From: Antedon mediterranea
Taxonomy: Eukaryota > Echinodermata > Crinoidea > Comatulida > Antedonidae
Reading direction: 5' to 3'
Assembly (NCBI RefSeq): GCF_964355755.1
Contig: NC_092670.1
Coordinates: 9,051,201-9,115,200, forward strand
DNA length: 64,000 nt
In this document: piece by piece, positions 1 through 64,000 of the stretch
Layout of the letters: every line of letters starts with the position of its first letter
Numbering within the stretch: the stretch's first letter is position 1
The notes under the pieces: model-generated
Told to the model about the DNA's origin: nothing
Database searches by the model: none
Seen by the model: only the letters and a program-made list of their open reading frames with translations
Position numbers and translations under genes: made by a program

Positions 1-78
1 ACAAACTATTTTTCCCAATAATATACCAGTGTGATCTTTTTTTTAAACAACAATCTTTTTTAATTTTTTTTATTTTAG

Positions 79-889
79 AGAGTTTTATGAGGGACTGTGG
101 TGACATTTTACAATATAATCCTTCTGCTAATGGTGGTGAATATGTGATACAACCAGGTGATGGAGAACCAGAGATTACTGTGTACTGTGACATGAGGGAA
201 GATGGAGGTTGGATGGTAAGTATACAGTAGGCAACAATTTATTCAAAGAAATTAGAAGTACCGTTGATCCAACATCACTGCCACAGCTTACTAATTCATT
301 ACTAAAACAGTGCCAGGGACAGAAAACACTGATATGGCTTTAGAAGCATAAACATAACTGCGGAAACTTTCAGGTTGACAAATATGTTTTAGTTTTAACC
401 GAAAGAGCGACCATTATATACTAATGTTCCAAAACTTGCATACTAAGAACCAACAAGCAATTTATTATTACTGGCAGTTAGGTTCTCATTTCAATCATTG
501 CTATTTACACTAGTTGATGGGCCTGTCATCACTGTTTTAGTAAAGCTAAACTAGAGTAAAGATTACTTTCTTTTCATTATCAGGTGATACAGAGAAGACA
601 AGATGGATCAGTTGATTTCTACCGAAATTGGAAAAAATACAAAGAGGGTTTTGGAAACGTGAACACAGAGTTCTGGCTTGGTAATGAACAAATCAACCGT
701 TTAACAGCTGATGGCGAATTTGAGCTATTGATAGAAATGACAGACCACTTGAATGTAATGAAGATCGCAAGATATTCTCTCTTTCGTATTGGTACTGAGG
801 ACTCTAACTATGTTTTGACTATCAGTGGATACACAGCGACGCTGGAAACAAAGGTTTTTCCAGCCTCCTGCGTAAATGGTTCGTGCTTG
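79..889 (+). CDS. Fibrinogen-related (FReD) protein, N-terminal half of the domain (two exons)
   Basis: Exon 79-215 follows TTTTATTTTAG and ends at GGATG|GTAAGT. It encodes the FReD opening, with DCGDIL, the GGEYVIQP stretch and VYCDM, so the first conserved Cys pair is present. Exon 584-about 889 follows ATTATCAG and encodes VIQRRQDGSVDFYRNW, FGNVNTEFWLGNE and YSLFRIGTEDSNYVLTISGY, all hallmark FReD motifs. Splice phases agree: the first exon ends in phase 0 and the second starts in phase 0. FReD proteins are usually secreted or membrane lectins that bind acetylated sugars. The C-terminal half (Ca2+ site, SNLNG motif) does not follow; the exon drifts into unrelated sequence with two extra Cys. 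The 3' splice site is uncertain (GT at 879 in phase 1, or at 890 in phase 0). The gene start lies before the window. The paralogue at 62.5-63.7 kb is spliced at the same place. Confidence 0.85.
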
Positions 890-1058
890 GTACGTTTTGT
901 TCATTAGTTTTCTCCTTAAAGAAGAGCTCCCCTCAAACTTTTATTATGTTTAGATAAGTTTAATTAAAGTGATTATACAAAAAAAAAAGGAAAAATATGG
1001 CAATATATTTAATAATATGGAAATAGTGCTTTTTAATATATTACATTTTTTTCTGCAG

Positions 1059-1345
1059 AGTCAACTACAATGGCGATTGGTACGACCACACACGAGGCAT
1101 CAGCAGTAAGTGAATTTGACACGTCCAACACGAACGGTCTTGCATTACGATCGACAACCATTACACATACATCAACTACAGAGTCAACAGCGAATGCTAA
1201 GACAACACCGATAAGTACAACTATAATCCAAAATTCACCAACGACAGAGTTAACTAATGGTACAGCCATAATATGGCAAATTGTTTTATCATTTACTTCT
1301 GAATTAAACTTTAGGGCAATTGGTTGCAACTTAAGTCCAATATAG
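1059..1345 (+). CDS. Ser/Thr-rich (mucin-like) terminal exon after the FReD fragment
   Basis: The open frame follows TTTTTTCTGCAG and runs to a TAG at 1343-1345. From residue 2 it is dominated by Thr and Ser (STT, TTT, TTITHTSTTEST, TTPISTTI, SPTTELT), as in O-glycosylated stalks. It ends in a short hydrophobic run (AIIWQIVLSF) that is too short to call a membrane anchor safely. The last 50 bases lie inside the 547 bp tandem repeat, so the stop codon comes from repeat sequence. Joining to the preceding FReD exon needs a phase-1 donor, and the candidate (AATG|GTTCGT) is weak. The coding status is therefore inferred from composition and the acceptor only. Confidence 0.45.
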
Positions 1346-2387
1346 GCCTATTCGACTTAATATGCAATATATCACAATCATGTCATTAGCACAAATGCAT
1401 AGATTAAGATATCGGACAAACTGAAAATGTAATCTGGCATCACATGCATATATTCAGTTTATATTAAAAAATATTTAATGATATTTACCAGGATTTAATT
1501 AGTATAGATAGAGATAGCCACATGCGATGGTAAAATAGACCTAACTAGAATAGCTAAATTACGTACATTTCCTGTTTTTAATATTCATTGTCGTTGCAAT
1601 GTAAAACAAGAATATTTCTTACAAAAAACGCTGCTCGCTTATTGTTATTGCTAAGGTCAAGTCTGGGGGTCACTTCAAGTATCCTATTACAAACAAAAAC
1701 TTCAATGGACTATTTTGATAATAATTCAATGATTATCTGACAGCGAATTATAGTAATAACATGGGACTCATAAATACCAGAAATGCTTTGGGATTTGTCG
1801 ACTCTTTTCCCAGCCGTTTTTTTTATTCAACAGGTGAAATTACTTCTGAATTAAACTTTAGGGCAATTGGTTGCAACTTAAGTCCAATATAGGCCTATTC
1901 GACTTAATATGCAATATATCACAATCATGTCATTAGCACAAATGCATAGATTAAGATATCGGACAAACTGAAAATGTAATCTGGCATCACATGCATATAT
2001 TCAGTTTATATTAAAAAATATTTAATTATATTTACCAGGATTTAATTAGTATAGATAGAGATAGCCACATGCGATGGTAAAATAGACCTAACTAGAATAG
2101 CTAAATTACGTACATTTCCTGTTTTTAATATTCATTGTCGTTGCAATGTAAAACAAGAATATTTCTTACAAAAAACGCTGCTCACTTATTGTTATTGCTA
2201 AGGTCAAGTCTGGGGGTCACTTCAAGTATCCTATTACAAACAAAAACTTCAATGGACTGTTTTGATAATAATTCAATGATTATCTGACAGCGAATTATAG
2301 TAATATCATGGGACTCATAAATACCAGAAATGCTTTGGGATTTGTCGACTCTTTTCCCAGCCGTTTTTTGGATTCAACAGGTGAAAT
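1293..2387. repeat. Two-copy tandem duplication, 547 bp unit
   Basis: The segment beginning TTACTTCTGAATTAAAC at 1293 starts again at 1840. The copies (1293-1839 and 1840-2387) match almost base for base; the few differences include CTCGCTT/CTCACTT and AATGATAT/AATTATAT. Both end in CAACAGGTGAAATT. Near identity implies a recent duplication. It begins inside the Ser/Thr-rich exon. Confidence 0.95.
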
Positions 2388-3386
2388 TATAGTGGAGTTT
2401 CCATTTTAACAAAAATGTCAAAGTGTAGTACTATAAAGCTGCTTGATTTCATCTAATGAATGAGTCATCTCGTGTGACGTAGCGGGCTAGAGCAGCAGGG
2501 TGAAAAATACTTTTACTTCTATCAAGTTTAATCATCACTGTTCCGACGTACGCAAAGCAGAAAACGATGTGTAATAATATGTACGATAAACGGCAATATG
2601 CTAACGTCGTCGACTCTAATTAATTAACCAATAATTAATATAATTAATAATATATAATAATAATAATTATTATTATTATTATAAAGTGCTTTAAGAATAC
2701 GATTTATTTTATCGGAAGAAACAATTGAGGAAAATATATAATTATTAAGAATTAGAATGTTGTAAGATGTAAATGAAACACTGGTAAACAAATGTTAATA
2801 GAAATGCGTGCGTTTGTTTTTGCGTGTAAAATTTTACCTAATAAAATGAACTTGAAATATTAGTAAAACACCACTACTCAAGAGAAGATGCTAAGGCATT
2901 GAAGAATTTATTTTTTAAATATGTTTCTGAACAGGCTCAGAATGAATTTCTGACTGTGTGCGTCATGAGAAGGTACATGGAAAACCCTGTCATATGGGTC
3001 GTTGATTTGTCCGTAGTCATTGCATTTTGCCGGGGATTCCCATCATTTAAGTATTTCCGTAGTACCCTATTTATCTTCATTTCCCTACGTCCGTAATATT
3101 GGGCCAAATTTCCGTAGTAATTACGGGCGTTCCGAACTTTGAAATAACAGTGTTTAATTGCTTCTTTCTGCAAATTTCTTTCATATTTTCTTTTCTGGAA
3201 TGTTGATAATAGGCCTAGTAATTAGTTTGGGGACTTCCTCTGACGTTCGTATTGAACGCAACACAAATGTTATCCTTAGTCGCATTTTTATCCGAATTAT
3301 TACTCATTTTGTTTGTATATTATTGACATGATATGATATGTTCATTTATTCTGTGCATGTTAAAATATGTTAAATGCATATGGGTA
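2388..3386. other. No gene recognised; TAA/ATT microsatellite
   Basis: This is AT-rich DNA with a short ATAATAATAATTATTATTATTATT tract near 2645-2682 that can fold on itself. The short open frames at 2899-3173 have no recognisable domain. Confidence 0.6.
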
Positions 3387-3750
3387 CCATATGGGATTCA
3401 TCTTGTTTTGCACCCGATACCCATGTGGGTCCCATATTGAGTGGCCTATCCCAGAACCCACATGGGGCCCATATCCGAAGACTTCATGGGCAAATTATGT
3501 GTTGCCCATATGGGATTTTAACAGTTTTGCACCCAAGCCCCATGTGGGTCCAATCTTGGTGAGCCCATTCCAAACAAAACCCATATGGGGCCCATATCTG
3601 AAAACAAATGAGTATCATAATTGGTTGCCAATATTGGATTCTTCTGGTTTTGCTCCCAGTACCCATGTGGGTCCCATCTTAGGAAGCCCATCCCATACAA
3701 AACCCATATGGGCCCCATATCCAGAAACGTATGGGCATTGCAATGGGCTA
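3387..3750. repeat. Short array of about 120 bp units carrying CCCATATGGG-type palindromes
   Basis: Three units start at 3387, 3506 and 3628. Each has the order CCATATGG, TTTTGCACCC or TTTTGCTCCC, CCCATGTGGGTCC, a spacer, and CCCATATGGGGCCCATAT. The self-complementary cores CCCATATGGG and GGGCCC recur several times per unit. Open frames through this stretch (both strands) are products of the repeat. Confidence 0.85.
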
Positions 3751-5080
3751 TCGAAATGTAAAAGAATCCACAGATGCACAACTTACACATACAGGACAAT
3801 TATAAATACTGTTATGAATTTATTATTTATAATTTGCGTGACAAAGGCTACTGGAAATAGCTGAAGTGAGTACTTGATGAGTGATTTATCGAAAGTCAAA
3901 TTCTTTACAACAACAAAAATACTAAATGATCTATAAATAATGAAAAATTTGACAATGTTCAACATGAATCTGTAGCGTTTAAACCAAGCGTCGTAAAGTT
4001 TATCTACGGGTTTTATTTCGGGCTTATCAAGCCTTCCATCGCGCCCCATCAGTACTTCTTTGCCTTCTACAAAATTGTCACTTTGTCATTTGTTGCCACA
4101 ATATTTGATTTTGGGTTCCTGAAAAAAGAAACAAAAATGTAAACTCAATTATTTACGTATCTTAGATTGCCAAATTTGTAAACAAAACACTGTTGAGGAC
4201 AGATTTATTTCGATCGATTATGATATTTTTAATAATGATTTAAAAAATAAATCTATTCCAAGATTTATTTATGTTACCCTCCTATTAACAAGTTAATATG
4301 TTTATATGTTAATATTGTTTTATTATTTTCTATAATTTAGAAAAAAATGTCCACCTTGCTTTTGAAAGGAGAAATAATTATGAAATTTGAATTATAGTAT
4401 TATAAGTGTACATGAATACGTTCCTTAATAATTGAAAGAAGACTAATATATAATTCAGATAATTCAGATAATATTTATTTAGATATCAATGAATAATACA
4501 AAATAGAAAAAAGATATTAAAGTGAACCTAGATAAAGCAGTAATTGGTAGTCATTATTATCATGGATCCCTTCTAGAAGTTAAAACTTGTCTCGTAGGGA
4601 TCCACAACAAAACACATTACTAAAAAAAATAAAAAAAACCTAGAATATATATATACATAATTTAGGATAAGAAATTACAGTATAATAACATATAACTAAC
4701 ATCTTCTTTATAAAAATTATTTAAATTATGTGATTTAAACGCACTTACCGATGTTAGATTATACAGGCATCTTATTTTTTCTGAAATTTCTTTCCAGTCC
4801 GATTGATTTTTGTTAGCTAGTGCTACAATGTTATTGTACTGGCTATCTCGGCTACATAATACGAGCCTATGATCTGAAAATGTGTTAAATAGAAATATAA
4901 CTTAAGATGATTTTTATATAATAATTATACACAAAACATGGACCTCTAACATTTTATAATCTGCTAGCCATGGCCTAGCCTGCTTCTTAAACATACATGC
5001 TGCACACATGCATTTAATGCCTAAAATAATATTGTAATTAAAAGCTTTACATTGTTACATTACCGGCCGTAGTATATAAT
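3751..5080. other. No gene recognised
   Basis: AT-rich sequence with no splice-bounded coding stretch or strong repeat that could be identified. Confidence 0.55.
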
Positions 5081-5092
5081 AATAAATAGAAG

Positions 5093-7151
5093 CCGGTTAT
5101 TTAACACTAAACCGTTCGTTATAGGTAATGTTTATAGACCACCAAATTCGTGTACTGGATTTGTTGATATAATGCATGATCAAATATCTTTTATACTAGA
5201 TAGTATAAGAGAGATTATTGTTGTTGGTGACTTAAATTGGAATATATTTGATAAACAGCATTCTCGGAACATTAAAATCCTCCACCAAATTTTCCAATTA
5301 AACCAGTATATTAAAACTCCAACGCGCGTAACGGAAAACAGTAGTAGTTGTATTGATTTAATTTTTTCAAATAGGGATGACTTTATAAGCAAAACTGGAG
5401 TTGTACCAATTGGAATTAGCGATCACTCATTGATATATGCAATACGTAAAAAAATTAAAATAAAATTGTAAAAATAAGAAAAAAAACACAAAATTGCCCC
5501 CGCGTATTTTACATACGAGAACCTTCCGGAAATTTAACAAAGATTTGTTTATTTCTGATCTTGCATCTGCTCCGTGGAGTATTTGTGAGGCGTCCGAGGA
5601 TGCTGACGAGGCTTGGGACATTTGGAAACACATACAGGAGGATGTAAACATGAACTTAACAACTACCGTCCAATATCTGTTATACCTATTGTTATGAAAG
5701 TTTTTGAAAGATGCATCCATAATCAAGTTATGAATCATATAAATGAGTTTAATTTATTATGTAAAAATCAATCTGGTTTTAGGTCGTTACATTCAACTTC
5801 TACTACACTGATAGATGTATGCAATTATATATATAAAAATATTGATAATGGCTTGGTATAACTGGAGCAATTTTTCTTGACCTAAAAAAGGCGTTTGATA
5901 CGGTAGACCACGATATTTTATTACGTAAATTATGCACCTTTGGAATGATAAACACTGAGCTTGCATGGTTCAGTAATTATTTAAAAAATCGCAAACAATT
6001 TGTTAATTTTAATGGAAAAAAATCTGAAATTTTAAATGTTAACTATGGGGTACCACAAGGCTCAATGCTTGGTCCTTTGTTGTTTATTTTATACATAAAT
6101 GACTTACATGATAGTGTTGATGGGATTTGTAAAACAGTCCTCTATGCAGACGACACTGCGCTTTTTTATGCATGTAAATCAAATGAAGAGCTTACAACAG
6201 TTTTAACTGAACAGTTGGAAAATGTAAAACAATGGTTAGATAAACAAAATTAACTCTAAACATTGATAAAACCAAATACATGCTTTTTGGTACTCATGCA
6301 CGTGTTAATAAAACAACAGATGAAACAGTAATTTTTGATAACATTCCGATTGAGAAAGTTGAAACGTTTAAATATTTGGGACTTACATTTGATGAACAAC
6401 TCTCATGGAAAGTACATATTGATTCTATGTGTGCAAAACTATCAAAAATTCTACATCTATTTTATAGATTGAAAAGTTTTACATCTCCTAAAATTATTAA
6501 AAGATTATACAATGCTGGGGTACTGGTTCAAACGCCCATATTTTAAAATTGCAAAGGGTACAAAATAGAGCTGCGCGATTAATACTAGGTGCTGATATTC
6601 GAACTCCTGTTAGACAAATGCATTATGATTTAGGTTGGCTAACAATTAAGACAAGAATTGAATATCATACAATTTGTACAATATTTAGATGTTTACAAGA
6701 ATCTGTACCTTCATACTTATGTGATGTTTTGCAATATATTAGTAGTGTACACAATATTAAAACCAGAAACTATGAAAATAATCTGTTGTATTTGCCCAGA
6801 TGTAACCTCGAAATATACAAGCGTAGTTTTGTTTATTATGGAAGTTCACTCTGGAATGGCCTACCTTATGAATTAAGAAAACAAAACAATTATAACCGTT
6901 TTAAATCACTTGTTAAGATTCATTTATTGTTGCCGGTGGTCTAGGATGGTTCCAGTGAAATATATTTAAATATGGTGTAAAAGTTATAATAATAATGAGA
7001 ACATGCATTGAAGTTTATTTTTAGTTTAAGTTTTAGTTTAAGTTAAGTTGTTTTCAAATTTTGTTTAAATGTGCCGTAGGGCCCCTCGGAAGAGCAGTTT
7101 TATTTTTACTGAGAGGGCTACCCTACTGAAAGAAAACGAAATAAATAAATA
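5093..7151 (+). mobile_element. CR1/Jockey-superfamily non-LTR retrotransposon, 5'-truncated, internally deleted, dead
   Basis: The 5' end starts inside the apurinic endonuclease domain (VIGNVYRPPNS near 5125; IIVVGDLNWN; GISDHSLIYA). An internal deletion near 5635 joins the endonuclease region to the reverse transcriptase. RT motifs follow in shifting frames: NNYRPISVIPI, FLDLKKAFDTVDHDIL, GVPQGSMLGPLLF, VLYADDTALF, KYLGLTFD, then the C-terminal WNGLPYELR. Frameshifts are visible near 5857, 6250 and 6535. The 3' end has (AAAT)n at 7138-7157. The 12 bases AATAAATAGAAG at 5081-5092 recur at 7152-7163, a likely target-site duplication, although the second copy overlaps the simple tail. It is not a host gene. 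Confidence 0.92.
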
Positions 7152-7163
7152 AATAAATAGAAG

Positions 7164-7843
7164 AGTATTCAAATTAATAACTTACCTTACATCTTGTTGC
7201 ACTATAGTTTACTTTTGAAGACATAATTATGCTGTTGAGTCAATTTCATTTGACAGAACGCTGTAATGAACACTATGTGGTATAGTGTACTGTATTAAAA
7301 AGGTACAGTATTAAAAGTTTAAACTGATTTCAGGGTTGAGGTGTTTCAAATGTGGGAAAACTCGACATTGAGGTCAGTTTATGTTCCATTGGCCAATGGC
7401 AATGGTTATTTTACTATGGTCATCATATTGGAATGTGCCTTAACAGTTAATGCTCGGTTAGGGAATACAGTACTGTACTTGCCTTTGAAAGTTGACCTCG
7501 GATTGTTTCATTGTCAAAGATTCCCAATCATTATATAGTGCATGCCTATATAAAACATTATGAATGCATTGATTTTAGTACTTAGTTTGTTTTAATTCAT
7601 ATTGGTCGATAGGTATTGTATTGTTTAATACTGTATCGTGCCACCCAATCTTCAATACTTTTCATTCCCATACTTCAGTAATTTTATCTGTCTGTAATAT
7701 TGAAATGTATATCTTAAATCTTTTCAGTACTGTTAATTACACCATCTTTATGGAAATGTTTACATATAGTAGGTTCATGTACGTTTTATACGTTTTTACG
7801 TTTTGTGGGTAACAAATAATTTACCAGGGCGTTTCTTATCCAA
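7164..7843. other. No gene recognised
   Basis: Unique-looking AT-rich DNA between the retroposon tail and the next repeat array; only short open frames without domains. Confidence 0.5.
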
Positions 7844-8897
7844 TATGTGGCAACTGCATGCCCATATATTTTACAGATGAACCCCATGTATGTTGTGGGT
7901 GTACCAAAATGCATTTGTAATGGGACCCATATGTATGCCCATGCTTTTCGCTTACGAATCCCATATGGACCACAAATGGGCAACCCATATGTATTTGCCC
8001 ATATATTGTACAGATGGGCCCCATGTAAGTTGTATATGGGCATACCCATATGTATCAGCCCAGGTTTATGGCATATGGGCCCCGTGTATTTTTTGTGTGG
8101 GCAAACCCATATGTATTTGCCCATGCTTTTAGCTTATGAATCCCATATTAGTCACAAATGGGCAACCCATATGTACCTGCCCATCTATTGTATAGGTGGG
8201 CCCCATGTACGTTGTATATGGGCATACCCATATGTATCAGCCCATGTTTATGGCATTTGGGCCCCATGTATTGTGTGTGTGGGAAAACCCATATGTATTT
8301 GCCCATGCTTTTAGCTTACGATACCCATATGGCAGGCCTGCCATATGGGTAAAAAATGGGAAACCCATATGACCAGCCCATAAATTGTATATATGGGCCC
8401 CATGTACATTGTATATGGGCATACCCATATGTATCAGCCCGTGTTTATGGCATGTGGGCCCCATGTATTTTTTGTATGGGAAAACCCATATGTATTTGCC
8501 CATGCTTTTAACTTACAAATCCCATATGGGTCACAAATGGGCAACCCATATGTATCTGCCCATATATTATACAGATGGGCCCCCATGTACAGTATGGGCA
8601 TACCCATATGTAACAACCCAGGTTTATGTCATATGGGCCCCATGTATATTGGGTGTGGGCAAACCCATATGCATTTTCCCAGCTTTTGGTTTATGAATCC
8701 CATATGGGTTGAAAATGGGCAAGCCCATATGTATCTGCCCATATATTTTACAGATGGGCCCCATGTGGGTAAAATGTGGGCAGGTTATGTGTGTGTTTTC
8801 CCACCTGGGCCCCATATGGGTTGAATATTCCATAGCCCACATAAACTTGCCCAGGTAATTTATATATATGGGCCCCATATGGGCTTGCTACCTGGGT
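7844..8897. repeat. Palindrome-rich array, about 181 bp unit made of three about 60 bp subunits
   Basis: The landmark GGGCAACCCATATG (or a close variant) occurs near 7978, 8159, 8355, 8537 and 8718, giving spacings of about 181, 196, 182 and 181. Inside each unit CCCATATGT recurs about every 60 bases, separated by GGGCCCCATGTA blocks. The cores CCCATATGGG, GGGCCC and CCCATATGTAT make each subunit able to pair with its neighbours. Long open frames on both strands here (YGHTHMY, CGPHVFF and similar) are translations of the repeat and are not proposed as genes. Confidence 0.9.
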
Positions 8898-9674
8898 GGG
8901 TTTGTGTCGATAGAGTTCAGGCACGTTCACAGACAAATATTTTTTTTTATTATTGTATCAATGCAGCTAGAAATGTTTATGAAAGGGTGAAAAGAGCTAT
9001 TGGGAGGCCTATAGATAATACCAACAATGCTATTTTTAGTCGCGAGCTCACTATGTCGGTTGGTTGGTCGGTCGGTTGGTAAAAACACTAACTTGAGCAC
9101 GCTACTGCAGCCATATTGTTGGTAACAGATTCTATAATAGCATGGCTTCGTATAGAAGTCATGCTGATGATATCGCATAATTTATACACAAGTCAATTGT
9201 ATGTCAGTTTAGATCATAGGTCGGAGGATGATTTATCTGCTGCTACACACAAACTTACTGGGTGCATTCGGATGAAATACGTCTATGGATGGTTAGCGAA
9301 ACAAAAAAAAAACAGAGCTCTTCTTGATTTTAAGCAATAGCCATATTCAATCTTTATCTCACCTTAATTTAATCAAAATGTGCTATTCTAGACTGGCTTA
9401 TGAGTTATTGTTTGTATTTTTATGGCACTGATCATATCTATCTTAGTAGAAAACTCTCTTCTAGACTTACTATCACGCAAAAGAATATTTTTGTATTCCA
9501 AAGAAACTTGACACGTGTGTTTCCTTGTTTATTTCGTCTCCATGACTACTTGCTGTAGCTAATATCATTTATGTTGCCAGTGTGTTATACAGTAATTTGA
9601 TATTTGGATACATGACAGTCATAAACACTGGACACTAAACACTAACGGGGAAATCTATCAATTACATTTGAATT
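8898..9674. other. No gene recognised; short GGTTGGTCGGTC tract
   Basis: A small GGTTGGTCGGTCGGTTGG tract lies at 9058-9079. The short open frames show no domain. Confidence 0.5.
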
Positions 9675-9951
9675 ATGAGTAGTGGAAAAGAAACAAATGG
9701 AAACACAGGCGTTGAGGCAATCACTATTTCAATTCACGGAACGGCAAACGATAATACATCGGGTGAAATAAGATGTGGGGCAACCAAACGTTTTGTCTTT
9801 CAAGATGTAAAGCAACAAGATAGGTCAGGGTGCAAATCCTGGATTGAAGAACATATTATGGCCATTATTGTAGGAGCAGTTATGTTAATATTAGTAGTTG
9901 TTGCAGTCACTGTCACGTTGTGTCTTCTTTCCATTGACTCAACTTCCACTG
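9675..9951 (+). CDS. First coding exon of a type II single-pass membrane protein
   Basis: The ATG at 9675 has A at -3. About 60 polar residues (rich in Gly, Thr, Asn) lead to SWIEEHIMAIIVGAVM and then a run of about 25 hydrophobic residues ending TVTLCLLSID, followed by STST. The exon closes at CCACTG|GTAAGTACT (951/952) in phase 1. No signal peptide precedes the hydrophobic segment, so a cytoplasmic N-terminus and a Ser/Thr stalk outside the cell are inferred. Type II anchors with a stalk and a C-terminal FReD are known (FIBCD1-like), and FReD exons lie on the same strand upstream. No downstream exon was found, so family membership is speculation. Two more donor-like sites follow (CCGGTAAGCA at about 9991, ACAGGTGAGT at about 10067). 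Confidence 0.6.
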
Positions 9952-10073
9952 GTAAGTACTTCATAAGTACTTCAACATGGTCGCCCACGACCGGTAAGCA
10001 CCTCCGGCGGGGCGCTCCCCTGTGGGGTACGGTGAAAAATGTCTTCTACTTTAATAGTGACCACCACAGGTGA

Positions 10074-10111
10074 GTATAAAAGGACAAAAACAGGATGAAT
10101 CCTGTTTGTCC
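10074..10111 (+). other. TATA-like motif followed by a strong hairpin
   Basis: GAGTATAAAAGG is followed at 10082-10111 by a stem: GGACAAAAACAGGA pairs with TCCTGTTTGTCC around a TGAA loop, with a 2-base bulge. It could be a small promoter or an RNA structure; nothing identifies the product. Confidence 0.3.
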
Positions 10112-10418
10112 CTTGGAAGCACTATGCCGATCGTGAGCGACTCAGTAGGCATAACAAGTATGTACTCAATATCATTTCTTTAGTTTCTTTTTTAGCAGAG
10201 TAGGCCTATAGAGATTTTGATCTATTGGTTTTATAGAGCGCGTTCCATATGTATTTGGTCCGTGAATGAATATGAATCTGTGTGACTTATTGCAAGTCTG
10301 GAGAATGGTATGCACATTTTCGATGAATTTCTAAGGGTTTTTGCGCGTTCACTTTTTAAACTTTGATCAAGTAGGCCTAATTGTCGAAGATGATATTGAG
10401 TCATAAAACATATTGTCT

Positions 10419-10499
10419 ATTTAACCTACTCACAATTTACGATTTAAATAAGTTACAGCCTGTAACTTATTTAAATCGTAAATTGTGAGTAGGTTAAAT
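10419..10499. repeat. Perfect 81 bp palindrome (40 bp arms, 1 bp centre)
   Basis: Bases 10419-10458 are the exact reverse complement of 10460-10499, with C10459 at the centre (GTTACAG-C-CTGTAAC). Every pair was checked outward until the mismatch at 10418/10500. Confidence 0.95.
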
Positions 10500-10784
10500 T
10501 GTTTAAATAAGGGTACGTGATCTAGTATCTCTTTTCGAGTTCGTTATTATTCTAACTATTAATTTTTGTGACTTATGTAGTTTTTTCAATTCAATGTGTT
10601 GGGTATTCATTTGCCCATATAATGTTTCTATATTGAAGATGTGGCAAGATAAGAGCGTTATAATATAGATTTATTAATATATGTGTAAAGGAAAAATATT
10701 TTTACTTTGCAGATGATACCAAAGGCCTTAGAAATCTCATTACATATATATTTGATGTGGGGTTTCCAGCTTAAATTTCGTTTA

Positions 10785-11100
10785 TCTCTTAGTTTTAAAT
10801 ATAGATATCTTAGTTTTAAATAGAGATATCTCTATTAATAGAGATATCTCTGTTAACAGAGATATCTCCATTTAAAACTAAGATATCTCTATTAAAAACT
10901 AAGATATCTCTAATTAAAACTAAGATATCTTAGTTTTTAATAATAGAGATATCTCTATTTAAAGAGATCTCGATTAATAGAGATATCTCTATTAAAAACT
11001 AAGATATCTTAGTTTTAAATAGAGATATCTTAGTTTTTAATAGAGATACCTTAGTTTTAAATAGAGATATGTCTATTAATTAGTTTTAAAGATATCTTTA
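10785..11100. repeat. Foldback tract of GATATC-cored repeats
   Basis: About twenty GATATC palindromes sit in two flavours, AGAGATATCTCT and AAGATATCTTAG, joined by TTTTAAAT or TTAATAGAG links. The flavours alternate on both strands, so the tract is a mesh of nested inverted repeats. Confidence 0.85.
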
Positions 11101-11750
11101 TTTCTGAATAAATGACAGCTTGGCGCGCCATACTCTACTGTTAGATATATAAACACATAATATACAAATAAACTTTATTAGTGACAGTTGCAACGTTTTA
11201 ATTAATAATCATAAAAAATATAAACGTTGTAGTGATGTATCGTTACAAAGTTTACAATTTCAATCTACTATAACAGAGACAGTTTTAATAATGTATTAAA
11301 TCGCAAATGTTTTGCTTTATTTAGTGGTATGTTATTTATGGTTTATGGTTTTATGGTTTTAAATTTATATAGCGCAAAATACAAATATAGTCTCTATGCG
11401 CTGTTTAGCACAAGTGTGAAAATGAAAAAATGTTGATGTAAAATAAACCATGAAATAGCCTAAAAACCGAATAAATTGACCAAGACAACAGAAAAAGTCC
11501 GAAAACGGAATCTCACATCACCTATCACCACACTGTTTCACTAACTTGTCAAGACATGTGTCATAGTGATGTGAGCATCTGACTATCCTGCCTAACAAAC
11601 AATAAAATTAATAAAATGTATATTTATAGGCCTATAAAACATGAAACAATATTTTGTTACTAAAAGTAGAGCAGTTAATGCCATGAGGTGTGCATGAAAC
11701 TTGGCACAACATTTCTTTGATGTATATAGATTCAAAATATCGGGGGTGCC
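11101..11750. other. No gene recognised
   Basis: AT-rich DNA with a short GTTTATGGTTTTATGGTTTT duplication near 11339; no coding signal was seen. Confidence 0.5.
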
Positions 11751-11754
11751 AAAG

Positions 11755-12110
11755 TGTCCAATGTCCGGTATGGCGGCCATCTTGATTTCAAAATGACCAT
11801 CACAAAAAAAAAAAAAAATTTCATATCTTGGTAACTATACACATTAGAGAATTAACTGGTCAAAAAATTGTTCACAAACTATATATTTCTATTTGCTCTA
11901 ATAAAAAATTTCGTCCAAAAATGACTAGAAATGACATTTCTTTCAGTTTGACCATTGACCTCGTATTTGTATATTATCTCTATAACTACTGGTCATTTTC
12001 AATCGATTTTGGTGTCATTTTGTTCAGAATAAATACATTTATATTTGTAGTAATGAAACGTTTTCACATAAAATGACCGGAAATACAATTTATGACCGTT
12101 GACGCCAATT
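11755..12110 (+). repeat. Diverged solo copy of the long-TIR sequence found at 45.1-45.4 kb
   Basis: It carries the order ATGGCGGCCATCTTG, AAAATGACC, ATCTTGGTAACTA, TTTGACCATTGACCTC, ATCTCTATAACTACTGGTCA, TTGTTCAGAATAAATAC and AAAATGACCGGAAATAC. This matches the left arm of the element at 44960 at lower identity. It looks like an old end or internal fragment of the same family. Confidence 0.6.
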
Positions 12111-13113
12111 ATGAACACACTGTATGTGGTTTACATTGGTATAAATGCACCTAATTTGACTACATAAATCATATTGTCTATTTATTCGTTTATGAAAACG
12201 ACAATGTATTATCCTGCGATACGTACATTTGAAATCACAAGTTTTTTTACGCTGGAATTACTGTGTATTCGAGAACCATGTGTGGAGAGGGCGCAATCTT
12301 GAGAAGACGTACCTGGGAAACTACTGACGTGAGTCCATGCTAACATTAATAATATAATTATAAATCCATATAATAATGATTTAAAAAGTAATACCGACGT
12401 GTATTTATTTGAACAAACCACATGGGCTTTATTTTCGTCACGAATAAATACGGTACGGTACGAATGTACGCCTAAAATGTCTACGAAAAATCAATCTAAA
12501 AAAAGGATCATGGTTGAAATTACTGCAAGTCAGAACTACATGTACTAAATGTAATCAATTGCAGACATTTATAAGGAGGTTGTGGCCTATTAATTAATTA
12601 TTAATATCACAGGCGACAGACTTGGGGCTAGAAGGACTAAACCACGTCTTAATAATTATAATCTATCAAATAATTACTAAAAAGACGTGAGAAAATTTAA
12701 AAAATATTTAAAATCGTTTTGTTCATGTTCGGATTTAAAATATAAAGTTATACATCACCAAAATGTATCTAATTCATCACAATTAATCGAAGATATCTAG
12801 TATGAACACAAGTTAAAGTTGTTTAGCATATTCTAAAATATATACGCGGGTGATGACGCTTTTTTTCTTTTTCCACTGCAGGACATATCACTCCTTCAAA
12901 GCTCTCCATTTCTCTCTTTTTCTATTCTCAGTCTGAGAATAGAACTCAGTTGCTTTTATATTTGCTCCGGTTATCTCTCATCACATCTTTTATTGCCAAG
13001 CCGTAATCCTGCTTGTCCATCTATTGTCATGGAGTTTTGCAACGTGGCCTGCTCATCTCTACTTATTTTTAGCAATAGCTTAAAAGAAGATCTAGGTTTT
13101 TTTTATCTTTCCT
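12111..13113. other. No gene recognised; small hairpin
   Basis: A perfect 10 bp stem with a 1-base loop (CTATTCTCAG-T-CTGAGAATAG) sits at 12922-12942, ahead of the satellite. Nothing coding was identified. Confidence 0.5.
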
Positions 13114-15433
13114 TATTATTCGCATGGTACCTTGTTCATTATATGCCAAGCATTCACCATTGCATAGCATGGGTTGATACTTATCATAGTTCTTATTATT
13201 CGCATGGTACCTTGTTCATTATATGCCAAGCATTCACCGTTCCATAGCATGGGTTGATACTTATCATAGTTCTTATTATTCGCATGGTACCTTGTTCATT
13301 ATATGCCAAGCATTCACCGTTGCATAGCATGGGTTGATACTTATCATAGTTCTTATTATTCGCATGGTACCTTGTTCATTATATGCCAAGCATTCACCGT
13401 TCCATAGCATGGGTTGATACTTATCATAGTTCTTATTATTCGCATGGTACCTTGTTCATTATATGCCAAGCATTCACCGTTCTATAGCATGGGTTGATAC
13501 TTATCATAGTTCTTATTATTCGCATGGTACCTTGTTCATTATATGCCAAGCATTCACCGTTGCATAGCATGGGTTGATACTTATCATAGTTCTTATTATT
13601 CGCATGGTACCTTGTTCATTATATGCCAAGCATTCACCGTTGCATAGCATGGGTTGATACTTATCATAGTTCTTATTATTCGCATGGTACCTTGTTCATT
13701 ATATGCCAAGCATTCACCATTCTATAGCATGGGTTGATACTTATCATAGTTCTTATTATTCGCATGGTACCTTGTTCATTATATGCCAAGCATTCACCGT
13801 TCCATAGCATGGGTTGATACTTATCATAGTTCTTATTATTCGCATGGTACCTTGTTCATTATATGCCAAGCATTCACCGTTGCATAGCATGGGTTGATAC
13901 TTATCATAGTTCTTATTATTCGCATGGTACCTTGTTCATTATATGCCAAGCATTCACCGTTGCATAGCATGGGTTGATACTTATCATAGTTCTTATTATT
14001 CGCATGGTACCTTGTTCATTATATGCCAAGCATTCACCGTTGCATAGCATGGGTTGATACTTATCATAGTTCTTATTATTCGCATGGTACCTTGTTCATT
14101 ATATGCCAAGCATTCACCGTTGCATAGCATGGGTTGATACTTATCATAGTTCTTATTATTCGCATGGTACCTTGTTCATTATATGCCAAGCATTCACCGT
14201 TGCATAGCATGGGTTGATACTTATCATAGTTCTTATTATTCGCATGGTACCTTGTTCATTATATGCCAAGCATTCACCGTTGCATAGCATGGGTTGATAC
14301 TTATCATAGTTCTTATTATTCGCATGGTACCTTGTTCATTATATGCCAAGCATTCACCGTTGCATAGCATGGGTTGATACTTATCATAGTTCTTATTATT
14401 CGCATGGTACCTTGTTCATTATATGCCAAGCATTCACCGTTGCATAGCATGGGTTGATACTTATCATAGTTCTTATTATTCGCATGGTACCTTGTTCATT
14501 ATATGCCAAGCATTCACCGTTGCATAGCATGGGTTGATACTTATCATAGTCCTTATTATTCGCATGGTACCTTGTTCATTATATGCCAAGCATTCACCGT
14601 TGCATAGCATGGGTTGATACTTATCATAGTCCTTATTATTCGCATGGTACCTTGTTCATTATATGCCAAGCATTCACCGTTGCATAGCATGGGTTGATAC
14701 TTATCATAGTCCTTATTATTCGCATGGTACCTTGTTCATTATATGCCAAGCATTCACCGTTGCATAGCATGGGTTGATACTTATCATAGTTCTTATTATT
14801 CGCATGGTACCTTGTTCATTATATGCCAAGCATTCACCATTGCATAGCATGGGTTGATACTTATCATAGTTCTTATTATTCGCATGGTACCTTGTTCATT
14901 ATATGCCAAGCATTCACCGTTGCATAGCATGGGTTGATACTTATCATAGTTCTTATTATTCGCATGGTACCTTGTTCATTATATGCCAAGCATTCACCGT
15001 TCCATAGCATGGGTTGATACTTATCATAGTTCTTATTATTCGCATGGTACCTTGTTCATTATATGCCAAGCATTCACCGTTACATAGCATGGGTTGATAC
15101 TTATCATAGTTCTTATTATTCGCATGGTACCTTGTTCATTATATGCCAAGCATTCACCATTGCATAGCATGGGTTTATACTTATCATAGTTCTTATTATT
15201 CGCATGGTACCTTGTTCATTATATGCCAAGCATTCACCGTTGCATAGCATGGGTTGATACTTATCATAGTTCTTATTATTCGCATGGTACCTTGTTCATT
15301 ATATGCCAAGCATTCACCGTTGCATAGCATGGGTTGATACTTATCATAGTTCTTATTATTCGCATGGTACCTTGTTCATTATATGCCAAGCATTCACCGT
15401 TGCATAGCATGGGTTGATACTTATCATAGTTCT
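13114..15433. repeat. Satellite array A: 80 bp unit, about 29 copies
   Basis: The landmark ATATGCCAAGCATTCACC recurs exactly every 80 bases (13141, 13221, 13301 and so on). The array runs without one indel from the first TTATTATTCGCATGGTAC to 15433. Copies differ mainly at two places: CACCGT/CACCAT and the base in T[G/C/T/A]CATAG or TCTATAG. Some first-tract copies show the rarer variants, while a long central block is uniform, as expected from unequal exchange. Confidence 0.98.
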
Positions 15434-15732
15434 TTTAATCATATGCCCTATTCATATATCGACATTGTTATTTTCTGTATACGTACTTACTCATCTATCA
15501 TTACCATTAATCACTAAAATCATCTTTTGTTTTCAATAATTATACTATCACTATCATAGCATGTTTACATTTTCTCTATACTTCACATTAATATTATTAT
15601 TATTATAGTAAAAGTGATACATTAAACATTTCTGTAAATTTAATATGGCCATTTCACAATAACTTAATCGTTTTATTTATTTTGTAAGCATTGATTCCAT
15701 CAGGAAATATATTTAAGGTTTTCAAGTTTGGT
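15434..15732. other. Spacer between the two satellites
   Basis: About 300 bases of AT-rich unique DNA with a short ATTATTATTATTATAG tract; no gene was seen. Confidence 0.7.
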
Positions 15733-18700
15733 TTACTATACTATTTCCTTTCATCTTTATTCTCCCTATACCTACACTGGTTCTAAGTCGTACATCTTAC
15801 TATACTATTTCCTTTCATCCTCATTCTCCCTATACCTACACTGGTTCTAAGTCGTACATCTTACTATACTATTTCCTTTCATCTTCATTCTCCCTATACC
15901 TACACTGGTTCTAAGTCGTACATCTTACTATACTATTTCCTTTCATCCTCATTCTCCCTATACCTACACTGGTTCTAAGTCGTACATCTTACTATACTAT
16001 TTCCTTTCATCTTTATTCTCCCTATACCTACACTGGTTCTAAGTCGTACATCTTACTATACTATTTCCTTTCATCTTCATTCTCCCTATACCTACACTGG
16101 TTCTAAGTCGTACATCTTACTATACTATTTCCTTTCATCTTCATTCTCCCTATACCTACACTGGTTCTAAGTCGTACATCTTACTATACTATTTCCTTTC
16201 ATCCTCATTCTCCCTATACCTACACTGGTTCTAAGTCGTACATCTTACTATACTATTTCCTTTCATCTTTATTCTCCCTATACCTACACTGGTTCTAAGT
16301 CGTACATCTTACTATACTATTTCCTTTCATCTTCATTCTCCCTATACCTACACTGGTTCTAAGTCGTACATCTTACTATACTATTTCCTTTCATCTTCAT
16401 TCTCCCTATACCTACACTGGTTCTAAGTCGTACATCTTACTATACTATTTCCTTTCATCTTTATTCTCCCTATACCTACACTGGTTCTAAGTCGTACATC
16501 TTACTATACTATTTCCATTCATCTTTATTCTCCCTATACCTACACTGGTTCTAAGTCGTACATCTTACTATACTATTTCCTTTCATCTTCATTCTCCCTA
16601 TACCTACACTGGTTCTAAGTCGTACATCTTACTATACTATTTCCTTTCATCTTTATTCTCCCTATACCTACACTGGTTCTAAGTCGTACATCTTACTATA
16701 CTATTTCCTTTCATCCTCATTCTCCCTATACCTACACTGGTTTTAAGTCGTACATCTTACTATACTATTTCCTTTCATCCTCATTCTCCCTATACCTACA
16801 CTGGTTCTAAGTCGTACATCTTACTATACTATTTCCTTTCATCTTTATTCTCCCTATACCTACACTGGTTCTAAGTCGTACATCTTACTATACTATTTCC
16901 TTTCATCTTTATTCTCCCTATACCTACACTGGTTCTAAGTCGTACATCTTACTATACTATTTCCATTCATCTTTATTCTCCCTATACCTACACTGGTTCT
17001 AAGTCGTACATCTTACTATACTATTTCCTTTCATCTTCATTCTCCCTATACCTACACTGGTTCTAAGTCGTACATCTTACTATACTATTTCCTTTCATCT
17101 TTATTCTCCCTATACCTACACTGGTTCTAAGTCGTACATCTTACTATACTATTTCCTTTCATCCTCATTCCCCCTATACCTACATTGGTTCTAAGTCGTA
17201 CATCTTACTATACTATTTCCTTTCATCTTTATTCTACCTATACCTACACTGTTTCTAAGTCGTACATCTTACTATACTATTTCCTTTCATCTTCATTCTC
17301 CCTATACCTACACTGGTTCTAAGTCGTACATCTTACTATACTATTTCCTTTCATCTTTATTCTCCCTATACCTACACTGGTTCTAAGTCGTACATCTTAC
17401 TATACTATTTCCTTTCATCCTCATTCTCCCTATACCTACACTGGTTCTAAGTCGTACATCTTACTATACTATTTCCTTTCATCTTCATTCTCCCTATACC
17501 TACACTGGTTCTAAGTCGTACATCTTACTATACTATTTCCTTTCATCCTCATTCTCCCTATACCTACACTGGTTCTAAGTCGTACGGTACATCTTACTAT
17601 ACTATTTCCTTTCATCTTCATTCTCCCTATACCTACACTGGTTCTAAGTCGTACATCTTACTATACTATTTCCTTTCATCCTCATTCTCCCTATACCTAC
17701 ACTGGTTCTAAGTCGTACATCTTACTATACTATTTCCTTTCATCCTCATTCTCCCTATACCTACACTGGTTCTAAGTCGTACATCTTACTATACTATTTA
17801 CTTTCATCTTCATTCTCCCTATACCTACACTCGTTCTAAGTCGTACATCTTACTATACTATTTCCTTTCATCTTTATTCTCCCTATACCTACACTGGTTC
17901 TAAGTCGTACATCTTACTATACTATTTCCTTTCATCTTCATTCTCCCTATACCTACACTGGTTCTAAGTCGTACATCTTACTATACTATTTCCTTTCATC
18001 TTCATTCTCCCTATACCTACACTGGTTCTAAGTCGTACATCTTACTATACTATTTCCTTTCATCTTCATTCTCCCTATAACTACACTGGTTCTAAGTCGT
18101 ACATCTTACTATACTATTTCCTTTCATCTTCATTCTCCCTATACCTACACTGGTTCTAAGTCGTACATCTTACTATACTATTTCCTTTCATCTTCATTCT
18201 CCCTATACCTACACTGGTTCTAAGTCGTACATCTTACTATACTATTTCCTTTCATCTTCATTCTCCCTATACCTACACTGGTTCTAAGTCGTACATCTTA
18301 CTATACTATTTCCTTTCATCTTTATTCTCCCTATACCTACACTGGTTCTAAGTCGTACATCTTACTATACTATTTCCTTTCATCCTCATTCTCCCTATAA
18401 CTACACTGGTTCTAAGTCGTACATCTTACTATACTATTTCCTTTCATCTTTATTCTCCCTATACCTACACTGGTTCTAAGTCGTACATCTTACTATACTA
18501 TTTCCTTTCATCTTTATTCTCCCTATACCTACACTGGTTCTAAGTCGTACATCTTACTATACTATTTCCTTTCATCCTCATTCTCCCTATAACTACACTG
18601 GTTCTAAGTCGTACATCTTACTATACTATTTCCTTTCATCTTTATTCTCCCTATACCTACACTGGTTCTAAGTCGTACATCTTACTATACTATTTCCTTT

Positions 18701-19708
18701 CATTTTTATTCTCCCTATACCTACACTGGTTCTAAGTCGTACATCTTACTATACTATTTCCTTTCATCTTCATTCTCCCTATACCTACACTGGTTCTAAG
18801 TCGTACATCTTACTATACTATTTCCTTTCATCTTCATTCTCCCTATACCTACACTGGTTCTAAGTCGTACATCTTACTATACTATTTCCTTTCATCTTCA
18901 TTCTCCCTATAACTACACTGGTTCTAAGTCGTACATCTTACTATACTATTTCCTTTCATCTTCATTCTCCCTATACCTACACTGGTTCTAAGTCGTACAT
19001 CTTACTATACTATTTCCTTTCATCTTCATTCTCCCTATACCTACACTGGTTCTAAGTCGTACATCTTACTATACTATTTCCTTTCATCTTCATTCTCCCT
19101 ATACCTTTCACTGGTTCTAAGTCGTACATCTTACTATACTATTTCCTTTCATCTTTATTCTCCCTATACCTACACTGGTTCTAAGTCGTACATCTTACTA
19201 TACTATTTCCTTTCATCCTCATTCTCCCTATAACTACACTGGTTCTAAGTCGTACATCTTACTATACTATTTCCTTTCATCTTTATTCTCCCTGTACCTA
19301 CACTGGTTCTAAGTCGTACATCTTACTATACTATTTCCTTTCATCTTTATTCTCCCTATACCTACACTGGTTCTAAGTCGTACATCTTACTATACTATTT
19401 CCTTTCATCCTCATTCTCCCTATAACTACACTGGTTCTAAGTCGTACATCTTACTATACTATTTCCTTTCATCTTTATTCTCCCTATACCTACACTGGTT
19501 CTAAGTCGTACATCTTACTATACTATTTCCTTTCATCTTTATTCTCCCTATAACTACACTGGTTCTAAGTCGTACATCTTACTATACTATTTCCTTTCAT
19601 CTTCATTCTCCCTATACCTACACTGGTTCTAAGTCGTACATCTTACTATACTATTTCCTTTCATCTTCATTCTCCCTATACCTACACTGGTTCTAAGTCG
19701 TACATCTT
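15733..19708. repeat. Satellite array B: 64 bp unit, about 62 copies with higher-order structure
   Basis: The unit is TTACTATACTATTTCC, TTTCATCTTCATTCTCCC, TATACCTACACTGG, TTCTAAGTCGTACATC. Length is almost invariant; exceptions are a 5 bp insertion near 17586 (CGTACGGTACATC) and a 1 bp change near 19107. Most variation is at CATC[T/C]T[T/C]ATT and at CCTATACC versus CCTATAAC. The rare variant TTTCCATTC occurs twice, about 449 bases apart (7 units). The CCTATAAC variants form a spacing pattern that repeats after 13 units. Confidence 0.98.
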
Positions 19709-22210
19709 TCAATGTTTTACCAAATACAGTACCAAATTGTTCATGAGTTTGAATAAGTATTGTTCGAACCCACGGCGTTACTTATTTTTCGCAATTCCAT
19801 TTTAAGATGTATGTTAATCGGCCTGCTACTCTGTTTAAATTCTATTATACGATGTAGGCCTACCTTTTCTGTTTCATATCTAATACGATTTTATCTCTTA
19901 GTGTACACGAGACAAAGAACAAGAGACAAAGACAAAAAAAAAACAATTTATAAAGCTTTTTTGACGGACTGTCGAATACGGGTTCATATTCGATGGTTGA
20001 AATCACAACTACGCATGCGCTCAACAATAAAAATACAATACATAAACAACGCGCGCGTAGAAACATCAAACAGGTAATACGGGATATATTACCCTTCTGA
20101 TCCGCTTGACTGAGTAAATGGGCGTAATACGGAATTATATCTCATACATAATTATTGACCAATCGGATTACAGAATTCACGTACACTAAGAGATAGAATA
20201 TATATGGCTTTTGACCAGATTGTGACAATGATCACTTTTGATAATTAAAAAAAAACCACGTTTTACATATTGCAATTTTATTCCGTTAAAAAAGGCGACA
20301 AAAGCGCTGTATACCTTGAAAACGCGGCCAAATTGTGCAAAAATCCCCATTTTCCAGCGTGTTTTTTAGTTCTCTCCACTAATAATCGTCGGATGTATCT
20401 GATTCAAACGGTAAAATGTTTAGAAATGAAAGCTTCATATTATTTCATAAATCACATCACTTAAATATGTGTTATCTCGTCGGAAATCACAATGTTGCTA
20501 CCTTTTACAGTGTAGCCACCCATACTTCGACGCGTAGAGTCCATGCACTTAAAAAAAAATTATATTGTGTGTCCGCCGTCGAGAGGGACTAGCAGGTCTT
20601 CAACCCGATTGTAAATTGGCTATACAAATATCACATCTAATTATACATTTAAAATCACATATCATTTTAAAGTCCAAATATTGAGGAAACTAAAAAGTCT
20701 AATTTTGTTTTATATAATTAAACAAAACATGATATTTAATTGGAAAAATAATTGGGTGTCCATGTAAATTTGACTAGCGCAGCGAGACAGATCCACACGG
20801 TTTACACACATATGCCTGGTAACTTTCATTATATCAGATTGTAATCGTAACACAAGTAGTGCAGATAGGGTTTTGTGTAACAACGGTTATCACATATTTA
20901 CCATTTGTACAGTATATTATGCATTAACATTGCTTTACTCTACTATTAAACTTTTGTTTGAATTATCTGATCCCGTGTTCATGACACCGCTATAATGTGA
21001 CTATCCTATCAATAATGTACACTGTAAAAAAAAACTGTTAAATTTACAATTTTTTGACTGTAAAAAATTACATCCGACGACCGTTTTTACTAATTACAGT
21101 CGTTTACTGTTAATTTCCGCCTTTTTACAACTATTTACTGTAAGTAATAATTTTTGTACCAATTCGTTGGTGGCGCTGTAATTAAATTAATCTGAGCATG
21201 CGTCGTCTGTGTTCAGATTTGAAATTTACCCGGGCCCCCGCGCGGGTCGCGATTTTTTTTTTCGTACATAAGTTGGGGACCCCTCATGAAACGTCACAAA
21301 ATAAACATGAATAATTCATCAGTTAAATGTTCTTGTTCCGTGTGCACCCAAGCGTATAGCAACAAGAAGTGATTACACACAAGGACTAGTGCGGTACGAT
21401 TCTAGGCCTATCTCCGCGCTGTTGTTGCGGCGTGCGATTTCATAGAAGAATAGCGGCGTTTTGTGTGGATTGGCGAAATAATTAGCCTTTAGTTTATGAT
21501 AGTGTTTTTAATATAATTTATTACTAAAGAATTAGGTGTTAAAATTATAGTTTCTATTAATACTATTAGGCCTAGGCCTAATTATTAGTCTCTAAACATA
21601 TGTCTATTCTAGTAGAGCTGTGTGTGTGTGTGTGTGTGTGTTAGGTATGACACAATCCGAGTAATAAGTCAGCAAAATTAAACAATAAACATTACACAAA
21701 AATACAGTTTTTATTCTCGTGGGTCTAATCTTCCCATCTCATGTGTTCATAAAATACGCGCATTTTTAAAGTTCCTTTGAGTACATGCATTGTTTGATAA
21801 TAAAATAGCAGAATTAAAAAAAATACAGTACACAAATTATACACATTCTTTATTCTTGTGGGTCTAAGCTTTCTTTGGGCTATGTCCAATGAATTAGGCT
21901 ACTTAGTTTAATGTCTTGCCTAGCTGTCGATTAGCCTCGACTCGACACATTTTGTGTGAAGAAGAGTGCGCGAAGGCAATCGCGTGAAGAATCCTAGGCC
22001 AACTGTAGAAAGTATCGTATCGGGTAGTAACAAAGTGCGAGGCAGCGAGGCACGCGAAGCAGGGGAAGGCATGCGAGGCAAGTCAGAAATTTATGCGAGG
22101 CATGGCATCGTTTTACCATCATCAAAAAATGCGAGGCATCATTTTATCATTTCTCAAAATTGCAAGGCAGGTAATCACCGAAATTGAAGTAGCCTAGGCC
22201 TAGGCCCGCT
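19709..22210. other. No gene recognised; MITE-like ACTGTAAAA stretch and a TG microsatellite
   Basis: Bases 21017-21180 show repeated CTGTAAAAAA, TTTACAGT and TTTACTGTTAA motifs in both orientations, typical of a small inverted-repeat element. A GC-rich spot (GGGCCCCCGCGCGGGTCGCG) lies near 21232. (TG)n lies at 21620-21640. GCGAGGCA recurs several times at 22037-22165. No convincing exon was found. Confidence 0.5.
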
Positions 22211-22725
22211 AGGCTAGTTTCCTTTTGCACCTGCCTTGTATTTTAACCAACTTTCCCCATGCTCAATGTTTTTGTTTTTATGGAGCGCCAAAAGAGCAAC
22301 AATAATAGTACAAGTATAAAAACAGAAAGAAAACGAAACAAAAAAACTTATCATGATTTTTAAATTAAAATTTATTTGCCAGTATTTATTTCTTCGTACT
22401 TGCATGATTATACTATTATCATTACAATTTTAATTTTACATTGTTCCATCCACACTGTAGATGGACTCCACAGAGTTTTCAGCCCTCTATATAATTTTTG
22501 CTCTTTTGACGTTCCATAGAAACAAAAACATTGAACATGGCCCATGGGGATTCCTGTACTGTAGGCTAGTCATTTTGTGTGCGAGAAAAACGTCTGTAAA
22601 ATCATCAATTTAAAAATGTATTTGTTACTTTTTATGTGATTCTTTTTCATGAAAGTGCCAATTCTAAGGTGTGGTATTCAGAATAAATGTTAGGAGTTAA
22701 AATACAAGGCAGGTGCGAACGAAAG
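22211..22725. mobile_element. Small TIR element related to the 899 bp element in CHRAC1 intron 1
   Basis: The left end GGCTAGTTTCCTTTTGCACC continues TGCCTTGTATTTTAAC. The right end is the reverse complement of TTCGTTCGCACCTGCC followed by TTGTATTTTAACTCC. Inside are ATGGAGCGCCAAAAGAGCAAC and, in reverse, GCTCTTTTGACGTTCCAT, as in the 49576-50474 element. It is shorter (about 515 bases) and more diverged. No clear target duplication was seen. Confidence 0.65.
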
Positions 22726-23034
22726 ATAAATATTTGTAATCTTAGGTGTTGGGTCTTAGCTTTCGTGATCTTAGGTCTTAGGGGGTCTGAGCTTTCGTGG
22801 TCTGAGCTTTCGTGACACCCGAAAGTTGGGACATGCTTCCTCTCGCTCGTGCTCTCGTTTTTGTTGTTTTTGTAGGCCCAGAGCATCTATCACAAGGGCG
22901 GATTCAAAGGGGGCCCAGCAGGCCTGGGACCCCTCTATTTCAAAATCCTGGATCCGCAGGTGCAACAACGATTGACATGACCTAGCTTGTTCCTAGGTCA
23001 TTGGTCATCACAAATTGAAATCAGTGCCTAATAC

Positions 23035-23284
23035 CTTAATCCTACGTATTGAAACCACTGCTTCTGTTGTCGTTATGATTCCATAAGGGAGAAACAAGGA
23101 TATTAAGAGTCGTAAGACGTTGAACAGCGGTATGGCAAGGTACACTTTCCTAGACGTCAAAGTGTTTCCAGTCAAAGAATATACAACAAATGTAGCAAAA
23201 CTAACAAGGCTGGTTGTTGTGAAAAGGAACGCCAGATTTGTACCTCGTAGAAGAGAGCTCTTACGAATTTTCCAAATTTCACGT
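23035..23284 (-). CDS. ABCC4-like: ABCC-like exon: end of TMD1 before NBD1
   Basis: The acceptor is TTAAATGTAG and the donor ATTAAG|GTATTA. It encodes [14 protein letters not shown], a hydrophobic helix pair and [13 protein letters not shown], the family's transition towards the first nucleotide-binding domain. It starts by completing the codon split from the 23620-23909 exon and ends in phase 0. Confidence 0.85.
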
Positions 23285-26200
23285 CTACATTTAACAAATC
23301 AAAATATTGGTTTTATCAAATAATATAAAACAATTAGGCCTACATACAAGAATTATTAGGATCTATAAAAGACTTTTAGACATCAAGGGTCTAGCTTTTG
23401 ACCTTTACTTAGCTATAGCAAAAATAGAACATAACTTAAAACAAAAATATCTTCTTTGCGATATTGTAGATTTAGGCCTAGGCCTAATCCCAGAAGATAT
23501 CAAGCATTTACTTTATCTTACAAATCCTAATACTTTGTTCTAAATGGGGCTTTCTCACTTATTGGCATCTTGAAAATAAATGGTAGAGTTAGCATAATCA
23601 TAATTGTAATTCTTATTACCTTCTACTCTCGGACACAAGATGTCCAAAAGGTTTCTCCCATGCATACATCTTGATGACGCGCATACCAGAGATAATTTCA
23701 TTCATAAATTGAACTCTTTCGTCGGTCAGGATGGCAGTCTTTGCTCTGAACTTTGAACAAAGACTTCCAAACCAAGCCTGCAACGGTGCCATCAGTAAGA
23801 GAATGGACATGCCTGCAAAGCATGATGGTCCTAATTCATACCATAGCAACACAGTAACAATTATCACTTGTAATGGTCCAATCCACAGGTATGGAATAAA
23901 CAACAATGCCTGCATGAAAAACAACAAACATTTTGTGCAAATTTTTCCCTGTATTTTCTTAAGTTAACATCAATTTTCATTTCATATCAAACAAAAACCA
24001 ATTTAAATCTTCAGTGAGTTACACTATCAAACTTTATGTGAGAAAAAATGTTATGTGCCCATATATGGACATGATGTCATACCACTACCATATTTGGGCA
24101 CATCACATTTTTTTCACACATAAACTTTGATAGTGTAGACAGAGCTTACCTCCCCATTCCACTCTACCAGTAATCTTAATAAACATATTACCACTTGTAT
24201 TACTTTCTAAAGCTCTGTTTACACTATCAAACTAGTTTGACAAAAAAGTGTAATGTGCCCAAATATGGTAGTGATATGCTTAAATATGGTAGTGACATGA
24301 CATCCTCATGTCCATATATGGCCACAACACCGTTTTTTGTCTCATAAAGTTTGATAGTGTCAGACAGAGTTTTATGTGTATGATCAAAGCGATATTTTCA
24401 ATAGTAACAAAAGAGAGAAACTGACCTGATCAAATCTATTGACATCGTTAGATAGAATATTTACAATTTGTCCCACTGTCGTCTTTCCTAAAGCTATACT
24501 GCTCAATCTAAGAGACTGAAACCAAACAATACAGGTATTTGCATTCATTCATTTTATTATGAATTGATGCGGATGACCGAACTCATCACGGTGACGAGTT
24601 CAAAACTAGAAATATTCGTATCATTAGTGACAATTCATGTATCACAATAAGTACAATAATAACGCTGGATATTATTGCCACGTTTTGGTTTTGTTAATTA
24701 AACAAAATCTGAATGAACCCTAGATATATGATACAGTATATCAGAACAGCTCAAAACACATTTTAAAGTCAACATTTTTATTATTTATTACTTATTTGTT
24801 CTTTCTTTTGACTGGATTGAATGTTCAGTAACGTAGTAGGCCTACTACTTTTCAAAATGGTCCACAAATAATTTGAAAGATATATACAGAAAATTAAAAA
24901 TACATTTTCCTTTGTATAAAAAGACATAAATATACACAAAGTAAAATAAAAAAAGTAGATACAAAAAAACATATTTGCAGGATCACAATTAGTAATGTTA
25001 GTACAGTACAAGGATGTGATATAATTAATGACAACGAGAATTTAAATAACCAATAACTAAAAGACGACCTCTCACCTTTCGATAAATAAGGCCACTACAC
25101 GCTACTCGTATCCTCATGCCAAGCAGTGAATTATAGAAAAAATAAGGATGATGTGCGGTAATGGCTATAGCAGATAATAAGACAACTATTGCAGCATACA
25201 TATACGCATCTTGTGTTGTAATATCTGAATCTACCGTGAAGTACGTGACTAGTAGACTTACAAACAGAGGCTGAGTTGTCCGACATGCTTCCTATATTTA
25301 GGGAAAAATTAATATATTAAACTTATGCAACAAAAGTACAGATGTCTACATTACCAAATGTTCAAAATTGGTAATTATATAAATTTACATAAGGGCAAAA
25401 TTCGGTAAATCGCGCGTTACTTCTAGAATGTTTACTCGATGGTATATAAAGTTGGTTTGTACTTTCGGTACTGATTTTAACCACCTGATGTAACCTTGTT
25501 TACTAATTAAATTGAGTTAGATAATTAGTTATTGACAATTAAAACGAATTTAGGTTCAACGATTTGCCCCAAATAGGGGTATTTTCCGATCTTGGTATCG
25601 GTGCTACTCGATGGATATAAAGTTAGTTCGTGGATTATAATGAATTTGAAAATACATTGAAGTCTATTTACGATTAAAATGTTCCTCTCCAAAATCATAC
25701 CACTAATAAAAATAGGATATGGATATCAAATGGTATTCTCAAGTCAATAAGACACAGACAAAAACTGTATTCTAAATTCCTCCACTACCCTCAAACAAAA
25801 ATGCCTACAAAATATACTGAAATAAATTAAATTCAATAATCAAAGCATCCAAACATTATCACAACACCTTCATGGAACACAAAAAAGGCAACCTGGAAAT
25901 CCATCAATTCTATTCTAAACAAATCTAATAAAGCACTTTATCTCAACCTTAAACTGTGATGGAGATATCATGAACGATCCATGCAAAATTGCTAACGCGC
26001 TCAACAAAGTGTTTGCTGAAATTGGTCCCTCCCTTGCCAAAAAATCCCCAATACACATAAATCTTTTAAAGACTTTCTCCCATCTAACCCAATTCCTAAT
26101 TCCTTATTCCTCAGTAAATACCATACTCACCGCCTTTAAAACAAATAAATCTCCTGGTATTGCCGATTTCCACACATGACCAATCAAATTTATCTACAAA

Positions 26201-29200
26201 CTATAGCAAGTTATACACGTTGCTGTCTGCAGAAATGCTGTACTTTTAACACCGTACACTGTCCTGTAGCACAGTGTCTGTTTATCACCAAATACAACAT
26301 ACCGTACTCTACAACAAGCAATTTGGTTTCCGTAAAGGATTCAACACCTCAATGGCTCTAATTGACCACACTAATAACACTGTAAATGCATTTGGAAATC
26401 GACAACTCTCAATTGGTCTCTTTATTGATCTTTCCAAGGCTTTTGACACCATCGACCATGAAATATTTTGTATAAACTATCCCATTATGGAATCCGAGGA
26501 CCCGCCCACTCACTTTTTAAAAGTTAGCTCTCCAATCGTTTTCAGTGTACAAAATATTCGAATTCTATATCAAATCTCAATCCAATAACTTGTGGTGTTC
26601 CTCAGGGTTCGTCCTCTTCTATTCATTTTATACATTAACAATCTTCACTTATAAACTATACATCCTTGACTTTTTTCTTTATGCCGAAGACACAACCATA
26701 CTTTTCCCCCGCCAAGACATAACAGTTTTATACGATACAGTAAATTCCAATCTCGTTCCAATTTCACAGTACTTTGCTGCAAATAAACTTTCCCTTAACC
26801 ATAAATAATGCAACTTCATCCTGTTAGGGATCCCACAAAAGCTAAAAAATATTGACTTCTCTCCCTATAAGATTCTGATTGATAACCATGAAACACCCTC
26901 TGTTAATTCCACTAAATGTCATGGTATTAACATCGATAACTGTCTTACGTAGGCCTACATGAGCTTCAAATCAAAATTTCCAAAAGCCTTGGCATCATTT
27001 ATAGATTATCTAACATTCTTACCCCTCAACATCTCTCGAATTTATACTGTTCCCTTATTCTTCCCTATTTGAGTTATGGTAAAATTGTTTGGGCAAACAC
27101 ATCCAATCTACATAAACTTAACATTCTTTTAAAAAAAAAAGCTATCAGGATTATATTTGGCTCTCCACTTCGCTCATATTCATCTCCCTGTTCCGTAATT
27201 TAAATTTATTCAAAATTGCAGATATAAACTTGTGCCAACAAGGCTCTTTTGTATATTCAGCCTTAAACACAGCACTCCCTTTCAATTTAACCAAATATTT
27301 ACCCGAAACCATTCGCTACATAACTATTCTACCCGACGTTGTAAAATTAATATACCTAATCATAACACTAATTACTTCCAACACAATATTTTATATTCAG
27401 GACCTACATTCTTCAATAAATTACCACCAAACCCCTTAAACTCTATTTCTCTTAATTCTTTTACTTAAAAACTTAAACAATTTTTTATTTCAAGTTACTA
27501 GATTTAACAAAATGTTGTTTCTGTTTCGTTATTTGCTGCTTTCTGTGCTCGATTTCTGCTTAATTTATATACACTTTATCAATGTTTTCCCTTTTTTTTC
27601 TCATTTACTTTTTTTTTATGAAATATTATCATTGCATATAATGTAATCAAAACATATCTTTACCCTATCTATTTTTTCATAAAATTGTTACTATGTCACT
27701 TTATATTATGTTTCAGGCTTGCCCAACACAAGTCCTCCTTCATCGGGATCAAGCCTTCTTTCAATGTTACTTTGTCATTTTATGTATCACCTTTTATTTT
27801 GTTACCATGACATTTGAAAGTAAATAAATGTTTAAATGCAATAGTATTGAAAAATTTAAAAGATACAGAAGTTGAATATGAAATACAGAATAAATACAAT
27901 ATCATTATTAGAGGACTACAATCAATGGAATAGATGAATATATAATATTGTAAGTATCAAAAATAGCATGATGATGTTTAAAAAGAAGAGATTATATTGG
28001 TAAAGGCCTACAAAATAACATGGTAACAATCAAAAGTGTTACAGTATATTGATTATTAATCGGGCATCACTATAATAAGGCTTTAAAATGTGATGTCCTA
28101 CAGGTATGTAACAATTAAAATTTGGAAGAAAAAAAAACTGAGGCATCCAATTTGAGAACTATTAATTTCTATAATGATTTGACAGTTTATACAATTAGCT
28201 TTAAGGCTCCCATTGACTATGTTTGTTTCTTCTCGAAGAGGTGCATCATACCTTATGAATACCATAACGCACCCGTGCGTCAAAAATATGTCTTACCTAA
28301 ATTAGGTGACCATGACGCACCCATTTTGACGCACCGTGACCATGTTGTTTATGATAAGGAGGGTGGTAAAGTAACGGACATTTGTGACGCACCCCTACAT
28401 CAATAATTATTTGTAAATGACGAACCTCTCCCAGGGGTCGTATAGTGGGTCATATACAATTGAAAAGTGCATAACATTGATTGTTAGTAAAAAGTATTAT
28501 GGATGGGGAGTTACTACATCAGTAAGTTTATACGTAGTATTTTGGTAGTCTCACCTCTGCTGATTACGTTAATTGAAAGAGCTCTTTTCGGTAAGTTAAA
28601 ATCGTATTTTAATTTTGTTAAATTAATTGTTATATCTCGTGTACTGTATTTTTTTTAACATGGGCTTTACATTGCAGTTGTATGATATATTTTAATCCAA
28701 TACAATTTTCATGCGTTTGTTTGAGTTTTATTAGACATGAATATTAAAATAATAAAGAAGCAATTAATCATATTTTATACTGTATTTTAAATTTTGTATA
28801 GTGCAATAGTACACAATTCAGTCAAACTGCAACACAGAGATTATCTACTCTGATACATTAAATTTGAAGAAGTTTACCTCAAGAACAACAAACAACATAG
28901 TAATGCTGGCAGGCTTCCAGATACATCTACCTATTGCTTTTCCAAGGCTGGGATCAGCACTGCTATCTTTACTCTTCCTGATCTCTTTTTCCCACTCTCT
29001 GATAAAGATTGTTTATACAAATTAATAGGCCTAATCTTATTTATTAAAATATTGACACAGTTTCAAGTATTACATTGTATTGTATGTTTAAGCTTCAGTA
29101 AAGCATCTACTCCGCTATGTCATTTCATTTATTTCGTGTTTTTATAAATAATAAAAAAATCAACAGGTCACAAGGTACAGAGCACTTTAGAGGGTAGACG

Positions 29201-30245
29201 GGATTTTCAAAAGTGAAACACTATCGAGTGACTCTCCGACTACCTAGAGTGTAGGCCTACAAATAAAATAAACTTAAATACAGAAAAAAGTAACACAAAT
29301 ATATACAACAATACTATGGAATAAATCTTGTTTATATTTAAATGCCATTTACCGTATTTATTTGAATAAACATCCTGCTTGAATAAACGGCTCCACCCTC
29401 CCCGGCTCCAATGCGTGCGTTTATTTATTTCCTCGAATAAACTCCCCGCCACATGCATTTTATACACAATTGTGTATCACAACACATTTTGACTGTCAAC
29501 AATTTACGAAGCATGTAGATACAATTTTTACTGTATTTTATCACTTTTTGAAATTTATTATTTATTTATTATTTATATTTACACCCAAAAAAATAAATGC
29601 CTCCCTCGTCCGTGGCATTTAAGTATTCGAATAAATATGGTAATCATGTTTTAATGTAATAAAAAATAATGATTTATTGGTTCTATTTGGTTATATTTTC
29701 TTTACTGGATGATATCAACGGATTAACGATTACCAAAACGTCACAGATTCCACGGGTAAGTAAGTCAGTCTTACAAGCTTCGGTGCAAACTATCTATCAT
29801 TAGAATACAATTGGCATGTCTATACATAAAATAGTATTCCAAAAATAAAACTTATTTTCCTGCCAGTTTGGGTTTCGATCTTTTAATCAATCACAAGCTG
29901 TCACTTCTAATATTGTATTAGTATTGAAACAACAGTAGTGAAGAAAAAATATTCACAAATTTACTCAATATTCGAACCAAACAATTTAAGAAATTTGCAA
30001 GGTCCGAATTAAAAAACTTAAATTTAAATCTGTACATAGGCAGCCTATGAGGCAGAGTTATCTGTATGACTCCACTCACTTTTGTTACCTTCTTCCTCTT
30101 TACTACTGGCTCCACCTCCTCTTTCTCCTCCCTCTGTGGGCTTAAGAGACATAGTGCTTCCGTTGCTGCTGGACATCCTGCTGGTGCTGCTCGCTTTCAG
30201 TTCATTCAGAGATGGACACTCTGGGCTTGAAAAACGATACTTCTT
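23035..30245 (-). CDS. ABCC4-like: ABCC (MRP4-like) transporter, exons of the first transmembrane domain
   Basis: Five minus-strand exons with canonical splice sites and compatible phases read continuously, in gene order: 28878-28998, 25076-25291, 24426-24515, 23620-23909 and 23035-23284. A sixth possible exon lies upstream at 30089-30245. Together the five give about 320 residues that follow MRP4 in order: a pre-TMD linker (PSLGKAI), [66 protein letters not shown] and [14 protein letters not shown]4-type proteins are plasma-membrane ATP-driven exporters of cyclic nucleotides, eicosanoids and conjugates. No exon for the N-terminal FWWLNP motif and none for either nucleotide-binding domain was found in the window. 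The remaining exons are therefore beyond very long introns, or this is a truncated copy. All frames seen are intact. Confidence 0.85.
23620..23909 (-). CDS. ABCC4-like: ABCC-like exon: central TMD1 helices
   Basis: The acceptor is TTTTTCATGCAG and the donor AGAAG|GTAATA. It encodes [16 protein letters not shown], a second membrane helix, [19 protein letters not shown] and KMYAWEKPF, the intracellular coupling segment of the family. It starts in phase 0 and ends in phase 2. Confidence 0.9.
24015..24373. mobile_element. Two adjacent short foldback MITEs (CACTATCAAACTTTATGTG family)
   Basis: Unit 1 (24015-24150) opens ACACTATCAAACTTTATGTG and closes with its inverse before TAGACAGAGCT. Unit 2 (24209-24373) opens AGCTCTGTTTACACTATC and closes GATAGTGTCAGACAGAG. 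Both contain CCATATATGGACAT and CCATATTTGGGCACA blocks. A third copy lies at 59099-59214. Confidence 0.8.
24426..24515 (-). CDS. ABCC4-like: ABCC-like exon: [20 protein letters not shown] segment
   Basis: A 90 base exon between GGTTTCAG and CAG|GTCAGT encoding 30 residues that end [12 protein letters not shown], one of the most conserved ABCC blocks. Both ends are phase 0. Confidence 0.9.
25076..25291 (-). CDS. ABCC4-like: ABCC-like exon: TM1-TM2 of TMD1
   Basis: A 216 base exon (72 residues) between AAATATAG and AAAG|GTGAGA. It opens [10 protein letters not shown], has a membrane helix, [15 protein letters not shown] and HHPYFFYN, and closes [15 protein letters not shown]. Both ends are phase 0. 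Confidence 0.9.
25690..27840 (+). mobile_element. Decayed CR1/L2-type non-LTR retrotransposon
   Basis: It lies antisense in an ABCC-like intron. Recognisable parts in order: a pre-RT segment ([16 protein letters not shown] near 25755), [42 protein letters not shown], an altered catalytic box [22 protein letters not shown], and the C-terminal [11 protein letters not shown]. Stops and frameshifts break the frame many times. The 3' end carries CACAAGTCCTCCTTCATCGG and AAGTAAATAAATG. Confidence 0.88.
27841..28877. other. Intronic DNA, no gene recognised
   Basis: AT-rich. A cluster of GACGCACC / GGTGCGTC words at 28236-28400 forms small inverted pairs (GTGACCATGACGCACC, then GACGCACCGTGACCATG). 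Confidence 0.5.
28878..28998 (-). CDS. ABCC4-like: ABCC-like exon: cytosolic linker and start of TMD1
   Basis: It encodes [27 protein letters not shown] and a first hydrophobic run ending VVLE|GTAAAC. Two overlapping acceptors exist (ATCAG|AG|AGTGG); the second, at 28996, would keep frame with the 30089-30245 exon. Confidence 0.85.
29351..29641. mobile_element. Small inverted-repeat element (TATTTATTTGAATAAA ends)
   Basis: The left end ACCGTATTTATTTGAATAAA and the right end GTATTCGAATAAATATGGTA are imperfect inverse copies. CGAATAAA words recur inside. No coding capacity. Confidence 0.5.
30089..30245 (-). CDS. Candidate Ser/Gly/Glu-rich exon, perhaps the N-terminal linker of the ABCC-like gene
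   Basis: An open 157 base stretch between CTTATGTTAG and GAAGAAG|GTAACA encodes [17 protein letters not shown], an [12 protein letters not shown] stretch and a [14 protein letters not shown] tail. Phase 0 to phase 1 fits the next exon downstream if the 28996 acceptor is used, giving [11 protein letters not shown] 45 base open stretch with AG/GT borders at about 32809-32853 could precede it but is too short to judge. No known domain is present. Confidence 0.4.
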
Positions 30246-30579
30246 CTAACATAAGACCACTTCTTTAATGGGATCCAGTCAAATCAATAGGGTTGGTGAA
30301 ATATTTCCACAACAGGGGGGTTATTTGTCCGTAATAGAGGATAAGGGCGTTGTTGTTTATCCAGAGGCTTTTTATAATTAACTGTCCAAAATAGGGGATT
30401 TTTTTGTCCACAATATGGGCTTTTATTGGAGTAGTGCGTCATCCATTGTGTTGTCCATAATAGGGGATTTTGTAAGAGTTTAGTAATTGTTGTTGACGCA
30501 ACGTACGGAAGCGTTAAAGTGCCATTCACTTGGCGTCTTGTCGAAATAATTTATCTTGTCAAGTCGACTTAATTATGAC

Positions 30580-30956
30580 TATTATGTCGACATAGTAACC
30601 ATTATATGTCTCATTACAAAAGTACGAAAGCGAAAGTGACCGTCAAGGCCCGAGATATATAAAATTATCTTAGAACACGGAATAAAGTAGTGATGCAAAA
30701 GTTGGTTGATTTGTGCCAATAGTGAAACGGTGTCTACTGAGGGCTGTTGTTGGCTAACTGTGGCAACTGCAGGGCGGGTGGACACTTCCATAAGTGTGTC
30801 AGCTAGTTTGGCGAGGGCAACTACATTCAAATCATCTCTGCAATCGTTGCAAAAAATAATTGTCTTAAGACCTGTTGGTTTAACTGACAGTTGATGCATC
30901 TTCCGAAGCAGTTGTGATGGCTTCTTATCGCCTAATTCTTCCACTGTAAGGAGTTG
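30580..30956 (-). pseudogene. LTR-retrotransposon gag relic, 3' part
   Basis: The minus-strand frame reads LLTVEELGDKKPSQLLRKM and, after divergence, ALAKLADTLMEVS, the hallmark blocks of gag proteins in Ty3/gypsy-like elements. The frame begins at the edge of the hAT-like insertion, and its 5' part resumes at 32590. No protease, RT or LTR was recognised nearby, so this is a fragment. Confidence 0.8.
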
Positions 30957-30964
30957 GTTCAACC

Positions 30965-32581
30965 CAGTGGTGGCGCCAGCGGGGGGGCTACGGGGGCTCT
31001 AGCCCCCTCGTCGGGGAGCCTAGCCCCCCGTCGGGGAACACGGGTACTTTTGTCGGGGAATATAATATACAGTAAAAAGCGTTCGCGTTCACTTCGTAGC
31101 TAGCTTCAGCGCCTAGAAAACCGCGACGTTTCATTGACCGTGAGAGTACGTCAGAGTGATATTATGCATTCATTATTGCCAGCGATCTAACTTCTACTAA
31201 ACAATAGTTAGGTTCGCACTTGTCTGGCGGTATCCCTTTGTACGAATCGTTCAATGTTGGGTCGAGACGCGTGATATCAAGTTCCATCCAGGGACCAAAA
31301 TGTGTAATGTAGTTATTTTCCAGGCGAAGTTTACCGACGGTTACCGAAGGGAACACGGGTACTTTTTGTCGGGGAATATAATATACAGTAAAAAGCGTTC
31401 GCGTTCACTTCGTAGCTAGCTTCAGCGCCTAGAAAACCGTGACGTTTCATTGACTGTGAGAGTACGTCAGAGTGATATTATGCACTTTATATGCATCCAT
31501 TATTTTGCCAGCGATCTAACTTACTACTAAACAATAGCTAGGTTCGCACTTGTCTGGCGGTATCCCTTTGTTGTACGAATCGTTCAACGTTGGGTCGAGA
31601 CGCGTGATATCATGTTCCATCCAGGGACCAAAAATGTGTACTGTAGTTATTTTCCAGGCGAAGTTTACTGACGGTTACGTCGTGTACTGCGTCGACGTAC
31701 GCTACACTACAGCAAAAACGAATTATGTTAAATGTTCGTATGTTCACCAATTTTTTAATTTACAAGTAACCTTCTCTACCGTGGGGCACCTAAAATAAAT
31801 TTTTCATCCATTACTAAACAAAAAAACATGCCATTTTCGCTTAGCCAACATCTTATTATCTAAGTTATTACATTTTCAATGTCCTGTAGGCTATGTCATG
31901 AATTTCTCACCACTCGGAAGTCCAGATGGTGGTACGCACGCATACACTTGGGAGGAATAAACTTATTTCCCCGACTGAAAAAGGTCTACGCTTGCGTTTT
32001 TTAAACCTCTAGGCCTGATGTTTCCAAAGTATAAAATGCAATTTTTTGAAGACCTGCAGCTCTAGTTTTAAACAGTTTCTTAGCTCAGCCCCAATAATAA
32101 AGCTGGTCATATTTCGAAGTACAAGAAGTGCATTTTCCGGGACCTAACATCTCTATTCTAAACATTTCTTAGCTCAGTCACAACCATGATAGGGACTTAT
32201 ATATTTTGTTTCATGTTTTGAAGTATAATACAGTAAGCCCAATTTCCGGGACCTCCAACTCTATTTTTCTAAATTTCTTTGAACTTTTATTTTTTAAATT
32301 GAAAAATATGGATTGAAACAGTCATCGCGCATCGTTTTTTTTGCACGCAGTATTTTATTTATGCATTATAAAAAATGGAAAAAATGGCTACCCTAAATCT
32401 GATTAAAATGACCTCAAATGACGCTAGAACGCGTTTCTTCCGGGGGCTTCGCCCCCTGGACCCCCACCGGGGGCCCTTGGCGGCCCCCTGGCCCCCAGCC
32501 TAGTGATGCTCGCTTCGCTCGCATAGCCCCCTCGTCGGGGAATGTAGCCCCCGCGTCGGGAAGATCCTGGCGCCATCCCTG
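30965..32581. mobile_element. Non-autonomous hAT-like element inserted in the gag relic
   Basis: Ends are CAGTGGTGGCGCCAG (left) and the inverse of CAGGGATGGCGCCAGGATC (right). The 8 bases GTTCAACC flank both sides exactly (30957-30964 and 32582-32589), and the gag frame continues across them. CAG-type ends with an 8 bp duplication are the hAT signature. Subterminal regions are GC-rich with repeated TAGCCCCC and GTCGGGG words. The body holds a tandem duplication (31034-31348 and 31349-31678, 315 bp period). No transposase was seen. Confidence 0.9.
31034..31678. repeat. 315 bp tandem duplication inside the hAT-like element
   Basis: GGGAACACGGGTACTTTT starts at 31034 and again at 31349. The copies stay closely similar through GTTTACCGACGG / GTTTACTGACGG. 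Confidence 0.9.
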
Positions 32582-32589
32582 GTTCAACC

Positions 32590-32710
32590 GCTTGTGTTCC
32601 GACTCAGATGTTCGCTTAATTAGTTCTATTTTTAGTTGAGCGTATCGGCCCTCCGTGGGTGGGTTCATAAGGAGGTCTCTCACCTCAGAAGCGAGAGTGC
32701 TGTAATTAGA
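32590..32710 (-). pseudogene. LTR-retrotransposon gag relic, 5' part
   Basis: The minus strand reads STLASEVRDLLMNPP and QLKIELIKRTSESE, the gag segment that normally precedes the block at 30580-30956. The split is caused by the hAT-like insertion. Confidence 0.75.
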
Positions 32711-35114
32711 CTGACCCTTGAGGAAGCTTTGCTGCTACTCGAATGAAGTGTTGTCTTGTGATTTGGGACCGACATATACTGGCCTAGCTATTATTAGAAC
32801 GTATAACCTGTGTGAGATCTCCAATGGATAACCTTGTAAAGGAAGATGTCTTCTAAGAATTCCAAAGCTAAAACAAACATTGCTATTCAATTAATATCGA
32901 ATACAAATATCAATTGAAATACTGACATGAATTTTAGGCCTACAATCTTTTAAAGTTGTGGAACATGAAAGGGTTTAATCAACTAGGCCTACTAAATGTG
33001 TGTCTACAGAGTGGTGGATTTAGAAGGCGGCCCCTTTGTCCTACCATAGATTATTTTTAATCAACTTCCACACAATTTAATCAATGTTAGATGTTTGATA
33101 ACTAGGTAAATTGCCCGATACTTTAGTCTAGGTTCTAGACGGTGTTTTAACTTAAAATTAGTTACTTGAGCCCGTACAAAAATCGAAACTAGGGCTGGTA
33201 GACTAATATAAACAGATAATAGGCCTAACTGCAGACTTTGGGAATGAAGTCTACGATACTTTTAACAAACTTGTACATTTCATAACGACATATTATCTAC
33301 AGAATTATGTAATAAATAAATACTTTATTGCGTTGCGTTACGCTTGCGATGGGTAGTGGTAAACCAAGAGACTTACAACTACAACCTAGAGATAAAATGA
33401 TCTGATCCCCTACGCGAATTTCTATTTGATATACACACTCGTACACCCGACCCATTAGGAATTATTTTTTTCCCTCACTCTTGAAAATAGTAGCCTACGA
33501 CAGAACATTGTAGTTTTGAATATAGGCCTATGCAAACGTACGTAAGCATATCCAATGAACATTTTCTTTGTGGTTATGATTTGTGAAAGAAAGAAAATAA
33601 GGGAAAAAGAGAGACAATCTAACGAATGAAAACATAGCGTGTGGGTTTAACAAGTGTTATTTTTAACATTTTGCCGTTAGGGATGATGAGAAGAAGAAAT
33701 ATTGAAATCTTTTAAAAATATTAGGCCTAATTGTATAATAAATGGCTACATTAATTTGAGTTCCACCTGCCTCGTTTCCGAGTATAAGCCCGTTTTACAG
33801 TCGAATTAATACCTACGTAACAACCCACTATGGATTTACGACTCATAATTGTATAATAAATGCATAACAAAGCAGTCGGATTTGTATACGTATTGTGAAT
33901 ACAGTTGCAGGTGTACAAGATGAAACGCAGGAAATTACAAGATCAATACTGCAGTGTAGGCCTATCTTGAAATCTGAATGTCTAGAAACGTACCATATTA
34001 TTATTAAACACAACTTTTGTGTTTGCAACACAGGAATGAAAAGGTATTATTTAAGGTTTCTTTAACTACAATCAAATCATCAAAGGATGTGAGTTTTTTC
34101 TTGGAGATTTGGTTGATGAAAATATTGAGAAACCAGTTTGTCTATTTGGTTTACGTTATGACTACTGAACTGTAGTGACTTTTGAAGTGTTTATAAAGAA
34201 GCAAACTAGAAGAATTGAGTCAGACGGTAGTTTCATTGAATACCGGTACATTTTCGTTAATTCAAGTTATGTGCTTACGTCTTCAGATACCTCTAATACC
34301 AAAGTAGGACTATAGAGGATACAAACGAGAAGAGAAGAAGATTGTTTCAGATATTTTTAAGAAAACCTGTTCTTAAAGTTGCTAACCAGTCGTGTGATTA
34401 CATAAAAAGATAGAGGTCATCAGAGGAAATGTGACGACCATTGTAAATTAGGAAGAATACAGAACAACTGTTTAAAGATATAACATATTTGTTTAAATAG
34501 ATCACATTACAGGAGTATACAAAGAGAAGAAAATTTGACTTATTTCAGACACATTTGAGAAAACTTGATAACTATGTGAATGTCTTGATCAGTAGAGGAA
34601 ATAATGCGAACATTAAAAATTACGAAGAGTAATATATATAAGATATATATATAAGGCATAGCATATTTTGTTTTAATCAAGTTAAAACTCCTTCCAAAGC
34701 CCGTAACAGAGGCTCGTGTCAAATTGATTTTGATGCGCGTGCTCATACCGAGTGATTAAATCTAATTTTTCAATTTATTCGCCTCTATTTATAATAATTA
34801 GCACAGAGCATGTTTTTCTGTACTGTACAGTGTCTACTCATTATCCTTTGTAATGGTACAGAATGACTTTTACTTCTAAATAATTGACCTGATTAATATT
34901 AATATATTCTGTGCGTCAAAAAGCAATTGAGAAAAATATCGTTGTACCTTACGTATTCTGTAGCCTTTGTATCTACAGTAGTCGTATAGGACTGACAAGA
35001 CAATATGCAGTATATAATATCTCAGTTTTGATCAGATTTATGAATTAGTAATTGATGGAATCACGAAGTAAAAGCAGAATAATTGAAGGTATGTGTGTTT
35101 AAATAAGCAGAATT
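32711..35114. other. Intergenic; diverged about 200 bp tandem pair upstream of the next gene
   Basis: The stretch 34305-34460 (GAGGATACAAACGAGAAGAG, TTTCAGATATTTTTAAG, CAGAGGAAATGTGACG) is repeated in diverged form at 34508-34640 (AGTATACAAAGAGAAG, TTTCAGACACATTTGAG, TAGAGGAAATAATGCG). A segment near 34100 (ATTTGGTTGATGAAA, GTTTGTCTAT, ATGACTACT) is shared with 43222-43275. No exon was recognised. Confidence 0.5.
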
Positions 35115-36398
35115 ATGGCAGACAAACAGCCTTTCCGTGTCCCCAAAGTAAAAGGTTTGATAAACATCACTCGTGTTAGACAGGCTGAACGCTTAGAAGA
35201 ACGTAAGCTAGAGAAAAGGATCAACGATATCTCTGGAGAAATGCGGGAAAGTATTCATCAATTGAACATTAATAGTAAAACATTTACAAACCACATCCAG
35301 AGAATTTTTAAGCCAAGGATTGGGCGCCTAAGTAGTTACCCACAAAATCATGATACTCCGAATAGACGTAGTAGACAAATTGCAGCAGCTGCTACGTTAT
35401 CAAGATTTTCTTCAACTCAGCACCGAGCTGAAGCACCATTTGAACACATTGCATCACACGAAAGACCATCTGGAAAGACACTGTCTCATGACCAGCCACC
35501 TGATGTGAATCCTGGAAATCAAATCTCTAGAAAGTTGGTAAAGAATAGACCTAAAGAAGGATTGTATTCAAACAAATTCAATAAAAAGCAGAAAGATAAT
35601 ATTAAACAATCTAATCTTGAAACAAATGATGAGGTACGTGAAAATAAATTTAAAGAAGCCAGAGTGAAAGAATCTTCTGATGATAGAGTTGTAAATTTTA
35701 AACCAGCCGATGAGAAACGTTCATTCAACTTTTTAAGGAAACAGACAGTCGCCAAAGGACGTTCAAAGAGAAAAGTAGGCCTAATGCCACGTCACATCCC
35801 CACGACGCCAATAGCATTACAAACAAGAGATTATACCGTAGAAAAGGTAACTACTGAAATGAATCAACCTGTAGAAGTAACGTCAAACGATTTACTTCGA
35901 CCGATTGTGGACAATAAAAACTCTTCTGAAACATATTTTGATTTTGATTTTTTTGCTCAAGTTGAAGGTAACATTGCACCCAAACATGTTTCTGTACATT
36001 CGAAAGAAGACCCAAACTCTTTCACACCTGGGATTCCAATGACACCTAAGTCAATATTAAAGCCGAGAAAAAGTTCTCAACTTGTTAACAAGCATTCCAA
36101 CCGTCAAGAGGAATATAGTGGATCAATGACTGGTAGGCCTAGAAGTGTTCTTGGAAGTCCAGCAGGAAAGCATAGTCACGATGCTCACATTCTTTCAAGT
36201 GGCCTAAAAAATGTGTTTGGAACTCAGCCAAAGAAAGAAGTTGCGCATGTAGTCTACGAATTCTTAAGAGTTGAAAGAATTGATGGCGCTAGTCTTTCCA
36301 AAAGTCAGATAAAGAGAACAATCTCACTGGAAGATAGTTACGAGGAACTCCAAAAGTGCCGATATTTACGAAGTAATGGATTAGGAAAATCAGTGTAG
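35115..36398 (+). CDS. Unrecognised basic, disordered protein (427 aa) with possible PP1-docking motifs
   Basis: A single intact frame starts at an ATG in good context (A at -3, G at +4); this is the longest uninterrupted host ORF after the TPR gene. Residues about 18-55 are charged and helix-prone (RQAERLEERKLEKRINDIS). The rest is Lys/Arg/Ser/Asn-rich low-complexity sequence without a globular domain or membrane segment. RVVNF at residues 191-195 fits the RVxF consensus and SILK at 313-316 (in TPKSILKPRKSS) matches the SILK consensus, both used by protein phosphatase 1 partners such as KNL1. A role as a mitotic or PP1-associated scaffold is inference. AATAAA occurs at about 36410, just after the stop. 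No intron was detected, so a retrocopy is possible. Confidence 0.7.
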   Translation: MADKQPFRVPKVKGLINITRVRQAERLEERKLEKRINDISGEMRESIHQLNINSKTFTNHIQRIFKPRIGRLSSYPQNHDTPNRRSRQIAAAATLSRFSSTQHRAEAPFEHIASHERPSGKTLSHDQPPDVNPGNQISRKLVKNRPKEGLYSNKFNKKQKDNIKQSNLETNDEVRENKFKEARVKESSDDRVVNFKPADEKRSFNFLRKQTVAKGRSKRKVGLMPRHIPTTPIALQTRDYTVEKVTTEMNQPVEVTSNDLLRPIVDNKNSSETYFDFDFFAQVEGNIAPKHVSVHSKEDPNSFTPGIPMTPKSILKPRKSSQLVNKHSNRQEEYSGSMTGRPRSVLGSPAGKHSHDAHILSSGLKNVFGTQPKKEVAHVVYEFLRVERIDGASLSKSQIKRTISLEDSYEELQKCRYLRSNGLGKSV

Positions 36399-37379
36399 AT
36401 ATGTAACAATAAACAACATTTATTTCAACAATGGCAGAATCTAGAAATGCTTGTGTCAGGGACGCGATTTACAAAACAGATCATCAATGTGCTAAAATAG
36501 GCCTACTGTGGAAACCTATACCTCTTTAGACAAAAATAAAATATGTTTTAATAGTTACGTCTTTATTTATATATAAATCCTCATCTGTATTTCATTAAAT
36601 AAGTTGAAAATATTTATATCACGTAAATCGTAAACTCCAATGTTGCCGGTATATCAAATAAAGTTAAATTATTTTATCATCGTTACATTTTAGTTATATT
36701 TTTAAATATTACCAAATCTATTATACTGTAATGTCATTTCGGGATCTGATTATTAAAGTAATATCAATAAATTATATATAACTCGAAAACATATAGGCAA
36801 TAACAAATTCGCATTACTTAGCCACTTCCGAAACTTTATTTAAAAGTCTGAATCTACTGAACTTAAATATAAGTATCAATATATGCCTTATAATTAAACA
36901 AACACTTGGATAACTAATTGCCACCTTCGATTAGTAATATTTAACTATTTTTTATTCTTAGTTTTATTATATTATTATTTATTATATTATTTTTATCATC
37001 TTGCATATATCCATTACTTAAAAGTAAATAAATAAAAATAAAATATCGTAACATACGTGATTTTGGCCCTCTATCTTTTCCCGGTCCCGCTTATAATATT
37101 TATGTTGAATAAAACATTTCAAACGTACAGAGGCCTACTTATACTATTTTATCTACTTCTGTTGATCTTAAACTGGAGTTATTTAAAGTAAAAGTAGTTT
37201 ATCTACTGAATTTAAACACATTCGAACCAGAACATCACCAACACATTATACAAAATTAAAATTCTAATGTATTTCAAAATAATTATTACTAGTTTTATAA
37301 CTAGCATGCTTCAAATAATCATAAAATACAAGGCTTGCACTTTCCCCGTGATTTGCAAACAAATACATAAAGAATGGAA
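36399..37379. other. Intergenic, no gene recognised
   Basis: AT-rich DNA. Several AATAAA/AATAAAA words after the preceding ORF may serve as polyadenylation signals (about 36410, 36535, 36657). Confidence 0.5.
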
Positions 37380-37381
37380 TA

Positions 37382-37910
37382 CAGTATAACCCCTCCTTTG
37401 AAACATCCAGGGTACATCCCTATTAAGGGCACAATTTCTAACAAAACTAGGGGAAATATTATGTTTTAACACTACGGCCAACTCCTACCAGAGATACCCC
37501 TATTATATTGACAGGGACACTTCTGAGTGTGCCAACATGGTTTAGTTAATCAATATTAAGAAACAATATTTTTTCCCATCACAAAAACAACTAAAATGAC
37601 CAAATAATTATTATATTCATTTATTTTTTATTTATATTGTTATTAATACAAAAATGTATTTCATAACAATCGTGATACTGGTTTGATACTGATGATAGTT
37701 TAACAGTTTTCATTGGTGAAACATTGGCTTCTAAATTTTCAATTCTTCTCAATTTTTAGTACAGGCCAATTATTGTTTATTTTGGTATATTTGATTTCCC
37801 CGCGAAAAAAGGGGGTTTTGTGTTGGTGTCTCCTTCAAAGGACATTCCCTAGCTAGTAAGAGGACAATTCTCTGGGTCCCGAAGGTGTCCCCTTAATAGA
37901 GGTTCTACTG
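37382..37910. mobile_element. TA-flanked MITE (CAGTAKAACCYCT ends), Tc1/mariner-type signature
   Basis: The left end is CAGTATAACCCCTCC and the right end, read inversely, CAGTAGAACCTCTATTAAGG; both sides are flanked by TA. Inner words such as GGGACAC, AAGGGCAC and GTGTCCCCTTAAT are mirrored. A partial relative (GTGTCTCTAAGTAGG, GTGGTTCTACTG) lies at 61338-61443. Confidence 0.75.
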
Positions 37911-37964
37911 TATTTATGACAATGTATATGATTATATGTATTCCACTTTAATAGCTACCATTTT

Positions 37965-38130
37965 TATTTTTGGCCGCCGTCTTGGAACTGAGTTACTCAC
38001 AGTCATAGAGATAATAATTTATGTCCTGAATCGGTTTTACTGACCTAACTTGTCTATTTGTGACTTTACAGCCAGAGATTATGATAAATTTAATCCAATT
38101 ACTGGCATTCATTTTGGATTTTGGCCGCCA
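37965..38130. repeat. Pair of GGCCGCCRTCTT repeats ending at the TPR gene stop
   Basis: ATTTTTGGCCGCCGTCTTGG near 37968 and GATTTTGGCCGCCATCTTAAG near 38118 bracket a 150 base unit. The words resemble the arm sequence of the 44960 element (AAAATGGCCGCC), suggesting related repeat DNA next to the stop codon. Confidence 0.4.
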
Positions 38131-38132
38131 TC

Positions 38133-41103
38133 TTAAGAAATCGGAAGCTGACTAATATGACTTAAGAGGCGTATATAAAACTCCTCTAAGATAGGTTTAA
38201 TCTTATCGCATGCTTCTCGTGCAACATCGACGCTTTTAAACTCCCGCTCTTCCATTTTTCCCGACTTGTCTGAATACACAGATACGTCCATCCTGTCCCC
38301 TAAGTCACCTTCGTGTTTTGCAACGTTATTCATTCTAACCAACGCAAACAGCCAGTTATTTTGTTGTGGGTCAAAAGCCGGTTGAATCTAAAACAAACAT
38401 TACAACATAACGGTATTAGTTATCACCAGTTAAAGTTAAGGTTAAATTACGTTTTTAAGAAAAATGACACATAATGTAGGACTTATGTAATCCATTAATT
38501 TTCAGCATTTCAGCAACATTTCAAGATTTCTGAATGTAGAAATGTGTAATAATTTATTTAATTACCGGTATTTCCTATTACAGACATTACTAAAAGGCAG
38601 TATCGTATTTCATAAAGTATACCATTTTAGGAAAATGATAAATGGGTAGGCCTACGTTGAAAATTAAACATCCTTAATTTCCTTAGTTTAGTTTCGGTTT
38701 GCTGAAAAAGAAGCGATACTTACAGAAACTAGGAAATCGAACAATTTTGGAAATTGTTTAGTAAAGGTAACCGACTTTTTATCTTCCTTTTTTGTCATCT
38801 TACAAGTTGTTTGGAAGTGTTCCTTGACTTTTTCTGCAATTTTATCAGAAGGGCAGTTATCAAAACTTTTAAAGTAACACTGTGGTTTCTTCCCATAAAT
38901 CGATTTCCCATCAGTCGATTTTTTATAAGTAGATTTCCCATCAGTAGAATTCCCATCAGTCGATTTCCCATCAGTCGATTTCCCATCAGTCGATTTCCCA
39001 TCAGTAGATTTCCCATCAGTCGATTTCCCATCAGTAGATTTCCCATCAGTAGATTTCCCATCAGTCGATTTCCCATCAGTAGATTTCCCAAATTTAGATT
39101 TATTATCAGGCGATGTCTCGCCGGGTAAAGTCGCAACAGGATAATGGTAATCTCTAAACTTGATCATTGTGTGGTCGAGGAGTGTTCGGCAACTGCTAAT
39201 TACATCACTTTGTGCTTTCATGCGTTTTGTATTATCATTTTTACTAATAACCAAACGCTCCATGTCAAATTGTTTATTTCTTACATCTTGTAAAGCAATA
39301 CCCATATTAGAAGAATCGGCAGAAATTAATTCTAAAATTTCCTTTCGACTACTTTCAATGTAGACATATATATGGGCACAACATATGTAGAAGTTTCTGT
39401 TTCCTCTGCTCATTCTTTTTACCTCATCGAGTAGACAGTTTGCTGCTGTAAGGCAGGTTGCCAAATTTTACAGATTCTTTGAATGACGTAATAGCATCTT
39501 CCCTTCTACCTTCACATAGAGCAATATTGCCTCTCTTCAAAGCTAATGCTGCCTTGCATTCATTGATAACATCATATTTAGGGTGAGGGAGTTGTTCCAT
39601 TACTTTAATAAAGCCATCAACTTTACATAAGGTATCGCTGTTCTTTGTTTTTACATCAGCTAAGTATTTTAGAATTGTCCACTTTCGTTCTTCGTCAATA
39701 TTTAAGCCAAGCTCTATTTGCCGATGGAAGCAAGCAACTTGTTCATCCCCAATTTTTTCTTTTAAATTTCCTAACTCAAATCGTGATTTTGTATTCCTAG
39801 AATCCATTCTAAGAACATTTTCATGATAACTTTCGATGTGCTTGATAGATTGTTGTACCATAAAATTAACCTCCATAAAGAAGATTGTGGGCGGACCACC
39901 ATCTTCTTGAAATTCTTTTAATGCCAGGTCAACAACTTCTTGAAATCTATCAATAGCATCAATAGTATCAATAACTTCTTTCTTTTGCTCCTGAAGGAAC
40001 AAGGCTAGTTGATACCTGATGCGAATCAAAGTGCCTGGATCATTATCAAAATTTTCCAGAAGCTGGTTATAATATTCTTTAGCTTCATTGTAATCAGTAA
40101 GTTCCTTCACGTGATCAAATCTTGCTGCAATGTTGGTTGGATCCGCGTCAATTGCTTTTTGGAGATGATACATTTTAGGAACTGGATATAATGAAATTTG
40201 TCGGTACACAAGATATGATTGGTGATGTATGAAAGAACTAGAATAGTTCAATTTTTCAGCTTCATGTATAATTTGTATGGCTTTAGGAAAACTTTTCATC
40301 CTTCTGTAAAGTCCTATAGCTTCACCTAATACCCTTCTTCGCACTGGGATTTTATCCAGTGCAGACTTTAAGAAGTAATTTGCCTTGTCAATTCTGTTCT
40401 GTCTTCGTTTTATTTCTGCCATCAAAACAAGTGCGTAGCTGTGATTTGAATCCATTTTCAACACGCTATAGAAATTGTTTAGCACTATGTTCATCTCGGG
40501 ACAAAATCTATTTTGTCCCGAGGCTGAGGCTTTTGCTAATCTCCACCTTATAAAGCCTAGTGAAAAGAGAAAGTCTTTTTCCTTTGGACACAAGTTAACT
40601 GCTTCTTCAAATGCCTTAATGCTCTCTGAATATCGGCGCATCCCTACACGTGACAAGGCAAATCCCTTTGTTGCGAGAATACTACCGTTAAACATGTTAT
40701 TATCCTTATAACGTGATTCAAGTTCCCGCAGTTTCCGAATGTTAGCATCAAGTTTAGTCGGGTCGTGACGGTCGAACAAGGCTTCAAGCGCAATAGTAAT
40801 TGATAAATAACCGCTGTTAAGAGGCAGTCTTGATATATCTTGGTCTTCAATTTGTCTACGGACTTCGTTGATACATTCCATTGCTTTTCGTTTGTTCTTT
40901 TCTGTATTTCCTTTGAATTTCGAAAAGTAAAGATAGCTTTTAAACAGCAATCCCTCAATTACCATACCAGGAGAATCGTCGATATGCTCATTGATAAGAC
41001 GCTCAAGAGACTTGAATTGTTTAATGCACTTATTTTCAAGTTCCCATGTCAAATGAAAAGAGCATTTCAGCAGCTGGTCTTGTAAGATTTTTAATGACGT
41101 CAT
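38133..41103 (-). CDS. IFIT-like tetratricopeptide-repeat protein, frame broken by a +1 shift
   Basis: Exon 1 runs 41103 to 38724 (donor TTTCT|GTAAGT) and exon 2 runs 38387 to 38133 (acceptor TTTGTTTTAG, phase 0). The start MTSLKILQDQLLKCSFHLTWEL matches the L-C-F-TW-L opening of vertebrate IFIT proteins. About 530 residues of helix-turn-helix TPR pairs follow (AFEEAVNLCP, AIDADPTNIAARF and others). In vertebrates these bind viral RNA and are interferon-induced; in invertebrates the role is unproven. The TPR frame stops at 39424. A second frame (+1) opens at 39466, overlaps by about 40 bases and continues plausibly (LLDEVKRMSRGNRNFYICCA), so a 1-base indel or sequencing error within 39427-39466 is likely. 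The C-terminus then has a GKSTD repeat and a basic segment. An acceptor-like TTTTATAG near 41125 hints at a 5' UTR intron. Confidence 0.85.
38891..39092 (-). repeat. 15 bp coding minisatellite (GKSTD repeats)
   Basis: About 13 units of GATTTCCCATCAGTM (plus strand) encode GKSTD on the gene strand, with a few variants (GNSTD, GKSTY, KKSTD, GKSIY). The length is a multiple of three throughout. Open frames on the plus strand here (RFPIS repeats) are mirror products. Confidence 0.95.
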
Positions 41104-41364
41104 ATCGTATTCTTGTTAATATCTATAAAAGAAGTATATATTTTAATGGATCGTACACGCCTATAAATAACAGAGTGCAATTGTAATAACCCTTTCGAAT
41201 ATTGTAAAATGGTTGGTAGTTTAACAATAAAATATGTTTCTTAATCATTCAAAATCGGACTACAAAAAGTTTATTTTCTTACGACCGTAATATAGGCCTA
41301 ATTAATAAATAAATAACATTATCAAAATATGTTATGTTTATATTTGAATTATTATTGTTCCTGA

Positions 41365-41545
41365 AAGCTCGTATTATAGCTTCACCTAATACGGTACCCG
41401 TCTACGTACTGGCATTTTAAGCACATTTTCAGAATGCCTTATCGGTTAGAAGCACATATCGTCATTTATTTGCGTTGGCTGAGGCTTTTGCTAACCCCAC
41501 TTGTGAAGTGAAAAGAGCCAGTCCCTTTCGTTTGTATCATATACT
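41365..41545 (-). pseudogene. Relic of a second IFIT-like TPR gene
   Basis: TATAGCTTCACCTAATAC at 41378 matches 40316-40333 inside the intact gene. GGCTGAGGCTTTTGCTAA at 41478, followed by GTGAAAAGAG and TTTCGTTTG, matches 40522-40588. About 100 bases present in the gene between these blocks are missing here. It is on the same strand directly upstream, so it is the remnant of a tandem copy. Confidence 0.75.
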
Positions 41546-44500
41546 AAATAATTGTAGGGATTCCATAATAAATTATAATAACCCTACCTAAATCAGCTCA
41601 TAGGATGCCTCCAAGCATACTAACGACATCCAGTCGGCGAAAATCTAGCATAGGCATACCTATAATAGTGTACAATCTAAATTGGTGAGATGTGAGTAGG
41701 CCTACTATAGGCATGCCTATGCCTATTTCTTTCTATAATCTCGTACTATTACAGTATAGAGCAATCAAATGAAGATCTATAATAATATAATATAAACTGT
41801 AACAGTTAATTATAAACTAAATTACTAGCCTAATATAATCTTACTTCGTGAAAATTGCTTTCCAAAAGGGGAGCGGCGTAAACGAACATACATCAAAGAA
41901 TATTACATATTTTATAGGTGATATGGGAAATTCCAGAAAAGCAGGTTGCCTGATAGCATCAACCAATAAGGCAAAGGAAATTTCAATAATAATGGTACCA
42001 AGTTTAATCAACCGCGAACAAGCAAAAATCAATATAACGTAACGTCAATAGAGTATAGGAATAATAAAAGGTTGTTTAGATCGCCACGTCTACACTAAGC
42101 ATGCACATTTTTTGTTAGCACTGTATTATAAATCATATAGGTAGCTTCCAGATCACATTTCTATCTTGTTGTCTTCACTATACATAACTAGTTCTGCAAT
42201 TCTTATCATACGGTAATCTTAGTATGTTCGTAGATATACCTAAGTACCATAGAATATAATCGATCCATTGATATTACATGAAAAGTTAGATCAACTTGTC
42301 TTGTGTTTATGCTGATTGGGTCCAAGTTTAACAGTCCTGTTACCTGGTCGAACGGCTCGGAAGCCCGCAGTTTATTAGTTTTTGTTGAAAGACATTTTTT
42401 TAAATGAAATTAAGAGTAAGTGTTTTAATTTGGATCTGTTTGGAAAAATCATAACTGGGCGGATGCATTAAGAATGTATTTTTAGAAATACCAATAACAT
42501 TGTTAAATATGCAAACTGTATCGGAACTCTTTTCTGCAAAAAGATATACCAGATCTAAATAGTTTAATAGACAGTATGTCATTAACAGAGGGCTTAAGGC
42601 AGTTGAAACGAACAAATTGGCCTATAAGTTTTCAACATGGTGGCAGGTCTGATTGGCAGAGAAATTCTGCAAAGCATTTGGTATATAAACAACGACCTAA
42701 ACTATATTCGCAAACAAAACTTTCCTACAGAATTGTCACCGAACAATCTCATAAAGGAGGAAACTGTAAAGACGTTTTTATCAATTAGACAAATTCATTA
42801 AAAGTGATAACAAATTCACATTGGATTTTAAGGTGGTGATTATGAAATCATGCAGTGCTGACTTTGTGTAAAGTAGGTTAGTATCAAGTCGAGCCCTAAA
42901 ATCTGGAAAAACAATTTCCTTTAACAAACATGGCAGCTTCTAGCTTATCATATTCGCTATCTATGCTAGGTAGGTGAAATTACACTCTGTTTGTATGTTT
43001 ACTTCCAAAAACACTTCCTTGTAGAAGAAAAATTACAATTTGAAAGAAAATTTGGTAGTGTTGCATTATTAGGCCTACTTTACTTTTTCGCTTTTTGAAA
43101 AGAAATGTAGGCCTACTGTAGTTAAAAAATTAGGTATGTGTCAGGTCAAGCACAATATAAGCCGCATTCTGTTACATGGTACGTAGCGTTTGTATTTTCT
43201 TGATGTATTTCTTTTTTCAAAATTTGGTTGATGAAATTAAGAAGTTTGTCTATTACTTCATGACTACTTAACTGGAGAGAAGATGCTTATAAAACTGGAG
43301 GCAATACAGGTATACAGGTCAACTTGACCGAGAAGCATATTTTAACAACGTATTAGGGATATACATATGATTTCAGAACAATCGCCGCAACGCGCTCGCC
43401 GTAAATTGCTGTGACGTCACAGGTGCATCGCAACTTTTACGTCATGAGTTTTCTAGCAAAGTCTGGCAAATCGCGAACATTTCTAGTAAACACACTTCGT
43501 AAATAAATCGTAAAAAATATAAATGTTGATTTTTTTTGTATTGTTTTTTTTGCCTATCTCGACTCATTAAGTAGATTTTGCAATGATTTTAACTCAATTC
43601 GACGGTTCGATAAACAAAATATGCTTCGACTGGCTTTAATCGCCATGCAAATCTTCAAACAATTATCAACTCGAGTATTACTTACAGTCTGTTATAGGCA
43701 CTTCTAATATAAACCTTAAGAGCGTATTCTCACACTTGCAAAATGTGTGAACTTCTTGATCATATTGAAAATTACAAACAATGGGGCAAATTGACCAAAT
43801 GAGATATTGTAATTTAATACTTTGTCTTTCAGATCAACAACCAGTTCTCACTATTTCTCTCCAGCAATCCTGTGATGTTACATAAGTACAAAATAACAAT
43901 AATCAGCTGAATCATCCGTCAAATCCATTCATACTTTATTTACAACACATCTGATCTGTTATAGTAGCATATACATGTATTAACGACAGAACTTATTGTC
44001 ATTTAAACAAAATGCTAAAAATGAAAATTGGTTGAATTGAACATGTAAAATAGACGTATGAATACAATATAAAGCATTGTAACCAGTGATTTTAATGTGA
44101 TCTAGGCCTACTATTAAATACATGAATTGAATTAAAAACAAATGATTGTTTGCAGCATTTAGTGTTTTGGTTCAGAGTGATCAGTTTGGCTAAGCTTAAA
44201 GAATTTATTTAGAGGATGATCGGGAACCCGAGGAATTTACAGTTTTTAGGATGTCCCTTTCATGAACCAATTTATGAGGTTCAATGCTGATTCCGATGAT
44301 TTTACTGGCCCACTTTAAAATTTTAGCTAGTTTGTTTCTTTACTTTTGCATAAGATTCGAAAACCAGACAATAGAGCTGAATAAAAGAACACTTTTAATA
44401 ACGCTTTAATTTAAAATGTACGACACAGTAAACAAGGTTAATTGGTCAATTGATTGGTTTAAATTATTCTGCATTTAAACGTTAAAGAAAGTTAATCAAC

Positions 44501-44803
44501 CACACATGAGCACTCAAGTCGGCGATAAAATTCTGATTCGGATTAGCTTAAATGCAAGTGCCTATGGACACAGCTTTAATCATATCTATGGTAATATGGA
44601 TGCTTACATTATAAAAAATTCACATACTGTTCTGTACACTCTGACCACAAACTCATTTAGGAAGAGAGATCCTTCCGGTTCACCGGGAGGTGACCCCTCT
44701 TTTCAGAAGTCTACTAGTACTACATACATTCTACCTCAAATAAAAGGGAGAGGTATTTCATCATTCAAGGAAAGGCTTTTTACTTCGTCATCCAGTTTTC
44801 CTG
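41546..44803. other. Intergenic, no gene confirmed
   Basis: One possible tiny first exon (ATG at 42930, good Kozak context, CTAG|GTAGGT at 42969/42970, 13 codons) has no identified continuation. AGCATATTTT at 43335 and its inverse near 43618 flank a stretch containing TGACGTCA (CRE-like) at 43412. The remainder is AT-rich. Confidence 0.45.
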
Positions 44804-44883
44804 CTAACTGCTGTCTTCATCTTTCTTCTCTTTGTTGTATTCCTTTAAGAAATCACGGACGAGTACTTTCTTTGGTAAAACAT
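44804..44883 (-). CDS. CHRAC1: CHRAC1 exon 3 (terminal)
   Basis: After CTATTTCCAG. The split Asp codon leads to VLPKKVLVRDFLKEYNKEKK and DEDSS, then TAG. VLPKK is the family's signature after the last helix. Confidence 0.9.
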
Positions 44884-47800
44884 CTGGAAATAGAATTATT
44901 TTTATTACAATTACTTTTTTTTTCTCGCGAGGTAAATGCATTGAACTTATAAGAACATATAGTCAGGCAGCATTTGTCACTATATTAACTTTACTTCATA
45001 TATTTAGCCAAGTTTGATTTTTCACTTTTAAGTGATCAAGGACATCACAAGAAACAACTTCCAACTTGTTGTCCAAATTCTAAACGCGTTTTTCATTCGC
45101 TGGGGGCGGTTTTTCAAAATGGCCGCCTATGCTATCAAGTACTTATATCTCGGCAACCACTAATCGTAGAGACTTGGTTTTAGTCTTAAAATGTTCGTAA
45201 GGTACATAATTCTATTCACTATAATTGAACATTTTGCCCTAAAATGACCGGAAATACTATTTCTGACCATTTGACCTTTGACCTGATCTTATCATATCTC
45301 AATAACTATTGGTCAGAAAGAGTTGATATTTATCCCAAATTGTTCAGAAAATACATGTTTCTATTTGCTTTAATGCAAAGGTTTGTTTCAAGATGGCTGG
45401 AAAAACCATATCTGACCTTTGACCATAACCTGTGTGATATCCACAACATGTTGGTTACTTATAGATAAAATTTTTCGACAGATTGCTCAGAACATCCATA
45501 TTTGTAACACATTATTGATTTTTCAATTATTGATGCTTTAAAACATTCACTTAAGCTTGGAAATTAAAGTTTTAAAATAAATAAAAGCCACTCATTATCT
45601 CCATACATAATCCTAGCCTGTGATTGGCTGAAAGTTCAAGCAGATTAGATTTCATTAGTTTAAATGGTAAGTGTTTTTTAAACCGATTTAAACAGTGTTT
45701 GCTGGGAAATCATACTTATTATTAGTACATATACATTTACTTGTATAATAATGTACCTATGCTGATATAAATGTTGTACAGAGAGGCCTTAGTTAAATAG
45801 TTATAAACTATAGTTCCAGCCTAGGCCTTGTCGCTAACACCTAGCAAACAATGCTAGCCTGGTGAGATCCCTGTGGAACTCAGTGACAAGCCAACTCAGT
45901 GCCTGGCATGGTAACCTCCGATGATGTTAGTCAAACGATTGAAAAGCGAGACCAATTAGGAAAAGAAGCATTGGATAAATTTGTGACTTCACGAATGGTT
46001 GAAAAAACCGTAACATTTTGGGACTCTCAAAAGAAAAACAACTTCTCTTATTTCAAGCATGTAGGAGCAGTGGTGAAAACCAAAATTAAAGGTCAACTAG
46101 TTTCAACTAAGCAAGAGAGAAAGCTGCTGTCTAGATTGTTAGTTGTGGTGAAGAGCAGGCCAGAGTTCGCTCTAAAGGATGTCATAGGCAACTATGAGTT
46201 CAATTGCACTCCACCATCAAATTTCCATCCAGATGGAAAAATGATAATGCTTTCTGGAAAATCCAAGGTATTTGCAGTCAATAACAGAACTCCCTCTACC
46301 AGATAATGTCAGCAGGCCTGATAAAAAGCAGCATTATTGATGGAATGTGTGTCGTCAATATGGTAAAGAAGGTGTCTGATAAGTTCAATGCTTCTGACTT
46401 TGCATCTGAATTTGTTAACCTGATTGTTGGTATGAGCAAACCATATGATGAAGTTCGTCTTTTATTTGATCAATATCTATCAGGATCTTTAAAAGAATCT
46501 ACACGAGATAAGAGAACACAGAAAACAACTACCATTCACTACCATGTCAATGACAACACTGAGATTAAGAACATTAAGACATTTTTATCGCACAAAGAGA
46601 CCAAAGCTGAACTTACAAAATATCTGTCAGAGAAGATACGTAATCACTTCAAGAACAACACGAAGAAGGTCATAGTAACACATCACACGTCCATGGCAAA
46701 CTGCAATCTCTCAGAAGTTACCATGATGCCAGAGATGACACACGGACAACACACATTGGAAGAAGGGGACCAACTGGTCTTATTGTATGCCTTTGATTGT
46801 ATGAACAAAGACCCAAGTGCCAATGTTGACATATTTTCTGTAGATACTGATGTCTTTATCTTTTTAACAGGAAGCTATCCTCTACTTCCTCCAATGACCA
46901 CATTTTGTAGGAAAAGAGGGGAAAAAATACCTATATGGGAATGCTATTACCGACTTTGAAAACAAATATCAGCAGCACTGATTGGATGGTACGCATTTAA
47001 AGGTGCAGATAACACAGGTACATTTGCTGGAAAAGGAGTGTCCGCCCATTTCCCAGCACTTATGAAATGTGACGATGAAATACTAGATGCATTTGCTGTA
47101 TATGGACTGACCTCTGAAATACCAAATTGGATTTTCAGGCAAATGGAAAGATATGTTTGCATATTATACAGTACTTCTAAGATCAAGGCAGATTATGTCA
47201 CAGACTTGAGATGGATGTTATTTGCACAGAAAGGCAAGGAAGGACAACAGTTACCTCCAACCATGGGAACTCTTAGATCACAGATATTATAACAGTTCCA
47301 TTGGTGATTTGAAATATTGATTTTGGAACAAGGAATATCATCAACAAAACCACAAGTACAGGTACAAGTTATAAACAATACTAGACAAATCTATAGTCTC
47401 TCAGTCTCAGTTGTGGATATTACATGCATTAGGGCATGGATTAAAGAATAGAAGGATATGCATCGACGTGAGATCAAGGGTTCCTTGACTCTCGCCGACA
47501 GACTGCGGACCGCCCACAATGTTACAGTTTAATTAACCGCATGGTAACAACGAAACGGTCGCGTGCCTAATATATTGTTTACTGCACATGTGCAACGACA
47601 TTTAACCTTGTTGGCTACGCTTCTTTCGCGCGTTCTTTGGTTGCATGATGTTTGTAGATGGTCAACTATTGACTATGTTGGTTTCTGCCGCGATTGATCT
47701 ACGCTAATGATTTTTTTATGATGATTAAAGTAGCATTTTATGACCTGTAGTAGCCCTACATCTGAGACAATAACTATTAGTTGTCTCATTTGTTGTAAAA

Positions 47801-50773
47801 TTACAAGAATGCTAGCCTAGCTAGGCCTTGTACTAACTAGGCTAAACTGGGCTAGTAAACCCTATGATTTGCCGACATTGATACTGCCTAGGTAGGCCTA
47901 GGCTAATCTTAAATACTCACCGTTGTCTTACTTCTTGTGTGAATAATAATAGGTAGGCCTACTTCGTTTGTTCGTGATCAAGTTTGCCCTGCGTGTACTT
48001 TTCAAAACGACCGCTAGGTAACGAATCGCAACTATACATAGCCAGCCAATCCCGGATCAGGGATCGCTGTTTTCATTCAATTAGGCCCGGTGATGTGGAT
48101 GACATAACCACTAGCCAATCACCAGGCACTACAGTTTAAATATAATCACATCGATAATTAAGGAGATTTATGAAGAAACCACTGCTTAGCCATATATTAA
48201 AAAACACGATTGGTGTATGTCTGAACACCGGCCACGCTAACAACATACATGGTCAAATGCATAATTTAATATTCTATAGATTAACGCAATTTTTAATGAC
48301 AGAAGATGGCAGGCAAATAATGATAATTCAAATATAAAAATTGCATATTTTATTAATATTACCAACTACTTAAAATTACCAGTCGTAAGAAAGTGAACTT
48401 TTCGTAGTCCGATTGTGATGAAACTAAAACAGAATTATTCAGCAATATATGTTTGTTATCAATTAATCATCGACGCAGACATGTCAATAGAACATTCAGA
48501 CTGCGCATACGATTTCTACATGGTTAGGTTTTGGTCTCAAAAAATGTAACAGTTGATTCGCAGCGTTTTACAGAGGGCCGCGGTTAGAGACACGGAGTTC
48601 AATGAACGTGTTTGTTTGATTGGCAGCAGTGCTTTAGTATAGGCAAGCGCGTTGTAAAATCGTTTGATGTCACCGTCGATGCATATCCTTCTATTCTTTA
48701 ATCCATGATTAGGGCAAGAGGTCAGATATGGCATTTCTGTTTGCTTTAAAACAAAACATTTAATTACAGTAAATATAAAAAGGCATACTGCGAACAATTT
48801 GAAACAAATTTCAAGTCTGTGTGACCATTTGTTACCGAGATATGATGATAGAAGGTCAAAGGTCAAATGGTCAGAAATGGCATTTTCCGTCATTTCTGGT
48901 CAAAATATTCCATTAGAGTAAATAGAAATATGTACATTACAAACATTTTAAGATTAAAACCAAGTCTCTACGATTAGTGGTTGCCGAGATATAAGTACTT
49001 GATAGCATAAGCGGCCATTTTGAAAAAGCGCCCCCAGCGAATGAAAAACGCGTTTAGAATTTGGACAACAAGTTGGAAGTTGTTCGTTGTGATGTCCTTG
49101 ATCACTTAAAAGTGAAAAATCAAACTTGGCTAAATATATGAAGTAAAATACAAATGCTGCCTGACTAATATATTAATCTATTTCATTGATGTATAAACAG
49201 CATAATTATACTGTACTGTACCTGTAATTAAAATAAAATATCTTGTATTGTACAGTACAGGTTTTTATCTAATGCTTAACTATTAACAGTGAGTGCAGTG
49301 ACCACCGCAGTATGCATACCTTCTAGAAATTGGTAGCTCTCTTCCTCTGCCACCGCTTCAGCAAGGTCATTGTAGTTCACAACCTCCTCGGCCTTTCTCC
49401 TCATATAAGACTCTTTTGCAATGTTTTCAACAAAGAGTTCCTAAAAACAATTATTATAATTATTAAATTAATTAAATATATGTTTAAAATAAGGTATTAT
49501 TAGGCCCTAGCTAGGCCTATATCAATATTTTACACATATAATAATTCAATTAAAAACAAAAAACAAAGCAAAATGGGCGCTAGTTCCGTTTCGCACCTGT
49601 TTTTATTTCGACTTCCTTTTGACTCCAAATTGTTAAGCAGCTTATTGTGAATACTACACCTTAAAATTGGGCCTTATAAGTACTTTTATGAAGAAGAATC
49701 ACATAAAAAGTAACAAATAAAACCTTAAATTGATGATTTTACAGACATGTTTCTCGCGCATACCGTTCGCGAATTTAGCATACTCGAAGTTCAATATTTT
49801 CGTTTCTATGGAGCGCCAAAAGAGCAACAACAATAGATGGTTAAAATCTCAGTGGAATGCGTCTTCTTTTAATGCATTTATTATTGAAATACACGTTTAA
49901 TTTTAATATATTTTGTCAATAAAATGCTGTAACATTTTACTGCTAATAATTTGCTGTTTTCAAATAGCAACCACCCCTAGCTAGGCCTAAGAGTAAGACT
50001 AAGACTAACAGGAATATTATTTAGATCAGATATACCCCTACAGTACATGTAATATGATGATGAATTTGTCGATTTTCATTCCTAAAAGTTCCTGCAAAAA
50101 CCATGTACAGTATCAACAGTAATATTTTTGTTGCATTGACATTGACAAAATATGATAAAATTGAACGTAATTTTCACCAATAAATGCATTAAATATACGC
50201 AATTTACTGAGTTTTTAGCCCTCTATTATGATTGCTCTGTTGGCGCTCCATAAAAACAACAACATTGAACATGGAGTATGCGAAATTCACGAACCGATGT
50301 TCGAGAAAGACGTCTGTAAATTCATCAATTTAAAGGATTTGTTTTTTACTTTTTGTGTGATCTCCTTCGTAAAAGTATTTTTGAGGCCTCATTCTAAGGT
50401 GTGGTACTCACGATAAAGTTACTTAACCAATTTTGAGTCGAAATAAACGACAGGTGCGAAACGGAACTAGCGCCGCAAAATGAATGAATAAATAAATAAA
50501 TGAAGAGTATGTGTGTGCTCTCTAGGCTAGACCTAGATCGGGCCGAATCGTCCCGGATTCTACAAAACAGTAGCAGGGCCACAGGTCTATCCGAATACTG
50601 AATGCTCGAATAAACGAAAGGCTAGCCTAGCTAGTAGAGCCTAGCTAGCTATCTTGGACTTCATAACTTACTGTTGCTTTGGTTATAAGGAAAAGGGATT
50701 CTCCACTAACTGAAGTGATTTCGGGGGAACTTTTCATTATCATTCTTATTCTAGCTACTGGTAATGCAGTCAT
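44804..50773 (-). CDS. CHRAC1: CHRAC1 (CHRAC-15) histone-fold protein, three exons
   Basis: Exons are 50773-50672 (ATG in MTALPVARIRMIMKSSPE), 49440-49320 and 44883-44804 (stop TAG). Phases fit exactly (0, then 1), giving 100 residues with no stop. The protein shows the H2A/NF-YC-type histone fold of CHRAC1: the L-P-V/L-x-RIR-x-IMKSSPE start, FLITKAT, YNDLAEAV, SYQFLED and the conserved VLPKKVL near the end, then an acidic/basic tail. In animals CHRAC1 pairs with POLE3 and joins ACF1 and SNF2H in the CHRAC nucleosome-sliding complex in the nucleus. Every exon is too short to stand out as an open frame. Intron 1 holds an 899 bp transposon and intron 2 holds a 4.2 kb element. The gene is head to head with WDR75, with start codons 1.24 kb apart. 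Confidence 0.93.
44960..45416 (+). repeat. Left long terminal inverted repeat
   Basis: Tip TAGTCAGGCAGC. It contains AAAATGGCCGCC and the DR1-type sequence TGACCTTTGACCT at 45272-45284, with another (TGACCTTTGACCA) at the inner edge, 45413-45425. Confidence 0.88.
45899..47292 (+). pseudogene. Decayed PIN-like (FEN/XPG-like) gene of the long-TIR element
   Basis: Three frames read as one protein. The first (45899-46303) has KRDQLGKEALDKF, VEKTVTFWDSQKKNN and RLLVVVKSRPEFALKDVIG. A short LPLPDNVS bridge in another frame follows. The second frame (46306-46959) has LIKSSIIDGMCVVNMV, TKYLSEKIRNHF and the acidic motif FSVDTDVFIFL. After a third shift (47010-47290) comes ALIGWYAF, then GADNTGTFAGKG. 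This layout (IIDGM, an acidic E/D-x-D stretch, DTDV, G-C/A-D-x-T-x-x-F-x-GKG) is that of a multi-copy family I recall from invertebrate genomes. The DTDV and glycine-rich motifs resemble PIN-fold nucleases. At least three frameshifts (near 46280, 46312 and 46935) kill this copy. Confidence 0.7.
48724..49167 (-). repeat. Right long terminal inverted repeat
   Basis: Inverse of the left arm; ends GCTGCCTGACTA at 49167. Contains a perfect DR1 sequence AGGTCAAAGGTCA at 48853-48865. The inner 120 bases are clearly more diverged than the outer 300. Confidence 0.88.
49320..49440 (-). CDS. CHRAC1: CHRAC1 exon 2
   Basis: Between TTTTTAG and GAAG|GTATGC. Encodes ELFVENIAKESYMRRK, then VVNYNDLAEAVAEEESYQFL, the core of the fold. 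Ends in phase 1. Confidence 0.93.
49576..50474. mobile_element. 899 bp non-autonomous TIR element with an 8 bp target duplication
   Basis: Ends GGCGCTAGTTCCGTTTCGCA and its inverse, with inverted arms extending over roughly 260 bases each. GCAAAATG flanks both sides exactly (49568-49575 and 50475-50482). The interior is non-coding. It sits in CHRAC1 intron 1. The 8 bp duplication fits hAT, P or Merlin; the GG tip is unlike typical hAT ends (CA), so Merlin-type is possible. A shorter relative is at 22211-22725. Confidence 0.92.
50672..50773 (-). CDS. CHRAC1: CHRAC1 exon 1
   Basis: 34 codons from the ATG to GCAACA|GTAAGT. It contains ARIRMIMKSSPEITSVSGES, the first helix and loop of the histone fold. 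Ends in phase 0. Confidence 0.92.
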
Positions 50774-52017
50774 CGTGGATTTCTATTTATAAATTCAAAT
50801 GTATCATAAATTCACAAATTCCCCGCTGCCGATGTCTCTCTCGATTATCGATAACAATATGAAACGCCATATGTGCCTCCGGTTACCAGATCGATAGAAT
50901 TCAAAGTTCAGCACCTTATAGATAGAAGAATTTTGAACCTTTATAGTGCAGAATCAATGTAATTATTAATAGCGGTAGGAAATTGGTAACATTACGGCAG
51001 AGAAAATTACTCTCTATTACCCCTTTTATTTCAATATTAGTTTGGTGCACGTGATTGAGTCGACCAGTGGAAAGAAAATTTGTGTTTACACAGCACAGCA
51101 AAAAATAATGGCGCCAGGTTTGTGAGCCGCAAGTGAAATGATTTAGAGTGCACTACTGTATCTCAGTCTGCCCATTGAAAGTGTAATATGATTGGTCAGT
51201 TTCTGGTATAGTAATAAACATGATTGGTACATGTCGATTTGTTTCCGCCGAGAAGATAAAATGTTAACAACAAATACAAAGCAGAGGTTCCAACCTGACC
51301 AATCACATCTGTCATAATTGTAGTTATAGCCTAGTCTAATTTTTAACTTTAAAGTGGCTAGGAAGGAGGAAATGAACAATAAAAAGAGTGAACAAATCGG
51401 ACTTTGAATTGGCTTAGGCCATTTAAAGTTATTCACTTCCTCCTTAAAAAAAACAAAAATAAGGATTTTAAAATAAAATATAATGACTATAAAAGATATT
51501 GACGTTTCGGAAACATCATGGAACCATTCTCAAGAATGAAATTAGTAAAATTAACAACTATGCAAAAACACCAAAGGTGACAGGAAATACTTAATTAGGT
51601 ACAACAGACTGATGGTTCTCAAATACATTTCGGTGTAAAAAACTGGCATTATTCAAATGTACTTTTCGTTCACATGGAGAAAATAAATATAGACAAGATG
51701 ATTGATGGTCGCGTTGGCGATAATGAAACATTTTTTTGAATATATTATTTATTCACTCAGTTTATTTGTTTTTATGTTTTATAATAATGTACCACTATAA
51801 ACACAGAAAACATTTGCGCTTTAATACTTCGTTCTAACTGTCACAGTACAGTCGATTGAAATAATAAAGTAGCATGTGACGATGCACAGACGACGTTTGT
51901 GTATAAGATTACTTACGCTTCCTGTGTATAAAGGCATTGCTAGCGTTCCATAAAAACATTCATTTTTTACGATACGATATATTTAGCGCACGTGGTGTTG
52001 TTTTCTACGATAAAGAG
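50774..52017. promoter_or_regulatory. Shared 5' region between CHRAC1 and WDR75
   Basis: Divergent start codons lie 1.24 kb apart. No TATA box was placed with confidence. The only open frames (50916-51436, minus) have no domain. Sharing of regulatory sequence is inferred from geometry alone. Confidence 0.45.
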
Positions 52018-52091
52018 ATGGAGCCTTGTCTTGTTCAACGTGGAGGTAGAAAGTTCGTTCAAGAAAGAACCATTTTTTCTAAAGATTCAAA
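52018..52091 (+). CDS. WDR75: WDR75 exon 1
   Basis: ATG in AAAGAGATGG context. Encodes MEPCLVQRGGRKFVQERTIF and the shared SKDSK that precedes the first WD repeat. Ends in phase 2 before GTAAAT. Confidence 0.85.
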
Positions 52092-55000
52092 GTAAATACT
52101 TTTTAAATGTCTTTCATTCATTTCATTTTCAAGACGTTTAAAAAGGCTAGGCCTACTAGCTAGCCTAGCTAGCCTAGGCAGGCCCTCTAGCTAGCTAGTA
52201 GGCCTAACTAGGCCTAGACTTAGTTAGGCTAGTTAGTAGGCCTAGCCTAGCCCTAGCGGATGCTAGTCAAGTCGCCCCATCGCAAAGTCGCCCCATCGCA
52301 AAGTCGCCCCATACAAAGTCGCCCCTTACACAGTCGCCCCATCGCAAAGTCGCCCCGACGCAAAGTCGCCCCATCGCAAAGTCGCCCCGTCACAAAGTCG
52401 CCCTATCGCAAAGTCGCCCCAAAACGTTAAAAAATAGTTTACAAGTGCGTAAAATGTCGCAATGATACACAAAATAACACGGAACGTGTAGGCATAAACA
52501 GGGGAAGCCCCGCCATGTAGTCTCAGGTCACACGATCGGCACGCACCCCCATCATCAGAGAGGAAGCCCCCGACTAATCACTCCGCGGTCGCACTAACGT
52601 GCTAGCTTACCAGAGGGAAACCCCCGTAATTACTCGCCGTTGTCGCACTTACAACGCACCATCTGAAGATGGGGAAACCCCGCCGGAGTTTTACGATGAT
52701 ATCAGTCGCGTTCGAAATCGGTCGCGTTTAAATTTGGTCGCGATAAATTGATGTTATACAATCTAGATTATTTTTACTTTGGTCGATAAATATTTATTAT
52801 TATTATTAGGCCTATTGTAAACATAGTTTAAGATTATAGTATTATCCAGCATAATGTCATTTAACAGTACATAATTATTTAAATGTGAAATATTTTATAG
52901 AAAACGTAGGCTACGTCTGTGTCTTTTATTTTTATATGCAACAAATTACGTAAAACAATTTATTTATAAACATTCAGTTTACTATACATAGTATTACAAT
53001 GAACATTGATTATAAGCCTGGAAATGCAATCCCATCATTATATCAATTATAAAATTGCATCATATCACCACTATATGTCGTAAATGATGACTGGCGTGTG
53101 TGTATTCGTCGTACGTCCGTGTACGTATTATTCCGTGCCTCTTCACTGTCTTGTTTAATTTAAAATTAAATAAAAACCCGATATGAGGATATTTATTAGG
53201 CATGATAATTAGAATGTTCTATAACCAAAATGGTTGAAGAGAATTTCTTCAGTAAAATTATCATTGTGCTGTTGATTAAAAAGGCGACTCGCCATCTGAA
53301 ACATTCTCTGAAAAAACCAATCGGAGCTGCGCCTTCTGGTATCTGTTTCCTCACAGCTGCTACGTCTTTCTGCTGACCGTTGGGGATTCCCCTTTTTAAA
53401 AAACATGCACACGATACTGTACGATGGTTTTTCCATGGTCAAAATGTAGCGTTTTAATTTTACTAAAATACCTGCATGTAAAACAATCATATCGGCGATG
53501 AAATCCTTTTTTTTTATTTCTTTATTTTGAAAAGTCATTATAAAATTAAGACACATAACTTGTCAATAAATGCAAAATGATCAATAAGTAGCCTATAACA
53601 CTCATTGTCTTACAACACTGTTATTGTTTTAACTACTGTAAATCTATACGAAGGCCTACTACACATTTATACATTTATTATATTATCCTAAAAAATGAGC
53701 TGGTATCCACGTGTAGGTTGAAGAAAGATTCGTAATTGTGGCTCTGGTAACTAATTTTAAAATCATATTAAATTAACATTTTCGAAACTATAAATCAGGG
53801 ATAATCTTTTTAGAACTTTCAAACAAGGGACTATTTTTTTAATGATTTTTAAAAAGCACATCACTCCATTAAAACCTGTAAAATAAAAATTAAAACACAA
53901 ATTATGTATATAATAGGATAAACATTATAATGTATACGACATTTAGCGCGACCAAAGTAACAACGCAATCGATATCAAACGCAACCAATATGATTAAAAC
54001 CGTGGGCGACTTTGCGATGGGGCGACTTTGCGTTGGGGCGCGACTTTGCGATGGGGCGAATTTGCGATGGGGCGAATTTGCGATGGGGCGACTTTGCGAT
54101 GGGGCGACTTTGCGATGGGGCGACTTTGCGATGGGGCGACTTTGCGATGGGGCGACTTTGTATGGGGCGACTTTGCGATGGGGCGACTTGACTGGATCCC
54201 GCCCTACCTAGGAGTTAGTAGGCTAGGCCTACCCTAGACCTAGTACAGTAACAGTAGGCTACCTACTTACTAGGCCCGGGCCTAGTCTACTGTAGGGCAG
54301 GCAGGCCTAGCTAGAGGCTAGGCCTAGGCCTGTACTAGCCTAACTAAAAGGACTACGAGGAGATTTGATTGAAGCTTTCAAAATTTTGAAAGGCTTTGAG
54401 GATATTGACCCAAAAGATTTATTTAAATTGTCTCACAACATCAGAACCAGGGGACACAGCTTAAAACTATATCGTCCAAAACTTAGAGGAAATCTTATGT
54501 GCAGGGTCAACTTTTTTACCATCATGAAGAGTCATACATCACTGGAATTCTCTGCCTGAATATGTAATACAAGCCTCTTCAGTGAACATCTTTAAGTCTA
54601 GACTTGACAACTATTTTCGGCTAGAAATGGAATCTAATAGGCACTAGCCTAAACTATTTCCATCAAACATTAAGTGTAAGTGTTAAGTGTACTAACTAGG
54701 CCAGCCTACTAGCTAGTTTCTAGGCCTAGTTAGTTAATATATTATAGGCCTAGGCTAGGCTAATATTAAAGACACCTTCCCTACAATTTGTAAAGTTTAC
54801 TTTAAAAACATTAAACCAGGTCATTCCTTGTCTTAATTGTACGTTTTATAGTAAATTATAATAAAAAGTGAGAAACAATGCACTACCTCGTGGCAACTGA
54901 CTTCTCGTGGACAGTCTTTAGGCCTAGCCTAGCTGGTAAACATCGGTAACGTACGAACATCATGGTTTTTTTAACATTTTCATGCTACAGGTACACAACA

Positions 55001-58000
55001 CATCTTGCAGAGATGACAAACAGTGTGACCAGTCGAGCGTAAAAAAAATAACAAGAGTTTTCAGGAAATTTCAGGACAAAATAACATACATAATAACTAC
55101 AATACATAACATAACTGTGATAGAACGATTTTTCTAAAAAAACACAGTGTATAAGCATTGGTGCCGCGACTGCACCACAAATTGGTAGTGACAAACACCT
55201 ATAAAACCTTTCTTTACCAACAAGCTATTTCATTGATCGAATTTATCCTCCTTTACTTTATTATGTACAGTGAATTGAGAGCTTAGTATATGAATGAACT
55301 ACTAAAAATTGTACATTTGTACATATTCTTGTCAGGTACTTGTTATGCTGTTCTGGGACTGTTGTCAATGTGCTTAGTACATCTAGCGGAGAGTGCGTTC
55401 AGACATTAACCTCGCATCAAGAAGCTGTTACAGGCATTCAACTAAATCATTCCAATCAGTTACAGGTTAGTCACGGGTGTATCCAGAGGATAGCGTTAAG
55501 AGCACAAGCGCCATCATTTTAACAGCTAAATTGAATTTGTGAACTTTTTGACCATGTATAACTTATGCCTTTGGGTGTGAACTAGGCATCACGTTGTCAT
55601 CATTGTTGGCATTATGTACAACAGCTACACACCGGTGCTGCCACGTTTAAAAACTCATTTTTCCACCCTTAAAGGTACAAAACGAATTTGCTTCTCAGAG
55701 TTCTATTTGTTTAAAATAAAGTTTGCGGTATACCACGTCAAATAGAAACTGTTCAGTTCAGTCTTGATCAATATACTCCAGAGTGAGAATTTTCTTTCTT
55801 TATTTGTAGGTTTTCACATGTTCAGTTGAAGGCACAGTGAAACAATGGGATTTTCCAGATGGTATTCTTCTTAAGGTAAAGAATTTTATTCTTTGTACAG
55901 TAATCTAGTGGTATGATGCTCAAGTTAGTGCAGGGACACTCACTTTTAAATATGCCTGATTTAAGTCCTTCCACCCAGCCTATTTTACCTTTTTTATACA
56001 GCTAATATTTTAAGTCTTTTCAACCAGCCTAATTTCAACATAGTACATTCTTTGCATTTTCACAACCCACTCTTCACTTTAGCCTACATCCCTATATTTT
56101 GTAAAAGATACCTGCGTGTACTGTACACTATTAGAAATATACAGTGAGTCCCATGAATCTTAAAATGGTTAAATAATGATTAATTAGAAATGTTTACCCC
56201 TTTGAGACACCTTTAATACAGTGCATATCAGTCTACCGGGAAGACGCCATCCTGACAGTTCTTTATATATGCACATACTGTATGTTCATGTGACCAAAAA
56301 CCTCAAGCTGATCCTCTGTTGTATTAACAGAGACCCCTACCTTCTTCCTGATTAACATGTTGCAATGCATGTTATAATCAGGATCCATTTGTATGTAACT
56401 GATATTTAAAGCCCCCTTCCCTACGTTTTTTAGATCTAATTTAAGATCACAAACTATATTTAATGTAAAAATAATACTATAAGGTCCTATTGTGATAACT
56501 TTTTTCGTCTTTAAACGGTTAAAATGTGAAAAATAAGTCGATTCTAATAATTATAATTATAGTGGCCCGCTATAAATCCCAAAATGCATTGCGCGCGGAT
56601 TCATATTTTTGTTTTTCACCTGTAATTCGCCCACTTTTCGATCGATCGTGAAAATACCAGGTTTTCCCCAATTTGTATCAACGGAGTCTGGCAAAAATAG
56701 AAAGACAATTAATGCAGCAACTATACAACGTCAGGCTAGGTATATAGCTAGCGTACGATGTTTGTACGTTACCGATGTTTACCAGCTAGGCCTACAAAAC
56801 TAAGCCTAGCTAGGCTAGGCCTAAGACCGTCCACGAGAGGTCGATCGCCGCGAGCTACTTAGGTAGTGCATTGTTTCTCACTTTTTATCATAATTTACCA
56901 TAAAACATACGTTTAAGTTAAGGAATGACATGGTTTAATGTTTTTAAAGTGATATATATGTATTATTTTCCAAAAAACGTCCAAAATTGCAGGGAAGGGG
57001 TGTTTAATGTTAACAAAATTTCTTTTTTAGACCTACAAGCTACCAACTCCTGTCCTAGGTTTGTTAACATCTTCTGCTCATCCTGATGGTGTATTTGCTG
57101 TTGTCAAGCCTAAATCAAGTAAGTTATGTGCCATGCATATTTATTTTTATATTTTAAATTTAGGGTAAGGTAATCACTGTCCTATCAGATAGGTGGTAAT
57201 CCTCCTGGTACAGGGGCTAATTTGCAAACCATTTCACCGGGGTAACCCCTACTCGTCTTGAATGATTCTTTAAAGTGCATACGGGTAAACTGAGTACACT
57301 AGACCTACAGTTTATAGCCCTTATCCAAGACTTGTTCCACCAGAACTAGGAGCGAGTTGGCCTTGAACCCATGTCGCTGTTATTGGCTCTTTAGGTACGG
57401 ACGCTTGCTTTAAGCGTTTGTCAAAGATAAAGTCAATAATCTTTCCATGTTCCAAATAAGTATTTATATTACTTTCATCTTTTACTTTAGAAGAAAGGGA
57501 AAATTTAGAGCTGGTCAGGTTCAAGCTATCGAAGACAACTGGACGGACGACTAAAATCGATCCGTCGATTATAATGAATAATATCTCGTTTAACTCCAAA
57601 ACATTCGCTTTTGGAGCCCGTGGAAAAATCATCGCAACCGTTCAAGATCATGTTTTAAGAATCTACTTTGTCAAAACACAAAAATTTGTCAGGTGAATAT
57701 TGAGTTGCTTTTTATAAGATGTGCCGGGGATGTATGTATAAGACAGAGAGAGTTTCGCTGAGTTCTGTTTTAAAGGAAGTGCAATTGTAAAGAGAAAAAA
57801 AAATTAATGTAACAAAATAAATTGCTCTATAGAATGTTGCTCTAAAAATATGATACAGTAGTTATTCATTTTTATGGGAGAAACATTTGATTTCATGTCA
57901 AAAATGATATAGAGCCGCACATTTTTGGGAAATGTAAATGTATTGTAGATTTTTATTTTGATTGTTGGGCTTGTTCTTTGTGTACTTTTTAAACATTTTT

Positions 58001-61000
58001 ATGAATCCTTGTATTACCACAACCAAATGAATTTCCCTGGAATTTGGGATAATAATGTTTTTTTGAATTGAATTTAAATTGCTAGGGGTCATAGGCCAGA
58101 ATAAATTTTTCCTATGACATGTTTCTGACCTTTTGGACTTCCAAGACAAGTTTGCATTTTAATGAGTTTTTAACTCTTTAGGTACTGCACTGCACATCTA
58201 TTGAGTCTAATAGTCATTCTGCGTATGTTCACATGTTTGTGTAGAATGACTCGGCTTCTTTGTTACATGGTACGTCATGAAAACAAACATTGTAGTTAGA
58301 GTTTCTTTTATTAGCAATCAAGGTAAAACAATATAGAACATGTAAATATCCAAAACTTATTGAAACAGTAAAAATATACTAAATAAAACAATTGCGCAAA
58401 AGAACAGACCTTGATTATAAGAAGAAAAGGCAAGAGAAGTTTCCTTATTTCCACTTGGTTCCTTTTGTGATTACAAAAACTGAACAATTGCACGGAAAAT
58501 CTTTACAGTGGATTAGGAATAAAATCGTTAACTGATTTCATCTGTTAGGTTGAAGGAGAAACGGATAAGGTTCACGTGCATCGCGTGCCATCCAACAGAA
58601 CTCTGTATCGCAGCCGGCGATACGCTTGGAAGAATCCATTATTATAGGAACTTCACCGAGGTTGAAAATGTGGCGAAATCAGTGAACCATTGGCATTCTT
58701 TACGTGTTGAAGATTTGTGCTTCACATCAGAAGGTGAGACTTGATATTCATTTTATGTAATGTTGATAAAAATTGATATAATACAACTGCTTTAGTTACT
58801 GTATAGTGCATACCATGTCTTATTTGTAATAATTTATATTTTCAGGGTCTTATTTATTCAGTGTTGGTCATGAGTGTACAATGGTCCAATGGCAATATAA
58901 CACAAATCATAAAGATTTCTTACCAAGGTTGTTGAACCCTATAAGTCACGTGAGCTCATCACCTGACAATCAAATTCAGGCATTAAGCTTATTTAATAAT
59001 GGTAAGAAAAAAGTTTGACATAATTTCTGAATTATGACACTGTATTTTTTTTATGATAAAAAATAAAAAGTAAACACTCATAAAGACTTCCTTTCTTCTG
59101 CACTATCAAACTTTATGTGACAAAAAAAATGTGATGTGCCTATATATGGACACAATGATGTCATATCACTAACATATTTGGGAACATCACTAGTTTGATA
59201 GTCTAGACAGAGCTTTATAATTCTAAGTAGCATTTTTTTTTTAATTGATTAATTATTGGTTATTGTACCAGCTTGAGCTTCATCAACCTGTCACAGAAAC
59301 TGTTAAGTGGCCAATTTTTGCCATTGATAAGAAAAGAGTTACCATTGATAATAGTTGCTGTTGCTACCTATGTGTTTCAGTATTGGCATAGTTATTTTTG
59401 TACAAAATGTGGGGTTAATCACCTGTGTCTTACAGCCTACCTGGGCTGAATCATGCACAGATGTAGACATCTTCCCAGGGTCACTTTGTGTCGAACTTCC
59501 ACCACGAGGAAAGGGACCGAGTAGAGGGTTACCACGGGGTAACCCCCCGGCCGTATCTTCCAAAAGATGCACTTAGTTCTTCAATTTATTAAAAGAACAA
59601 CTTAATACCAAGCTTACATAATATATATTTCATTGTAAAAAATTGTTAACCAAATTTCTTTTTTTAATAGTTATTTTATTAGTGTCCAACAACTGTGTTG
59701 TTCGAACTATTCAAGGTTTAAATCATGGACATCTACAACAGCAGAAACAACCACCGTGCCATGCTGGTCTGACCTTTGACCCTCGAACCAAGGCATTGGT
59801 TGTTAACGGAAAAGTTGGCCATTTACAGTTCTACCAAGTGGAAGAAGACCGCTCTCTTTACAATGTACGTTGGATTAATTTTTATTGACAGTAACCCAAA
59901 CGGCACTAATAAATCCAATATATACAAGATTTTGGGGATTATTACATATTTTTTGCAGCTTGATATAGTTGGACAAAACTATATCTCTCCCGAATCTCTC
60001 GACAGTAATCCACACTGCACTAATAAATCCAATATATACAAGCTTTTGGGGATTATTACATATTTTTAAAAACTAAAGTTTCACGTTTTTAAAATTTCTT
60101 GCAGCTTGATATAGTTGCACAAAACTATATCTCCCCCGAATCTCTTGACAAACCACTCATTCACACGGATGTTGATCACATGGCATTCAACATGGATGGT
60201 CATTGGCTAGCCACTATTGAATCTAGGGAGGATGGACAAAACTCTTCTGAACTTAGGTTAAAATTTTGGTGTTATGATGATCAGAAAGATAGGTGAGATC
60301 AGTTATTTAATTAATTATTATTATTAAGAGTCAGCTGAGAATTTTTTTTATAAAAATTGATAATTTAGTCTTGAGGCTTTGGTGATCTGTATGCCAAACC
60401 CTGTTCTTGAGGATAAGTAAATTATTCTTAAGATATTTTTTTTCAAGATTTATTCTTTCTTTCTTTACAGTTTTATATTAAATACCAATGTCGAGAACCC
60501 ACATTTAGTAAAGATCACAAGTTTGTGTTTCCAACCATTGCTTAGCAACAAAGAAGCCACACCCACGGCCGTCACAGCAAGTGTTGATGGGAAGTTTAAA
60601 ATTTGGAATCTTGTAGATGACTCTGATATTTATAGTATGGAACATTTTAAAGTTGAACTTTTACTATTTCTATTCCACTGCAAGCCCACTTGAGTGCTAT
60701 GTAGGCCTAACAAGCATTGAAACAGACATGTGACCCCATATAATAGGCTTTATCACCTATATTAATTCAGCCTTAAGGCCCATTTACACTAGTACGATAA
60801 CGATCGACGATTAATAGATAAGCATGAATTTTTCTTACATAAAACAAAAGAATTTAGAGAATTATAAAATACTCATTAATGCTGTTTTTGATAAAAATAA
60901 TATTTTTAAAAATTCAATCAAATGACACAATCAATAAAAAATCAAAAATCGTTGTATTGTCACGATAGTATTGCTCTTACTAATCATGATGTCATTTGAT

Positions 61001-61805
61001 TGGACCTGTGATAATATCATTTTCTTCAAAGGAAGCATAGATGGTTCCTAAATAGTTCTAGAATTAAAACTGTTTAGATTTCTTTTGTTTTATGTATGAA
61101 CAATGCATATTTGTTTATTTATCGTCAATCGTTATCGTCCTAGTGTAAATGGGCCTTTACCACGTTGAAACACAGGTTCTCATCAGATCACCAAGTTAAG
61201 CAACTCATCAATTCAGAAATGCACCCTCTATAAAAATAATTTCATTCTTGGAAATGTAGAATGGCTATTAAAAATCAGATGGGGATCATTTAATGTTATG
61301 TATCTTTATATATTGACCAAAAAATTTGTTTGCTCATATAGGGGGACCCTACTAAGTGGACACCTTTGGGAACCAACTAAGTATCCTATTTATAAAAAGA
61401 GGTGTCTCTAAGTAGGGGGTGTTCCAATGGAGTGGTTCTACTGTAATCCAAATTCTGTAGCCATCTGTTGATGTAATGATCAACTTTTCTTTTTATTTCT
61501 ATTTTTTTTCAACACACATTTTAAAAATTTAATTTTTACTTTCCTGTTTTATAACTAAAAATACCAACAACACCTGAAATTAAATAGATTGTATTTTTAG
61601 TTGTCCGCTTATTTCTCATAGGAAGTAACCAGTGCTGGAATTGTGGTTCCGCGGGATTTTACCGAGATCTTCCATGCGGGGAAGTGTGCTTTACTAGCGA
61701 TGGCTCGTTATTGGCTGTAGCTTTTTCACATGTCATTACCCTTTGGGATCCAGCAACGAATGTATTAAGGACTACCCTGTCACATGATTCAAAACATCCA
61801 ATCAG
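52018..61805 (+). CDS. WDR75: WDR75 (UTP17) WD40-repeat protein, eleven exons, C-terminus not found
   Basis: Exons: 52018-52091, 55336-55465, 55810-55875, 57031-57118, 57491-57692, 58549-58733, 58846-59001, 59671-59864, 60105-60292, 60471-60634, 61622-61805. All junctions are GT-AG and all phases agree, giving about 543 residues without a stop. Family hallmarks are VTGIQLNHSNQLQ, CIACHPTELCIAAG, the DPRTKALVVNGKVGHLQFY block, SVDGKFKIWNLVDDSDIY and SDGSLLAVAFSHVITLWDP. WDR75 is a nucleolar t-UTP subunit of the small-subunit processome that supports rRNA transcription and 18S pre-rRNA processing. Human WDR75 is about 830 residues; the part after the 61805 donor (CWNLL region and acidic tail) is not in the window. 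Later exons may lie beyond 64000, which would nest the minus-strand FReD gene in an intron, or the gene is cut. Confidence 0.93.
52140..52265. repeat. AGGCCTA/CTAGCTAG-rich tract, left of the foldback element
   Basis: Dense overlapping TAGGCCTA, CTAGCCTAG and TAGCTAG words; the matching tract on the other side is 54205-54345. Confidence 0.8.
52266..54191. mobile_element. TU-like foldback transposon
   Basis: The left end is AGTCAAGTCGCCCCATCGCA followed by about ten more 15-16 bp units (GTCGCCCCATCGCAAA) to 52422. The right end (54004-54191) is the inverse: units of TTTGCGATGGGGCGAC ending GGGGCGACTTGACT. Inside the left arm are about 58 base GGGGAARCCCC-type units (52500-52690); GGTCGCG words are mirrored near 53945. 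Sea urchin TU elements are known for inverted repeats whose outer domain is 15 bp direct repeats. No clear target duplication was seen. It lies in WDR75 intron 1 between two AGGCCTA-rich stretches. Confidence 0.85.
53209..53556 (-). CDS. Hypothetical 115-codon frame inside the foldback element
   Basis: The frame ends NFTEEILFNHFGYRTF and has a basic RRSSCEETDTRRRSSDW centre. No domain is recognised, and it may be chance or a decayed passenger gene. Confidence 0.2.
   Translation of the reverse strand: MCLNFIMTFQNKEIKKKDFIADMIVLHAGILVKLKRYILTMEKPSYSIVCMFFKKGNPQRSAERRSSCEETDTRRRSSDWFFQRMFQMASRLFNQQHNDNFTEEILFNHFGYRTF
54205..54345. repeat. AGGCCTA-rich tract, right of the foldback element
   Basis: Same words (AGGCCTAGGCC, CTACCTAC, TAGCTAG) as on the left side; probably one pre-existing tract split by the insertion. 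Confidence 0.75.
54346..54655 (+). mobile_element. C-terminal fragment of a non-LTR retrotransposon
   Basis: Reads LRGDLIEAFKILKGFEDID and RTRGHSLKLYRPK. After a frameshift near 54517 it reads WNSLPEYVIQASSVNIFKSR and LDNYF, the usual tail of CR1/Jockey-group RT proteins. 5'-truncated; in WDR75 intron 1. Confidence 0.85.
54763..54962 (-). mobile_element. One-ended fragment of the TTAA-flanked MITE
   Basis: TTAAAGACACCTTCCCTACA at the left, and GTAAACATCGGTAACGTACG matching the inverse of 56763-56782. Confidence 0.7.
55336..55465 (+). CDS. WDR75: WDR75 exon 2
   Basis: YLLCCSGTVVNVLSTSSGEC and HQEAVTGIQLN; first WD repeat. Confidence 0.9.
55810..55875 (+). CDS. WDR75: WDR75 exon 3
   Basis: 22 codons, VFTCSVEGTVKQWDFPDG; closes a WD blade. 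Confidence 0.88.
56410..57003. mobile_element. 594 bp MITE with TTAA duplication (piggyBac- or Kolobok-type signature)
   Basis: The left tip AGCCCCCTTCCCTACG and right tip (inverse) ACACCCCTTCCCTGCA are each flanked by TTAA (56406-56409 and 57004-57007). Non-coding; in WDR75 intron 3 close to the exon 4 acceptor. Confidence 0.8.
57031..57118 (+). CDS. WDR75: WDR75 exon 4
   Basis: TYKLPTPVLGLLTSSAHPDG, then VFAVVKPKS; starts 27 bases after a TTAA-flanked MITE. Confidence 0.85.
57160..57400. repeat. Possible SINE-like repeat
   Basis: On the minus strand GGGTTCAAGGCCAACTCG resembles a tRNA-type B box (GGTTCRA) and is followed by ACCCCGGTGAAATGGT and GGATTACCACCTATC. No matching A box or poly-A tail was confirmed. 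Confidence 0.35.
57491..57692 (+). CDS. WDR75: WDR75 exon 5
   Basis: Contains NISFNSKTFAFGARGKIIA and DHVLRIYFVKTQKF. Only one frame is open with the flanking phases. Confidence 0.85.
58549..58733 (+). CDS. WDR75: WDR75 exon 6
   Basis: RFTCIACHPTELCIAAG, then LGRIHYYRNF and HWHSLRVEDLCFTSEG; strongly conserved blade. Confidence 0.93.
58846..59001 (+). CDS. WDR75: WDR75 exon 7
   Basis: SVGHECTMVQWQYNTN and KDFLPRL; the next blade with the family's FLPRL. Confidence 0.92.
59099..59214. mobile_element. Third copy of the CACTATCAAACTTTATGTG MITE
   Basis: GCACTATCAAACTTTATGTG opens it, CCTATATATGGACACAATGA is inside, and AGTTTGATAGTCTAGACAGA closes it; in WDR75 intron 7. Confidence 0.8.
59671..59864 (+). 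CDS. WDR75: WDR75 exon 8
   Basis: LTFDPRTKALVVNGKVGHLQ is the best family signature; ends SLYN|GTACGT in phase 0. Confidence 0.95.
59887..60104 (+). repeat. 114 bp duplication copying the acceptor and first codons of WDR75 exon 9
   Basis: GACAGTAAYCCA at 59887 and at 60001 starts two near-identical copies of intron sequence. TTTTTTGCAG followed by LDIVGQNYISPESLD at 59959 duplicates the true exon start at 60105 (LDIVAQNYISPESLD). The copy has no donor at the matching place. Confidence 0.88.
60105..60292 (+). CDS. WDR75: WDR75 exon 9
   Basis: LDIVAQNYISPE, MDGHWLATIESRED and LRLKFWCYDD. A partial copy of its start lies just upstream. Confidence 0.93.
60471..60634 (+). CDS. WDR75: WDR75 exon 10
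   Basis: TASVDGKFKIWNLVDDSDIY at the end; canonical WD signature. Confidence 0.95.
60655..61600. other. WDR75 intron 10: MITE-like inverted ends and an element fragment
   Basis: AAGGCCCATTTACACTAGTACGATAACGATCGACGATTAATAG near 60775 is mirrored by CGTCAATCGTTATCGTCCTAGTGTAAATGGGCCTTT near 61122-61157, so 60774-61158 is a small foldback element. GTGGTTCTACTG at 61431 belongs to the family at 37382. Confidence 0.65.
61622..61805 (+). CDS. WDR75: WDR75 exon 11 (last seen)
   Basis: CFTSDGSLLAVAFSHVITLW and DSKHPIR|GTTAGA, phase 2; the continuation is not visible. Confidence 0.92.
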
Positions 61806-62490
61806 GTTAGAACATTAAATTATTTTTATGCGATAATTGAGGTATCGATATAATTGGAAACAGTCCATTAATAGAGTTTTGAGTTTGTTTGTTGGAGCAC
61901 TCGTGGCATGACAGAGGTTTATTATATTGATTTCAATAAAAATTCCTTATTCCTAAATTTAACCACTTGTTTGTGCAATTTATTGATGAAAAGTTAGTGA
62001 AAATGTTTGTATGATTTACATCTGTCTCATACCAATGCACAACGTGACTGCAGATGTTGTAACTAATAAAATGTATCACCACAGTAGTCAAGACATGAGA
62101 TTATCCATCAAGTAAGTACTATAATTCTTTATTGTTCCAACATATTTTAATTCTACCGACAGAAATTTATAAATGGTATTGCTAAAACTTTGCATATATG
62201 TAATGTATGTTTTTATTACATGTTCCTCTTATGTTTGCTTTTTAATTTTTGATAAATTGCCAATGGTATTTAAGGAATAATTTTTTTTTCTGTGTGAGGT
62301 TGGGATTTTAATCAGATCAAGCTAGATAAAGCGAATATTATGGTGTCGGATTTATACATATATGTATGTAGACTAAAAAAAAATACTAAACTATATTGAT
62401 GTAAAATATTGTTACTAAATTGTTGTAGACAAATCACAACTAGTATTATTATTATTAATAATAATGTTACTACAGTATTAAATAATTGTC
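61806..62490. other. No further WDR75 exon recognised
   Basis: AT-rich DNA with TTATTATTATTAATAATAATG at 62443-62465; the expected next WD blade was not found. Confidence 0.5.
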
Positions 62491-63731
62491 TTATGGTGCT
62501 CTCTTAACCATCATCACTGTCTTCTTTAGACTATAACGATGAGTCCCTGTGAAATGATACCAAATAATACCTCTACTAGAAACAGGAATAGGTCCTGGGG
62601 TTTGGTAAGGCCCATTTAGGTTTGAATGATAGCCACTTTTGAACCACCAAGCACCTTTGTAATTCACAGCTAAGTTCCAAAAACGACTTTTGTCATGGTC
62701 TCTGTCGTAGGTTGTAAACTGTTGATTATTGTGGTATGTCATAGCATCACCTAAAAAAATATTATTATAAATCATTTTATCATTATATTTAAGTAATGTT
62801 TTCTTAAATATTTAAATTAATAATAATAATATATATCATAATGATGATAATTTGCGATATAAAAATAGAAATGCAATTATAAAATCTATCCTACTGCATT
62901 GTAATCAATGTATGCCATTTTATATAATAGTGCCATAGTTTTTGGTGATTTCTAGTTCATAAATTTGTTCATAGATGCTTGTCTTGTTTTACCTTACAAT
63001 TCCATTATATTATAGTTCATTTTCCTATTTAATTTCTGTTCAAATGTTCATAGAGTGAGTATCAGTCTCTTAATACAGATATTGCAATTTAGTCCATTGA
63101 TACATTCCATACCAAGCTTAAAATGTTTCTTTTGCACTCTTTACTATCGCTTTTGAAATAATCACTTTCGTAACTGTGAGGTCCGTGTTTGCACAACATA
63201 AAACTCTTTTCTTTTACTCCGAAATATAATACAATTTTTACACCTTTTTTTCTTTTTAAACTTCTAACTTCAAGATGAAATAAATTGTATGGTGATATAT
63301 CATGTGATTCATTAATATTTAAAAGTTATGAATGCTAAAAATCCTCCAGTGGGTTTTTATCACAAAGATACACCCTACTAAAATATCATTATTCAATCTG
63401 TTTTTCCTAAAATGTGTTTCTTTGGAGTAAAATTAAGTTATTGATTGTTTTACTAACCAACTGTTCCTCTAAATCCTGTCCCTCCATTACTGATTGTCAA
63501 AGTATAGTTAGACTGCTCAGTACCAATGCGAAAGTGAGAATATCTTCGATACTTCATTGTATTCAATGCACCAGTAAGCTCTATTAAAATTTCATAATCA
63601 CCATCAGATGTTATACGGTTGATCTGTTCGTTACCAAGCCAGAACTCTGAGTTCACATTTCCAAAACCATCTTTGTAGTCGGCCCAATTGCGGTAAAAAT
63701 TTACCGAACCATCTTCTCTTCGTTGTATCAC
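62491..63731 (-). CDS. Fibrinogen-related (FReD) protein, last two exons
   Basis: Exon 63731-63458 (acceptor ATTACTATTAG, donor GTTG|GTTAGT) encodes VIQRREDGSVNFYRNW, GFGNVNSEFWLGNE and SHFRIGTEQSNYTLTIS. Exon 62750-62491 encodes DAMTYHNNQQFTTYDRDHDK, WWFKSGYHSNLNG and a terminal HRYSLKKTVMMVKRAP stop. Phases agree. FReDs are lectin-like binding domains; the acidic DRDHDK loop fits the Ca2+ site. Two Cys that form the last disulfide in most FReDs (in NCA and KxCHxSNLNG) are replaced here by Leu and Gly. Upstream exons lie past 64000. Exon structure matches the + strand copy at 79-889, so the two are paralogues in opposite orientation. Confidence 0.92.
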
Positions 63732-64000
63732 CTAATAGTAATAATACTGAGTTTTCAAAGACGTAAACCTTAAAACTGATAATGTTACTTCCCAATTTTG
63801 TAATGCAAAACTCTGCGAACTTAGTAAACAAATTGATATATGTATATGCGCAAGTTTTACAGAAAACCGTCAAAAATAGTGTAGCGTAGAAAGATCAGAC
63901 TATCACACACCTTTTCGACCAATGAAAACAAATGCAAGTCATGGTTGTAGAAACCTACATTGGCCATCATCGTTTGTTTTACTGGAATGTGTCCACTTAA

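Follow-up and report, generated by a model that had tools for sequence, protein, structure and literature searches.

Background

P and hAT elements generate target-site duplications (TSDs) of 8 bp and are not known to carry a fused FEN-like nuclease. The TSDs of Harbinger and EnSpm/CACTA elements are 2-3 bp long; the Harbinger target is TWA, and EnSpm/CACTA tips read 5'-CACTA. Few transposon superfamilies have been studied as little as Academ. The nuclease of its AcademX lineage is called XPG. The AcademX lineage, credited to Kojima 2020, makes duplications of 3-4 bp and AcademH makes duplications of 9-10 bp, lengths that have been linked to the encoded nuclease and helicase (PMC10045372). Among animals, long DNA transposons with an Academ annotation are common (their mean length in bivalves is 5.6 kb; PMC10294476).

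The stretch of Antedon mediterranea DNA analyzed here (64,000 nucleotides; "the window") contains a mobile unit at 44960-49167, confirmed as real. The initial annotation presented it as a candidate undescribed transposon, a designation that is not supported, its anatomy being in agreement with that of the AcademX lineage (PMC10045372). The preferred reading, to which a probability of roughly 0.8 is assigned, is that this unit is a member of a young family of non-autonomous cut-and-paste DNA transposons of AcademX type, moved in trans.

The unit and its host intron

The unit lies in an intron of a CHRAC1-like (CHRAC-16-like histone-fold) gene, two exons of which lie on the minus strand (49440-49320 and 44883-44804) with GT..AG borders. 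The intron measures 4436 bp, or 225 bp if the unit is removed, and the CHRAC1 intron setting of the initial annotation is correct. (Similarity of the exons to fly CHRAC-16 is weak, E = 0.028, and a Pfam search with them returned nothing significant.)

The opposed long arms with a common tip that had been noted at the outset are real terminal inverted repeats (TIRs) of 459 and 449 bp, 85% identical over 459 aligned columns (E = 3e-150), with TAGTCAGGCAGC at both tips and ATA on either flank (Table 1). Identity is 96% over the outer 240 aligned bases, excluding a 10-bp indel, and 76% over the inner 209. The proposed bounds of a 4.2-kb unit stand, but 1273 bp of what they enclose is a separate, later transposon, and approximately 330 bp are absent by comparison with sister copies: positions 2323/2326 of the window copy join 2319/2650 of sister L021, and the deletion takes out the C-terminal, CXC-coding end of the ORF. 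The nested transposon has perfect 34-nt TIRs beginning CATGGATTAAAG (also given as CATGGATTAAAGAATAGAAGG), and an apparent 7-bp TSD (ATTAGGG), and lacks any long ORF; it is present in the genome in at least 40 copies, 97-100% identical, and its site is uninterrupted in sister copies of the outer element.

Elsewhere in the window, 11865-12103 matches the arms' subterminal repeats at approximately 69% identity and contains no recognizable ORF; it is probably what is left of a related element.

Table 1. Features of the mobile unit (window positions)
Feature	Position	Strand	Remarks
Left target-site duplication, ATA	44957..44959	.	flank comparison, 17 copies
Left terminal inverted repeat, tip TAGTCAGGCAGC, with degenerate ~149-bp direct repeats	44960..45418	+	
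ORF remnant, predicted FEN/XPG-like (PIN-fold) nuclease	45887..47286	+	frameshifted, stop, C-terminal Cys-rich end missing
Junction left by ~330-bp deletion (by comparison with sister L021)	47280..47288	.	
Younger DNA transposon nested in the unit (non-autonomous; 1273 bp)	47435..48707	.	
Right terminal inverted repeat	48719..49167	-	
Right target-site duplication, ATA	49168..49170	.	flank comparison, 17 copies

A young family with 3-bp target-site duplications

A search of the 354-Mb assembly with the tip pattern, allowing up to one mismatch, yields 58 matches; the reversed-pattern control yields none, which places the family far beyond chance. Nineteen insertions could be extracted with both ends, and every full copy has the 459/449-bp arms. 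One common core can be aligned across all copies. The typical copy is ~3.3 kb long and diverges from the majority sequence by only ~1-2%, implying that the family is young. An exact 3-bp TSD of varied sequence flanks 18 of the 19 two-ended insertions. (What this means operationally is that the 3-bp flanks are identical in 16 of 17 simple copies and in 13 of 272 between-copy controls; the remaining two cases are a dimer on C2, with ATA on its outer flanks, and an 8.9-kb copy on C5, with TAA.) The TSDs seen are ATA, TCA, CAA, GTA, TAG, AGA, CTA, TTA, TAC, TAA, GTT and TTT, so that the 3-bp targets are AT-leaning and otherwise free. When the joined flanks of 18 insertions were used as query, empty-site paralogues were recovered for five (L029-L032 and L034), 85-99% identical across the join and ungapped or nearly so. 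The family has the features of a class II element, that is, fixed-tip TIRs in many dispersed copies, a TSD of fixed length and empty sites, and the claim of a multi-copy mobile element is borne out.

Comparison of the arms of all copies gives ~98% identity for left with left and for right with right, and ~85% for left with right. The near-identity of the outer arms and divergence of the inner arms had been taken to suggest gene conversion of the tips or a patchwork history. That explanation fails: the same ~15% left-right difference is present in every copy, so that the asymmetry is a fixed trait of the family, not a patchwork of the window copy.

Several insertions have peculiarities of their own. 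L026 (G000:C4:7517995-7521304) has no clean 3-bp duplication and both of its tips read AAGTCAGG in place of TAGTCAGG. The C2 dimer (L027 and L028; G000:C2:22835719-22846172) consists of two 5.2-kb copies, head to tail and 99.98% identical, whose tips abut (CCTGAC-TA-GTCAGG) with no duplication between them; the arrangement is reminiscent of a circle-junction dimer, but a duplication made in assembly could also account for it. The 8.9-kb copy (L056 and L040; G000:C5:4981765-4990696) contains a nested retroelement, apparently of the non-LTR type to judge by its long ORFs. At G000:C4:248904-249033, two opposed tips are just 130 bp apart; this is probably a miniature (MITE-like) derivative.

The nuclease remnant

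The PIN/FEN-like ORF of the initial annotation was correctly identified. The domain homologous to the window ORF gives a profile match to EXO1 (E = 0.0012) and a weak match to E. coli Xni; its predicted structure (pTM 0.79) finds T5 FEN, XRN1, Rad2 and XPG (Foldseek E 4e-5 to 4e-3). The window remnant is on this basis predicted to have the FEN/XPG/XRN-type nuclease (PIN) fold, and each of the seven acidic active-site positions known from the FEN fold can be recognized in the family. (Pfam returned nothing significant for the window ORF pieces.) The likeness to FEN1, EXO1, XPG, Rad2 and XRN is in the predicted PIN/FEN fold and the conserved acidic positions. On the other hand, sequence identity is only 10-14%, and the domain is here part of a transposon protein, broken in the window copy.

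Such an ORF lies between matching arms in every full copy examined. The window ORF is homologous to residues ~805-1275 of P0002, an intact DDE+PIN protein of 1360 residues, and its last two reading frames are in fact a single frame, split by TGA at about 46957 where four sister copies have GGA. The same TGA is common to 12 of 16 readable family copies, and a single 1-base frameshift to nearly all. Within the family, substitutions amount to 1.56, 1.35 and 1.21% at the first, second and third codon position, denoting absence of constraint; between the family and an older relative (L042), the corresponding values are 15, 13 and 39%, denoting strong earlier constraint. The contrast implies that the nuclease ORF was under selection in the ancestors of the family and neutral during its recent spread. 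Matches to the fused protein (by tblastn) are confined to its nuclease half and tail, and no copy of the family has any match to the transposase core.

Intact relatives fuse a predicted transposase core to the nuclease

Homologues of the ORF in the genome comprise close family copies and distant relatives, 25-45% identical, some of them in very long frames. The intact relatives are single proteins of 1250-1550 residues (L043/L044, 1247; L045, 1360; L048, 1524; L050, 1547), and L043/L044, L045, L048, L050, L051, L052 and L053 can be aligned from end to end. Their common order is an N-terminal Cys/His part (where present), a core, a nuclease domain homologous to the window ORF and, usually, a Cys-rich tail that is tesmin/TSO1-like in several. 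Pfam labels the core DUF6589 in five of seven relatives. A structural model of this core (pTM 0.77) finds its closest folds in the P element (VIA-align Z 11.3 over 365 residues), the IS256 type (ISCth4, 8.8) and Hermes (8.7), with HIV integrase (5.7) and Transib (5.6) further off; D174, D339 and E583 (L043 numbering) are conserved at the positions expected of a DDE triad. Foldseek alone returned no significant fold for the core model, so that the DDE call rests on VIA-align and the conserved residues. With this qualification, L043, L045, L048 and L050-L053 are predicted to carry a DDE/RNase-H transposase core ahead of the nuclease. The initial annotation had supposed that a protein always carried between such arms either belongs to an element whose mobility enzyme is not a classical DDE transposase or is a passenger of one; the non-DDE reading is not supported. 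The structure prediction on intact relatives that it had also proposed points instead to a DDE/RNase-H core that precedes, within one protein, a FEN/XPG/XRN-type nuclease like that of the window family. (Viral contigs scanned with P0003 yielded no relatives.)

Intact relatives do occur without the arms of the window family, in other elements that have TAG tips of their own and duplications of 3 bp; TAG tip and TSD length are common to the DDE+PIN relatives and the window family. L043 lies in a 7.7-kb element with tips TAGGCCATCGGG, a CCA duplication and an intact, fused ORF; another element, 3.8 kb long and with tips TAGACTGTGGGC, is present in two copies, L046 (duplication TTA) and L047 (TTT). 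In L041, inverted repeats enclose an N-terminal part, the core and the nuclease in that order, and the right part of L041 is 34% identical to the window ORF.

Proposed history and its alternatives

The ancestral autonomous element would have encoded one large protein, with an N-terminal Cys/His-rich part, the DDE/RNase-H core, the FEN/XPG-like PIN nuclease and the Cys-rich tail. An internal deletion would then have removed the N-terminal and transposase parts, sparing the long TIRs with their subterminal repeats and the nuclease half, and the nuclease remnant would have decayed while copies of the family were still multiplying. The missing transposase half and this decay during multiplication suggest mobilization in trans: a transposase recognizing the arms and making 3-bp staggered cuts would move the copies, and the nuclease may work together with it in processing ends or flaps. 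That a DDE+nuclease protein mobilizes these deletion derivatives is the simplest mechanism and the most likely one; the helper would be such a protein, encoded at another place in the genome. The assembly searched yielded no autonomous element that has these tips; a same-tip helper could be hidden by stretches of N or absent from this assembly. The longer copies (5.2, 5.8 and 8.9 kb) are rejected as autonomous elements, their extra DNA having no transposase homology (that of the 8.9-kb copy is the nested non-LTR retroelement), and the divergent copy L057 on C7 is a truncated non-autonomous copy and not the helper.

Since full copies with these arms carry the PIN part only, and with all of its acidic active-site positions recognizable, the nuclease might by itself be the mobility enzyme of a new transposon class that needs no DDE transposase. 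That is very improbable, the least probable of the readings considered here. The frameshift and stop shared by most copies, together with the absence of codon constraint within the family, imply that the family spread with no functional product encoded in cis, and the shared disabling mutations largely refute the proposal; moreover, a DDE core stands upstream of the PIN domain in the intact relatives. Only slightly better placed, and still quite unlikely, is a single capture of a PIN gene fragment, as passenger, by an unrelated non-autonomous transposon to which the arms would belong. The decay of the fragment, and the fact that the arms are never found here with an intact transposase, would suit such a capture. 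Against it, the degenerate subterminal repeats seen in the arms are found again beside DDE+PIN or PIN genes in L042, L045/L046 and L049; L042 has a similar tip, TAGTCGGGCAGC, and a PIN copy of its own that is 72% identical and was formerly under selection; and TSD length and TAG tip are those of DDE+PIN elements.

A different question is whether the DDE+PIN elements are Academ at all. They may constitute a superfamily of their own, as yet unnamed, uniting a DUF6589-like DDE core, a FEN/XPG nuclease working in transposition and CXC, with the window family as its non-autonomous member. Pfam has no label for the core other than DUF6589, and the literature searched makes no mention of DUF6589, or of a DUF6589 or PIN domain tied to DDE transposons. 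Yet a DDE transposase, a nuclease and 3-bp TSDs are reported features of AcademX (PMC10045372), and long animal transposons annotated as Academ are common (PMC10294476). Separate status is judged improbable on this evidence, though less so than either of the two preceding proposals.

Placement and significance

The reading of the window family as being of AcademX type fits its 3- or 4-bp class of TSD, its nuclease (predicted FEN/XPG/XRN fold, EXO1 match; a remnant only in the window copy) and the DDE transposase of autonomous relatives (predicted fold with conserved D, D and E), and superfamily membership is judged from these three features. Occurrence in animals is a further likeness. The difference from AcademX is that the window family is non-autonomous, with the nuclease half only. 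AcademH belongs to the same superfamily according to the literature, but has 9-10 bp TSDs and a helicase (PMC10045372), whereas the TSDs here are of 3 bp and no helicase family match was found in the relatives. With the P element and Hermes, the core of the relatives shares a predicted RNase-H fold in which a large helical insertion precedes the final catalytic Glu; the likeness to P and hAT is one of fold only. Harbinger and EnSpm/CACTA resemble the window family in having 3-bp TSDs. However, the TSDs of the window family are not restricted to TWA, its tips are TAGTCAGGCAGC and not CACTA, and the DDE+PIN relatives code for another type of transposase, plus the nuclease.

The window family is best regarded as a new family of a known, little-studied kind, and not as a new type of mobile DNA. 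Because this genome holds both young copies with readable TSDs and several intact DDE+nuclease genes, the role of a FEN-type nuclease in transposition is testable here. That role might, for example, be to set the 3-bp stagger, as against the 9-10 bp of the helicase lineage.
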